Source: Klebsiella pneumoniae
GTDB taxonomy: Bacteria > Pseudomonadota > Gammaproteobacteria > Burkholderiales > UBA3065
DNA: 47,756 nucleotides
Direction of reading: 5' to 3'
NCBI GenBank assembly: GCA_945897555.1
Contig: CAMDGF010000011.1
Location: forward strand, 1-47,756
This document shows, piece by piece, positions 1 to 47,756 of this stretch (positions are counted from its first letter, which is position 1; the number at the start of each line of letters is the position of its first letter). Both the position numbers and the translations under genes were made by a program. The notes under the pieces were generated by a model. It made no database searches. It saw only the letters and a list, made by a program, of their open reading frames with translations, and was not told where the DNA came from.

Positions 1-283
1 GGAACTGGACCATAGCGTCCTTGGCGAGTTCGTCACCCGCGACCGGGGCATCGGTTGCACCGAAGGTCACGGTCTTGGCGCGGATCTGGCGGATACCGCC
101 CGACGAGCCGATCGACTGGTAGTTGAGGCCGATGCCCGCTTCCTTCTTGTAGGCCTCAGACCACTTGGCGTAGATGGGGAAGGGAAAGCTGGCGCCAGCG
201 CCGGTGATGTCGGCGGCAACGGCGGTCATGCTGCCGAGCGCGAGCGCGGCACCGGCGAGCAGAAGGGAAGGCTTGAAGCGCAT
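1..283 (-). CDS. pstS: Phosphate ABC transporter substrate-binding protein PstS (partial, C-terminus off window)
   Basis: The first 94 codons of a periplasmic phosphate-binding protein. A Sec signal peptide ([18 protein letters not shown], with cleavage near AVAA) is followed by the PstS N-terminal signature [20 protein letters not shown], then [11 protein letters not shown] and FGATDAP, which help form the phosphate pocket. The start is ATG at 283 with an AGGAG ribosome site 6-7 bases before it. The gene runs off the left edge, so pstCAB cannot be seen. It lies downstream of, and in the same direction as, the porin at 405-2063. PstS-type systems also carry arsenate by mimicry, which matters beside the GAPDH-ArsJ pair. 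Confidence 0.93.
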
Positions 284-336
284 TTGAGACTCCTGAGTCG
301 GTTGACTGGCAACGAGGCTGAGCCTACGCACGCCAG

Positions 337-354
337 ATTACATAAACGTTACTG
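337..354 (-). promoter_or_regulatory. Weak Pho-box-like site upstream of pstS
   Basis: Read on the minus strand, the 18 bases contain two 7-base half sites (CAGTAAC and ATGTAAT) at the 11-base period of a PhoB box. I count about 9 of 16 defined positions matching the CTGTCATANANCTGTCAT consensus. It lies about 54 bases before the pstS start. The match is weak on its own. It is listed because of the gene and because a better site precedes the porin. Confidence 0.3.
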
Positions 355-360
355 TCAGGC

Positions 361-383
361 CGGCGCCCCGCATGGGGGCGCCG
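361..383 (-). terminator. GC-rich hairpin after the porin gene
   Basis: A perfect 9 bp stem (CGGCGCCCC pairs with GGGGCGCCG) with a 5-base loop lies 22 bases past the porin stop, between the porin and pstS. No T-run follows on the minus strand, so it may act as an mRNA-stabilising or partial (intercistronic) terminator rather than a full intrinsic terminator. Confidence 0.5.
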
Positions 384-404
384 AGTTGGTGACCCGTTGC
401 CGGA

Positions 405-2063
405 TCAGAAGTTGAGTTGCGAGCGGATACTGAACAGGTCTTCTTTATCCGAACCGGTTCCGGCAGCCGCGTTGGTATCGAGAGGTTGAGTTACACCGCC
501 AAAGTTGGTGCGCGTGTACTCAAACATGATCCGAGCATTGGGGTTGAGCAACCAGTTCAAGCCAATGCTGTACGAATCGATCTTGTCGTTTTGACGAGCC
601 AAGCGCGTGGCTGTAGCGTCGGAGGTCGGACCGGCGCCGAAAGTGCCGGATTCAAACTGCGACTCGACACCCCCGATGGTCAGATCACTCGCATCCACTT
701 CCGAGTACCGGACACCGACTTGCCAAGCGCCCCAACCTCCCCCACTGGAGAAATTGTTATTGGGCTTGAGGCCGCCGAACTTGCCACCCTTGTAGGCCGA
801 GGCCCACTTTTCACCGGTGATGTTCCACAGTGCCGAAACGTAGTAGGTCTTAACCTTGCCGCGCAAAGTATCGTTCTCAAGAACGTTACTAGCGTCGAGA
901 TCATTGATGACATACTCGCCTTGAACCTTGACCGGGCCCCGCGCGAGCGAAGTCTCCCAGCCGAAAAGGCTGGAGTCGACGTTCACACCGTACTCAGAGG
1001 CAAGTCCCGCCCGGTTACAAATGGCTACGTTGCTCGAGAGACAGTTGTTTGTCGATGAACCTGGAGTGATCCCGAGGTCAACGCCACCGACGCGGGCGCG
1101 GAACGCATTTGCCAAGCCGCGGTTCATGGTGCGGAAGGAGCTTACGACACTGCGTGTGTCGGTGCTAGCTGCCGAGTTCGTCTGTGACGACTGGCCGGGC
1201 CGTAGCGCGTAGTCACCGCCCACACCAGCGATACCAAAGTGCAGAACGGTGTCATTGATGTTTGCCAATTCCGCAATGTTCGCCGTCAAGCGACCAGCGT
1301 AGCGCTTACCGTCACCATCTTCTTGGGTGATCTCGTTGAAGCCTTCCTGGAACACCGAAGCGGCGTAGGTGAGGCCCTTCTTCGGCTCGCCATGCAGCTG
1401 GGCACCCAACTTCTTGGCCGGCACGCCGTTCTGATCGTTGTACGAGCGCTCGGCAAAGTCGATGGCGTTGGAGCTGGTGAGCTGCTCGAGGCTGAACGGC
1501 TGCTTGAAGCGGCCAAGCTGCACCTGCACCTTGGGGTTGGCGTCGTAGTTGACCCAGAACTCATCAGCGATGGGAGCGCCTCCAACAGCGTTGAATAGGA
1601 AGTTGTACTTGAAGTCCTTCCAGACGTAACCGGCAAAGCCCAAGCGAGCGCGGCGCAGTTCGAAGCCGTCAGCGATCGAAGCGGTGTCACGGTCGTTGAC
1701 AACACTGGCGGCATCGCCGAAGTCGTCGTTGAAACGGTAGTCGAGGTTGATACGACCGGTCAGGCCGATTTCCCAGTTCTTGCCGTCAGTGAACTTGAAA
1801 CCTTCCTTGGCGACCAGGTTCTTCTTGGCGGCCTCTTGAGCTGCAGCCGTGTCGGCCTTGAACTCGCGGTTGGCACGAGTGGCCTCACGGGCCTCCTGAC
1901 GCATCTCCTTGTATTCTTCGTCGGACAACACGCCCTTGGCGTGCAGCTTCTCGAGCAGCGCTTCCATGTTGGCAAAGGCGGGGGCGCTCGCAGTGGCCAG
2001 CACTGCAGCGAGGGCGGCCATCGAGCTCATGGGCACGAGGCGGTTGAAACGGGTCTTGATCAT
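405..2063 (-). CDS. OprP/OprO-family phosphate-type outer-membrane porin
   Basis: A 552-residue outer-membrane protein of the Porin_O_P family, whose members OprP and OprO conduct phosphate or polyphosphate. It has a signal peptide (residues 1-31, ending APAFA), then a charged, probably coiled-coil stretch (about 32-80, MEALLEKLHAKGVLSDEEYK), then a beta-strand-rich barrel that begins near DGKNWEIGLTGRINLDYRF and ends in Phe (SIRSQLNF), the usual outer-membrane insertion signal. The start is ATG at 2063, preceded by GGAG; an in-frame upstream ATG at 2132 is less likely because it would put 23 residues before the signal peptide. It sits upstream of pstS and divergently from the GAPDH-arsJ pair. 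Substrate choice (phosphate, arsenate or another anion) cannot be read from sequence alone. Confidence 0.88.
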   Translation of the reverse strand: MIKTRFNRLVPMSSMAALAAVLATASAPAFANMEALLEKLHAKGVLSDEEYKEMRQEAREATRANREFKADTAAAQEAAKKNLVAKEGFKFTDGKNWEIGLTGRINLDYRFNDDFGDAASVVNDRDTASIADGFELRRARLGFAGYVWKDFKYNFLFNAVGGAPIADEFWVNYDANPKVQVQLGRFKQPFSLEQLTSSNAIDFAERSYNDQNGVPAKKLGAQLHGEPKKGLTYAASVFQEGFNEITQEDGDGKRYAGRLTANIAELANINDTVLHFGIAGVGGDYALRPGQSSQTNSAASTDTRSVVSSFRTMNRGLANAFRARVGGVDLGITPGSSTNNCLSSNVAICNRAGLASEYGVNVDSSLFGWETSLARGPVKVQGEYVINDLDASNVLENDTLRGKVKTYYVSALWNITGEKWASAYKGGKFGGLKPNNNFSSGGGWGAWQVGVRYSEVDASDLTIGGVESQFESGTFGAGPTSDATATRLARQNDKIDSYSIGLNWLLNPNARIMFEYTRTNFGGVTQPLDTNAAAGTGSDKEDLFSIRSQLNF

Positions 2064-2138
2064 CTCTAGTCTCCGTGGAAGGACGGTTTTGACGGGGTGA
2101 CAGCTCACACAGCCACATTCCGACTGTCGCAAGCAAAG

Positions 2139-2156
2139 ATGACAATTGGTTTACAT
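2139..2156 (-). promoter_or_regulatory. Candidate Pho box upstream of the porin
   Basis: On the minus strand the 18-mer ATGTAAACCAATTGTCAT aligns to the PhoB box CTGTCATANANCTGTCAT with about 11 of 16 defined positions matching. The half sites are ATGTAAA and TTGTCAT at the correct 11-base period, about 76 bases before the porin ATG. PhoB control of PstS and OprP-type porins is established in proteobacteria; control of this copy is inferred. Confidence 0.5.
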
Positions 2157-2199
2157 GGCCGACGTTTCTTGAGCAAATACGCCCATCAGTCATGCGAAT

Positions 2200-2232
2200 G
2201 TTGCGGCTACGCAACAGCCTGCTTATGAGGCT
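2200..2232. promoter_or_regulatory. Two adjacent inverted repeats in the porin/GAPDH divergent promoter region
   Basis: GTTGCG-GCTA-CGCAAC (2200-2215, perfect 6 bp arms) is followed directly by AGCCT-GCTTATG-AGGCT (2216-2232, perfect 5 bp arms). They lie 80-112 bases before the GAPDH start. They could be operators for an unlinked regulator or 5' hairpins. No ArsR gene is visible in the window. Confidence 0.4.
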
Positions 2233-2311
2233 TGCAGACTAGGCGGCGCCCCAAGCGCAAACTTTTTGTAACGCCCATCGCGCACAATCGTAACTTTAGC
2301 GAGGGCTCGAT

Positions 2312-3358
2312 ATGCGCATCGGCATCAATGGAATGGGTCGCATCGGACGCTTGGTGGCGCGAGCGGCGCTGGGTGGCGTGGCACGAGAGGCCGATGATCC
2401 GCGGGCGGCCAACCGAGCCGATGTGGTGCACATGAACGAGCTCAAGGGCGGCAGCGCAGCCACCGCTCACCTGCTCGCTTTCGATTCGACTCAGGGCCGC
2501 TGGCGAGCCGACATCGGCGCCAGCAGTGCCGACGCCATCCACATCGATGGGCGCAACATCGGCTTCTCGGCGCACGCCACCCCCGCCGACATCCCGTGGG
2601 GCGACCTCGGCGTCGACATGGTGCTGGACTGCACCGGCAAGTTCCTGACGCCCGAAGCCTTGCAAGGCCACCTCGATCGCGGCGCCAAGCGCGTGATGGT
2701 GGCCGCCCCTGTGAAGACCGGAGACGTGCTCAACATCGTGGTGGGCGTGAACCACCACCTCTATGACCCGGCCAGGCACCGCATCGTCACCGCCGCCAGC
2801 TGCACCACCAACTGCCTGGCACCCGTGGTGAAGGTGGTGCATGAGAACATCGGCATCCGTCACGGGCAGATCACCACCATCCACGACCCCACCAACACCA
2901 ATGTGGTGGTGGATGCGCCGCACAAAGACCTGCGGCGTGCACGCAGCGCCATGCTGAGCCTCGCCCCCACCACCACCGGCAGCGCCACTGCGATCGCACT
3001 CATCTACCCGGAGCTCAAGGGCCGGCTCAACGGCCACGCCGTGCGAGCGCCGGTGCTCAATGCCTCGCTCACCGACTGCGTGTTCGAACTGGAGCGCGCC
3101 ACCGACGAGGCCGAGGTCAACGCCTTGTTCGCCCAAGCCGCATCGTCGGGCCCGCTCGCCGGCATCCTCGGCTACGAGACGCGCCCGCTGGTCAGCGCCG
3201 ATTACTGTGGTGACACGCGCAGCGCCATCGTTGACGGCCCGTCGACCATGGTGACCGATGGCACGCTGTTGAAGGTGTACGCCTGGTACGACAACGAGCT
3301 CGCCTACGCCTGCCGCATGATCGACCTCGCTTGCCACATGGACCCGCTCGGCCTGTGA
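2312..3358 (+). CDS. gap: Glyceraldehyde-3-phosphate dehydrogenase, ArsJ-associated
   Basis: A 348-residue NAD-dependent GAPDH. The N-terminal Rossmann motif is [11 protein letters not shown], and the catalytic loop ASCTTNC places the active Cys at residue 164. C-terminal family motifs follow, including [15 protein letters not shown]. The start is ATG at 2312 with GAGGG six bases upstream. The gene overlaps the next one by a GTGA, and that gene encodes ArsJ. In known arsJ operons this dehydrogenase uses arsenate in place of phosphate to make unstable 1-arseno-3-phosphoglycerate, which ArsJ exports. The pairing supports a detoxification role here rather than the main glycolytic enzyme, although the chemistry is the same. 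A housekeeping role cannot be excluded from this window. Confidence 0.92.
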
Positions 3359-4584
3359 CCGCCGCCAGCAGCGGCAGCGGGCTGCGCAGCTACCTCACCG
3401 TCACCGCCGCGTACTGGGGGTTCACCCTCAGCGACGGCGCGCTGCGCATGCTGGTGCTGCTGCACTTCTACCAGCTCGGCTATTCGCCCTTCAGCCTTGC
3501 CCTGCTGTTTTTGCTCTACGAGGCTGCGGGAGTGGTGGCCAATCTGGTGGGTGGCTGGCTGGCCACGCACTTTGGCATCCAGCGCATGTTGCTGGTGGGG
3601 CTGAGCCTGCAGGTCACCGGCCTGCTGATGCTGTCGGCGCTGTCGCCCGAGTGGACGGAGACCGCCTCGGTGGTGTGGGTGGTGCTGGCGCAGGGCATCT
3701 GCGGCGTGGCCAAGGATCTCACCAAGACGGCCAGCAAGTCGGCGATCAAACTCACCGCCGGGGCTGGCGCCGGGCAGCTGTTCCGCTGGGTGGCGTGGTT
3801 CACCGGCAGCAAGAACGCCATGAAGGGCGTCGGTTTCTTTCTCGGCGGCGCGCTGCTGCAGATGGCCGGGTTCCAGACGGCGCTGTGGCTCATCGCAGCG
3901 GGGCTTGGCGTGGTGTTTGTGGGCGTGCTGCTGCAGGTGCCGCGGCTGATGGGCAAGAGCCGGGCCTCGGCCTCGGCGCGTGAGTTCTTTGCCCGCAACA
4001 GGGGCGTCAACCTTTTGGCGGCGGCACGCGTGGCGCTGTTCGGGGCACGCGATGTCTGGTTCGTGGTGGGCGTGCCGGTGTTCTTGTATTCGCAGGGCTG
4101 GGGCTTTACCGGCGTGGGCACTTTCCTCGCCGCGTGGACCATCGGCTATGGCCTGGTGCAGGCCGCCACCCCGCACCTGGTGCGGCGCAGCGACGACGGC
4201 CTGCGCAATGAGGTGCCTGGCGCCATGTGGTGGTCGGCCGTGGCCATGCTGCTCACTGCAGCGCTCACCGCTGTGGTGGCTTGGCACCCCCCCGGTCTGG
4301 AATGGTGGGTGGTGGGCGGGCTGGTGCTGTTCGGCTTGGCGTTCGCCATCAACTCGTCGTTGCACAGCTACCTCATCCTCGCCTACGCCGGCAGCGAGAA
4401 AGCCGCCGAAGACGTGGGCTTCTACTACTCAGCCAACGCGTTGGGGCGCTTCATCGGCACGCTGCTCTCGGGGCTGCTCTACCAGTGGGGTGGGCTCACC
4501 GTGACGCTCGGCGGCTCGACGCTGATGCTGCTGGCCTGCTGGCTGGTGGTGCGCCAACTGCCGAGGCAGACCAGCCGCGCTTAA
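3355..4584 (+). CDS. arsJ: Organoarsenical efflux MFS transporter ArsJ
   Basis: A 409-residue major-facilitator membrane protein with about 10-12 hydrophobic segments. The family-typical opening is [20 protein letters not shown], and conserved stretches include [16 protein letters not shown] and [15 protein letters not shown]. ArsJ is known to export 1-arseno-3-phosphoglycerate, which then breaks down outside the cell, removing arsenate. I take GTG at 3355 as the start because it overlaps the GAPDH stop (GTGA) and gives the usual family length; TTG at 3331 is an in-frame alternative. The stop overlaps the convergent glmM stop in a shared TTAA, so no intergenic terminator exists here. Confidence 0.93.
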
Positions 4585-5927
4585 GCTGCGACGGCAGCCT
4601 CGATGACATCGGCCAGCTGCGCTGCGCACGCAGCCGCCAGCGCGCTGTCGTCGGCCTCCACCATGACGCGCAGCAGCGGCTCGGTGCCCGATGCGCGCAG
4701 CAACAACCGGCCGTGGCCCAGCAGTTGCGCTTCGACCTCGCGGGTGGCCGCAGCGATGGCGGCATGGCCGCGCCAGTCGAAGCCCGGCGCGATGTGCACG
4801 TTGAGCAACACCTGCGGGCATCTGTGCACATCGGCGAGCAGGGCGGCCAGCGTGCTCTGGCCCGCGACCATGGCCGCCAGCACCTGCAAGGCACTGACCA
4901 TGCCGTCGCCCGTGGTGTGGCGGTCGAGGCAGATGATGTGGCCGCTCGATTCACCACCGAACAGCCAGCCACGCTCGCGCAACATCTCCATGACGTAGCG
5001 ATCGCCCACCGCTGCGCGGCCCAGGGGGATGCCGAGTCGGCCCAGCGCCTGCTCGAGGCCGAGGTTACTCATGAGCGTACCGGCCACACCGGCCACTGGT
5101 GAACCGGTGTGGCGCTGCCGGACGATGGCATAGAGGAGCTCATCGCCATCCACCACCCGGCCGGCGGCGTCGACCATGATCAGCCGGTCGGCATCGCCGT
5201 CGAGCGCGATGCCGGCGTGGGCCTGGTGCTCGACCACAGCCCTCGCGAGCGCCTCCGGATGGGTCGCGCCGCAGTCGCGATTGATGTTGAGCCCATCCGG
5301 CTCGTTGGCCAGCGCCACCACCTCGGCACCCAGCTCGTGGAACACGTTGGGCGCGATGTGATACGCCGCGCCGTGGGCGCAATCGACCACCAGCTTGAGC
5401 CCGCGCAGGTCGAGATCGGCCGGAAAGCTGCTCTTGCAGAACTCGATATAGCGCCCGGCTGCATCGGCCACACGAAAGGCACGGCCGAGCTCAGCTGTAG
5501 GGCAACAGGCGATCGGCTGGTCCAGCCGCGCCTCGATGCGCGCCTCGAGGTCATCTGGCAGCTTCTCGCCATGTGCTGAGAAGAACTTGATGCCGTTGTC
5601 CGGATAGGGGTTGTGCGAGGCGGAGATGACGATTCCGGCCGAGAGCCGCAGCGCGCGCGTGAGATAGGCCACGCCCGGCGTCGGCAAGGGCCCCACAAGG
5701 TGAGAATCGACCCCGGCAGACGACAAGCCGGCCTCCAGCGCAGATTCAAGCAAGTAGCCGGAGATGCGCGTGTCCTTGCCGATGAGCACCGCAGGCCTGC
5801 CACCACGCGACTCGCGCTGCAGTTCCATGCCAAAGGCGTAGCCGAGCCGGGTGACGAAGTCTGGCGTCATGGGGGCCTGCCCCACTGTGCCGCGGATGCC
5901 ATCGGTGCCGAACCAGCGCCGGCTCAT
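4581..5927 (-). CDS. glmM: Phosphoglucosamine mutase
   Basis: A 448-residue enzyme, the usual GlmM length. It interconverts glucosamine-6-phosphate and glucosamine-1-phosphate on the way to UDP-GlcNAc for peptidoglycan and LPS. It begins [15 protein letters not shown]. The phosphoserine loop ISASHNP puts the catalytic Ser at residue 104, and the Mg-binding loop ALDGDADR follows the middle of the protein. The ATG at 5927 overlaps the folP stop (ATGA), indicating translational coupling. The order ftsH-folP-glmM is common in proteobacteria. Confidence 0.97.
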
Positions 5928-6778
5928 GCCGCCTCCACCGCCTGCCACACACGCAACATATCGAGCGTGGCGCTCACGTCGTGCACGCGCAGGATGCGCG
6001 CGCCCTGCTGCACCGCGACCAGCGCGCTCGCCACGCTGGCGGCGATGCGGTCGGTGGCCTTCTCGCGCGTGGTGATGCGGCCGAGCACCGACTTGCGGGA
6101 GAGCCCGACGAGCAGCGGCAGACCGGTGCTGGCGCCAACGCGCCCGAGCCCGCGCAGCAGCGCGATGTTGTGCTCGGTGGATTTGCCAAAACCAAAGCCC
6201 GGATCGACGACGATGCGGCTGCGTGCGATGCCAGCCGCCTCGCAATCGGCCGCGCGACCGGCGAGAAAACCGGCGACCTCGGTGACGACATCGCCGTAAC
6301 TCGGATCGGCCTGCATGGTCTGCGGCGTGCCCTGCATGTGCATGAGGCACACCGCCGCATCGGTCTCTGCGGCCGCCTCGAGCGCGCCGGGCTGACGCAG
6401 AGCAAACACGTCGTTGATCAGGCTCGCGCCGGCGGCCACCGCCTGGCGCATCACCTCGGGCTTGTAGGTGTCGATGGAGAGCGGCATGCCCTCCTCCGCC
6501 AGTGCCGCAATGACCGGCAGCACGCGGTCGAGCTCCTCACGCAGCGACACCGGCTCGGCGCCCGGGCGAGTCGACTCGCCACCGATGTCGAGGATGTCGA
6601 CACCCGCAGCGATGAGGGCCCGCGCGTGCGCCACTGCTGCATCAGCCCGCGCGTGCAGGCCGCCGTCGGAGAAGGAATCGGGCGTGACATTGACAATGCC
6701 CATGATCAGCGGGCGCGCGAGATCCAGCCGGTATTTTCCGCAGGAGAGCACGGAGGACGAGGCGGCGGATCCAGTCAT
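5924..6778 (-). CDS. folP: Dihydropteroate synthase
   Basis: A 284-residue TIM-barrel enzyme that condenses p-aminobenzoate with dihydropterin pyrophosphate in folate synthesis; it is the sulfonamide target. The signatures are [15 protein letters not shown] near the N-terminus, [15 protein letters not shown], and [14 protein letters not shown]. The start is ATG at 6778, just after a terminator hairpin that follows ftsH. Coupled to glmM by an ATGA overlap. Confidence 0.97.
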
Positions 6779-6805
6779 GTCGCGATTGTGACAAAAACCG
6801 CAGGC

Positions 6806-6835
6806 AAAAACGAAAAGGCCCGCTGAACGCGGGCC
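6806..6835 (-). terminator. Intrinsic terminator after ftsH
   Basis: On the minus strand a 7 bp stem (GGCCCGC pairs with GCGGGCC, loop 5) is followed by TTTTCGTTTTT. It lies 23 bases past the ftsH stop and only 28 bases before the folP start. FolP-glmM expression must therefore come from read-through or a very short promoter region. Confidence 0.8.
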
Positions 6836-6857
6836 CCTCGCGCCGAAAAGGCTGCGC

Positions 6858-8747
<1,890 letters not shown>

Positions 8748-8804
8748 GTTGTGCCCCTGTGGGAACGAGGCGAGCCCGGCGGACCCGCGGTTGTACGGAC
8801 GATT

Positions 8805-9452
8805 CTACGGCGATTGCGCGGGACTGGGCGCGGCCGTTTCGCGCAATCCCACGCCGAGCAGGAACACCTCGGCACTGCGGCCTCTGGAGGCCTCTGGTTT
8901 TCGGACGGACACGCGCTGAAAAAGTTCGGCCATGTCTGCGCGCAAGCCCTCCACCCACTCGCTCTGAAACACCTTCAGCAGCACCGCACCCCCTGGCCGC
9001 AGCGCTTCCGCGGCAAAACCCACGGCCAACTCGGCAAGTTCGAAACTCAGGCGCTGATCGCGGTCGGTGATACCCGTTATGTTGGGAGCCATGTCCGACA
9101 ATACAAGGTCAGCGCCGCCGGGGGCCATGGCCAGCAAGGTGGCACGCGTCTGCGGCTGAGTGAAATCGCCCTGCACGATGTGGACGCCGTGGATGGGTTG
9201 CAGCGGCAGCAGATCGACGGCAAACACGCGTCCGGCAGTGCCGACCGCCTTGGCCGCCACCTGCGCCCAGCCACCTGGCGCCGCGCCCAGATCGAAGACC
9301 ACCGCGCCCGGACGCAGCAGCTTGTCCTTCTGCGCGATCTCGAGCAGCTTGTAGGCGGCACGCGACCGGTAACCGTCCTTTTGTGCCTGTTTGACGAACG
9401 GATCGGTGACGTGCTCGCGCATCCACCGCTTGCTGCTGGCTTTTTTGATCAT
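8805..9452 (-). CDS. rlmE: 23S rRNA 2'-O-ribose U2552 methyltransferase
   Basis: A 215-residue SAM-dependent methyltransferase (RrmJ/FtsJ) acting late in 50S assembly. The SAM loop is VVFDLGAAPGGWAQVA (about 51-66). The catalytic K-D-K-E tetrad is visible as K35, D120 (LSDMAPN), K160 (LLKVFQ) and E195. The ATG at 9452 gives the typical N-terminus with KRWMREHVTDPFVKQAQKDGYR. It is upstream of ftsH on the same strand and divergent from yhbY, 48 bases away. Confidence 0.97.
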   Translation of the reverse strand: MIKKASSKRWMREHVTDPFVKQAQKDGYRSRAAYKLLEIAQKDKLLRPGAVVFDLGAAPGGWAQVAAKAVGTAGRVFAVDLLPLQPIHGVHIVQGDFTQPQTRATLLAMAPGGADLVLSDMAPNITGITDRDQRLSFELAELAVGFAAEALRPGGAVLLKVFQSEWVEGLRADMAELFQRVSVRKPEASRGRSAEVFLLGVGLRETAAPSPAQSP

Positions 9453-9500
9453 GACCGCGATTATCCATTGCGCCGCGACGCGCGCGCCGGCTGCCGTATC

Positions 9501-10013
9501 ATGCGGCCGATGGATACAGACAGCACGATCGACGGCGCCACACCGCCGTCCAAGCCGGCGCCGGCGATCACCTCGGCGCAGCGCCGCGAACTGCGGGCGC
9601 GCGCCCACAGCCTCAGGCCCGTGGTGCAGATCGGCAACGATGGCCTCAGTGCCGGCGTGATCGGCGAGACCGACCGCGCGCTCGCCGCGCACGAGCTCAT
9701 CAAGGTGCGCATCCTCGATGAGGCGCGCGAGGACCGTGCCGACATGCTCGAGTTGCTGTGTGCCGCCACCGGTGCCGCCGCCGTGCAGCACATCGGCAAG
9801 ACGCTGGTGCTGTGGCGGCCGCGGCCGGTCGAGCACAAGCCGGCGGTGTTGTCGAAGCGCAAGGTGGCATCGCCAAAAGTGCCGGGCTCGCGACGCAGCG
9901 CGGCTGACACGCCGAAGCGCCGTGGCGGCAGCCTCGACACGCGCTCGCGTGACCGGCAGATGGCCGGCACCCGCCGCAAGACGCCTCGCGGCGGCAGTTC
10001 GCAAGGCCGTTGA
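9501..10013 (+). CDS. yhbY: YhbY-type ribosome assembly RNA-binding protein with a long basic tail
   Basis: A CRS1/YhbY-fold protein of 170 residues from ATG 9501 (167 from the in-frame ATG 9510). The core carries the family motifs LRARAHSLRPVVQIGNDGLS, HELIKVRI and VQHIGKTLVLWRP. YhbY binds pre-50S particles. The well-known enterobacterial form is about 97 residues, so the last roughly 65 residues here are an added tail very rich in Arg, Lys, Ser and Gly (KRKVASPKVPGSRRS onwards), probably disordered and RNA-binding. No clear ribosome site separates the two candidate starts. Confidence 0.9.
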   Translation: MRPMDTDSTIDGATPPSKPAPAITSAQRRELRARAHSLRPVVQIGNDGLSAGVIGETDRALAAHELIKVRILDEAREDRADMLELLCAATGAAAVQHIGKTLVLWRPRPVEHKPAVLSKRKVASPKVPGSRRSAADTPKRRGGSLDTRSRDRQMAGTRRKTPRGGSSQGR

Positions 10014-10028
10014 AGCGCCGCCAGCGGC

Positions 10029-10538
10029 TCAGATGCCGAGGCTGAGCCCGATCACTCGCTCGAGGGTGACGAAGGAGTAACCGACACCGCCACTGCTCGA
10101 GGTCTCACGCGACAACTCTTTCCAATGCGCAGGGTCGAGTTCGGGGAAGCGCACGTCGCCTTCCACCTCGAGATCGACCTCGGTGAGCTCGATGTGGGTG
10201 GCAAGGTGCAAGGTGGCTTCGTAGAGCTCCCCACCGCCCACCACGAAAGGCCGCTCGCTGCCGGTGCAACGCACCAGTGCGTCGCCGATGCTGTGTGCCA
10301 CCTCGGCCCCCTCAGCACGCCAGCCGGTGTCGCGGGTGACGACGATGGAGCGACGCCCGGGCAGCGGACGACCGATGGAATCCCAAGTGCGCCGCCCCAT
10401 GATGATGGGATGGCCCATGGTGAGCGCACGGAAGCGCTTGAGATCCTCCGGCAAGTGCCATGGCAGCCGGTTGTCGACACCGATCACGCCATTGCGACTG
10501 CGGGCCACCAGAAGGGTGAGGGTCTTGGGCGTGAGCAT
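10029..10538 (-). CDS. folA: Dihydrofolate reductase
   Basis: A 169-residue NADPH-dependent enzyme regenerating tetrahydrofolate. The motifs include VARSRNGVIGVDNRLPWHLPE with the catalytic Asp at residue 32, the NADPH-binding MGRRTWDSIG, and VVGGGELYEA. It lies 21 bases downstream of thyA; the two enzymes form the thymidylate cycle and are commonly paired. The start ATG at 10538 is the only good one. Confidence 0.96.
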   Translation of the reverse strand: MLTPKTLTLLVARSRNGVIGVDNRLPWHLPEDLKRFRALTMGHPIIMGRRTWDSIGRPLPGRRSIVVTRDTGWRAEGAEVAHSIGDALVRCTGSERPFVVGGGELYEATLHLATHIELTEVDLEVEGDVRFPELDPAHWKELSRETSSSGGVGYSFVTLERVIGLSLGI

Positions 10539-10559
10539 GGGTTCGACGGGGCCTCGGGC

Positions 10560-11354
10560 TCAGACGGCGATGGGTGCGGGGATGTGCGGGTGACAATCGT
10601 AACCCTCGAAGACGATGCCGTCGAAACTGAATCCGTCCAACTCGCGCACCGCTGGGTCCAGCCGCAAGGTCGGCAGGCGCATGGGCTCGCGGCCGAGCTG
10701 CAGGCGGGCCTGCTCGAAATGGTTGTGGTAGAGGTGTGCGTCGCCCAATGTGTGCACGAAATCGCCAGCTTGCAGGCCGGTGACGTGCGCCACCATGTGA
10801 GTGAGCAAGGCATAACTGGCGATGTTGAACGGCACGCCGAGAAACACGTCGGCGCTGCGCTGATAGAGCTGGCAGGACAAGCGGCCGTCAGCCACGTAGA
10901 ACTGGAACAGCGCGTGGCAGGGCGGTAAAGCCATGCGGTCGACATCGGCCGGGTTCCAGGCAGTGACGATGTGTCGGCGCGAATCCGGGTTGCGGCGGAT
11001 GCCTTCGACGAGCTGGCGGATCTGGTCGATCTCTCCGCCGTCGCGCGCCGGCCAGTGGCGCCACTGGTGGCCGTAGACCGGGCCGAGCTCTCCATTCTCG
11101 TCGGCCCACTCGTCCCAGATGGTGACGCCGGCCGCTTGCAGGCTGCGGACATTGGTCTCGCCACGCAAGAACCAGAGCAGCTCGTGAACGATGCTGCGCG
11201 TGTGCAGCTTCTTGGTGGTGAGCAGCGGGAAGCCCGCTGAAAGATCGAAGCGCATCTGGTAACCGAAGACCGAACGCGTGCCGGTGCCGGTACGGTCAGC
11301 GCGGTCGGTGCCGTGATCGAGGATGTGTTGCAGAAGGTCTAGATAGGTGCGCAT
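10560..11354 (-). CDS. thyA: Thymidylate synthase
   Basis: A 264-residue ThyA that methylates dUMP to dTMP using methylenetetrahydrofolate. It begins [20 protein letters not shown]; the catalytic nucleophile is Cys146 within [13 protein letters not shown], the same position as in E. coli, and GEPMRLP-type C-terminal residues are present. The C-terminus ends PAPIAV, as in full-length enzymes. Transcribed with folA; divergent from the TerC-like gene. Confidence 0.97.
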
Positions 11355-11383
11355 GCGCTGCTCGGAATGGCTGGGGCTGCAGC

Positions 11384-11389
11384 TATACT
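11384..11389 (+). promoter_or_regulatory. Candidate -10 element for the TerC-like gene
   Basis: TATACT lies 30 bases before the chosen TTG start of the TerC-like gene and just inside the divergent thyA upstream region. No good -35 is seen. It mainly argues against the upstream in-frame ATG at 11353 as the real start. Confidence 0.35.
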
Positions 11390-11418
11390 CGCGGATCCCT
11401 TTCTCCCGGTGGCGCCCC

Positions 11419-12144
11419 TTGCTGGCAGACGTTGTTCAGGAGTTGCAGACCCCGCTGTTCTGGGTCGGCCTGCTGCAGATCATCGGCATCGACATCGTCC
11501 TCTCGGGCGACAACGCTGTGGTGATCGCGCTGGCTGCGCGCAGACTACCCGAACTGCAGCGCCGGCGTGCAGTGCTGATCGGCACCGCTGCAGCCATCGC
11601 GATGCGCGTCACGCTCACCGTGTTCGCGGCGCTGCTGCTCGACCTGCCATGGATCAAGACGGTGGGTGCGCTTTTGCTGCTATGGATCGCCGTGCGGCTG
11701 ATCGTGCCGGCCGACGAGGCAGATGGCGGATCGGTCGAGGTGTCCGGCTTCTGGCAGGCGGTGCGCGTGATCATGGTGGCGGATCTGGTGATGAGCCTCG
11801 ACAACGTCATCGGCATCGCAGCGGCAGCCCATGGCAGCCTGCTGCTGCTGGTGCTCGGACTGCTGGTCAGCATCCCGCTGATCGTGTTCTCGTCGCAGCT
11901 CATCATGCGCTGGATGGACCGCTTTCCCATCATCGTCACGCTCGGCGGTGGCCTGTTGGGCTGGGTCGCAGGCGTCACCCTGATCACCGACCCGGCGCAT
12001 GCCGCGCTGCTCGGCGACCTGCCATGGCTGCGCAGCCTGGCTGGTGGCATCGGTGTGGCTCTGGTGCTGTCGATCGGGACCTTGCTGAAACGCCGCCAAC
12101 TGGCTCGTGCACCCTTGCAGATCGATGGAGGCCCCCCGGCATGA
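11419..12144 (+). CDS. TerC/YjbE-family integral membrane protein
   Basis: A 241-residue membrane protein with about seven hydrophobic helices. It carries the two acidic motifs of the TerC superfamily, [16 protein letters not shown] near the N-terminus and [12 protein letters not shown] in the middle. Family members have been linked to tellurite resistance and manganese export; the substrate here is unknown. I place the start at TTG 11419 because it follows a TATACT box and matches the short N-terminus of relatives; GTG 11347 and ATG 11353 are in-frame alternatives that overlap thyA. Its stop overlaps the ATG of the following stress-protein gene (ATGA). Confidence 0.85.
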
Positions 12145-12608
12145 CTCGCAACCCTCCGCAGTGGCAAGACCCGGATGGCCACATGCGCCTGCTGCTTCCA
12201 GTCGACGGTTCGCCGCGCAGTCTGGCTGCGGTGCGCCACGCCATCGCGCTGGCTGCCTGCCTACGCCAGCCAGCGCATCTGGTACTGCTCAACGTGCAAC
12301 AAGCGATGCGCGGCAACATCGGCCGGTTCATCGGCGAAGCCGACCTGCGCCGCTACCACGAGGACGGGGGCCGTAAAGCCCTCGCCCGCGCGCTGCGGCT
12401 GGTACGCGAATCGCATCTGCCGCATGAATCGCACGTGCTGGTGGGCGAAGTGGTGGCTGGCATCCTCGATGCTGCCGAACGACACGGCTGCAATGCCATC
12501 GTGTTGGCCAATCGCGGCCATGGCAGCGTGGCCGGCATGCTGATGGGCTCGGTGTCGATGCGGCTGCTGCACCAATCGCCGCGCCCGGTGATCCTCGTTC
12601 GCGCCTAG
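12141..12608 (+). CDS. Universal stress protein (UspA family)
   Basis: A 155-residue single-domain Usp protein. The core starts MRLLLPVDGSPRSLAAVRHA, contains LLNVQQ, and ends with the nucleotide-binding-type loop ANRGHGSVAGMLMGSVSMRLL followed by PRPVILVRA. Usp proteins bind ATP or related ligands and accumulate in stress. ATG 12141 overlaps the upstream stop (ATGA) and has GGAGG nine bases ahead, so I prefer it to the in-frame ATG at 12183. Co-transcription with the TerC-like gene is likely. Confidence 0.92.
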   Translation: MTRNPPQWQDPDGHMRLLLPVDGSPRSLAAVRHAIALAACLRQPAHLVLLNVQQAMRGNIGRFIGEADLRRYHEDGGRKALARALRLVRESHLPHESHVLVGEVVAGILDAAERHGCNAIVLANRGHGSVAGMLMGSVSMRLLHQSPRPVILVRA

Positions 12609-12642
12609 GTGGGCTCGGCGCGGACGCTGCCTGCGCGAAGCC

Positions 12643-13338
12643 TCAGCGGTAGTGGGTGGGATCGGGCAGTCCGGCTTCAGCGAATCCGCGCGCGCGCAGG
12701 CGGCAGGCGTCACAGCGCCCGCAGGCGCGACCTTGCTCGTCGGCCTGATAGCAGGACACCGTGGCGGCCGGATCGACCCCACAGGCCACCGCCAGACCGA
12801 CGATGGCAGCCTTGCTCAGGTCGATGAGCGGCGCGCGGATGCGGATACGCTCGCCGGCCACACCAGCGGCTGTGGCGAGGTTGGCCATGGCTTCGAAGGC
12901 CGAAAGGTAGGCGGGGCGGCAGTCCGGATACCCGGAATAGTCCACCGCATTGGCGCCGATGAAGATGTCGCAGGCACCGAGCGTCTCGGCCCAGGACAGC
13001 GCCATCGAGAGGAAGACCGTGTTGCGAGCGGGAACATAGGTCACCGGTATGCCATCGCCCGGCACCTCGGGTACGGCGATGCGGGCGTCGGTGAGAGCCG
13101 AACCACCGAACGCCGAGAGATCGAGCCGGAGCGTGCGATGCTCGCAGGCGCCCAGCGCCGCGGCCAGACGCCGTGCCGCCTCCAGCTCGACGCCATGGCG
13201 CTGTCCGTAATCGAACGACAGGGCATGGCAGAACCAGCCGGCGCGCACTGCAGCAGCCAGGGTGGTAGCGGAATCCAGCCCGCCAGAGAGCAGCACCACG
13301 GCGTGGCGCCCTGCCCCCGCCTCCACCGGCGCACTCAT
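12643..13338 (-). CDS. queC: 7-cyano-7-deazaguanine synthase
   Basis: A 231-residue ATP-dependent enzyme that makes preQ0, the precursor of queuosine. The PP-loop is [15 protein letters not shown] near residue 17, and [14 protein letters not shown] follows. The zinc-binding Cys cluster is at the C-terminus ([18 protein letters not shown]). It overlaps queE by ATGA, and tgt and queA for the later queuosine steps lie at 33.6-35.8 kb. Confidence 0.97.
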
Positions 13339-14000
13339 CGGCCGCGCGCGTCCTGCCAGAGCACCTTGTGCAGCTGCACCTGCAGGCGCACGTCGAGCCC
13401 GTCGGCAAGGACCCAGGCGGCGAGGTCGGCGGGATCGGCCTCGCCCCAGACCGGCGATGCCAGCACCGTGCAACGCTGGGCCAAGCCCTCGCGCTGAAGT
13501 ACGTCACGCATCCACTCGTAGTCGCCGCGCGAGGCGATGACGAACTTGACCTCGTCGTGCGGCCGCAGATGCGCGAGGTTGGCCCAGCGGTTGCGCTCGA
13601 CCTCGCCAGAGTCCGGGCACTTGAGGTCCATGACCACTCGCACCCGCGGGTCCACCGCGCTGGTGTCGAGTGCGCCGCTGGTCTCCAGCGAGATCTCGAG
13701 GCCGGCATCGGCCAGAGCCGTCATCAGCCCATGCACGGCAGGCTGCGCCAGCGGCTCGCCACCGGTCACGCAGACGTGCCGCGCCGGGTGCCGGCGCACC
13801 TCGGCCAAAAGGTCCTCAAGGCTGCGTGAGGCCCCTTCATGGAAGGCGTACTCGGTGTCGCACCAGCGGCAGCGCAGAGGGCAACCGGTGAGCCGCACGA
13901 AGACGGTGGGCAGCCCCACGCGCGTGGATTCACCTTGGATGGAGAAGAACACCTCATTGACACGCAAGGTGCCGGCAGGCGCCTCGAGCGCGTCGCCCAT
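13335..14000 (-). CDS. queE: 7-carboxy-7-deazaguanine synthase (radical SAM)
   Basis: A 221-residue radical-SAM enzyme converting 6-carboxytetrahydropterin to carboxydeazaguanine in queuosine synthesis. The Fe-S motif C-x3-C-x2-C is seen in [12 protein letters not shown], after the opening [27 protein letters not shown] is the SAM-binding stretch. The ATG overlaps the cpoB stop by one base (TGATG), and its own stop overlaps queC. Confidence 0.97.
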
Positions 14001-14941
14001 CAGCGTCGCACGGCGAGACGCTTGCGCGCCTTCTCGGCCGCCTCGCTGGCCGGATGCATGGCAATGAGCTGCTCCAGCGTCTTGCGCTCGGCGGCGACAT
14101 CGCCGCTTTCGCGCTGTGAACTGGCCATGTTGAGCAGCGCATCGGGTGCCTTGGCGCTGTTCGGCCAGACCTCGAGCAGCCGCTTCTGAGCGGCGATCGC
14201 TCCAGTGTAATCACGCGCGTTGAACAGGGAATCGCCGATCCAATACTGCGCGGGCGCTGCCAAGGCGCTCGACGGGTGGTTCGACACGAACTGCTGGAAC
14301 AGGCGCGCAGCCTCCAGAAAGCGAGACTCGCGGCGGGCTGCATGCGCAGACTCGTAAGCCGTCGATTCCGACACCAACTCCCCGGCCACACCCGGCCGCG
14401 TCGTCGGCAGCGTCGCGACCGGCCCAGGCTTGGGCGCTCCGGTGGGGCTCGGCGCAGTGGCGGGCGTGGGCTCAAGGCCCGTGCTCACCGCAGGCATGGG
14501 GGCCGTCTCGGCCGGGGGGCGCTGCGGCGCCAGACCCGGATCGGCGATGGCGGGGGCCGCGGTGGCAGGTGCTGCGACCGGCGCCGGAGGCGGCACCTCG
14601 AGTACGCGCAAGCGTCCATCGACATCCATGTAAAGGTCGCGGGCGCGCTTGTCGGCGGTGTCGAGGCGGTTGTTGGCTGCCTCCAACTCACCGCGCAATC
14701 GCGCGATCTCCGCGGTGAGCGCCTCGATCTGGTTGAGCAGGTTGAGCAGGGTGCCGCCGTTGACCGTGCCCTCCAAGGCACCGATACGGCCATCGAGTGC
14801 ACGCACCTGCTCGGTGGCCGCCTGCAACGCTTTGACCTGATCATCGATGCGCTTGTGCGCCTCGCTGTCGCCAAAGATGGCGTGCGCGGGGCCCGCCAAC
14901 AAGGCAAGGCCCACGGTGGCGGCCAGCAGGCGCGGCATCAT
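14000..14941 (-). CDS. cpoB: Tol-Pal associated periplasmic protein CpoB/YbgF
   Basis: A 313-residue periplasmic protein with signal peptide MMPRLLAATVGLALLAGPAHA, an N-terminal coiled coil (about 35-95, DDQVKALQAATEQVRALDGR), a Pro/Ala-rich linker (about 110-190), and C-terminal TPR-like repeats (SAYESAHAARRESRFLEAARLFQQF and following). CpoB coordinates outer-membrane constriction with peptidoglycan synthesis. The start ATG at 14941 overlaps the pal stop (TGATG); a second ATG follows immediately at 14938. Confidence 0.94.
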   Translation of the reverse strand: MMPRLLAATVGLALLAGPAHAIFGDSEAHKRIDDQVKALQAATEQVRALDGRIGALEGTVNGGTLLNLLNQIEALTAEIARLRGELEAANNRLDTADKRARDLYMDVDGRLRVLEVPPPAPVAAPATAAPAIADPGLAPQRPPAETAPMPAVSTGLEPTPATAPSPTGAPKPGPVATLPTTRPGVAGELVSESTAYESAHAARRESRFLEAARLFQQFVSNHPSSALAAPAQYWIGDSLFNARDYTGAIAAQKRLLEVWPNSAKAPDALLNMASSQRESGDVAAERKTLEQLIAMHPASEAAEKARKRLAVRR

Positions 14942-15510
14942 CAGCGCGCGACGTAGACGATGTCGGCCCGACGGTTCTTGGCCCAGCACGACTCGTTCTG
15001 ACATTCAGCCATCGGCTTCTCCTCGCCAAAGCTGACCGTCTCGATGCGATCCTCGCCGATGCCAAGCACGCCCAGCGCCTTGCGCACCGCCTCGGCGCGC
15101 TTTTGGCCGAGCGAGAGGTTGTACTCGCGGCTGCCGCGCTCGTCGGTGTTGCCCTGGATGATGATGCGGACCTTGGGCTTGCTCTTGAGGAAATCGGCGG
15201 TGGCCTGCACCACGCCCTGGTACTCGGGCTTGACGGTGTACTGATCGAGGTCGAAGAAGACCTGACGGGCCGAAGGCGCACCCGCGATGTCGCCCATGGC
15301 GTCGCTGTCGGCACCATCGCCGAGGCTGCGCGACACCACATTATCTTTGCCGGAACCCGATGCCCCCGTATCAGCGGTGGCCGACGAGGCACCGCCGCGC
15401 TCCTCGATGGCTGCACCTTCGCTGCCAGCGGGCTTCTTGCTGGCGCAGCCAGCAAGGGCAAGCATCACAGCCGCGGCAAGCAGCAAGTTGGCGTTGGCGG
15501 GTCTCATCAT
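14941..15510 (-). CDS. pal: Peptidoglycan-associated lipoprotein Pal
   Basis: A 189-residue outer-membrane lipoprotein. The lipobox LALAGC puts the acylated Cys at residue 22. The C-terminal OmpA-like peptidoglycan-binding domain includes FFDLDQYTVKPEYQGVV, IIQGNTDERGSREYNLSLGQ and KRAEAVRKAL. Two consecutive ATGs (15510 and 15507) follow an AGGAG site. Works with TolB and TolQRA to tether and constrict the outer membrane. Confidence 0.97.
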   Translation of the reverse strand: MMRPANANLLLAAAVMLALAGCASKKPAGSEGAAIEERGGASSATADTGASGSGKDNVVSRSLGDGADSDAMGDIAGAPSARQVFFDLDQYTVKPEYQGVVQATADFLKSKPKVRIIIQGNTDERGSREYNLSLGQKRAEAVRKALGVLGIGEDRIETVSFGEEKPMAECQNESCWAKNRRADIVYVAR

Positions 15511-15602
15511 CGGTTCTCCTGTTTTGATGGCCGTGGTGCGGCCGTGAGGTTGATTCGGACAGGCGCAGCGACGATCGACGTTGCACCAAAAGGTCTGCTG
15601 CA

Positions 15603-16904
15603 CTACTGACTTATGGGGCCCCACGCGGGTTCACGCGCATCGCCAGACGACAGGCTGAGGCGCTGACGGACGCGCCCATCAACAGACGCCGCAGCAAGCT
15701 CGCCGCGGCCGCCCTGCATGCGGCTGAACAGCACCAACTGGCCGTTGGGGGCAAAACTCGGGCTCTCATCGACCGGCCCATCGGTGACCGGAAGCACCTG
15801 CCGGTTGGCGAGGTCCTGCGTGGCGATGCGGAAGCGCCCGGCGTGGCGCTGTACAAAGACGATCGACTTGCCATCGGGGCTCGGCCGCGCCGAGACGTTG
15901 TAGTCGCCCTCGAAGGTGAGGCGCTCGGCATTGCCGCCGGCCAGTGCGATGCGATAGACCTGCGGGCCACCCCCACGGTCGGAGGTGAAATACAGCGTGC
16001 GGCCGTCGGGGCTGAAGGCCGGCTCGGTGTCGTTGGCCGGTGTGGTCTTCATCAGGCGCTGCGGCTCGCCCCCCATGGCAGGCATGAGATAGATCTGCGA
16101 AGAACCGTCGCGGGTGAGCGCCACGGCGAGCCGCTGACCGTCAGGCGACCAGGCCGGCGCCGAATTGGAGCCTTTGACATCGCTGACGACGCGGCGCTCA
16201 CCCGTATTGAGCGTCTGCACCACCACCACCGGCTTCTTGCGCTCGAACGAGACGTAAGCGATGCGGTCGCCCTCGGGCGACCAGCGCGGCGAGATGATGG
16301 GCTCGCTGGAACTGAACACGGTGCGCGGGTTGTAACCGTCGGCGTCGGCCACCATGAGCTCGAAGCGCTTGCCCAGCCGCGTGATATAGGCGATGCGGGT
16401 ACTGAACACACCGGGCATGCCGGTGAGCCGCTCAAAGACAAGGTCGGCGATGCGGTGCGCGGTGGCGCGGATCTGGCGCGACTCGATGACGTAGCTCTGC
16501 CCGAACAGCTGACGGCCAGCGGCGAGATCGACCAAGCGCACCTGGACCTCCCACTTGCCACCGGCAGCCGGACTGACGCGCCCGATCAGCATGGCGTCGG
16601 CGCCCTGGCTGCGCCATTCCGCAACGTTGAGCTGCGCGAGCTCGGCCGGGCGAGGCATGACTGCGCTGGCATCGATGAGACGGAACAGGCCGCTGCGAGC
16701 AAGGTCGGCATTGACCACGGCACTGAGACTCTCGGGTAGCAGCGGCTCCGAAGCGAGCGGCGCGATGGCGACCGGGATCTGCTTGGCACCGGCTCCGACG
16801 ATCTCGATGCTGAGTGCCTCGGCACGAGCCATACCGGCCAGCATCACTCCGGAGCAGCAGAGGAGGCAGGCTAACAGCGCGAGGCGGCGCAAGGAGAGGA
16901 TCAT
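15603..16904 (-). CDS. tolB: Tol-Pal periplasmic beta-propeller protein TolB
   Basis: A 433-residue periplasmic protein. The signal peptide (1-28) ends MARA, an N-terminal D1 domain follows (IPVAIAPLASEPLLPESLSAVV), then a beta-propeller built from repeats such as PRWSPEGDRIAYVSFE, PAWSPDGQRLAVAL, PAFSPDGRTLYFTSD and ARPSPDGKSIVFVQ. It docks Pal and TolA. About 70 bases separate it from tolA. Confidence 0.97.
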   Translation of the reverse strand: MILSLRRLALLACLLCCSGVMLAGMARAEALSIEIVGAGAKQIPVAIAPLASEPLLPESLSAVVNADLARSGLFRLIDASAVMPRPAELAQLNVAEWRSQGADAMLIGRVSPAAGGKWEVQVRLVDLAAGRQLFGQSYVIESRQIRATAHRIADLVFERLTGMPGVFSTRIAYITRLGKRFELMVADADGYNPRTVFSSSEPIISPRWSPEGDRIAYVSFERKKPVVVVQTLNTGERRVVSDVKGSNSAPAWSPDGQRLAVALTRDGSSQIYLMPAMGGEPQRLMKTTPANDTEPAFSPDGRTLYFTSDRGGGPQVYRIALAGGNAERLTFEGDYNVSARPSPDGKSIVFVQRHAGRFRIATQDLANRQVLPVTDGPVDESPSFAPNGQLVLFSRMQGGRGELAAASVDGRVRQRLSLSSGDAREPAWGPISQ

Positions 16905-16974
16905 GGGCGTGAGAATAGCTGAAATCGTCGTCACGCCGGCTGTGTCAATGAGGCCGACCGGAGGTTCCCGTGCG

Positions 16975-17865
16975 CTAATCGCGCAGGCGGAACTGCAGGT
17001 CGAGCTCGCGATAAAACAGGCTGCGATCGGCTGGCAGCGGCAGCGGGCTGGCTGCCCGCACGGCGCGCTCTGCAGCCGCATCGAAGGCCGGGTCGCCACT
17101 CGACTTTGCCAGCCTGGCCGAGACCACTTCTCCGTTAGGTAACTGCAACACCTTGAGCTCGACCTGCGGGTTGCCCTGCACGCCCGGCGGCTCGACCAGA
17201 CGAGCCCGCACCGCACGCATGATCTGCGCGCGGTAGATGTCGAGCGCCGCTGCGCGCGCCTGTTGCGCCTGTTGCGCGGCTTGGGCATCGCGCCGACGCT
17301 GCTGCTCGGCCGCGGCGGCCTGTGCAGCCTCCTGCTCGCGCTGGCGCGCCTGTTCGGCCGCCTGCGCAGCGTTTCGTGCCGCCTCGGCCTCGCGGCGGAG
17401 CTCGTCGTCGCGACGTGCCGCCTCGGCCAGTTCGCGCTTGTGCCGCGACTCGACCTCGGCCAAACGCTCGGCCTCCTTTTGCTTTTTCTCCTTCTGGAGT
17501 GCGATGTCGGCCTTCGGCTCTGCAGCGGGCTTGGGCGGCCGCTCGGCGACCTTGGGCCGCGGTGGTTCGGGTGCGGGCTTCGGCTCTGGGGCAGGTGGCT
17601 CGGGTGGCGGTGGCTCGGGGGCTGGCTTGGGAGGCGGCGGCTCGGGCGGCTTCGGCTCAGGCGGGCGCTCGGGCACAGGCGGCGCTTGCGGCGGCGCCTT
17701 CGGCCCCGGCAGCGCATCCCAGACTTCCGCAACCACTGGCAAGGGCCGCGTCTGCCAATCCACGGCAAAAACCATGAGCGCGAGGAACAGCAGATGCACC
17801 GACACCGCCAGCACCCCGGCGAGCCCGGGGCGCTCGGCCTGAATGGATGCGGCGGAGGGTGACAT
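16975..17865 (-). CDS. tolA: Tol-Pal envelope-spanning protein TolA
   Basis: A 296-residue inner-membrane protein. One membrane helix (about 15-35) is followed by an unusually Pro-rich segment (about 48-112, PEPKPPEPPPPK-type), a charged Ala/Glu/Arg/Gln-rich helix (about 117-205, with EKKQKEAERLAEVESRHKRE), and a C-terminal TolA/TonB-like domain (YRAQIMRAVRARLVEPPG). It couples the TolQR motor to TolB-Pal. The start ATG 17865 lies 34 bases after tolR. Confidence 0.93.
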   Translation of the reverse strand: MSPSAASIQAERPGLAGVLAVSVHLLFLALMVFAVDWQTRPLPVVAEVWDALPGPKAPPQAPPVPERPPEPKPPEPPPPKPAPEPPPPEPPAPEPKPAPEPPRPKVAERPPKPAAEPKADIALQKEKKQKEAERLAEVESRHKRELAEAARRDDELRREAEAARNAAQAAEQARQREQEAAQAAAAEQQRRRDAQAAQQAQQARAAALDIYRAQIMRAVRARLVEPPGVQGNPQVELKVLQLPNGEVVSARLAKSSGDPAFDAAAERAVRAASPLPLPADRSLFYRELDLQFRLRD

Positions 17866-17899
17866 GGCGTTCAGGGGGCGGCGGCGTGAGCGGCCGGCA

Positions 17900-18340
17900 T
17901 CAGCGGCGCGGTGCGCTGGGCAGCGGCTGTGCCAACAGGCCGACACGGGCCACATCGGCCCGCTGCAGAAGATCCATGACGCGCAGCACCTTCTCGTAGC
18001 GCACCGACTTGTCAGCGGCGATGACGACCGGCTTCTGCGCATCCTTGGCCTGCGCGGCCTGCACCGCAGCCAACAGCGCGCCCTCGTTGCCGGAGACGAA
18101 CGTCTCGCCCACGGCAAGATCTCGCCACTGCAAGCGGCCCTCGGCATCCACGCGCACCTCGACCGGCTTGGCCGATGGCTGCGCACCCTTGCCCACCGAT
18201 GGCAGGGTGATCTCGACCGGCTGCACCAGCGGCGCGGTCACCATAAAGATGACCAGCAACACGAGCATGACGTCGATGTAGGGCACCACATTGATCTCGG
18301 CCTTGAGCCGGCGCTGACGACGTGCGCTCACGGCCGCCAC
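17900..18340 (-). CDS. tolR: Tol-Pal proton-channel subunit TolR (ExbD family)
   Basis: A 146-residue protein with one membrane helix carrying the proton-path Asp23 (VVPYIDVMLVLLVIFMV), the same position as in E. coli. The periplasmic part includes QPVEITLPSVGKGAQ and VVIAADKSVRYEKVLRVMDLLQ. The start is GTG at 18340, directly abutting the tolQ stop (TAG-GTG). Confidence 0.96.
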   Translation of the reverse strand: MAAVSARRQRRLKAEINVVPYIDVMLVLLVIFMVTAPLVQPVEITLPSVGKGAQPSAKPVEVRVDAEGRLQWRDLAVGETFVSGNEGALLAAVQAAQAKDAQKPVVIAADKSVRYEKVLRVMDLLQRADVARVGLLAQPLPSAPRR

Positions 18341-19024
18341 CTAGCGCACGCTGCGGGAGGACTGGCGCTGCAGGATGTTGGCGCACTCCTCCATGAAGCT
18401 CTCGAGCCGGATCGACAGGCGGTCGATGTCGTCGCTGAAGCGGTTGTAGGCGATCACCGCCGGAATGGCGGCAAAAAGGCCCATGGCAGTGGCCACCAGC
18501 GCCTCGGCGATGCCCGGCGCCACTTGCGCCAGCGTGGCCTGCGACACGTTGGCGAGCCCGCGGAACGAGTTCATGATGCCCCACACCGTGCCGAACAGGC
18601 CGATGTAGGGCGACACCGAACCCACCGAGGCGATGAAGGACAGATGCGATTCGAGCGCGTCCATCTCGCGGCGGTAGGTGGCCTGCATGGCGCGACGCGT
18701 GCTGGCGGATATCGACACCGGGTCGATGCCGCTCTGTTTGTGCAGCTTGACGAACTCCTCATAGCCCGCGCGGAAGACCCGCCCCATGGCGCCGCCGTCG
18801 GAACCGGCAAGGCCCTGATAGAGCATCTGCAGGTCGCCCCCTTTCCAGAACCGCTGCTCGAAAGCCTCGGCCAGACGACGCTGCTCGGCGATGGCAAAAC
18901 GCTTGCGGAAGATGTACCACCAGGACAGCCCCGACGCGACGAGCAGGATGAGCATGACCAGCTGGACCAGCAAGCTGGCGTCAGCGATCAGAGTGAGGAG
19001 AGAAAGGTCGGCACTGGCGTTCAT
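18341..19024 (-). CDS. tolQ: Tol-Pal proton-channel subunit TolQ (ExbB family)
   Basis: A 227-residue three-helix inner-membrane protein: helix 1 at about 16-36 (VMLILLVASGLSWWYIFRKR), then the conserved LSFIASVGSVSPYIGLFGTVWG region and GIAEALVATAMGLFAAIPAVIAYN. It forms the proton-driven motor with TolR. ATG at 19024 follows AGGA by about six bases; an in-frame ATG at 19057 is less likely. Confidence 0.97.
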   Translation of the reverse strand: MNASADLSLLTLIADASLLVQLVMLILLVASGLSWWYIFRKRFAIAEQRRLAEAFEQRFWKGGDLQMLYQGLAGSDGGAMGRVFRAGYEEFVKLHKQSGIDPVSISASTRRAMQATYRREMDALESHLSFIASVGSVSPYIGLFGTVWGIMNSFRGLANVSQATLAQVAPGIAEALVATAMGLFAAIPAVIAYNRFSDDIDRLSIRLESFMEECANILQRQSSRSVR

Positions 19025-19067
19025 CGGGGTCCTGGAGGCGGATAAGGGATTCGGCAAAACCGGGCAA

Positions 19068-19484
19068 CTACTCCACGCTGCTGACGACAGTCTGCAGCAC
19101 CTGCATCAGCGGGTCGGGCATGCGGGTCGGCCGCATGGACTCAGCGCCGACACAGATGACCTCGCTGCTGCCGCTGACCAGCGTCTCGCCATCGCGCACG
19201 ATCGACTGCTCGAAGTGGAGCGCGACGCGGCTGAGCACAGCGAGCCGTGATTGTACGGTGAGCGCGTCGTCGAGCCGCGCAGGACGGCGATAGGTGGCCT
19301 CTACCCCGCGCACCACAAAGAGGACACCCTGCCGCTCGCGCAGTTCGCTCTGGTCGAAGCCGAGCTGACGCAGCCACTCGGTGCGCGCGCGCTCCATGAA
19401 GCGCAGATAGTTGGCGAAATAGACCACGCCGCCAGCGTCGGTGTCCTCGTAGTAGACGCGAACCGGGAAGTCGAAGCCGGTCAC
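19068..19484 (-). CDS. ybgC: Tol-Pal-associated acyl-CoA thioesterase YbgC
   Basis: A 138-residue hot-dog thioesterase. The active-site stretch is VYYEDTDAGGVVYFANYLRFMERARTEWLR. The start is GTG at 19484, overlapping the mutY stop (GTGA). YbgC hydrolyses acyl-CoA and is the conserved first gene of Tol-Pal operons. It lies 43 bases ahead of tolQ. Confidence 0.95.
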   Translation of the reverse strand: MTGFDFPVRVYYEDTDAGGVVYFANYLRFMERARTEWLRQLGFDQSELRERQGVLFVVRGVEATYRRPARLDDALTVQSRLAVLSRVALHFEQSIVRDGETLVSGSSEVICVGAESMRPTRMPDPLMQVLQTVVSSVE

Positions 19485-20506
19485 GACGCGGCGCTCTCGC
19501 CGGGGGTGGCAGACACCTCGCCGTAAGCCATCTGCAAGGCCTGCCGCACCGGCTGTGGCAGGCCGAGCGCCCACACCTCGTCCCAGGCGAAGTGCCTGGC
19601 CGCGCTAAGGGCGCTGGCTTCGTCGCCAGCACGGCCGATGACGATCTCCAGACGCAGGTGGGTGAGGTCGTGGCGCAGGGTGTGCCACAGGCGACTGCCG
19701 CGCCCCTCGGGCAGGCACCACAGCCCGCCCCAGACGCCACGCTCGGGGCGGCGGACCAGCGTGACCCCGCCCGCGGAGCAGTCGAGCAGCAATTCGACCC
19801 GACGCTGCACCCGCTCGCGCGCCGGCCGCGGGGCCGGGATGTGACGGGCACGGCCGCTCAACCGCGCCTGGCAATCCACCGCCACCGGACAACGCGTGCA
19901 GTCTGGCCGGTTACGGTGACAGACTGTGGCACCGAGATCCATCATCGACTGGGTGTAGGTCGCCGCGGTGCCGGTCGGTGCGTCGAGTGCGGGGAGCCGC
20001 GACTCCGCCTCGGCCCAGAGCCGCTTGAGGATCTGCGACTCGCCGGGCCAACCTTCGATGCCAGCGTGGCGCGCCAGTACACGGCGCACGTTGCCGTCGA
20101 GGATGGCCGCCGGGCGGTCGAAGGCGAGTGAGACGATGGCCGCCGCCGTGGAGCGCCCCACGCCAGGCAAGCGCATCAGGCCCTCGATGTCGGTCGGGAA
20201 GGCACCGCTCGCAGCCACCTCGCAGGCGGCGCGATGCAGATTGCGCGCACGGCTGTAATAGCCGAGGCCCGACCACAGGCCAAGCACCTCGTCGAGCGGT
20301 GCTGCAGCGAGTGCCTGCACGTCGGGAAGGCGTGCGACGAAGCGCCGGTAGGCGGGCAACACAGTGGCGACCTGAGTCTGCTGGAGCATGACCTCGGAGA
20401 CCCAGACACGGTAGGGGTCGCCGGTGGCCTGCCAGGGCAAGCCGTGGCGGCCGAAGTGCCTCTGCCATTCGGTCATCCGTGACGCAAAGTCCTGCGTATT
20501 GGGCAC
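19481..20506 (-). CDS. mutY: Adenine DNA glycosylase MutY
   Basis: A 341-residue base-excision enzyme removing A opposite 8-oxoG. The catalytic Glu is at residue 38 (SEVMLQQTQV), the helix-hairpin-helix is LPGVGRSTAAAIVSLAF with LDGNVRRVLAR supplying the Asp, the [4Fe-4S] cysteines have the pattern C-x6-C-x2-C-x5-C (CHRNRPDCTRCPVAVDC), and a Nudix-like C-terminal domain follows. I prefer GTG 20506 because the N-terminus then matches the E. coli length; ATG 20476 is the alternative. MutM, its partner against 8-oxoG, is at 27.3 kb. Confidence 0.95.
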   Translation of the reverse strand: MPNTQDFASRMTEWQRHFGRHGLPWQATGDPYRVWVSEVMLQQTQVATVLPAYRRFVARLPDVQALAAAPLDEVLGLWSGLGYYSRARNLHRAACEVAASGAFPTDIEGLMRLPGVGRSTAAAIVSLAFDRPAAILDGNVRRVLARHAGIEGWPGESQILKRLWAEAESRLPALDAPTGTAATYTQSMMDLGATVCHRNRPDCTRCPVAVDCQARLSGRARHIPAPRPARERVQRRVELLLDCSAGGVTLVRRPERGVWGGLWCLPEGRGSRLWHTLRHDLTHLRLEIVIGRAGDEASALSAARHFAWDEVWALGLPQPVRQALQMAYGEVSATPGESAAS

Positions 20507-20548
20507 TTTTGGTTTGCCGATGCTGGGAGTTATGGTAATTTTGCCTCA

Positions 20549-21859
20549 ATGACCGACATCCGCGCCCGTCTCTCTGCCCGCAGGCGCCACCAGTTGTGGC
20601 GTGGGGGCATCGGTACCTTGCTGGCAGCCACCGGTTGCCTTGTGGTGTTGACGGCGTTCGGCGTGGCCCCACCCAGCAGCCTGGAACTTCAGGCGCTCCG
20701 CGCGATCGATGCGCCCGAGGGGCTGGCGCTCGAGAGCGTCGGGGGCGACGACAACCACACCTTCCGCTATTCACCCGTCGTCCGTCGCGGCGACACCATG
20801 GGTGATGTGCTGCTGCGGGCTGGCGTGTCCTCGGGCGACATCGCTCGCCTGATGGCCGATCCGAGCGCGCGGCGTGTGCTCGGTGGCGTCAAGCCGGGCC
20901 AGTCGATCGAGGTCGGCATCGACGGCGACGGCGGTCTCGCGCGGTTGGCTTTTGGCGGCGCGGATGGCCACCGCATCGAGATCAGCGCAGCAGCAGAAGG
21001 CTTTGTGGTGCGGACCACCCAAGCAGCCCTGCAGACCCTCCCGCGCTTCGTCAGTGGCGAGATCCGCACCTCCCTGTTCGCTGCCACCGACGAGGCCGGC
21101 ATTCCCGACAACGTGGCGGTGCAGATCGCCGAGATCTTCTCCGGAGTCATCGACTTTCACCGCGGCCTGCGCAAAGGCGACCGCTTCTGGGTGGTCTACG
21201 AGCAGACCCTGCGCGACGGTGAGTCGGCTGGCAGCAGCCGGGTGATCTCTGCCGAGTTCAGCAATGGTGGCACCACCCACAGTGCCTACTGGTTCGAGCC
21301 GCGCGGCCAGCGTGGCGCCTACTATACAGCCGAAGGCAAGAGCCTGCGGCGGCAGTTCCTCTTGTCGCCCCTCGAATTCTCGCGTGTGACCTCCGGATTC
21401 TCGTCTGCACGCTTCCACCCCGTGCTGCAGGAATGGCGCGCGCACCGGGGGGTCGACTACGGCGCACCGGCTGGCACGAGAGTACGTGCCACCGCCGACG
21501 GCGTGATCGAGACCGCCAGCTACTCGGGGGGATACGGCAATCTGGTGGTGATCGCGCACGGCGGCAGTTACAGCACGGCCTACGGCCATCTCTCGAGTTT
21601 TGGCCCCGGCATCCGCAAGGGCGCGCGCGTGGGCCAGGGTGACACCATCGGCTATGTTGGCGCCACTGGCATGGCCACCGGCCCGCACCTGCACTACGAG
21701 TTCCGCGTCAAGGGCGCGCAGATCGATCCGCAGGGTGTACGCATGGCGACATCCTTGGCCCTGAGCGGTGAGTCACGCCGGCTCTTTGAAAAGCAGCGTG
21801 ACCTCGCCCAGCAGCAGATCGGCTTCGCCAAGCAGACGGTCGCCGCCCGTTTCGAGTGA
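20549..21859 (+). CDS. M23-family (LytM) peptidoglycan endopeptidase, membrane-anchored
   Basis: A 436-residue envelope protein. A single N-terminal membrane segment (about 18-38) is followed by an OapA/LysM-like region (VVRRGDTMGDVLLRAGVSSGDI), a middle domain, and the C-terminal metallopeptidase with zinc ligands H299 and D303 (HRGVDYGAPAGT) and H380/H382 (GPHLHYEF). The full metal-binding set suggests an active D,D-endopeptidase like MepM rather than an inactive activator. Transcribed with anmK, another murein-metabolism gene. Confidence 0.92.
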   Translation: MTDIRARLSARRRHQLWRGGIGTLLAATGCLVVLTAFGVAPPSSLELQALRAIDAPEGLALESVGGDDNHTFRYSPVVRRGDTMGDVLLRAGVSSGDIARLMADPSARRVLGGVKPGQSIEVGIDGDGGLARLAFGGADGHRIEISAAAEGFVVRTTQAALQTLPRFVSGEIRTSLFAATDEAGIPDNVAVQIAEIFSGVIDFHRGLRKGDRFWVVYEQTLRDGESAGSSRVISAEFSNGGTTHSAYWFEPRGQRGAYYTAEGKSLRRQFLLSPLEFSRVTSGFSSARFHPVLQEWRAHRGVDYGAPAGTRVRATADGVIETASYSGGYGNLVVIAHGGSYSTAYGHLSSFGPGIRKGARVGQGDTIGYVGATGMATGPHLHYEFRVKGAQIDPQGVRMATSLALSGESRRLFEKQRDLAQQQIGFAKQTVAARFE

Positions 21860-21867
21860 CCCTCGGC

Positions 21868-23046
21868 ATGAGCCGAGCACCAGCACCCGGCGCGTGGTAT
21901 GCCGGCCTGATGTCGGGCACCAGCCTTGATGGCGTCGACGCTGTCCTCGTCCGCTTCGAAGACATCGGGCAGGCCGACTGCGGCGCCAGCCAAGGATACG
22001 GGCCTGGCGTGGACGAATCGGTGTGTGTATCGGCCATCCACCACGCCCACCTGCCCTTTACCACGCGACTGCGTACCGAGCTTCTGGCGCTGCAGCGGCC
22101 CGGCGGACACGACGAGCTCGCGCGCGCAGCCGAGGCGGCGGTCGCGCTGGCCCATCACTGCGCGGAGACGTTGAAGCCGCTGCTCAGCGATACGGGCTTG
22201 ACACCCCTCGATGTCGCCGCCGTGGGCGCGCACGGGCAGACCGTACGACATCATCCACAAGCCGGTTACACCATCCAGCTGCTGGATGGCGCCCTGCTCG
22301 CCGAGCTCACCGGCATGGCAGTGGTGTGCGACTTTCGCTCCGCCGATCTCGCCGCCGGCGGCCAGGGTGCGCCACTGGTGCCGGCGTTCCATGCAGCGCT
22401 GCTCGGCACACGCGTGACCCGCGTGGTGCTCAACATCGGTGGCATGGCGAATCTCACCATCCTCGATGCCGGACGCGCGGTCTCCGGCTTCGACTGTGGA
22501 CCGGGCAACGTGCTGCTCGATGCGTGGATCGGCCGGTGTCGTCAGCAGGCGTTTGACGCCGACGGCGCTTGGGCAGCCAGCGGAAAGGTGCTGCCTGCCC
22601 TGCTCGAGCGCCTGCTCACCCACCCTTTCTTCGCGCGCACGCCGCCCAAGAGTTGTGGCCGGGAGGATTTCGATCTGCATTGGCTCGAAGGCATGCCACT
22701 CGACGGCGAGGATCCGGCCGACGTGCAGGCGACGCTGGCCGAGCTGACGGCGCAGGTGATCGCTCGCGCAGTGGCGGCGCACGCGCCGGATTGCCGTGCC
22801 ATCCTGGTGTGTGGCGGAGGCGCGCGGAACGCCGACCTTTTTGGCCGATTACGCAAAGCCATGCCCAGCTGCACGGTGGATGTCACATCTGCCGTTGGAC
22901 TCGACCCGATGCATGTGGAGGCGACGGCTTTTGCCTGGCTGGCGCGCCAGCACCTCGCCGGCTTGGCGGGCAACCTGCCATCCGTCACCGGCGCACGCGG
23001 GCCTCGCGTGCTCGGCGCAAGCCACCCCGCCCCACGGGTGCGATAG
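21868..23046 (+). CDS. anmK: Anhydro-N-acetylmuramic acid kinase
   Basis: About 392 residues. AnmK phosphorylates and opens anhydroMurNAc during murein recycling. The signature GLMSGTSLDGVDAVLVRF is at the N-terminus, followed by VGAHGQTVRHHP, GGMANLTIL, FDCGPGNVLLDAW and the C-terminal CGGGARNADLFGRL. I use ATG 21868; GTG 21856, which overlaps the previous stop as GTGA, is equally possible and would add four residues. Confidence 0.94.
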   Translation: MSRAPAPGAWYAGLMSGTSLDGVDAVLVRFEDIGQADCGASQGYGPGVDESVCVSAIHHAHLPFTTRLRTELLALQRPGGHDELARAAEAAVALAHHCAETLKPLLSDTGLTPLDVAAVGAHGQTVRHHPQAGYTIQLLDGALLAELTGMAVVCDFRSADLAAGGQGAPLVPAFHAALLGTRVTRVVLNIGGMANLTILDAGRAVSGFDCGPGNVLLDAWIGRCRQQAFDADGAWAASGKVLPALLERLLTHPFFARTPPKSCGREDFDLHWLEGMPLDGEDPADVQATLAELTAQVIARAVAAHAPDCRAILVCGGGARNADLFGRLRKAMPSCTVDVTSAVGLDPMHVEATAFAWLARQHLAGLAGNLPSVTGARGPRVLGASHPAPRVR

Positions 23047-23071
23047 CTCATCTGCCACCGCAGAAACGATC

Positions 23072-23091
23072 AAGGGCCCCGCAGGACCCTT
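23072..23091. terminator. Hairpin between convergent anmK and erpA
   Basis: AAGGGCCC and GGACCCTT pair with one mismatch around a short loop. It sits between the two stops and could serve both strands. T-runs are weak on both sides, so it is a candidate only. Confidence 0.4.
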
Positions 23092-23111
23092 GTCACGGGA
23101 GAGCACCCGAT

Positions 23112-23477
23112 TCAGGCGGAGAAAGACGACCCGCAGCCGCAGGTGGTGGTGGCATTGGGGTTGCGGATGACGAACTGCGCGCCCTCGATGCCTTCGGTGT
23201 AGTCGATCTCGGCACCGACCAGATACTGGTAGCTCATGGGATCGCAGAGCAAGGTGACACCGCCGCGCTCGATGACGGTGTCGTCCTCGGCAGTGGATTC
23301 CTCGAACTGGAAGCCGTATTGGAAGCCTGAGCACCCGCCGCCGCTGACGAACACGCGCAAGCGGATCTCCGGATTGCCTTCTTCAGCGATGAGGTCGCGC
23401 ACCTTGGCGACCGCGCTGTCGGTGAGCAGGATCGGGGCGGGGGCCTCAGTGACGGCAGATTCGGTGATGGCATTCAT
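23112..23477 (-). CDS. erpA: Iron-sulfur cluster insertion protein ErpA
   Basis: A 121-residue A-type Fe-S carrier. The three cluster ligands are Cys49 ([11 protein letters not shown]) and Cys113/Cys115 (CGCGSSFSA), the expected pattern. Supplies clusters to apoproteins such as isoprenoid-synthesis enzymes. The start ATG 23477 is chosen over an upstream in-frame start that adds a non-conserved extension. It follows argC by 62 bases on the same strand. Confidence 0.95.
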
Positions 23478-23539
23478 GATGGAGTCTCGGCAACGGTTGA
23501 CTCTAGGATTATGGGGACGCACCGGTGCCGCTTCAACCC

Positions 23540-24589
23540 CTATGGCAACAGGGCGATGTCATCGATGCCCAGGGTCTCGGGCAGCCCGCACATCAGGTTC
23601 ATGTTGTGGATGGCCTGCCCGGCGGCCCCCTTGACCAGATTGTCAATGACCGAGAGGACCACCACGGTGTCGCCGCCTTGCGGACGGTGCACCGCGATGC
23701 GACAGGTATTGGCACCCCGTACCGAACGTGTCTCCGGGTGTGAGCCGGCCGGCATCACGTCGACGAATGGCTCGCCCGCGTAGGTGCGCTCGAACAATGA
23801 CTGCAGATCGGCAGAGGTGTCGGTGAGCCGCGCGTAGAGCGTGGCATGGATACCGCGGACCATGGGGGTGAGGTGCGGTACGAAGGTGAGCCCCACGGGC
23901 TTGCCCGACACACCCGCAAGACCCTGACGGATCTCGGGCAGGTGGCGATGACCTGGCACACCATACGCTTTGAAGTTGTCGGCCGACTCGGCAAACAGTG
24001 CATGCACCTCGGCCTTGCGCCCCGCACCACTGACCCCTGATTTGCAATCGGCGATGAGGCTGAGCGGATCGACCACGGCGGCGCGCAGCAGCGGCATGAA
24101 GCCCAGCTGCACCGCCGTGGGATAGCAGCCCGGGTTGGCCACCAGTTGCGCGTTGCGGATGGCATCGCGGTGGAACTCCGGCAGGCCATAGACGGCTGCG
24201 GCCACCCCCGCAGGATCGCCGTGGGCCATGCCGTACCACTTCTCCCATTCCGACACATCTTTGATGCGGAAGTCGGCGGCGAGGTCGATGACCTTGACGC
24301 CCCGCTCCAGCAGGACGCCGGCCTCGTTCATGGCGATGCCGTTGGGCGTGGCAAAGAACACCACGTCGCAGGCCGCCAAAGCGGCCGCGTCGGGGGCGGT
24401 GAAGGCAAGACCGATGCGCCCCCGCAGGTTGGGGAACATCTGCGCGACCGGCATGCCGGCATCGCCGCGCGAGGTGATGACGGCGAGCTCGACTGCTGGA
24501 TGAGTGGCGAGCAGGCGCAGCAGTTCGACACCGGTGTAGCCGGTGCCGCCGACCACACCGACCTTGATGGAGGCTTGCGAAGCGGACAT
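23540..24589 (-). CDS. argC: N-acetyl-gamma-glutamyl-phosphate reductase
   Basis: A 349-residue NADPH-dependent enzyme of arginine synthesis. The Rossmann motif is [19 protein letters not shown], and the catalytic Cys155 lies in [13 protein letters not shown]. The ATG at 24589 is clear. It follows the rplM-rpsI operon terminator and precedes erpA, an order typical of betaproteobacteria. Confidence 0.97.
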
Positions 24590-24614
24590 GGGATCCCCGT
24601 GGTGACGCAGGACG

Positions 24615-24640
24615 AAAAAAAACCGCCCGAAGGCGGCTTT
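24615..24640 (-). terminator. Intrinsic terminator after rplM-rpsI
   Basis: On the minus strand a GCCGCC/GGCGGT stem with a TTCG tetraloop is followed by eight T residues. It starts about ten bases past the rpsI stop and lies ahead of argC. Confidence 0.9.
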
Positions 24641-24650
24641 CTCTGCGGCC

Positions 24651-25043
24651 TTAGCGCTTGCTGAACTGCTTGCGGCGACGCGCCTTGTGCAGACCGACCT
24701 TCTTGCGCTCGACCTCGCGGGCGTCGCGGGTCATGAGGCCATGACGGCGCAACTCGCCCTTCAGATCGGCGTTGTAATCGACCAGCGCACGCGCCAGCCC
24801 ATGGCGGACAGCACCGGCCTGGCCGGTCTCGCCGCCGCCATCCACGTTGACGGTGACATCGAAGTTGCCGACATTGGCGGTGACTTCGAGCGGCTGACGC
24901 GCGATCATGCGGCCGGTCTCACGAGCGAAGTAGTCGTCGATGGTCTTGCCATTGATGACGAACTTGCCGCTGCCAGATTGGATGAAGACGCGGGCGACCG
25001 AGCTCTTGCGACGGCCTGTTCCGTAGTAGTAATTACCGATCAC
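24651..25043 (-). CDS. rpsI: 30S ribosomal protein S9
   Basis: A 130-residue S9 ending in the conserved RRRKQFSKR tail that contacts the P-site tRNA. It opens [19 protein letters not shown]. The start codon is GTG at 25043, with a GAGGAG ribosome site that overlaps the rplM stop region. Co-transcribed with rplM. Confidence 0.98.
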
Positions 25044-25054
25044 TGGGTGGCTCC

Positions 25055-25483
25055 TCAGATTTCCAGGGCGCGCGGCTGCTGGGCGCTATGCGGGTGGCTG
25101 TCGCCGGCGTAGACCTTGAGCTTCTTGAGCATCGCGTAGCCGAGCGGGCCTTTGGGCAGCATGCCCTTGACAGCTTTTTCCAGGGCGCGGCCCGGAAAGC
25201 GCTCCTGCATCTTGCCGAAGGTGGTCTCGGTGATACCGCCCGGGTAGCCACTGTGACGGTAGTACTTCTTGTCCAGAGCCTTGTTGCCGGTGACCTTGAT
25301 CTTCTCGACGTTGACCACGACGATGAAATCGCCGGTATCGACGTGCGGCGTGTAGATGGCCTTGTGCTTGCCACGCAGGCGGTGGGCGATGGCCGAAGCC
25401 AGTCGGCCGAGCACCTTGTCGGTGCCGTCGACCAGGAACCAGTCGCGCTGAACCTCGTGCGGCTTGGCGGAGAACGTTTTCAT
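25055..25483 (-). CDS. rplM: 50S ribosomal protein L13
   Basis: A 142-residue L13, the standard length, beginning [23 protein letters not shown] 25483 is chosen over an in-frame upstream codon at 25504. A good sigma-70 promoter lies about 50-75 bases upstream. First gene of the rplM-rpsI pair. Confidence 0.98.
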
Positions 25484-25529
25484 TGTTGGAATCTCGTGCG
25501 GCAAGGAGCCGGTTCACCAAAAGCCGGCG

Positions 25530-25559
25530 ATTGTAGTGCGGCGAGGTGGGTCGAGTCAA
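25530..25559 (-). promoter_or_regulatory. Sigma-70 promoter for rplM-rpsI
   Basis: On the minus strand TTGACT, an 18-base spacer and TACAAT. The predicted transcript would start near 25523, giving a leader of about 40 bases before the rplM ATG. Confidence 0.75.
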
Positions 25560-25711
25560 CGTTCAAACGCCCTTGAGGTGGGCGGTGGCGGCGTCTTGTC
25601 CTACGGCTGGCCCAGTGTTCCGCGCCGGCGCTCCACACCGCGGTCAGCACGGCCTCGTCTCGGGCACGTGCTAGCATCAGATGCCGTATGGCGTAGACGC
25701 AGGAGCCCGGA

Positions 25712-26143
25712 TTGGAAGCCCGCATCAAGCTGCTCGAGAATGTGTGTTTTGTTGGCGAGACCGGCAGTGGCCACGCGTTGGTGATGGACGGCGCGCCAGA
25801 GGGCGGCGGCCGTAACCTCGGGCCGCGCCCGATGGAGCTGCTGCTGGTGGGAGCGGGCGGCTGCACCAGCTACGACGTGGTGAGCATCCTTCGCAACAGC
25901 AAGCAGGACGTGACCGGCTGTGAGGTAAAAGTGACCGCCGAGCGTGCCGACACCGACCCCAAGGTATTCACCAAGGTGCATCTGCATTTTGTGGTGACAG
26001 GCCGAAAGCTGCTGCCCAACCGGGTCGAACACGCGATCAGGCTCTCGGCCGAAAAATACTGCTCGGCGACGCTCATGTTTGCCAAGACCGCCGAAGTCAC
26101 ACACAGCCACGAAGTGGTGCAGGAGCCGGAAGCCGCAGGCTGA
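25712..26143 (+). CDS. OsmC/YhfA-family protein
   Basis: A 143-residue OsmC-fold protein. The two family cysteines are present in GAGGCTSYDVVSIL and EKYCSATLMFAKTAEV, consistent with thiol-dependent peroxide reduction, though the YhfA subgroup has no firm function. The start is TTG at 25712, supported by AGGAG six bases upstream and the lack of a better codon. Divergent from rplM. Confidence 0.88.
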   Translation: MEARIKLLENVCFVGETGSGHALVMDGAPEGGGRNLGPRPMELLLVGAGGCTSYDVVSILRNSKQDVTGCEVKVTAERADTDPKVFTKVHLHFVVTGRKLLPNRVEHAIRLSAEKYCSATLMFAKTAEVTHSHEVVQEPEAAG

Positions 26144-26156
26144 GCGGGGTGGAAGG

Positions 26157-26173
26157 CAGTGCCGGCCGCACTG
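26157..26173. terminator. Hairpin between convergent OsmC-like gene and coq7
   Basis: CAGTGC-CGGCC-GCACTG, a perfect 6 bp stem with a 5-base loop, lies 14 bases past the OsmC-like stop. No T-run is present, so this is a weak bidirectional terminator candidate. Confidence 0.35.
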
Positions 26174-26231
26174 GCTCGGTGCTGCGCCGCCCGACGACTG
26201 CCACGGCCGCCCTGCCGCGTATCAGAGCTGG

Positions 26232-26855
26232 TCAGACCCAGTGAGCGGTACGAGTCATCAGCTTTGACACCAGCCGCATCGCCTCTTGCGCCGGCACCGG
26301 CAAATCGACGCCACCCCCCTTGAGTGCCGCCTGACGGTGGCCGTCTTCGTCGATCTGCATCTGCTTGAGGATGGCGGCCGAGCGCGCATCTTGCGCCGGC
26401 AAGCGGCCCAGATGATCCTCGAGATGGTCGTAGACCTGACGCTCGGTCTCGGCGAGAAAGCCGAGGTTCACGCGATCACCCAGCGCTCCGGCCAGCGCAC
26501 CCATGGCAAATGAACCGGCATACCACACCGGATTGAGCAGGCTGGTGCGCCCACCGAGTTCGCTGATGCGCTGCGCCGTCCAAGCCAGGTGTTCAGTCTC
26601 TTCCCGTGCTGCCTCACGCATGGCCTGTTGCACCTTGGGATCACGCGCGGTGAGAGCCTGGCCGGCGTAGAGCGCCTGCGCACAGACCTCGCCGACATGA
26701 TTCACCCGCATCAGGCGCGCCACTTCCTGCCGCTGGCTGTCGTCGAGATCGGCCTCTGGCAGCTCGTCTCCGGGGACTGGGCGAGCACTGTGTGCCGACC
26801 CGGCGATGGTGCGCAAGGCGTTGTCGAGCGTGGTGATGAGTGTGTCGATGTTCAT
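26232..26855 (-). CDS. coq7: 2-polyprenyl-3-methyl-6-methoxy-1,4-benzoquinone monooxygenase (Coq7)
   Basis: A 207-residue di-iron hydroxylase of ubiquinone synthesis. The iron ligands are visible in NHVGE (E56), REETEHL (E86 or E88 with H89) and the C-terminal DEDGHR. It is of the Coq7 rather than the UbiF type, which fits a betaproteobacterium. ATG 26855 gives the usual start MNIDTLITTLDNALR. Confidence 0.95.
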   Translation of the reverse strand: MNIDTLITTLDNALRTIAGSAHSARPVPGDELPEADLDDSQRQEVARLMRVNHVGEVCAQALYAGQALTARDPKVQQAMREAAREETEHLAWTAQRISELGGRTSLLNPVWYAGSFAMGALAGALGDRVNLGFLAETERQVYDHLEDHLGRLPAQDARSAAILKQMQIDEDGHRQAALKGGGVDLPVPAQEAMRLVSKLMTRTAHWV

Positions 26856-26910
26856 GCGTCAAGGGTAGCAGACGGTGGGCAGCCGGCCACTCCATCGGAG
26901 GGGTGCCATG

Positions 26911-27019
26911 GCGGCCCACTGCCTGCGGAGGTGGTGCGTGGCGGCCCACCACCTCGGGGGTGGGTGGCGGCCCACTACCTCAGGGGAGGGGTTGGCGGCC
27001 CACTACCTCCGGTGGTGAC
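26911..27019 (+). repeat. Four degenerate tandem repeats, 26-30 bp
   Basis: Units begin at 26911, 26941, 26967 and 26995. Each opens GCGGCCCAC(T/C) and continues (A/G)CCT(C/G).GG then G/T-rich sequence; a weaker unit may precede at about 26881. Units contain self-complementary CCACCACCTC/GGGGTGGGTGG-like stretches, so each could fold. Lies between coq7 and mutM, with no coding support. Confidence 0.8.
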
Positions 27020-27023
27020 TTTC

Positions 27024-27180
27024 CTCGCTCCTCTCGCTGCGCTCGGAAGTCGCTTCGGAAAGACCACCGGACGGGGGCCGCCCGTTTGCGCTTGTGGGTG
27101 CTGCGCTGACCGTCACCGGCGGGCCACCGCACAGGGGAGGCTCTTCGCTGCGACCTCCGAGCGCAGCGAGCGGGAGCGAG
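27024..27180. repeat. 31-bp near-perfect inverted repeat with 96-bp spacer
   Basis: The left arm (27024-27053) and the reverse complement of the right arm (27150-27180) differ by about one indel and two substitutions; both share CTCGCTGCGCTCGGA. Beyond the right arm, 27185-27260 read on the minus strand has GGCGGG-rich units resembling the left tandem units, making the whole 26.88-27.26 kb block roughly mirror-symmetric. Together with the tandem repeats this fills the 407-base gap between coq7 and mutM; no gene is supported there. Confidence 0.75.
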
Positions 27181-27262
27181 AAGAGTCGACCCGAGAAGGG
27201 CCCGCCCACCACCCCGATGGAAGACCCGCCAACCACCCGACCCAGAGCCCGCCCACGACCGA

Positions 27263-28078
27263 TCAACGCTGGCAGTCAGGGCACCAGAAAGTCGAGCGCT
27301 GCCCTAGACGCGCCGAGCGGATCTCGCTGCCGCAAACGACGCAAGGTTGGCCATCGCGGCCGTAGACGCGGTGCTCGAGCTGGAAACAGCCGAGATCGCC
27401 GTTGGCTTGCACGTAATCGCGCAGCGAACTGCCGCCGGCTGCAAGTGCCTCTTGCAGCGTCTCGCGGATGGCTGCCACCAAGCGCGCGCACGCCGGCCGG
27501 CTGAGCCGACGGGCCGCAGTGCCAGGACGGATGCCCGCCCGGAACAATGCCTCGCTGGCGTAGATGTTGCCGACACCGACCACCGTATGCGCATCCATGA
27601 TGACTGTCTTGATCGCCGCCTTACGGCCGCGTGTGGCCTGCCACAGCTTTTCGCCATCCCAATCTGGGTCGAGTGGCTCAGGGCCAAGGTCGCGCAGGAG
27701 GGGATGGTGCTCGGGCAAGCCGGGCACCAGCAGCACCGCTCCAAAGCGCCGCGGGTCGCGCAGGCGCAACACCCGGCCATCGCCCAGCAGGATGTCGACG
27801 TGGTCGTGCTTGCGCGGTGGAGCATCGGCGCGCACCACCGACAGGCTGCCGGACATACCTAGGTGCAGCAGCAGATGGGTATCGCCGAGGTCGGCGAGGA
27901 TGTATTTGCCGCGGCGAGCCAGCGCCACCACGCGGCGATCGACCAGTTGCGCATGCAGGTCGGGCGGCACCGGCCAGCGCAGGCGCGGGTCGCGGACCAC
28001 AGCCCCGGCAAGCGAGCGTCCGACGACATGCGGCTCGATGCCACGGCGGGCGGTCTCTACCTCTGGGAGTTCGGGCAT
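27263..28078 (-). CDS. mutM: Formamidopyrimidine-DNA glycosylase (MutM/Fpg)
   Basis: A 271-residue bifunctional glycosylase/AP lyase removing 8-oxoG. The catalytic Pro2 and Glu3 are in MPELPEVETARRG, Lys58 in RRGKYIL, VVGVGNIYASEALF follows, and the C-terminal zinc finger is C-x2-C...C-x2-C (CVVCGSEI, FWCPDCQR). Downstream on its strand lies the repeat block. Confidence 0.97.
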   Translation of the reverse strand: MPELPEVETARRGIEPHVVGRSLAGAVVRDPRLRWPVPPDLHAQLVDRRVVALARRGKYILADLGDTHLLLHLGMSGSLSVVRADAPPRKHDHVDILLGDGRVLRLRDPRRFGAVLLVPGLPEHHPLLRDLGPEPLDPDWDGEKLWQATRGRKAAIKTVIMDAHTVVGVGNIYASEALFRAGIRPGTAARRLSRPACARLVAAIRETLQEALAAGGSSLRDYVQANGDLGCFQLEHRVYGRDGQPCVVCGSEIRSARLGQRSTFWCPDCQR

Positions 28079-28096
28079 GCGGCTCGGACGCCATAA

Positions 28097-29668
<1,572 letters not shown>

Positions 29669-29683
29669 GCCACCCCATGTCGC

Positions 29684-30325
29684 TCAGGTTTTGCGTCGGT
29701 TGCGCAGCGCGGCAATGAGCAGGGGCGAGATGGAAGCCGCGATGATGACCACCACGATCAGGGACAGGTGCCCCTTGACGAACTCCAGATTGCCAAAGAA
29801 ATAGCCAAGAGGCACCAGTGTGCCCACCCAGAGGACCGCAGCACCGACGCTGAATAACAAGAACTTGCGGTACTCCATTCGACCGAGGCCAGCGACAAAG
29901 GGCACGAAGGTGCGCATCAGCGGCACGAAGCGCGCCACGACGATGGTCTTGCCGCCATGCCGCTCATAGAAGTCGTGGGTGCGTTGCAGGTTGCGCGGGT
30001 TGAGCCACCGCGACTGCGGATCGTCGAACACGGCGGGCCCGATACGCCGAGCGATCCAATAGTTGGTGTTGTCGCCGCACAGCGCCGCAGCGATGAGTAC
30101 ACCCACGATGAGCCAGAGCGGGATGCCGACCAGTGCTGCAACCGCCCCGGCGACGAACAGCAGGCTGTCGCCCGGCAAGAAAGGCGCTACCACAAGCCCG
30201 GTCTCGGCCCAGACGACGAGAAAGAGGATGAGCAGAAAGCCGCTGCCGTAGTCCCGCGCCAGTTGCAAAAGATGCACATCAAAGTGCAGCAACAGATCGG
30301 CGATCGCGGCGAGCGTCTCCGTCAT
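29684..30325 (-). CDS. DedA/SNARE-associated family membrane protein
   Basis: A 213-residue inner-membrane protein of the DedA family, several members of which are linked to undecaprenyl-phosphate or phospholipid recycling. Hydrophobic segments alternate with the conserved ETGLVVAPFLPGDSLLFVAG and RFVPLMRTFVPFVAGLGRM motifs, the latter with the essential Arg residues. The ATG at 30325 overlaps the secF stop by one base (TGATG). Confidence 0.93.
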   Translation of the reverse strand: MTETLAAIADLLLHFDVHLLQLARDYGSGFLLILFLVVWAETGLVVAPFLPGDSLLFVAGAVAALVGIPLWLIVGVLIAAALCGDNTNYWIARRIGPAVFDDPQSRWLNPRNLQRTHDFYERHGGKTIVVARFVPLMRTFVPFVAGLGRMEYRKFLLFSVGAAVLWVGTLVPLGYFFGNLEFVKGHLSLIVVVIIAASISPLLIAALRNRRKT

Positions 30326-31254
30326 CAGGGCATCGCGTCGACTTGCTCTTTTGCCGGCTTGACCAGATCCGCCTGCGTCACACCGAGCCACATCACCAGG
30401 GCCGAGGCGACGAAAGCCGACGAGTAGATGCCGAACAGGATGCCGATGGTGAGTGCCAGTGCGAAGCCGTAAAGCGCTTCACCGCCAAAAATGAGCATCG
30501 AGAGCACGGCCAGCTGGGTGGACCCGTGGGTGATGATGGTCCGGCTCATGGTGCGGGTGAGCGCGTTGTCGATGATCTCCGGCACCGTACGCCCCCGCAT
30601 CTTGCTGAAGTTCTCGCGGATGCGGTCGAACACCACCACCGATTCGTTGACCGAATAACCGAGCACCGCGAGCACCGCGGCGAGCACGGTGAGCGAGAAC
30701 TCCCACTGAAAGAAGGAGAAGAAGCCGAGGATGATGACCACATCGTGGAGGTTGGCGAGCAGCGCCGAGATGCCGAACTTCCACTCGAAGCGCATCCACA
30801 GGTAGATGACGATGCCCAGACAGACGAACAGCAGCGCCATGGCGCCATCGGTGGCGAGTTCCTTGCCGATCTGCGGGCCAACAAACTCCACCCGGCGCAG
30901 CTCGATGGCGGGCTCGACCGCCTTGAGGGCATCGAAAACCTGCTCGGACAGCTGCGCGCTGGTGAGGCCCTGCTTGACCGGCAGGCGGATGAGCACTTCG
31001 CGCGAGGTGCCAAAGTTCTGCACCGCTGCGTCGGCAAAGCCGAGCTGACCCAACTCGCTGCGGATGCGGGACAGGTCGGCGGCCTGCGGCGTGGCGATCT
31101 CCATGACGGTGCCGCCGGTGAACTCGACCGAGAAATGCAGCCCGCGCGTGGCCAAAAAGAACACCGCAGCGATGAACGTGACGATCGACACCACGTTGAA
31201 CCACAGCGCGTGGCGCATGAACGGGATGTCGCGGCGGATGCGGAAGAATTCCAT
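30325..31254 (-). CDS. secF: Protein translocase subunit SecF
   Basis: A 309-residue six-helix RND-type protein that works with SecD in proton-driven protein export. Motifs include GLHFSVEFTGGTVMEI, the helix DVVIILGFFSFFQWEFSLTV, and ALTRTMSRTIITHGSTQLAV. It lies 15 bases after secD. Confidence 0.97.
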   Translation of the reverse strand: MEFFRIRRDIPFMRHALWFNVVSIVTFIAAVFFLATRGLHFSVEFTGGTVMEIATPQAADLSRIRSELGQLGFADAAVQNFGTSREVLIRLPVKQGLTSAQLSEQVFDALKAVEPAIELRRVEFVGPQIGKELATDGAMALLFVCLGIVIYLWMRFEWKFGISALLANLHDVVIILGFFSFFQWEFSLTVLAAVLAVLGYSVNESVVVFDRIRENFSKMRGRTVPEIIDNALTRTMSRTIITHGSTQLAVLSMLIFGGEALYGFALALTIGILFGIYSSAFVASALVMWLGVTQADLVKPAKEQVDAMP

Positions 31255-31269
31255 GGCAGTACGTCCTCG

Positions 31270-33132
31270 TCAGGCGGCGGCGTCGCGCTGCGCCCAGTCG
31301 GTGTTGCCGATCGAAAGGTGGCTGATGCGCTTCTGCCGGCCGTAGATGAGATTGACCAAGCCCCGCGAGACCAGCACCGCGCTGAACATGGAAGTCAGGA
31401 TGCCCAGGCAGTGCACAACGGCAAAACCCCGCACCGGGCCGGAACCGAAGGCGAGCAGCGCCAGGCCGGCGATGAGGGAGGTGATGTTGGAGTCGAGGAT
31501 GGTGCCGAAGGCGCGCTCGTAGCCAGCAACGATCGAGGCACCCGGCGAGTTGCCGTTGCGCAGCTCCTCGCGGATGCGCTCGTTGATGAGCACGTTGGCG
31601 TCGATGGCCATGCCGAGCGTGAGCGCGATGGCAGCGATACCCGGCAGCGTGAGTGTGGCCTGCAGCAGCGAGAGCAGCGCGATGAGCAGGAACAGGTTGC
31701 TGGCCAGTGCGATCGACGAGATGGCGCCGAACACGAGGTAGTAGATGACCATGAAGACGACGATGGCGGCGAAGCCATAGAGCGTCGACTTGATGCCGCG
31801 GCTGATGTTATCGGCCCCCAGAGACGGGCCGACGGTGCGCTCCTCGACGATCTCCATCGGCGCTGCGAGCGACCCGGCACGCAGCAGCAGTGCGATGTCA
31901 CGCGCCTCCTCGGTGTTCATGGCGCCGCTGATCTGCACGCGACCTCCCGCGATCTCGGTGCGGATGACCGGCGCTGTGACCACCTCCGACTGGCCTTTCT
32001 CGACCAGCAACATGGCCATGCGCTTGCCGACGTTCTCGCGGGTGATCTGCTTGAAGATGCGGGCGCCCTTGCCGTCAAGGTTGATGTGCACCGCCGGCTG
32101 GCCACTCTGGCCGTCGAAGCCGGGCTGCGCGTCGGAGATGTTCTCGCCAGTGAGGTAGACCTGCTTCTTGACGAGGTAAGGGCGGCCGCTGCGCTCAAAG
32201 ACGAGGTCGGAGCCGAACGGCACCTGCCCGGCCTCAGCCGCGGCCAATGCCCCTGGATCGCTGTGCTCCTCGTCGACCATGCGCAACTCGAGGGTGGCGG
32301 TGCGGCCGAGGATGTCCTTGGCCTTGGCGGTGTCCTGCACCCCCGGCAACTGCACCACCACGCGCGACGGACCTTGCTGCTGCACGATGGGCTCGGCCAC
32401 GCCGAGCTCGTTGACGCGGTTGCGCAGCGTGGTGATGTTCTGCTGCAGCGAGGCTTCCTCGATGCGCTTGAGCTCGGTGGGGGTGAGCGACAGGATGAGG
32501 CGGAGGTCCTCGCCGACCACGTCGTCGCGCATCGAAAGCCCACGGAAATCGCGCTCGACCAGTGCGCGCGCTTTCTTGCGCGACTCCTCGTCCTTGAAGC
32601 GCAGGGTGAGGTCGTCGCCCTGGCGGCTGATGCCGCCGTAGGCGACACGAGCCTCGCGCAGGCTGCCCCGCAGCTCATTCTGGCTGCGCTCGATGGCCTT
32701 GGACAGCGCCGTCTTCATGTCGACCTCGAGCAGGAAGTGCACACCGCCGCGAAGATCGAGGCCCAGATACATGGGCAGTGCGCGGATGGACCCCATCCAC
32801 TCCGGCGAGGCCGACTGCAGCGCCAGTGCGATGATGAACTGGTTGCCGAGCGCCTGTTGCAAGACGTCGCGCGCCTTGAGCTGCTCCTCGGTGCTGCCGA
32901 GGCGCACACGGATGCTGCGCTCGTCGCTGACCACTGCGCCCGGGCTCACGCCACCGGCCTTGAGTGCTTGTTCGACCTGCCCCATGAGGGCGGTGTCGGC
33001 CTTGACACCCGGGCGGGCAGGGACCACCTGCACCGCCGGCACCTCGCCGAACAGGTTGGGCACCGTATAGATGACGCCAAGCGCCATCACGATGGCGATG
33101 AGGGCGTTCTTCCAGAGCGGGAAGCGGTTCAT
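31270..33132 (-). CDS. secD: Protein translocase subunit SecD
   Basis: A 620-residue partner of SecF. An N-terminal helix (KNALIAIVMALGVIYTVPNLFG) precedes the large periplasmic P1 domain (GLDLRGGVHFLLEVDM), then the C-terminal helices with LTLPGIAAIALTLGMAIDANVLINERIREELR. Standard length and gene order (yajC-secD-secF). Confidence 0.98.
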   Translation of the reverse strand: MNRFPLWKNALIAIVMALGVIYTVPNLFGEVPAVQVVPARPGVKADTALMGQVEQALKAGGVSPGAVVSDERSIRVRLGSTEEQLKARDVLQQALGNQFIIALALQSASPEWMGSIRALPMYLGLDLRGGVHFLLEVDMKTALSKAIERSQNELRGSLREARVAYGGISRQGDDLTLRFKDEESRKKARALVERDFRGLSMRDDVVGEDLRLILSLTPTELKRIEEASLQQNITTLRNRVNELGVAEPIVQQQGPSRVVVQLPGVQDTAKAKDILGRTATLELRMVDEEHSDPGALAAAEAGQVPFGSDLVFERSGRPYLVKKQVYLTGENISDAQPGFDGQSGQPAVHINLDGKGARIFKQITRENVGKRMAMLLVEKGQSEVVTAPVIRTEIAGGRVQISGAMNTEEARDIALLLRAGSLAAPMEIVEERTVGPSLGADNISRGIKSTLYGFAAIVVFMVIYYLVFGAISSIALASNLFLLIALLSLLQATLTLPGIAAIALTLGMAIDANVLINERIREELRNGNSPGASIVAGYERAFGTILDSNITSLIAGLALLAFGSGPVRGFAVVHCLGILTSMFSAVLVSRGLVNLIYGRQKRISHLSIGNTDWAQRDAAA

Positions 33133-33177
33133 GGGGTGTCCGGTGGCTTGGCGATGGGGCGACGGCCGCCCGCTGGA

Positions 33178-33531
33178 TCAGGCCGCTGCGATGCTGCCCT
33201 TGGGCAGAACGGTCTGGATGCTCGGGCGCTGCACGACGATGCGCGTGTCCTTGGCGATCTCGAGCGTGACATACGCGTCGGCGACCTTGGTCACCTTGCC
33301 CAGCACTCCGCCGCCGGCGACGACCTCATCGCCGACCTGCAGCGCATCGATCATCTGCTTGTGCTCCTTGGCGCGCTTCATCTGCGGGCGGATGAGCATG
33401 AAATAGAACAGCACGAAGATGACGACCATCGGCAGCAGTCCGGCCCAATCGAAGGCTGGCGCAGGCTGCTCGGCGAAGGCGGGCGCGGAAAAGGAGGCGA
33501 GGACGCTGGCGAGAACGGGAGCGGCTTTCAT
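33178..33531 (-). CDS. yajC: Preprotein translocase accessory subunit YajC
   Basis: A 117-residue single-span protein: helix LLPMVVIFVLFYFMLIRPQMKRAKEHK, then the cytoplasmic domain LQVGDEVVAGGGVLGKVTKV. ATG 33531 starts a signal-like segment (MKAAPVLASVLASFSAPAFA) before the main helix; this extra N-terminal hydrophobic stretch is common in betaproteobacterial copies. Confidence 0.96.
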   Translation of the reverse strand: MKAAPVLASVLASFSAPAFAEQPAPAFDWAGLLPMVVIFVLFYFMLIRPQMKRAKEHKQMIDALQVGDEVVAGGGVLGKVTKVADAYVTLEIAKDTRIVVQRPSIQTVLPKGSIAAA

Positions 33532-33623
33532 CGGGTCTGGGCTCGGGGTGTGGAGGGCAGCAAAAATGGTGGGCGATGGTAGCACGGAGGCGCTGGCGGG
33601 CCGACGCGACGCATCACCAGAAC

Positions 33624-34763
<1,140 letters not shown>

Positions 34764-35810
34764 TCAGGTGAGCGCTGGGCGCGAGCCCGAAGGCTGCGGG
34801 TCGATAAGCATGGCGTCACCGTAACTGAAGAAACGGTAGCCCTGCGCGATGGCGTGCTGGTAAGCAGCACGGATAGGCTCGACTCCGCCGAGCGCCGACA
34901 CCAGCATCAGCAGGGTCGACCTGGGCAGATGGAAGTTGGTCATGAGCGCATCGATGACGCGGAAATCATACCCCGGGCGAATGAACAGCCCGGTCTCGGC
35001 GCTGCCGGCACGCAGACTGCCCTCTGCTGCAGCCGATTCGAGCGCGCGCAACGCGGTGGTGCCTACTGCCACCACGCGCCCGCCACGGGCACGGGCAGCA
35101 GCTACCGCATCGACCGTGGCCTGGGGCACCACCCACCACTCGCGGTGCATGATGTGCTCGTCGAGCTGGTCGACACGCACCGGCTGGAAGGTACCGGCAC
35201 CCACGTGCAGCGTGACCCACGCCAGCTCGATACCCTGCGCCTGCAGAGCGGCGAGCAGCGGCTCGTCGAAATGCAAGCCGGCGGTGGGCGCGGCCACCGA
35301 GCCGGGCTCGCGCGCAAAAACGGTCTGGTAGCGCGCCTCGTCGACGGCATCGGCTGCTCGCTCGATGTAAGGCGGCAAGGGCAGCCGGCCATGCCGCTCG
35401 ATCATTTCGAGCGCGTCGCCGTCGAAGCGCAGGTGGAAGAACTCACCGGCGCGACCCATCACCGTGGCACGGAGATCGCCGTCGAGTGCCAGCACGCTGC
35501 CGGCAGCGGGCGTCTTGCTGGCGCGCAGCATGGCAAGGACCTCGCGCTCTCCGACGATGCGCTCGACCAGCACCTCGACCCGACCACCGGTGGCCTTGGT
35601 ACCGCAGAGGCGCGCGTGGATGACACGGCTGTCGTTGAACACCATGAGATCGCCGGGGCAGAGCCATTGCGGCAAGGCCCGCACCCGCGAGTCGGTGATC
35701 TGCTCGCCTCGCAGGACCAACAGGCGCGACGCCGCCCGATCGACCAGCGGGACTTGGGCGATGCGATCAGGCGGGAGTCCGTAATCGAAATCGGCAAGCG
35801 TGAGCGGCAT
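34764..35810 (-). CDS. queA: S-adenosylmethionine:tRNA ribosyltransferase-isomerase
   Basis: A 348-residue enzyme adding the epoxycyclopentanediol precursor to preQ1-tRNA. It opens [15 protein letters not shown], and contains [38 protein letters not shown] and [19 protein letters not shown] 35810 gives the canonical N-terminus. First gene of the queA-tgt-yajC-secDF run. Confidence 0.97.
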
Positions 35811-35900
35811 GGGACGCGACTCTACCGCAGCCTCCCCCCGGTCGACAGCGCTTGATCTGGCGCAATGCACCGCCGGTAGCTGGTCAGTAGATTAACGGCC

Positions 35901-36707
35901 ATGAAGACCGACTCGACGCCACGCAAAGATCCGCTGACTGCCGAGACATCGCAGCGCGCCGATCGGCCGTCGATGCCCCGCCCCTTCCAGCCCTCTGCAT
36001 CGCCTAGCCAACTCGTGCAGGCGGTGTGCCGCAGCCGCATGGTGCAGGGCGGTGATGCGTGGGTCGAATTGTTGTCGCAAGCGCGACGCGAGAACCGCAA
36101 GCGCAACATCACCGGCGTGCTGGTACGACAAGGCGACGCCGTATTGCTGGTGTTGGAGGGAACGGCCGAGCGGGTCGGCGAGGTGCTCACTGCGATCGGC
36201 CGCGACCCACGCCATGTCGGGCTCTCGGTGCTGCGCGTGCGTTCGGCACTCAAACGCGATTTCCCCGGCTGGTGGATGGCGAGCACCCAACTCGATATCG
36301 ATCGCTTCATCCGCATCGAGCGGGCCTTCGCCAGCGACGACCCCGACGCCGGAAGGCGGCTGCGAGCCTTCATCGTCGATGGCGAGTGGATGCCGGAACC
36401 GACCCTGGGGGGCGCCGCACTGCTCACGCCGATGTCACGCCGCACCAATCATGTCGGCCTTGCCGCGCATGCGAATGGTGGCGAGACGGCAGCCAGCGCA
36501 GTGCGAGCCGTGCGCGTTCGCAGCGGCCTGACGCAGACGGAGTTCGCCCGACGCTTCGGCGTGCCACTGCACACCTTGCGCAACTGGGAACAGGGCAAGC
36601 GTGCGCCGACGGGAGCAGCGGCCACCCTCATCCGTATCATGACTGTGATGCCGGAGGTGGTCAGCGCGATCGCAGCCACGGCGCCACCGCTCATGCGTCC
36701 GAACTGA
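35901..36707 (+). CDS. Degenerate BLUF-like domain fused to a C-terminal XRE-type HTH
   Basis: A 268-residue protein. Residues about 38-135 align by eye with BLUF flavin photoreceptors of the AppA type: conserved N65, NITGVL (69-74), VLEG (84-87), RDPRH (101-105) and FPGWWM (121-126). The two residues that make BLUF photochemistry work are replaced: the flavin-site Tyr is Cys43 (AVCRS where BLUF has YRS) and the Gln is Leu83 (VLLVLEG where BLUF has FFQWLEG). Residues about 200-260 form an antitoxin/XRE helix-turn-helix (RSGLTQTEFARRFGVPLHTLRNWEQGKRAP). It is probably a transcription regulator that no longer senses blue light in the normal way, or that senses something else. ATG 35901 is used; ATG 35973 is also in frame. 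It may matter that tRNA-Leu follows. Confidence 0.8.
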   Translation: MKTDSTPRKDPLTAETSQRADRPSMPRPFQPSASPSQLVQAVCRSRMVQGGDAWVELLSQARRENRKRNITGVLVRQGDAVLLVLEGTAERVGEVLTAIGRDPRHVGLSVLRVRSALKRDFPGWWMASTQLDIDRFIRIERAFASDDPDAGRRLRAFIVDGEWMPEPTLGGAALLTPMSRRTNHVGLAAHANGGETAASAVRAVRVRSGLTQTEFARRFGVPLHTLRNWEQGKRAPTGAAATLIRIMTVMPEVVSAIAATAPPLMRPN

Positions 36708-36763
36708 GGGCTCTCACGCCGGGCTGGCGAGGGTGGAAGGCCACGCCGGTCCGGCTTTTTTGC

Positions 36764-36793
36764 TTGCAGCGGCGCTGCCCACCACACGATAAT
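36764..36793 (+). promoter_or_regulatory. Promoter for tRNA-Leu
   Basis: TTGCAG, an 18-base spacer and GATAAT, with the predicted transcript starting about nine bases before the mature tRNA 5' end. Confidence 0.6.
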
Positions 36794-36808
36794 CCGCCCT
36801 CCCCTCCA

Positions 36809-36895
36809 GCCGGGATGGCGGAATCGGTAGACGCAGCGGATTCAAAATCCGCCGCCAGAGATGGTGTGGGGGTTCGAGTCCCCCTCCCGGCACCA
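36809..36895 (+). tRNA. tRNA-Leu (anticodon CAA)
   Basis: The acceptor arms GCCGGGA and TCCCGGC pair perfectly. The anticodon loop TTCAAAA gives CAA, reading UUG. A long class-II variable arm and the T-loop GGTTCGAGTCC are present, and 3' CCA is encoded (36893-36895). Stands alone between the BLUF-like gene and the unknown gene at 36972-37247. Confidence 0.97.
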
Positions 36896-36971
36896 GTCAG
36901 GATCAGGCAAGCGCATGCCCACCCGTGCTCCCTGACTGCGCGTCCAGACCCAGTGAGGGTCGAACAGACGC

Positions 36972-37247
36972 TCAGTGGGACGCGCTGTAGCCCGAAGAGT
37001 CAGGTTGGAAGCCGGGGCTCCACGTACCGCGTTGACGCAGTGATTCGAGTTCGGCCACCGCGCGCTGGAACGACCGGTTCCACAACTCCTGACTCACACC
37101 AACGTCGAGGATGGACTCAAGCCAGCCAAGAAGGATCTGGCATTGGGTGGAGACTGCGGGATCGCTCAACAGCGTTTGGTACTCGCTCTCCAAACGGTTG
37201 ATCTGCGCCTTGCCCAAGGCTATTCGGGCGGCAAGAGGCTGTTTCAC
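36972..37247 (-). CDS. Hypothetical protein, 91 residues
   Basis: An open frame from GTG 37247 without a strong ribosome site. The product is soluble and mostly helical in appearance (IALGKAQINRLESEYQTLLS, then AVAELESLRQRG), with a Ser/Gly/Pro-rich end. I recognise no family. Codon and base use look less GC-rich than the neighbours, and the upstream region to 37320 is AT-rich. It could be a recently acquired gene next to the tRNA or a non-functional frame. Confidence 0.45.
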   Translation of the reverse strand: MKQPLAARIALGKAQINRLESEYQTLLSDPAVSTQCQILLGWLESILDVGVSQELWNRSFQRAVAELESLRQRGTWSPGFQPDSSGYSASH

Positions 37248-37291
37248 AGGCCATTAGTCTCATGAATGTGGATATTGTGATGATAAATTTT

Positions 37292-37311
37292 GTCTAGGAC
37301 AATGTCCAGAC
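37292..37311 (+). promoter_or_regulatory. Inverted repeat upstream of the WYL regulator
   Basis: GTCTAGGAC-AAT-GTCCAGAC pairs with one bulged base. It lies 81 bases before the WYL gene in an AT-rich stretch, between divergent genes. It is a plausible regulator binding site, perhaps for autoregulation. Confidence 0.45.
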
Positions 37312-37391
37312 TTTTTGCATCATGGCGTCAGTCCAAAGCTCACCGCGCGAGCCTCTGCTAGGCTGAGAGGTACCCCGACTCGTCAAATGTC

Positions 37392-38363
37392 ATGCACGAC
37401 GCCGAGCGCATCCATCGCATCGACCAACTCCTGCACGAGCGGCAGGTGGTGCCGCTGAGCGAGATGCTCAAGGCACTCGGCGTTTCGCGAGCCACCTTCA
37501 AGCGCGATCTGGCTTATCTGCGCGACCGCTTCAATGCGCCCATCGAGTACGACCGCGAACGTGGTGGGTACCGTTTTGCCGAACAGGGCCCCGGGCCGCG
37601 CTACGCCCTGCCGGGCCTTTGGTTCAGCGAGGCCGAGGTCGCTGCCCTCTTGACCATGAGCCAGCTGCTCGAGGAACTCGACAGCAACCTGCTGACCCCG
37701 CACATCCGGCCGCTGATGGCCCGCATCGACGCCATTCTCGGCGACGGCAAGGTGGGATCTGCGGAATTGCGGCGGCGCATCCGCATCACCCGTGCCGGCA
37801 CGCGCCCGCCGGCCAACCAGTGGTTCCCCGGCATCGGCCTTGCACTGCTGCGCCGCAAGCGCCTGTACATCCGTTACTACGGACGCGCCAGAGACGATGT
37901 GACCGACCGCGCGGTGTCACCGCAGCGCCTCGTGCATTACCGCGGCAACTGGTATCTCGATGCCTGGTGCCACCTGCGAGACGGCTTACGGAGTTTCGCG
38001 CTCGATGGCTTCCGTAGCATGCAGACCCTCGAGCAGCCCGCCACAGAGTGCACCGACGCTGAACTCGACGCGTTCTTCAGCGCCGGCTACGGCATCTTCT
38101 CGGGTGCCGATGTGCGCTGGGCCCGGCTGCGCTTCAGCGCCGAGCGCTCACGTTGGGTAGCGGCCGAGCATTGGCACTCACAACAGCGGGGTGACTTTGA
38201 TGAGATGGGACGCTATGTGCTCGAAGTGCCCTATTCCGATCCACGCGAGTTACTCGGTGAGGTGTTGCGGCACGGCAGCAGCGTGGAGGTGCTGGATCCA
38301 CCGGAGATACGCGAGATGTTGCGCGCCGAACTGCGAGCTGCACTGACGCTCAGCGGCGGCTGA
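37392..38363 (+). CDS. WYL-domain transcriptional regulator (YafY type)
   Basis: A 323-residue regulator. An N-terminal winged HTH (MHDAERIHRIDQLLHERQVVPLSEMLKALGVSRATFKRDLAYLRD, about 1-50) is followed by a WYL domain (LYIRYYGRARDDVTDRAVSPQRLVHYRGNWYLDAWCHLRD, about 155-200) and a C-terminal WCX-type extension. WYL regulators sense ligands, often nucleic-acid-derived. Its 3' end overlaps the convergent MalY-like gene by 14 bases. A DNA palindrome lies upstream. Target genes are unknown; the ovothiol genes are the nearest candidates. Confidence 0.92.
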   Translation: MHDAERIHRIDQLLHERQVVPLSEMLKALGVSRATFKRDLAYLRDRFNAPIEYDRERGGYRFAEQGPGPRYALPGLWFSEAEVAALLTMSQLLEELDSNLLTPHIRPLMARIDAILGDGKVGSAELRRRIRITRAGTRPPANQWFPGIGLALLRRKRLYIRYYGRARDDVTDRAVSPQRLVHYRGNWYLDAWCHLRDGLRSFALDGFRSMQTLEQPATECTDAELDAFFSAGYGIFSGADVRWARLRFSAERSRWVAAEHWHSQQRGDFDEMGRYVLEVPYSDPRELLGEVLRHGSSVEVLDPPEIREMLRAELRAALTLSGG

Positions 38364-39552
38364 AGGCAGCCACACGACGCAGGCAGTCGGCCATGCGTGA
38401 GGGCGGAATGGCAAAGTTGAGCCGCATGAAGCCGCTGCCGCCGACGCCAAAGCGTGCACCCGCCGAGAGTCCGAGCCCAGCCTCGACCCAAGCGCGCATG
38501 AGGCGGGTATCGTCCATGCCGGTGCCACGGCAATCCAGCCACGCCAGATAGGTGGCCTCCGGCGGCGTGCCCTTGACCCATCCGTCGACAGCCGGAGTGA
38601 GCGCCTCGAACAGCGCGTCGCGGTTGGCGCGCAACACATCGAGGCAGGCATCGAGCCAGGTGTCGCCCTCTCGGTAAGCGGCCTCAAAGGCCACCAAGCC
38701 GAGCGGGTTGGCAACGCTCACGGGCAGTCGGCCGAACGCCTCGGCCAGACGACTGGCCACAGCGTCGCTGGACGAGATGACCGCCGAAAGGCCCAAACCA
38801 GGGATGTTGAAGGTCTTGCTTGGAGCCACGGCCGTGGCCACTGCATCCTCGGCGGTAGCGATCCGGCCGAGGGGGATGTGTAGCGGCGCATCGGCCGCTG
38901 CGCCGTGGCGCGGGGCGTAGACCAGGTCGGCATGGATCTCGTCGCTGAGGATGGCCATGCCGTGCCGCCGCGCGATGTCGAGCACCGCGCGCAACTCGTC
39001 CTCGCGCCAGACCCGCCCGACCGGGTTGTGCGGACTGCAGAGCAGCAACAGGCGTGCGCCCCCGCGCGCGAGCCCCTCGAGCCGGTCGAGGTCCATAGAG
39101 TAGCCAGCGCCAGACTCCCGCCCGCTGCCCTGCAAGAGCGGGTTCTCGAGCACGACGCGGCCCTGCCGGGTGACGGCGTCGAACAGCGGCGGGTAGACCG
39201 GTGGCTGTACCACCACGCCCTGCCCCGGTTCGGTGAAGGCAGCCACCGCCGCGTAGAGCGTGGGCACCACGCCGGGCGCGAGCGCGACGCGGTGGCCATC
39301 CACCTGCCAGCCATGCCGGCGCGCAAGCCAGCCGCTGAGCGCCTCCGGCACAGCGTCCGGGACCACGGTATAGCCATAGACCGGATGCGCCACGCGTGCC
39401 GCGAGGGCGGCCTGGACCGCCGGCGGCGCGGCGAAGTCCATGTCGGCCACCCAGAGCGGCTCGACCGCATCGGTGCCGAACAGACGCCGGCGCAGGTCGT
39501 ACTTCTCGCTGTGCGTACCCACGCGCTCCACCGGCTTGTCGAAGTCGAACAC
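38350..39552 (-). CDS. ovoB: MalY/PatB-type PLP C-S lyase, likely OvoB
   Basis: About 400 residues of a fold-type I PLP enzyme. It opens FDFDKPVERVGTHSEKYDL like MalY, has the PLP-binding Lys in APSKTFNIPGLGLSAV, and contains SPHNPVGRVW and SDEIHADLVY. Alone it would be called a cystathionine beta-lyase. Directly downstream of ovoA it fits OvoB, which cleaves the sulfoxide conjugate to 5-thiohistidine. I use GTG 39552 because homology to MalY begins there; GTG 39597 is also in frame. The 3' end overlaps the WYL gene. Confidence 0.85.
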   Translation of the reverse strand: MFDFDKPVERVGTHSEKYDLRRRLFGTDAVEPLWVADMDFAAPPAVQAALAARVAHPVYGYTVVPDAVPEALSGWLARRHGWQVDGHRVALAPGVVPTLYAAVAAFTEPGQGVVVQPPVYPPLFDAVTRQGRVVLENPLLQGSGRESGAGYSMDLDRLEGLARGGARLLLLCSPHNPVGRVWREDELRAVLDIARRHGMAILSDEIHADLVYAPRHGAAADAPLHIPLGRIATAEDAVATAVAPSKTFNIPGLGLSAVISSSDAVASRLAEAFGRLPVSVANPLGLVAFEAAYREGDTWLDACLDVLRANRDALFEALTPAVDGWVKGTPPEATYLAWLDCRGTGMDDTRLMRAWVEAGLGLSAGARFGVGGSGFMRLNFAIPPSRMADCLRRVAAFSRR

Positions 39553-39613
39553 CGGCGAAGCGCCCCGAAGCCGGCTCAATGGCGCGCGGGGCTGCACCGA
39601 GGCGGTGCGAGAC

Positions 39614-41755
39614 TCAGGCCACCCTTTCCCACACTGTGACCTCGGCCAAGGTGTGCTGATGCTTGCGGCGCGTCTCGCGGATCACAAAAGCGACGTCGCG
39701 GGGCTCGCCGAGCATGCGGAAGTGCGGCGCCAGCGCGGCCTTGAGGGCATCGAGCGTGGTCCAGCTCTCGCCGTCCTTCTTGAAGCCGCCGAGCCAGTTC
39801 TCTTTGGATGTGTGGTCCTCGAGCCAGGTGTAGGGCGAGCTGAGCATGAGCACCCCGCCGACATTGAGCCGCTCGTGGATGCGGCCAAGGAAGGCCATCG
39901 GATCGTAGAGCCGATCGATGAGGTTGGCGGCGAGAATGAGGTCGTAGCCAGTGAGCACAGTCTTGAGGTTGCAGGCATCACCCTGCAGGAAATCGACCTT
40001 GCCGGCCACCTCCACCAGCCCTAGAGCGGCCAGCGTGCGCGTCTGGTAACTCACCAGATCACCCTCTTCGACGCGCTGATAACGCAGCTCGCCGGTATCA
40101 CGCAGCTGCACACCGGCGTTGATGAAGCGCGCCGAGAAGTCGACGCCGGTGACATGCCCGAAATGCTTGGCCAGCTCGAAGGTGGCGCGGCCGGTGGCGC
40201 AGCCCAGATCGAGCGCAGTCCGCGCCGGGCGGTCGCCGATGGCCGCGATGGCGATCTGCGCCAGCGCGCGCGGGAAGTTGGGCACGCCGAAGCACTCGTC
40301 GCCGAAGTGGAACTCCACATATTCGGCGAGCTGGCGATCGGATTCGTAATAGACGTTAGGCGCCACGGCAGGCGTATCGGTGACCACGTAGCGCAACCCC
40401 GCATGTTGGAAGAAATGACGGCGAAAAGCATAGCGCGAGGCGCGGATGCTCTCGTTGCCGCAAGAGGCCCACGAACCACCCTTCATGAGGTTGTGGCGGC
40501 CGTCGAAGGTGGGCGTGGAGAAATCATCGTAGATGTCGTGGACGCGGAAGCCCTCGAACGGGTAGATGGGCGTCTCGGTCCACTGCCATACATTGCCGAC
40601 CACATCAAAGAAGTCGCCCTGCGCGTGACGATCGACCGGGCAGCTCGAGGCCCCGTGGTCGAGGTGCAGGTTGGCGGCGGCCGGACGATCGTGCGGCACC
40701 TCGGCGATGCCGGCGACGTCGTACAAGCGATACCACTCGTCTTCGGTGGGCAGACGGTGGTTGCGGCCGGTGGTAGCGGTCATCCAGCGGCAGAAAGCGC
40801 GGGCCTCGAGGCAATTGACCTCGACCGGCCAGTTCCAAGGCATCGGCACCACCTCGGTCATCAGGCGCAGCTTCCAGGTGACACCCTCGCGCACCCAGAA
40901 GGTCGGCGCCTGCGCCAGCGAGTAGCGGCGCCAGCCCTCGCCCTCCTCGTCCCACCACTGCGGGTCGGCATAGCCACCCGCCTCGACGAAGGCCAGGTAT
41001 TCAGCGTTGCTGACCAGCATGCGGCCCGCCTCGAAAGCGGGGAGCTCGACCTTGCGCTCGCCGTACTCGTTGTCCCAGCCGTAGATCGGGTCGTCGAGGG
41101 CCTTGCCCATGCGTACCGTGCCGGCAGGCACTGGCACCAGCGCGTTGGCCGGGGCGTCGAAGGGCGTCGGGGCAGCGGCCAGCCCGCTGCGATCGGGCGA
41201 CCATGCCGCGAGCGGCCGCACGCGCCCGAGCGCGTGCTGACGGATGAGCACCGACGACGTCTCGAGGTGGATGCGCTCGTGCTCGACGCCCATGATGACG
41301 GCCCACCATGGGTTGTCCCAGTCGACCGGCAGCTGCAGCGGCGCCTCGCGGATGACACGATCGACCATGGCACGGACCTTGTCGCGATAGGCACGCACCG
41401 CGGCGGCGGTGGGCCAATCGTAATGCGCCTCGTTGAGGTCGTCCCAGCTCATCTCATCGACCCCCACCGCGAACATCGACTCGAAGCGCGGGTCGATGCG
41501 TTCGCTGATGAGCCCAGCCAGAACGAACTTGTTGGTGAAAAAGGTGGCGGTGTGCCCGTAATAAAAGATCAGCGGGTGGCGCAGGCTGATGGGCTTGGTG
41601 CGAAAGCTGTCCTCGTCCACCAGTGCCTCGAACAGCGACTCATAGGTGCTGAACGTGCTGTGGAAGTACTCACCCAGTGTCCGCCGGAAGGCGATCGGGT
41701 CGGTGGTGCGCAGGTCGGGGGTCCGCGGAAAGAGAAGTCGGGAGTCGTTGCGCAT
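39614..41755 (-). CDS. ovoA: 5-histidylcysteine sulfoxide synthase / mercaptohistidine methyltransferase OvoA
   Basis: A 713-residue three-domain enzyme. The N-terminal DinB-like domain (about 1-185) carries the non-heme iron site H159-x3-H163-x-E165 (VEHERIHLET), with H68 near (YYGHTATFF). A formylglycine-generating-enzyme-type sulfatase-modifying domain follows (about 205-455, MKGGSWASCGNESIRASRYAFRRHF in fragments), then a SAM methyltransferase (about 465-713) with ALDLGCATGRATFELA near residue 515. OvoA joins cysteine to histidine C5 with oxygen, and its methyltransferase domain can N-methylate the thiohistidine to ovothiol A. The paired lyase gene lies 61 bases downstream. Full length with no truncation. 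Confidence 0.95.
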   Translation of the reverse strand: MRNDSRLLFPRTPDLRTTDPIAFRRTLGEYFHSTFSTYESLFEALVDEDSFRTKPISLRHPLIFYYGHTATFFTNKFVLAGLISERIDPRFESMFAVGVDEMSWDDLNEAHYDWPTAAAVRAYRDKVRAMVDRVIREAPLQLPVDWDNPWWAVIMGVEHERIHLETSSVLIRQHALGRVRPLAAWSPDRSGLAAAPTPFDAPANALVPVPAGTVRMGKALDDPIYGWDNEYGERKVELPAFEAGRMLVSNAEYLAFVEAGGYADPQWWDEEGEGWRRYSLAQAPTFWVREGVTWKLRLMTEVVPMPWNWPVEVNCLEARAFCRWMTATTGRNHRLPTEDEWYRLYDVAGIAEVPHDRPAAANLHLDHGASSCPVDRHAQGDFFDVVGNVWQWTETPIYPFEGFRVHDIYDDFSTPTFDGRHNLMKGGSWASCGNESIRASRYAFRRHFFQHAGLRYVVTDTPAVAPNVYYESDRQLAEYVEFHFGDECFGVPNFPRALAQIAIAAIGDRPARTALDLGCATGRATFELAKHFGHVTGVDFSARFINAGVQLRDTGELRYQRVEEGDLVSYQTRTLAALGLVEVAGKVDFLQGDACNLKTVLTGYDLILAANLIDRLYDPMAFLGRIHERLNVGGVLMLSSPYTWLEDHTSKENWLGGFKKDGESWTTLDALKAALAPHFRMLGEPRDVAFVIRETRRKHQHTLAEVTVWERVA

Positions 41756-41994
41756 TCAGGCACCTCGTGTTTTTCTGTGACTGACGCGTGTCGTCGCCAG
41801 TCCGTGATGATCCGTAGGGAGCGACAAGATACCGCTTGAACCTGTCCAATCCGGACAGAATGGCGCCGCCCATGGGCGCTGGACACCCGGCGCCAGCCGC
41901 CACAGCGGGGTGGGACATCGGCTGCGACGGCTCGTTCACAAGCGGTGCGATAATCCGTGCCTTCGCGCCCCGCGCCCCCGACCGGAGACCCCCC

Positions 41995-42381
41995 ATGTAC
42001 GTGATCGACCGCAATCTGGCCGTGATCAAGCCCAAGCAGCCCTTCCTCGATTGGCTGTGCAAGACGCCGGGCAACGAGGTCGACCTCACGCTCGATCAGT
42101 TGCGCATCGACTGCACTGCACTGCTCATCCCCGAGTTCGAAGAGCCTGAGGACGCGGTGAGCTTCATCGACGAGATCGCCGTCGAGCTGTTCGAGGCAGA
42201 GCTCGGCAGTTGGGTCGACGATGCCTCGCACTGGCCCAAGGATCGCTCGCTGGCCGCTTTCTGGTCGTGGTTTGATGTCGAGATCCACGGCACGGTGGTG
42301 GATCTGGTCGACGAAGAGGTTCCAGCCGAGCCCGAACCGCCGCGGCGCGGCGGCAAGAGTGGCAAGGCGGGTGCGCGCTAG
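41995..42381 (+). CDS. Conserved hypothetical acidic protein
   Basis: A 128-residue soluble protein beginning MYVIDRNLAVIKPKQPFLDW, with an aromatic motif ending WPKDRSLAAFWSWFDVEIH and a basic tail (PRRGGKSGKAGAR). I recall similar unknown proteins in betaproteobacteria but no function. ATG 41995 has GGAG seven bases upstream; a longer in-frame start at 41836 lacks any conserved feature. Its stop is nested with the convergent carrier-protein stop in a shared CTAG. The 239-base gap before it, divergent from ovoA, shows no clear promoter. Confidence 0.85.
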   Translation: MYVIDRNLAVIKPKQPFLDWLCKTPGNEVDLTLDQLRIDCTALLIPEFEEPEDAVSFIDEIAVELFEAELGSWVDDASHWPKDRSLAAFWSWFDVEIHGTVVDLVDEEVPAEPEPPRRGGKSGKAGAR

Positions 42382-42635
42382 GCCGAAGCGCGGGCGCTGA
42401 CGAACGCGGTCAGGGCCCCGAGGGTGCTGAACATGCGGCCATCGATCTCGTCGTCTGCGATGCTCACGTCGAAACGGTGGCGGATGGCCTCGAGCACCGA
42501 CAACACCGCCATGGAATCCAGCTCCGGAATGGCCCCCATGAGTCGCGAATCGGCGCACAACATGGCGCCGCGACCGTTGAGGACGAGGACGTCGTCGAGG
42601 ATGCGTGCCAACTCGGTCTGCATGTCTACTGCCAT
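42378..42635 (-). CDS. Acyl carrier protein (phosphopantetheine-binding)
   Basis: An 85-residue ACP. The phosphopantetheine attachment Ser41 is in PELDSMAVLSVLEAI, followed by DDEIDGRMFSTLGAL. It is divergent from the acyl-CoA ligase gene, and such ACPs accompany exosortase-A-type ligases. The start ATG 42635 is clear. Its substrate is probably an acyl or aminoacyl group loaded by the ligase. Confidence 0.92.
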   Translation of the reverse strand: MAVDMQTELARILDDVLVLNGRGAMLCADSRLMGAIPELDSMAVLSVLEAIRHRFDVSIADDEIDGRMFSTLGALTAFVSARASA

Positions 42636-42848
42636 GGTCTTGTCGTGTCCCGGCCCTGGTGAGGGCGCGTGTGAGGCCGGACGATGCCAGCGGGGCTCAG
42701 CGCCGCGGGGGCCGTCGCACCACCGTGTCCGGGGGCGCCATTATAGGAAGTCCGCGCCGCCGTGGACACCGACGACATCAAGCCAGTGCAAAAGCGAGTG
42801 CCGTCGTGGTGCCGGCGCAACAACTCGCCACCGGCGGCCGGTCCGCGC

Positions 42849-44525
42849 ATGACGATGCGGACGATCATCACCACCGACGATCTGCTGCGGGCCTCCGCAC
42901 GAAAAGCACCCGAGGCCATCGCCCTCTGGCGGGAGGGTATCGCACTGAGCTACGCCGAACTTGACGCGCGCGTCGATCGGGCGGCCGGCTGGTTGCGGCG
43001 GAACTTGCCACTGCGCGGCGCACGCGTCGCCATATGGCTCGACAAGCGGGTGGACACCGTGGTGGCGATGTTCGCCGCGATGCGTGCCGGGCACGTGGCG
43101 GTGCCGCTCAACCCGGCGCTCCGCGCCGCACAGGTGCAAGCCTGTCTGGCCGACTGCGGTGCCGCCGCCTTGTTCAGCGATGGCGCTCGCCTCTCTGCCT
43201 GGGCCAGCACCCCCGCCATGAGCACCAACCACAGCCCCGGGGTGCTGGTCGATGTCGACGCGCCCGATTGCTGCACCCGCGCCCCGAACCCTGACAACCC
43301 GTCCACCCCCCTTTTGCAAGCCGGCTTTGCCGAGCGCGATGGCGAGGAGCTGGCGATCCTGTTCTACACCTCGGGCAGCAGCGGTGCGGCCAAAGGTGTC
43401 ATGGTGACGCATGCCAACCTGCTGGCGGGCGCCGATGCAGTGAACCGCTATCTCGACCACACCGCCGACGACCGGCTCCTCGCCGCCCTACCGCTGTCCT
43501 TTGACGCGGGCTTCTCGCAACTCACCAGCGCGTTCGCCGTGGGCGCTGCGGTGGTGCTGCTCGACCACCTGTTCCCGGCCGACGTGCTCAGCGCACTCGA
43601 ACGCGACCGGGTGACCGGCATCACCGGGGTGCCGCCACTCTATCTGCAGCTGGCGGCCGCTCTGCCAAGACACTCGGGCCCGCGGGACGCTGCTCGCATC
43701 ACGGCGACGGCCACCGTGCCGCGCGGCAGCAGCCTGCGCTACTTTGCCAATACCGGAGGCCACTTGCCACAGCCCACCTGGCTGGCGCTACGCCAGCACT
43801 GGCCACAGGCAGAGCCGATCGCCATGTATGGGCTGACCGAGGCGTTCCGCGCGAGCCGCTTGCCAGCAGAGGATTTTGCCCGCAAGCCTGACTCCATCGG
43901 CCTGCCCATCCCGGGCGGCACCCGGCTGCATGTGATGCGCGCCGATGGCTCGCCTTGCGCGGCTGGCGAACCCGGCCAACTTGTGCAGCAGGGGCCTCTG
44001 GTGACGCGCGGCTACTGGAACGATCCGGCACGCAGCCTCGAGCGCTTCCGACCCGGACCCGATGGTGAGCCGGCGGTCTGGTCGGGCGACACCGTGTGGC
44101 GCGATGACGAGGGCTATCTCTACTTTGTCGGGCGCGACGACGAGCAGATCAAGACCTCGGGCTACCGCGTAAGCCCCAGTGAGGTGGAGGCGGTGGCTGC
44201 GGCGGCCGGCTGGCCAGAGTGCGTCGCAATGGGCGTGCCCGATGCCACCCTCGGACACGCGATCGTGCTGGTGGTGGCCGGCAGCGCCGCGGCGGTGCCA
44301 GATGCCCACGCCATGGCCACCGACCGTGACAGCGCGCACGAAGGACTGCTGCCGGCACTGCGGGCCGCGCTTCCGGCGTGGATGGTGCCGCGCCGCATCG
44401 AGGTATGGGATGGCTCGCTGCCACGCAACGCGAATGGTAAGTTCGACCGCGTGCTGATCCGCCAGAGGACCCTGCAGCGCGCCGCGCATCCACAGCCCGA
44501 CCATAACGGCGACGGCGATGACTGA
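42849..44525 (+). CDS. Acyl-CoA ligase (AMP-forming), exosortase-A-associated type
   Basis: About 558 residues of an ANL-superfamily adenylating enzyme. Core motifs are FYTSGSSGAAKGVMVTHAN (P-loop A3), MYGLTEAFRASRLP (A5), VGRDDEQIKTSGYRVSPSEVE (A8 hinge) and the catalytic Lys in RNANGKFDR near the C-terminus. It resembles the exosortase-A-system ligase subfamily. ATG 42849 is used; GTG 42762 is in frame and follows AGGA at a long distance. It overlaps the decarboxylase by eight bases, so the two are coupled. Confidence 0.85.
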   Translation: MTMRTIITTDDLLRASARKAPEAIALWREGIALSYAELDARVDRAAGWLRRNLPLRGARVAIWLDKRVDTVVAMFAAMRAGHVAVPLNPALRAAQVQACLADCGAAALFSDGARLSAWASTPAMSTNHSPGVLVDVDAPDCCTRAPNPDNPSTPLLQAGFAERDGEELAILFYTSGSSGAAKGVMVTHANLLAGADAVNRYLDHTADDRLLAALPLSFDAGFSQLTSAFAVGAAVVLLDHLFPADVLSALERDRVTGITGVPPLYLQLAAALPRHSGPRDAARITATATVPRGSSLRYFANTGGHLPQPTWLALRQHWPQAEPIAMYGLTEAFRASRLPAEDFARKPDSIGLPIPGGTRLHVMRADGSPCAAGEPGQLVQQGPLVTRGYWNDPARSLERFRPGPDGEPAVWSGDTVWRDDEGYLYFVGRDDEQIKTSGYRVSPSEVEAVAAAAGWPECVAMGVPDATLGHAIVLVVAGSAAAVPDAHAMATDRDSAHEGLLPALRAALPAWMVPRRIEVWDGSLPRNANGKFDRVLIRQRTLQRAAHPQPDHNGDGDD

Positions 44526-45792
44526 TCGCGCGCGCGCTGGCCTGGCCGCCACGCAGGCCGCCCCGCACACGGCACCCGCTCACGCGCCGCCGCTGTTCAC
44601 GGTGGATCCGCAGGGCGCGCTGATGCTGGGCGCCGAGCCTGCCATTGCACTGGCCGAGCGCATCAGCACACCGCTCTACGCTCTCGACGGGCGGCTGGTG
44701 CGGGAGCGTGTGGCTGAGGTCCGCGACCTACTGCCGGCTGGCGTGCGTCTGCACTACGCCATCAAGGCCAACCCGATGCCAGACCTGCTGCGCCTGCTCG
44801 CGCCGCTCGTCGACGGCTTCGACGTCGCCTCGGCTGGCGAGCTGCAGCTGGCGCTGGATGCCGGCCACCGCGGCGCCGACCTGGGCTTCGCCGGGCCTGG
44901 CAAGCGCGACGACGAGTTGCGCGCCGCGATGGGTGCGGGCGCCGTCGTCAACGTCGAGTCAGCAGGCGAACTGGCGCGACTGGCGGCACTGGCCCGCGCC
45001 AGAGGGCGACGCAGCTTGGCGGCATTGCGCATCAACCCGGACTTCGAGCTGCGCCAGTCGGGCATGCGCATGGGCGGCGGCGCGCAGGTGTTCGGCATCG
45101 ACGCCGAGCAGGTGCCGGGGGTCCTCGCCGCGTGGCCGGCTGATGTCGACTTTGCCGGCTTCCACATCTACGCCGGCTCGCAGAATCTCAACGGCGAGCA
45201 GGTGGCAGACGCCCTGCGGCGCAGCCACGCCCTTTGCGCGCGACTGGCCGGCGGCGCGCCTGCCACGCCGCGCATCTTCAACCTCGGCGGCGGGCTGGGC
45301 ATCCCTTACTTTGCTGGCGAGCAGCGCATCGACACCGCGCCGATCGCCAGCGCGATGGCGAGCATCGCTGCCGCGCATCGCCATGCCTTCCCGGACACCA
45401 CGCTGGTGCTGGAGATGGGCCGTTACCTGGTCGGCGAGGCCGGCGTGTTCCTCACCCGCGTGCTCGACCGCAAGCGTTCACGTGGCCGCGAGTTTCTGGT
45501 GTGCGACGGCGGCATGCACCAGCACCTGGCGGCGTCGGGCAATCTCGGCCAAGTGATCCGCCGCGACTACCCGGTCTGGCTGGCACGCGATCTGCGGGCC
45601 CGACCCGACTCGGCCTTTACCGTCTGCGGGCCGCTGTGCACGCCGCTGGACGTCCTGGCGCGCGAGGCGCTGCTGCCGGGCGACGTGCAGCCGGGCGACG
45701 TGCTGGCCATCGGCCAGTCGGGCGCCTACGGTGCGAGCGCCAGCCCGGCGGGATTCCTGTCGCACCCTGCCGCTGGTGAGATGCTGGTCTAG
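44518..45792 (+). CDS. PLP-dependent decarboxylase, exosortase-A-associated type
   Basis: A 424-residue alanine-racemase-fold (LysA-like) decarboxylase. PLP-binding Lys83 is in LHYAIKANPMPDLLRLL, the phosphate-binding Gly loop is NLGGGLGIPYF, EMGRYLVGEAGVF follows, and the C-terminal active-site Cys is in VCGPLCTPLDVL. Subfamily members sit in exosortase A clusters. The substrate could be an amino acid tethered to the ACP; this is inferred. The stop is nested with the convergent regulator stop (CTAG). Confidence 0.87.
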   Translation: MTDRARAGLAATQAAPHTAPAHAPPLFTVDPQGALMLGAEPAIALAERISTPLYALDGRLVRERVAEVRDLLPAGVRLHYAIKANPMPDLLRLLAPLVDGFDVASAGELQLALDAGHRGADLGFAGPGKRDDELRAAMGAGAVVNVESAGELARLAALARARGRRSLAALRINPDFELRQSGMRMGGGAQVFGIDAEQVPGVLAAWPADVDFAGFHIYAGSQNLNGEQVADALRRSHALCARLAGGAPATPRIFNLGGGLGIPYFAGEQRIDTAPIASAMASIAAAHRHAFPDTTLVLEMGRYLVGEAGVFLTRVLDRKRSRGREFLVCDGGMHQHLAASGNLGQVIRRDYPVWLARDLRARPDSAFTVCGPLCTPLDVLAREALLPGDVQPGDVLAIGQSGAYGASASPAGFLSHPAAGEMLV

Positions 45793-46418
45793 GCCAGTCG
45801 GCGCTCGATGACGTAGCGGGTCAGGTCGGCGTTGGACGCTAGGCCGAGTTTCTGCAGGACGCGGCTGCGGTAGGTGCTGACCGTCTTGGTGCTCAGGTTG
45901 AGTTCGGTAGCGATGCGCTTGAGCGGCCTGCCGGCGCCGAGCATCAGCAACACGCCCATCTCGCGGCGCGACAGCGCCAGGTGCGGCACCACCGCCCGTT
46001 CCGCCCCATTCCCTGCCATCAGGGTGCGCGCGGCGCGCGGCGCCAGGTAAGTGTCGCCGCCCAACACCGTGCGCGCAGCCAGCAGGATCTGTTCGGGCTG
46101 GCTGCGCTTGTGCAGGTAGCCGGCTGCGCCCATGCCAATCAGCGGCAGGGTGAAGTCTTCCTCGTTGTTGATGCCGAACACCAGCACACGAGATGCCGGC
46201 GCGTTGCGCCGAAGGTGCCCCAGCATCTCAACCAGCGGCAACTCCGGCATTGCGGGGTCAAGCATCAGCAGATCGCAGGGCACCCGTCCCAACAGCTGCA
46301 GAACCTCTGACGAGTGCCCGACCTCGGCGACCACGCAGAAGTCGCGCGTGACGCCAAAAACGTGGCGCAAGCCGATGCGCACCACCGGGTACTGGTCAGC
46401 GATAACGATATCCGCCAT
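45789..46418 (-). CDS. NarL/FixJ-family response regulator
   Basis: A 209-residue two-domain regulator. The receiver has the phospho-acceptor D54 (LLMLDPAMPEL) and the conserved Lys (YLHKRS), but the usual second acidic residue is Q9 (IADQYPVV) and the switch Thr position looks like Gly (VFGINNEE). The LuxR-type HTH is at the C-terminus (LSRREMGVLLMLGAGRPLKRIATELNLSTKTVSTYRSRV). No histidine kinase is in the window. Divergent from the surface-protein gene, with a palindrome between them. Confidence 0.92.
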   Translation of the reverse strand: MADIVIADQYPVVRIGLRHVFGVTRDFCVVAEVGHSSEVLQLLGRVPCDLLMLDPAMPELPLVEMLGHLRRNAPASRVLVFGINNEEDFTLPLIGMGAAGYLHKRSQPEQILLAARTVLGGDTYLAPRAARTLMAGNGAERAVVPHLALSRREMGVLLMLGAGRPLKRIATELNLSTKTVSTYRSRVLQKLGLASNADLTRYVIERRLA

Positions 46419-46435
46419 GCAACCTTCTCCTCGCC

Positions 46436-46453
46436 TGTAGGGCTTTTCCTACC
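46436..46453. promoter_or_regulatory. GTAGG-N6-CCTAC palindrome between regulator and surface protein
   Basis: A perfect 5 bp dyad (46437-46441 and 46448-46452), with six bases between, lies 19 bases upstream of the regulator start. The architecture resembles NarL/FixJ-family sites such as the GacA-type TGTAAG-N6-CTTACA. It could serve autoregulation or control of the divergent gene. Confidence 0.5.
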
Positions 46454-46566
46454 GCAGCGACACCATGCCCCACAGAGATGTCGCCCTTATCCGGCAGACC
46501 TCGAACAGGCTCGCTGCAATCCTGAATCCCAGTGTGTAGCCGCATCTCGCGGCGCCATCTGGCCAA

Positions 46567-46583
46567 CCCGACAAAAGGTCGGG
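46567..46583 (+). promoter_or_regulatory. Hairpin just upstream of the surface-protein ribosome site
   Basis: CCCGAC-AAAAG-GTCGGG, a perfect 6 bp stem, ends 12 bases before the AGGAG of the surface-protein gene. It may modulate translation or stabilise the leader. Confidence 0.4.
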
Positions 46584-46608
46584 GCCCGGAAACTCAGGAG
46601 ACGACAGC

Positions 46609-47756
46609 ATGACATCCAAGAAAAAGTGGTCTTTGCAGAAGTCGACAAGCCATGACACGGGTCATCGGGGCGGGTCTGAAACCGCCGAGACATCGTTGTC
46701 GGAACTTGGCTGGGCGGTCTCCTCGGGTGACCCGAGGACGCTACTGGCGAGGGACAAGGAGGCACCCTCGGTCGGCGCCACCAGCACCACGGTCGGCGTA
46801 GTCAGCAAGGTCTATCAGCACTGGGCCGACGGCGACGCCGCATCGGGCACCAGCGCCGAGTGGAACAACAACATCCTCTCTGACAGAAAGTCCGACTACA
46901 CAGAGGGCGAGGTCATCCCGCACGTCTTTGTTTACAGCGCGAGCAACAATAAGCCGCTGGTGCAGGGGCAGACCTACAGCTTCAACATCACCTACGACTA
47001 CTATCAGGCCAACACCAACTCGGGCGGCTTCGTCGGCCTGACCAGTGTGGAGATCAGCCGGACACCGTCCAGCTGGCCGACCGGCAACACGCCCTCGACC
47101 GACGGCACCTTCAGCAATGGCGGCGGCACGGCCGGCGCCTTCATGAGCGTCAACGCCGACATCACCAACGTCAGCGCGGTCACCTACTCGGGTTCCAAAA
47201 ACAAACAGGGTCACGTCACGGTGACCTTTGTGTACTCCGGCACGACCACCACCAAGGGCGGCGCCGAGATCTACTACGGCCTACAGATCGCCAAGGATGG
47301 TGATGTGGAGGACCAGGGCGCGGGGCCGACCAATGGCGCGTCCGCGTGGACCGGCGGCTCGCTGCAGACCACGGTCGACATCGGTGGCACCGGCGCCACC
47401 TCGCTGCAACTCTCGGCCGAGGCCATCATCCCGCTCATGCCCAGTCTGGCCATCGACAAGACCGTAGCGGGCGTCTTCGAGTCGGATGGCGTGACGCCGG
47501 ACGGCGACGGCATCGCTGATGAGGCCGGCGACATCATCAAGTACAACGTTCTGGTGACCAACACCGGCAACCAAGACCTCACCGGTGTCTCGGTTGTCGA
47601 CCCGCTCACCGGGCAGAACTTGAGCGGCATCAGCCTCGCCGCCGGCGAGTCGCAGAACTTCGACAGCAGCTACGTGCTGCAGCAGAGCGACCTCGATACC
47701 CAGGGCGGCGGCGATGGTGACCTCGACAACACCGCCACCGCGGATTCCGACCAGAC
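46609..47756 (+). CDS. Large DUF11/DUF7507-type repeat surface protein (N-terminal part, truncated by window)
   Basis: 382 codons open to the edge. ATG 46609 has AGGAG eight bases upstream. No Sec signal or hydrophobic helix is visible in the first 60 residues (MTSKKKWSLQKSTSHDTGHR onwards), pointing to a type I-secreted or otherwise exported protein. A Ser/Thr/Asn/Gly-rich non-repeat domain (about 60-285) leads into a repeat of the DUF11/DUF7507 kind (from about 286, IDKTVAGVFESDGVTPDGDG, then IKYNVLVTNTGNQDLTGVSV), which carries Asp-rich, probably calcium-binding loops. Likely a giant adhesin. Function and secretion need the missing C-terminus. Confidence 0.82.
   Translation, partial: MTSKKKWSLQKSTSHDTGHRGGSETAETSLSELGWAVSSGDPRTLLARDKEAPSVGATSTTVGVVSKVYQHWADGDAASGTSAEWNNNILSDRKSDYTEGEVIPHVFVYSASNNKPLVQGQTYSFNITYDYYQANTNSGGFVGLTSVEISRTPSSWPTGNTPSTDGTFSNGGGTAGAFMSVNADITNVSAVTYSGSKNKQGHVTVTFVYSGTTTTKGGAEIYYGLQIAKDGDVEDQGAGPTNGASAWTGGSLQTTVDIGGTGATSLQLSAEAIIPLMPSLAIDKTVAGVFESDGVTPDGDGIADEAGDIIKYNVLVTNTGNQDLTGVSVVDPLTGQNLSGISLAAGESQNFDSSYVLQQSDLDTQGGGDGDLDNTATADSDQ

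Follow-up and report, generated by a model that had tools for sequence, protein, structure and literature searches.

A BLUF domain without the photoactive tyrosine and glutamine, fused to a helix-turn-helix domain in a phototrophic genus, as a candidate light-independent regulator

The BLUF-HTH gene and its genomic setting

The window, the whole stretch of 47,756 nucleotides that was analysed, carries at 35901-36707 on the forward strand a gene for a 268-amino-acid protein in which, according to the open reading frame list and Pfam, an N-terminal, degenerate BLUF domain is followed by an XRE-type helix-turn-helix (HTH) domain; orthologues of this fusion were identified in three congeners. The BLUF core, delimited by Pfam, alignments and the structure model, comprises residues 38-127 (36012-36281, +). 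The PF04940 match (residues 53-127, E=1.1e-16, 61.1 bits against a gathering cut-off of 25) spans profile positions 18-92 only, because strand 1, which holds the photoactive Tyr, is the diverged part. Past the core lie two C-terminal helices (residues 133-166; 36297-36398, +), defined from the orthologue alignment and the structure model, which occupy the usual signal-transmission region of BLUF proteins; this segment is highly conserved across all orthologues, and the canonical paralogue has a similar one.

The HTH domain (residues 197-260; 36489-36680, +) was assigned from profile matches and the model. HTH_3 matches residues 201-240 (4.6e-8, 33.4 bits against a gathering cut-off of 23), and the nearest proteins are short antitoxin-like XRE proteins of the NadS, HigA-2 and MqsA type, all three of which families are matched. 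The curated NCBIfam cut-offs for NadS (37.4 against 60 bits) and MqsA (35.4 against 61.8 bits) are missed, and identity to the short HTH proteins is at most 56%, with an NWEQGKR-PTGAA motif in common. The XRE/antitoxin-type C-terminus proposed in an earlier, sequence-only reading of this DNA is thus borne out by the HTH_3 score and the family matches.

In the window genome and in the congeners that have it, the gene lies with queA on one side and tRNA-Leu on the other. In the fourth congener tRNA-Leu directly follows queA, which shows a clean absence of the gene. A toxin-antitoxin unit was considered and rejected as unlikely, because of these flanks and because no toxin-like gene was seen beside them. 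Elsewhere in the window (38350-41755, -), a PatB-family C-S lyase adjoins a full-length OvoA (5-histidylcysteine sulfoxide synthase plus methyltransferase), and the two are likely an ovothiol biosynthesis pair.

The host is a freshwater photosynthetic bacterium. Both pufL and pufM are present in all five genomes of the genus examined, which are therefore all phototrophs, and in the window genome bch genes adjoin pufL/pufM. At the end of contig 1 of G000 (L176-L177), bchI, bchC, pufL and pufM run to the contig end, in a small anoxygenic phototroph with a genome of only 1.8 Mb. No rhodopsin was found in a search run without a positive control.

Predicted fold

AlphaFold2 was given an alignment that combined the 268-residue protein, its orthologues, BLUF domains of other proteins and short HTH proteins. 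Mean pLDDT of the resulting model is 84; the BLUF part reaches about 95 and most of the HTH 93-95, and the linker at residues 177-193 is of low confidence. A ferredoxin-like BLUF fold and topology are predicted for the N-terminal domain; by Foldseek, the model core superposes on Slr1694 and AppA at 1.2-1.3 Å over about 98 residues, and the top matches among solved structures are all BLUF proteins. The sequence-only reading had named structure prediction as a check that could overturn it, and the outcome was a BLUF fold at high confidence.

The photoactive pair and the flavin pocket

Columns were assigned with a MAFFT alignment to other BLUF proteins and with an HMM alignment that took in 104 distinct BLUF domains of the loci retrieved, four of these domains being the orthologues. 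The column of the photoactive Tyr (AppA Y21) holds Cys43 (codon TGC, 36027-36029, +) and that of the photoactive Gln (AppA Q63) holds Leu83 (codon CTG, 36147-36149, +), the latter pairing directly with AppA Q63 in the HMMER alignment. Outside the orthologues, the first column is Tyr in 90 of the 91 domains aligned there and the second is Gln in 97 of 100. Loss of both residues was seen only in the four orthologues among the 104 domains, with nine others unaligned at the Tyr column; among those nine the Gln position is Tyr in one and Gly in one, and these two were scored at the Gln column only. Tyrosine is absent from the whole window protein, and so no other Tyr can stand in for the missing one; Cys43 is the sole cysteine of the protein. 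A single base separates each replacement from the codon in the paralogue (TAC to TGC, CAG to CTG). Chance, misalignment or sequencing error was rejected as the source of the pair, given the BLUF fold, the Cys/Leu pair in four species and the lack of Tyr in the protein. The alignments therefore agree with the earlier placing of Cys43 and Leu83 at the photocycle positions, with no alternative Tyr or Gln in either column.

Changes at these positions occur in other proteins too: three BLUF-like domains of the order or class have one photoactive residue altered (L171, L172 and L263; Tyr to His, Gln to Glu and Gln to Gly), and a tandem BLUF protein on contig 41 of congener G003 (L119/L178) has a canonical first domain and a second domain that is unaligned over the Tyr region and has Tyr for Gln.

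Loss of either Tyr or Gln abolishes BLUF photoactivation (PMC5899715). With the pair gone, the classical light state of a BLUF photoreceptor, in which bound FAD shifts to the red by about 10 nm, should be out of reach. Most flavin-contact residues remain. The pocket residues Ser45, Asn65, Leu74, Asp102, Arg104, His105, Trp124 and Met126 are invariant in the orthologues and occur in at least 90% of the canonical BLUF proteins having each column; they include the flavin-contact Asn (N65) and RH (R104, H105) residues. The ITG and LEG motifs are also retained, so that all the BLUF signatures listed in the sequence-only reading (N65, ITG, LEG, R104/H105, W124/M126) are present. On the strength of the retained residues, the protein likely binds flavin. 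Two further replacements are invariant in the family: Val81 in place of the pocket Phe and Trp125 in place of the Ser/Thr of the W-S-M motif, the latter found nowhere else among the 104 BLUF domains. Coming on top of the Tyr/Gln loss, Val81 and Trp125 could close the flavin pocket and so count against flavin binding.

It is possible to view the BLUF fold here as a flavin-free module for dimerisation or protein docking. The protein would then be a repressor, either constitutive or controlled by a partner, and might regulate its own gene through the upstream dyad described below. That Tyr, Gln and the pocket Phe are all lost, and that a bulky Trp fills the Ser/Thr position, speaks for such a module. 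However, invariance of the flavin-site residues N65, R104, H105, W124 and M126 is unexpected for a purely structural part, and this explanation is considered rather unlikely.

A second possibility is that the protein is still a light sensor, with the HTH responding to photoreduction of the flavin by a Trp (W124/W125) or to a Cys-flavin reaction. The phototrophy of all five genomes and the restriction of W125 to this family are consistent with such chemistry, as is the light-induced flavin electron transfer that persists in a BLUF domain without Gln, although the red-shifted state does not form (Fudim 2015, as cited in PMC4555020). Nevertheless, not only Gln but also Tyr, which normally donates the electron, is lost here. 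Solved BLUF structures have the Tyr side chain extending to Gln, and a Cys at the Tyr position would therefore be rather distant for forming an adduct with the flavin ring. Alternative photochemistry is for these two reasons regarded as improbable.

Conservation and distribution

Orthologues with 71-75% identity are present in three of the four other genomes of the genus, which are metagenome-assembled genomes of Betaproteobacteria, and all keep C43, L83, W125 and the HTH; the search for homologues with the Cys/Leu pair and an HTH that the sequence-only reading had proposed thus returned three. With synonymous sites near saturation, dN/dS is 0.07-0.15 for the BLUF part and 0.06-0.13 for the HTH part, and the CRS and LLVLEG segments are invariant across the four species. 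Loss of both photocycle residues and the absence of the gene from one congener might be taken as signs of ordinary decay towards a pseudogene. Given a BLUF-part dN/dS of about 0.1, the invariant segments and a conserved promoter spacing (see below), the gene is not decaying and such an origin is hardly credible. The earlier suggestion of a repurposed one-component regulator gains from the same data: BLUF and HTH lie in one chain, and that chain is under selection.

No BLUF-HTH fusion was found outside the genus in the sampled 399 genomes of the order and 369 of the class, and a sample scan of 85,000 genomes returned close relatives only. Carriage of the fusion by phages or plasmids was dismissed, as tblastn against both collections gave separate BLUF or HTH matches and none covering at least 80% of the query. 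In the genomes searched, the fusion is restricted to one phototrophic genus.

The window genome encodes two further BLUF proteins, both canonical. One, the short C7 paralogue, is among the closest BLUF proteins to the fusion (35-36% identity) and has in common with it a two-residue gap and a C-terminal extension; in a BLUF tree the fusion family groups with the genus paralogues, with weak support and on a long branch. This raises the possibility that light acts through a heterodimer in which C7 is the sensor and the fusion a light-blind DNA-binding partner. However, the fusion is the only BLUF protein found in G004 (91% complete), and no C7-type BLUF was found in G002 (82% complete), while both genomes keep the fusion. 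It follows from G004 that the fusion need not act via a canonical BLUF protein, and the heterodimer is decidedly improbable.

The promoter and the upstream dyad

The 90-base gap between queA and the fusion gene (35811-35900) contains a conserved dyad, TTGAY-N6-CAA (35852-35865, +), followed after exactly 22 bases by a candidate -10 element, TAGATT (35888-35893, +), with the ATG 7-8 bases further on (7 in the window; positions counted by hand). The spacing between dyad and TAGATT is identical in four species. The promoter is probably leaderless, in which case the dyad centre would fall at about -41.5. Class II CRP/FNR-type promoters have their site centred at -41.5. Compared with the FNR/CRP dyad TTGAT-N4-ATCAA, the TTGAY half is present whereas the other half is GCAA, an arrangement conserved in the four species. 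The dyad could be a CRP/FNR-type site or, equally, an autoregulatory operator.

The exact dyad occurs once per genome, at the promoter of the fusion gene, in the four genomes that bear it, and is absent from the fifth. This pattern also fits the flavin-free repressor considered above, should it regulate itself. Copies with one mismatch lie mostly within open frames, and no copy with at most two mismatches was found in the puf/bch stretch read, as would be sought for photosynthesis-gene targets. Genome-wide use of the dyad was rejected on the strength of the single exact site and of where most one-mismatch copies lie. In congener G003 a one-mismatch copy, GCTTGATCTGGCGCAAACC, lies upstream of an fnr gene (L249:1501-1519); it lacks the matching -10 spacing, which keeps the FNR reading hypothetical. 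On the opposite strand (35808-35824, -), an apparent TAGAGT element 8 bases before the queA ATG is conserved in four species, and the promoters of queA and the fusion gene are possibly a divergent leaderless pair.

Proposed mode of action

Given that a degenerate sensor is strictly preserved by selection, its input is probably something other than light. We tentatively favour a lineage-specific one-component regulator that has lost the photocycle and in which the BLUF domain serves in flavin/thiol redox sensing or as a dimerisation switch. The more specific reading, a naturally occurring 'dark BLUF' transcription factor of an aerobic anoxygenic phototroph, whose light-independent flavin/thiol redox sensor directly controls DNA binding, is possible, if held with some doubt. 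Its fold and most of its flavin contacts being retained, the domain would most likely still bind flavin and would respond, independently of light, to the redox state of the flavin, of Cys43 in the place of the Tyr, or of both. From there the conserved C-terminal helices would relay the signal to the XRE-type HTH, where a change in dimerisation or orientation would alter DNA binding. From these features we infer flavin binding, the redox input via flavin or Cys43, the switching of the dimer and the existence of regulated targets; the conservation of Cys43, put forward in the sequence-only reading as a candidate redox residue, fits a redox role and is equally compatible with a structural one, Cys being in addition one base from Tyr.

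Comparison with known systems

The fold, most flavin-contact residues and the C-terminal helices past the core are like those of the BLUF photoreceptors (PF04940; AppA, PixD/Slr1694, BlrB, BlsA), whereas the Tyr/Gln pair of those proteins is here Cys/Leu, and the stand-alone, EAL or cyclase outputs of the photoreceptors are replaced by an HTH. That this output is unusual, as the sequence-only reading held, agrees with a 2014 survey in which 64% of BLUF proteins were short BLUF and 34% BLUF-EAL (PMC4844311). The search pattern of that survey required Tyr and Gln (PMC4844311), and degenerate BLUF domains were therefore excluded by design. In the literature searched, which was not exhaustive, no description of a BLUF-HTH regulator was found. 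On the output side, NadS, HigA-2 and the C-terminus of MqsA have a short XRE antitoxin-type HTH similar to that of the fusion, but here the HTH is joined to a BLUF domain, the neighbours are queA and a tRNA gene, and no toxin gene was noticed.

AppA of Rhodobacter sphaeroides, the PpsR antirepressor that integrates light and redox signals, is likewise a BLUF regulator of a bacteriochlorophyll phototroph with a redox theme. However, AppA keeps Y21 and Q63 and has no DNA-binding domain, whereas the fusion is predicted to bind DNA through the same chain. A parallel in mode of working is Halobacterium Bat, a redox-sensing HTH regulator with a LOV-like domain that lacks the photocycle cysteine (PMC4844311), although Bat is archaeal and multi-domain, and its LOV/PAS fold is not homologous to BLUF. 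A conserved BLUF domain without Tyr and Gln, joined to an HTH, makes it possible to ask in a natural protein whether the BLUF fold still signals once the photocycle is gone, a capacity already argued for in LOV domains, and whether BLUF proteins can sense redox state separately from light.

Follow-up and report, generated by a model that had tools for sequence, protein, structure and literature searches.

The closest described systems combine a ligase, an acyl carrier protein (ACP) and a PLP decarboxylase. In the butirosin set (BtrI/BtrJ/BtrK), BtrK is described as decarboxylating glutamyl-S-BtrI to GABA-S-BtrI (PMC7857480), and in the vicenistatin set (VinN/VinL/VinO), thioester formation is reported to have to come before decarboxylation by VinO (PMC11284099). 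VinN acts on (methyl)aspartate, which it activates at the side-chain carboxyl; its residues Asp230, Ser299 and Arg331 are the proposed holders of the amino and alpha-carboxyl groups (PMC7756342), and its bulky F231 is described as important there for (Me)Asp. A published proposal on bolagladin from Burkholderia gladioli invokes the same kind of trio (BolO/BolC/BolN), with aspartate placed onto a free ACP, a BtrK-like decarboxylase and a beta-alanyl product. The same or neighbouring families, in the same ligase-decarboxylase order, are also associated with exosortase A as TIGR03098 and TIGR03099, which NCBIfam names just "exosortase A system-associated" (hypothetical equivalogs); the portions of the literature returned by our search included no paper assigning chemistry to this exosortase trio.

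The window, that is, the whole stretch of DNA analyzed, is the entire contig C11 (47756 bp), and carries ACP, ligase and decarboxylase genes where an earlier note made from the sequence alone had located them (Table 1). The ligase open reading frame opens at a GTG at 42762, and the first in-frame ATG, at 42849, is the likelier start; the 3' end of the ligase gene and the 5' end of the decarboxylase gene overlap by 8 bases. A scan of positions 42300-42900 found no promoter or terminator, and the sigma-70 consensus was absent from the region between the divergent ACP and ligase genes.

Table 1. Features of the ACP-ligase-decarboxylase locus in the window.
Feature	Position	Strand	Remarks
ACP	42378..42635	-	85 aa; Ser motif ELDSM; divergent from ligase
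Intergenic region ACP/ligase	42636..42848		between divergent genes
AMP-forming aminoacyl-ACP ligase (putative)	42849..44525 (start approximate)	+	TIGR03098-like; A-class pocket
PLP decarboxylase, alanine-racemase fold	44518..45792	+	TIGR03099; BtrK-like
LuxR-type response regulator	45789..46418	-	convergent with decarboxylase; neighbor, membership in trio not claimed

The trio had been described as being of exosortase-A type, which holds for the decarboxylase, above the curated TIGR03099 cut-off (500.2 bits vs 478.45), but only loosely for the ligase, whose best family, TIGR03098, was matched with 531.1 bits, below the curated cut-off of 592.35. The ligases of all five genus members lie under this cut-off (the G001 gene is partial). 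Because of these scores, the TIGR03098 label is one of resemblance and not of curated membership. The decarboxylase contains K83 in the motif AIKANP and C374-T375-P376, and its catalytic residues are kept in the genus. BtrK was its top match both in a PDB sequence search (245 bits, ahead of SbnH with 142 and the best DAP decarboxylase with 133) and in a profile search (370, compared to 250 and 248, respectively). Fold comparison also placed BtrK first (Z 41.4, rmsd 2.0 over 359 residues, 36% identity), yet tied within 1 Z with a DAP decarboxylase at 40.6. Most likely, then, the enzyme would act on a carrier-bound amino acid in the manner of BtrK. As for the ligase, identity as a fatty-acid ligase was rejected, as the NRPS-type FD motif is present and, among the best 25 families, TIGR03098 and the amino-acid adenylation model outscored all fatty-acid models. 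VinN was the best single-domain PDB match (164 bits); LgrA reached 195 bits spread over three pieces, the best of them 101, and the remaining matches listed scored 144 bits or less. Searches with the ligase family profile gave 294 for VinN and 234 for the best LgrA domain, with 351 for 8xjz as the sum of two pieces (single-piece scores not given), and VinN was the top match for the pocket segment taken from L034, a Y-class relative. Fold comparison of the ligase gave VinN no clear lead (Z 45.0, rmsd 2.4 over 369, with feruloyl-CoA synthetase at Z 46.9, rmsd 9.5 over 457).

The pocket of the window ligase includes D222, A223, T262, A303, T305 and F336-R337 (numbering from base 42840). The equivalents of Asp230 (D222) and Arg331 (R337, on a shortened loop) are present in all 79 ligases compared, and the YGxTE-x-x-R spacing matches that of VinN. 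F231 is replaced by Ala223 in the window and its genus and by Tyr in the 49 Y-class ligases. Ser299 corresponds to Thr305, a conservative exchange. Across the 79 ligases four pocket positions switch almost jointly between the Y-class (n = 49), VinN-like at three of the four, and the A-class (n = 29, genus included), in which positions 231 and 297 depart from VinN and Ser299 is replaced by Thr; a test of the joint switch by independent pairs had four pairs, too few for a decision (p 0.125-0.5). The decarboxylase sequences are not split along the ligase classes (lowest overlap 0.34) and are neutral on the substrate switch, neither for nor against. In the pocket-based prediction of the substrate that the earlier note had suggested, Asp, Arg and the short loop are as in VinN, but Ala replaces F231, implying that the substrate is not simply that of VinN. 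Because the pocket should be larger without the aromatic residue and, judging from size, would fit one extra carbon, the A-class substrate is possibly glutamate, and the product hence GABA-ACP.

The ACP scored just above the PF00550 cut-off (21.2 bits vs 20.8), with 2lki as best PDB match (61.7 bits), and has orthologues of 87-91% identity in three other genus genomes. An ACP was matched in 42 of the 86 loci examined, always with D-S at the Ser motif, and in 25 of these 42 it is divergent and immediately upstream of the ligase, an arrangement of the exosortase-A-associated set that is found here too. Ligase and decarboxylase genes are adjacent on the same strand in 78 of 82 loci. Both are kept in all five genus genomes and the ACP was found in four, the contig of the fifth stopping within the ligase. 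Between the window and the genus members dN/dS was 0.09-0.15 for the ACP, 0.28-0.31 for the ligase and about 0.22-0.27 for the decarboxylase, values well below 1 that denote purifying selection on all three genes.

The lack of an exosortase gene, noted earlier for the window, extends to the genus, a group of small-genome betaproteobacteria: exosortase (PF09721) was matched in none of the five genomes (79-98.5% complete) with searches that gave positives elsewhere. The assembled contigs of the window's own genome (98.5% complete) contain no PF09721 match that would place a complete exosortase cluster just outside the window, and the genome search proposed in the earlier note for exosortase and PEP-CTERM proteins found neither. 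PEP-CTERM (PF07589) was matched in 0/5 genus genomes and in four of five comparison genomes, and no genus genome had a PF02397 glycosyltransferase match. The NRPS condensation domain (PF00668) was likewise found in 0/5, on which basis NRPS use in the genus was rejected. Among 300 sampled genomes of the order, 50 of the 51 others bearing a TIGR03099-type decarboxylase have an exosortase. In one Herbidospora, an A-class ligase/decarboxylase pair adjoins a type I PKS. Quick trees placed the genus with a Thioalkalivibrio (Y-class) and a sphingomonad MAG for the decarboxylase (98), and with one more A-class row for the ligase (97), with Herbidospora nearest by path and long-branch warnings; as the two trees disagree on the neighbors of the genus, the ligase may possibly have been exchanged.

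Compared with the known systems, the genus thus represents a divergent branch of the exosortase-A-associated set lacking exosortase, PEP-CTERM and PF02397 matches. The locus resembles the butirosin set in that its decarboxylase is closest to an enzyme acting on ACP-bound glutamate, and differs in ligase type, BtrJ being an ATP-grasp ligase and the window ligase AMP-forming. The vicenistatin set likewise has a stand-alone AMP ligase, an ACP and a PLP decarboxylase, but no PKS was recognized beside the trio in the window, and the bolagladin trio feeds an NRPS, of which no condensation domain was matched in the genus. New here are a divergent branch, free of exosortase, within a known kind of trio, and a possible specificity switch that can be tested.

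No dedicated acyltransferase or acceptor was recognized beside the trio. The LuxR-type regulator adjoins it in G002-G004 but not in G001, where an FtsK-like gene (named by eye) abuts the decarboxylase. A FemAB/GNAT search returned one PF13480 gene per genus genome (frames of 403-486 aa); G003 has a second, weak match. The gene of the window's genome encodes a PF04339 protein and adjoins an apparent NAD synthase (by eye), with no tie to the trio found.

We consider it probable that the trio is a cassette making an omega-aminoacyl carrier protein from an acidic amino acid, and infer the order of steps, substrate, product and acceptor as follows. The ligase would adenylate an acidic alpha-amino acid at its side-chain carboxyl (the most likely substrate being L-glutamate here and L-aspartate for the other pocket class) and hand the amino acid over to the ACP's phosphopantetheine arm. 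With the amino acid still bound to the ACP, the BtrK-like enzyme would split off its free alpha-carboxyl and so form 4-aminobutyryl-ACP (or beta-alanyl-ACP), and some acyltransferase would pass the aminoacyl group to an acceptor. Loading before decarboxylation is proposed because the decarboxylase is homologous to BtrK and the ligase to VinN. The activate-load-decarboxylate route of the earlier note survives as a self-contained set of exosortase-A-type families with the remaining cluster missing, but not its separate supplies of acid and amine.

The cassette could also work as proposed with an A-class ligase that takes aspartate, substituted aspartate or aminoadipate, the product not being GABA-ACP; this reading, which is not exclusive of the main claim, falls somewhat short of an even chance. 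The A-class deviations from VinN despite conserved Asp and Arg favor it, and the pair next to the Herbidospora PKS would suit other starter units, but the enlarged pocket would best fit one extra carbon and BtrK itself works on glutamate. It is rather unlikely that the trio serves a surface-polymer or sorting pathway missed by PF09721, PF07589 and PF02397: its decarboxylase is normally associated with exosortase genomes and a DUF11/DUF7507 protein adjoins the trio in G000 and G002-G004, for instance as a partner, but G001 has neither a DUF11 gene nor a regulator between decarboxylase and FtsK-like gene, and no sorting signal was seen by eye at the C-terminal ends of L021 and L023 (the latter maybe frameshifted).

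A functionless relic of a lost exosortase-A cluster would agree with the missing partners and with genus decarboxylase scores (492-510 bits) that are the lowest among the best matches of 56 positive genomes. Retention of ligase and decarboxylase throughout the genus, stop-free decarboxylase frames, kept catalytic residues and the low dN/dS make this very improbable, and it was rejected on the dN/dS values. Least credible of all is that the decarboxylase acts as another LysA, or on a free amino acid to yield a diamine, with ligase and ACP as unrelated neighbors; despite the fold shared with DAP decarboxylase, the TIGR01048 score is 229.1 bits, under the cut-off of 297.9 that the genome's own LysA (L116) exceeds with 444.4, so that ordinary LysA was rejected, and both the lead of BtrK over the best DAP decarboxylase, more than 100 bits, and the conserved ligase-decarboxylase adjacency argue against it.

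The omega-aminoacyl cassette is thus the reading we retain, and through its link to VinN and BtrK the trio's chemistry can be put to a direct test using three small proteins. A genus having the cassette but none of the usual partners tested offers a clean background for finding product and acceptor, and the two-state pocket provides a prediction for other genomes bearing the ligase/decarboxylase pair. More speculatively, the trio may be a portable cassette for omega-aminoacyl-ACP whose pocket can switch (Y-class, Asp to beta-alanyl; A-class, Glu to GABA), exosortase-free here and with a new acceptor; if so, the trio of exosortase clusters would serve to attach a primary amine to a polymer or protein.

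Profile searches placed the PLP decarboxylase of the window above the TIGR03099 cut-off of 478.45 (score 500.2), and TIGR03098 was the best family for the neighboring AMP-forming ligase, with a score of 531.1 that lies below the cut-off of 592.35, as do the ligases of all five genus members (the gene in the relative G001 is partial). The ligase frame, whose first in-frame ATG is at 42849, overlaps the decarboxylase frame by 8 bases. The best PDB match of the carrier protein (ACP) was clear (2lki, 61.7 bits), and its orthologues in the genus are clear too, though the PF00550 match is marginal.

Coordinates of the ligase-decarboxylase-ACP trio, nearby features and related loci
Feature	Location	Strand	Remarks
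Trio, three genes	42378-45792	ACP -, ligase +, decarboxylase +	ligase and decarboxylase frames overlap by 8 bases
Carrier protein (ACP), 85 aa	within 42378-45792	-	marginal PF00550 match; transcribed divergently from the ligase
OvoA, then PatB-type C-S lyase	38350-41755	-	near the trio; both OvoA domains above cut-off; apparent ovothiol biosynthesis pair
Response regulator	45789-46418		possible recent replacement or recombination
Large DUF11/DUF7507 repeat protein	46609-47756		beginning only; interrupted by contig end
Protein with BLUF blue-light sensor domain	35901-36707		
Herbidospora sakaeratensis, locus L092	6499-21176		possible omega-amino starter-unit cluster
Genome G292, locus L115	9604-12422		ligase-decarboxylase pair

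The earlier note had described the trio as standing without its usual exosortase surroundings, and the genus bears this out: neither exosortase (PF09721; genome completeness 79-98.5%) nor PEP-CTERM proteins were matched in any of the five genomes, that of the window included, with the same PEP-CTERM search positive in four of five comparison genomes. PF02397 was likewise absent from all five, with both comparison genomes positive, and PF00668 also had no match in any of the five. Among 300 genomes drawn from the order, 56 have TIGR03099 (E up to 1e-100), 110 have exosortase (E up to 1e-10) and 50 have both, so that outside the genus the decarboxylase is accompanied by an exosortase in 50 of 51 genomes. 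The decarboxylase stands without an exosortase match in six genomes, those of the five genus members and G292. The last, 1.3 Mb in size and placed in another family, is a second exosortase-free case of the ligase-decarboxylase pair. Its pair passes both the TIGR03098 and TIGR03099 cut-offs, lies among FtsK-, trp- and glycolate-oxidase-like genes (named by eye) and has no ACP match within the 20 kb read around it. Of a further 49 genomes (completeness not given), 42 had an exosortase match above the cut-off, two Herbidospora genomes (L092, L102) had only matches below it, and those of L037, L044, L064, L080 and L098 had none; the 80 loci behind this set favor close relatives, because they are the best 80 of 571.

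The window ligase is of the amino-acid-activating type, with an FD motif followed by YGLTE-A-F-R. In a PDB sequence search its best single adenylation domain was VinN, the vicenistatin adenylation enzyme (164 bits), with LgrA reaching 195 bits over three pieces (best piece 101); a profile search with the ligase family gave 351 bits for 8xjz in two pieces, not shown singly, and 294 for VinN. PMC7756342 proposes that VinN holds the amino group through Asp230 and the alpha-carboxyl through Ser299 and Arg331; F231 is described as bulky and important in PMC11253843. The equivalents of Asp230 and Arg331 are kept in the window ligase, whereas Thr replaces Ser299 and Ala replaces F231. The Arg lies on a short loop, as in VinN, in an alignment made with the relative L034 (Tyr at 223) as query.

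Ligase pockets were compared across 86 loci (the window, five relatives and the best 80 of 571), of which 79 gave alignments longer than 300 residues and seven were dropped. Asp222 and Phe336-Arg337 (numbered from base 42840) are invariant in all 79, and positions 223, 262, 303 and 305 divide these ligases into a Y-class (n = 49; Y223, A262, T303, with S305 in 47), an A-class (n = 29; A223, T305, with T262 in 27 and A303 in 28) and one F/S/S outlier. VinN agrees with the Y-class at three of the four positions (an aromatic residue at 223, T303, S305) and differs in having Pro at 262; positions 223 and 305 align with VinN residues that published work places in the pocket lining, and 262 and 303 are matched by position only. 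The motifs SFDYG and TNS mark the G292 ligase as Y-class. A ligase tree made with the four columns left out requires six class changes, four of them forced by starred branches; the decarboxylase tree requires eight, of which four are forced. This repeated concerted change at these sites suggests a specificity switch, for which a paired test had too few pairs, and swapping of entire ligase genes could have added to the pattern. Judged from pocket size, glutamate is a possible A-class substrate.

By sequence the decarboxylase is far nearer the butirosin decarboxylase BtrK than diaminopimelate (DAP) decarboxylase; in structural comparison BtrK came first, yet tied with a DAP decarboxylase. C374-T375-P376 is present in all 26 aligned decarboxylases and in BtrK, whereas the DAP decarboxylase 2p3e has CET, whose Glu binds the distal amino group of DAP. 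A separate LysA is encoded in the window genome (444 bits, interrupted by a contig end). BtrK acts on glutamyl-S-ACP (PMC7857480) and the vicenistatin enzyme VinO decarboxylates only once the thioester has formed (PMC11284099).

The window spans all of contig C11 of its host genome (1.81 Mb, 98.5% complete). This genome has a 16S rRNA with 91% identity to Methylobacillus sp. MM3, 89-90% to Paucimonas, Sapientia and Noviherbaspirillum, and 84% over 446 bases to Competibacter; it therefore represents a deep betaproteobacterial lineage. Ligase and decarboxylase occur in all five genus genomes, the four other decarboxylases being 66-88% identical to that of the window, and the ACP was found in four, the G001 contig stopping inside the ligase. 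The window, G003 and G004 have like flanks (DUF11-type protein, response regulator, trio, small conserved protein, OvoA, PatB-type lyase, WYL regulator); G002 agrees save for the small conserved protein, which was not picked up, and the decarboxylase of G001 has an FtsK-like gene (named by eye) as its direct neighbor. The trio genes are under constraint: between the window and genus members, dN/dS is about 0.09-0.15 for the ACP, 0.22-0.27 for the decarboxylase and 0.28-0.31 for the ligase, where some relatives' frames include N-terminal extensions. The value for OvoA is about 0.11-0.13.

The OvoA/PatB-type pair is kept adjoining the trio in G002-G004. The response regulator may have been recently replaced or recombined, because its dS against the G003 counterpart is about 0.04, compared with 0.35 for the decarboxylase and 0.49 for OvoA nearby. 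For the DUF11/DUF7507 repeat protein, inspection by eye showed no typical sorting signal in relatives.

Herbidospora sakaeratensis (Actinomycetota) carries its A-class ligase and decarboxylase (569 bits for TIGR03099) beside a type I PKS and a stand-alone condensation protein, the sort of context where starter units are provided by VinN/VinO-type enzymes. H. yilanensis (L102) carries a decarboxylase, a partial ligase and a homologue of this PKS, and its locus looks similar. The trio of Oceanospirillales Hp36 (L098, Y-class) is found amid sugar-nucleotide and glycosyltransferase genes (by eye), with neither an exosortase nor a PEP-CTERM match. The Herbidospora and Hp36 settings fit a portable cassette. 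Within the open-licence PMC literature, the TIGR03098/TIGR03099 numbers led to no paper, and no function for the exosortase-associated trio came up, whether in passages of PMC2907700, PMC8776678, PMC11631085 and PMC9850573 or in searches pairing exosortase with ligase, decarboxylase and ACP, with BtrK or VinO, or with the expected products; by term search, the main text of Haft et al. 2006 (PMC1569441) mentions neither ligase nor decarboxylase. We consider it probable that the cassette makes an omega-aminoacyl-ACP, and GABA-ACP is a tentative candidate for the product of the window cassette.
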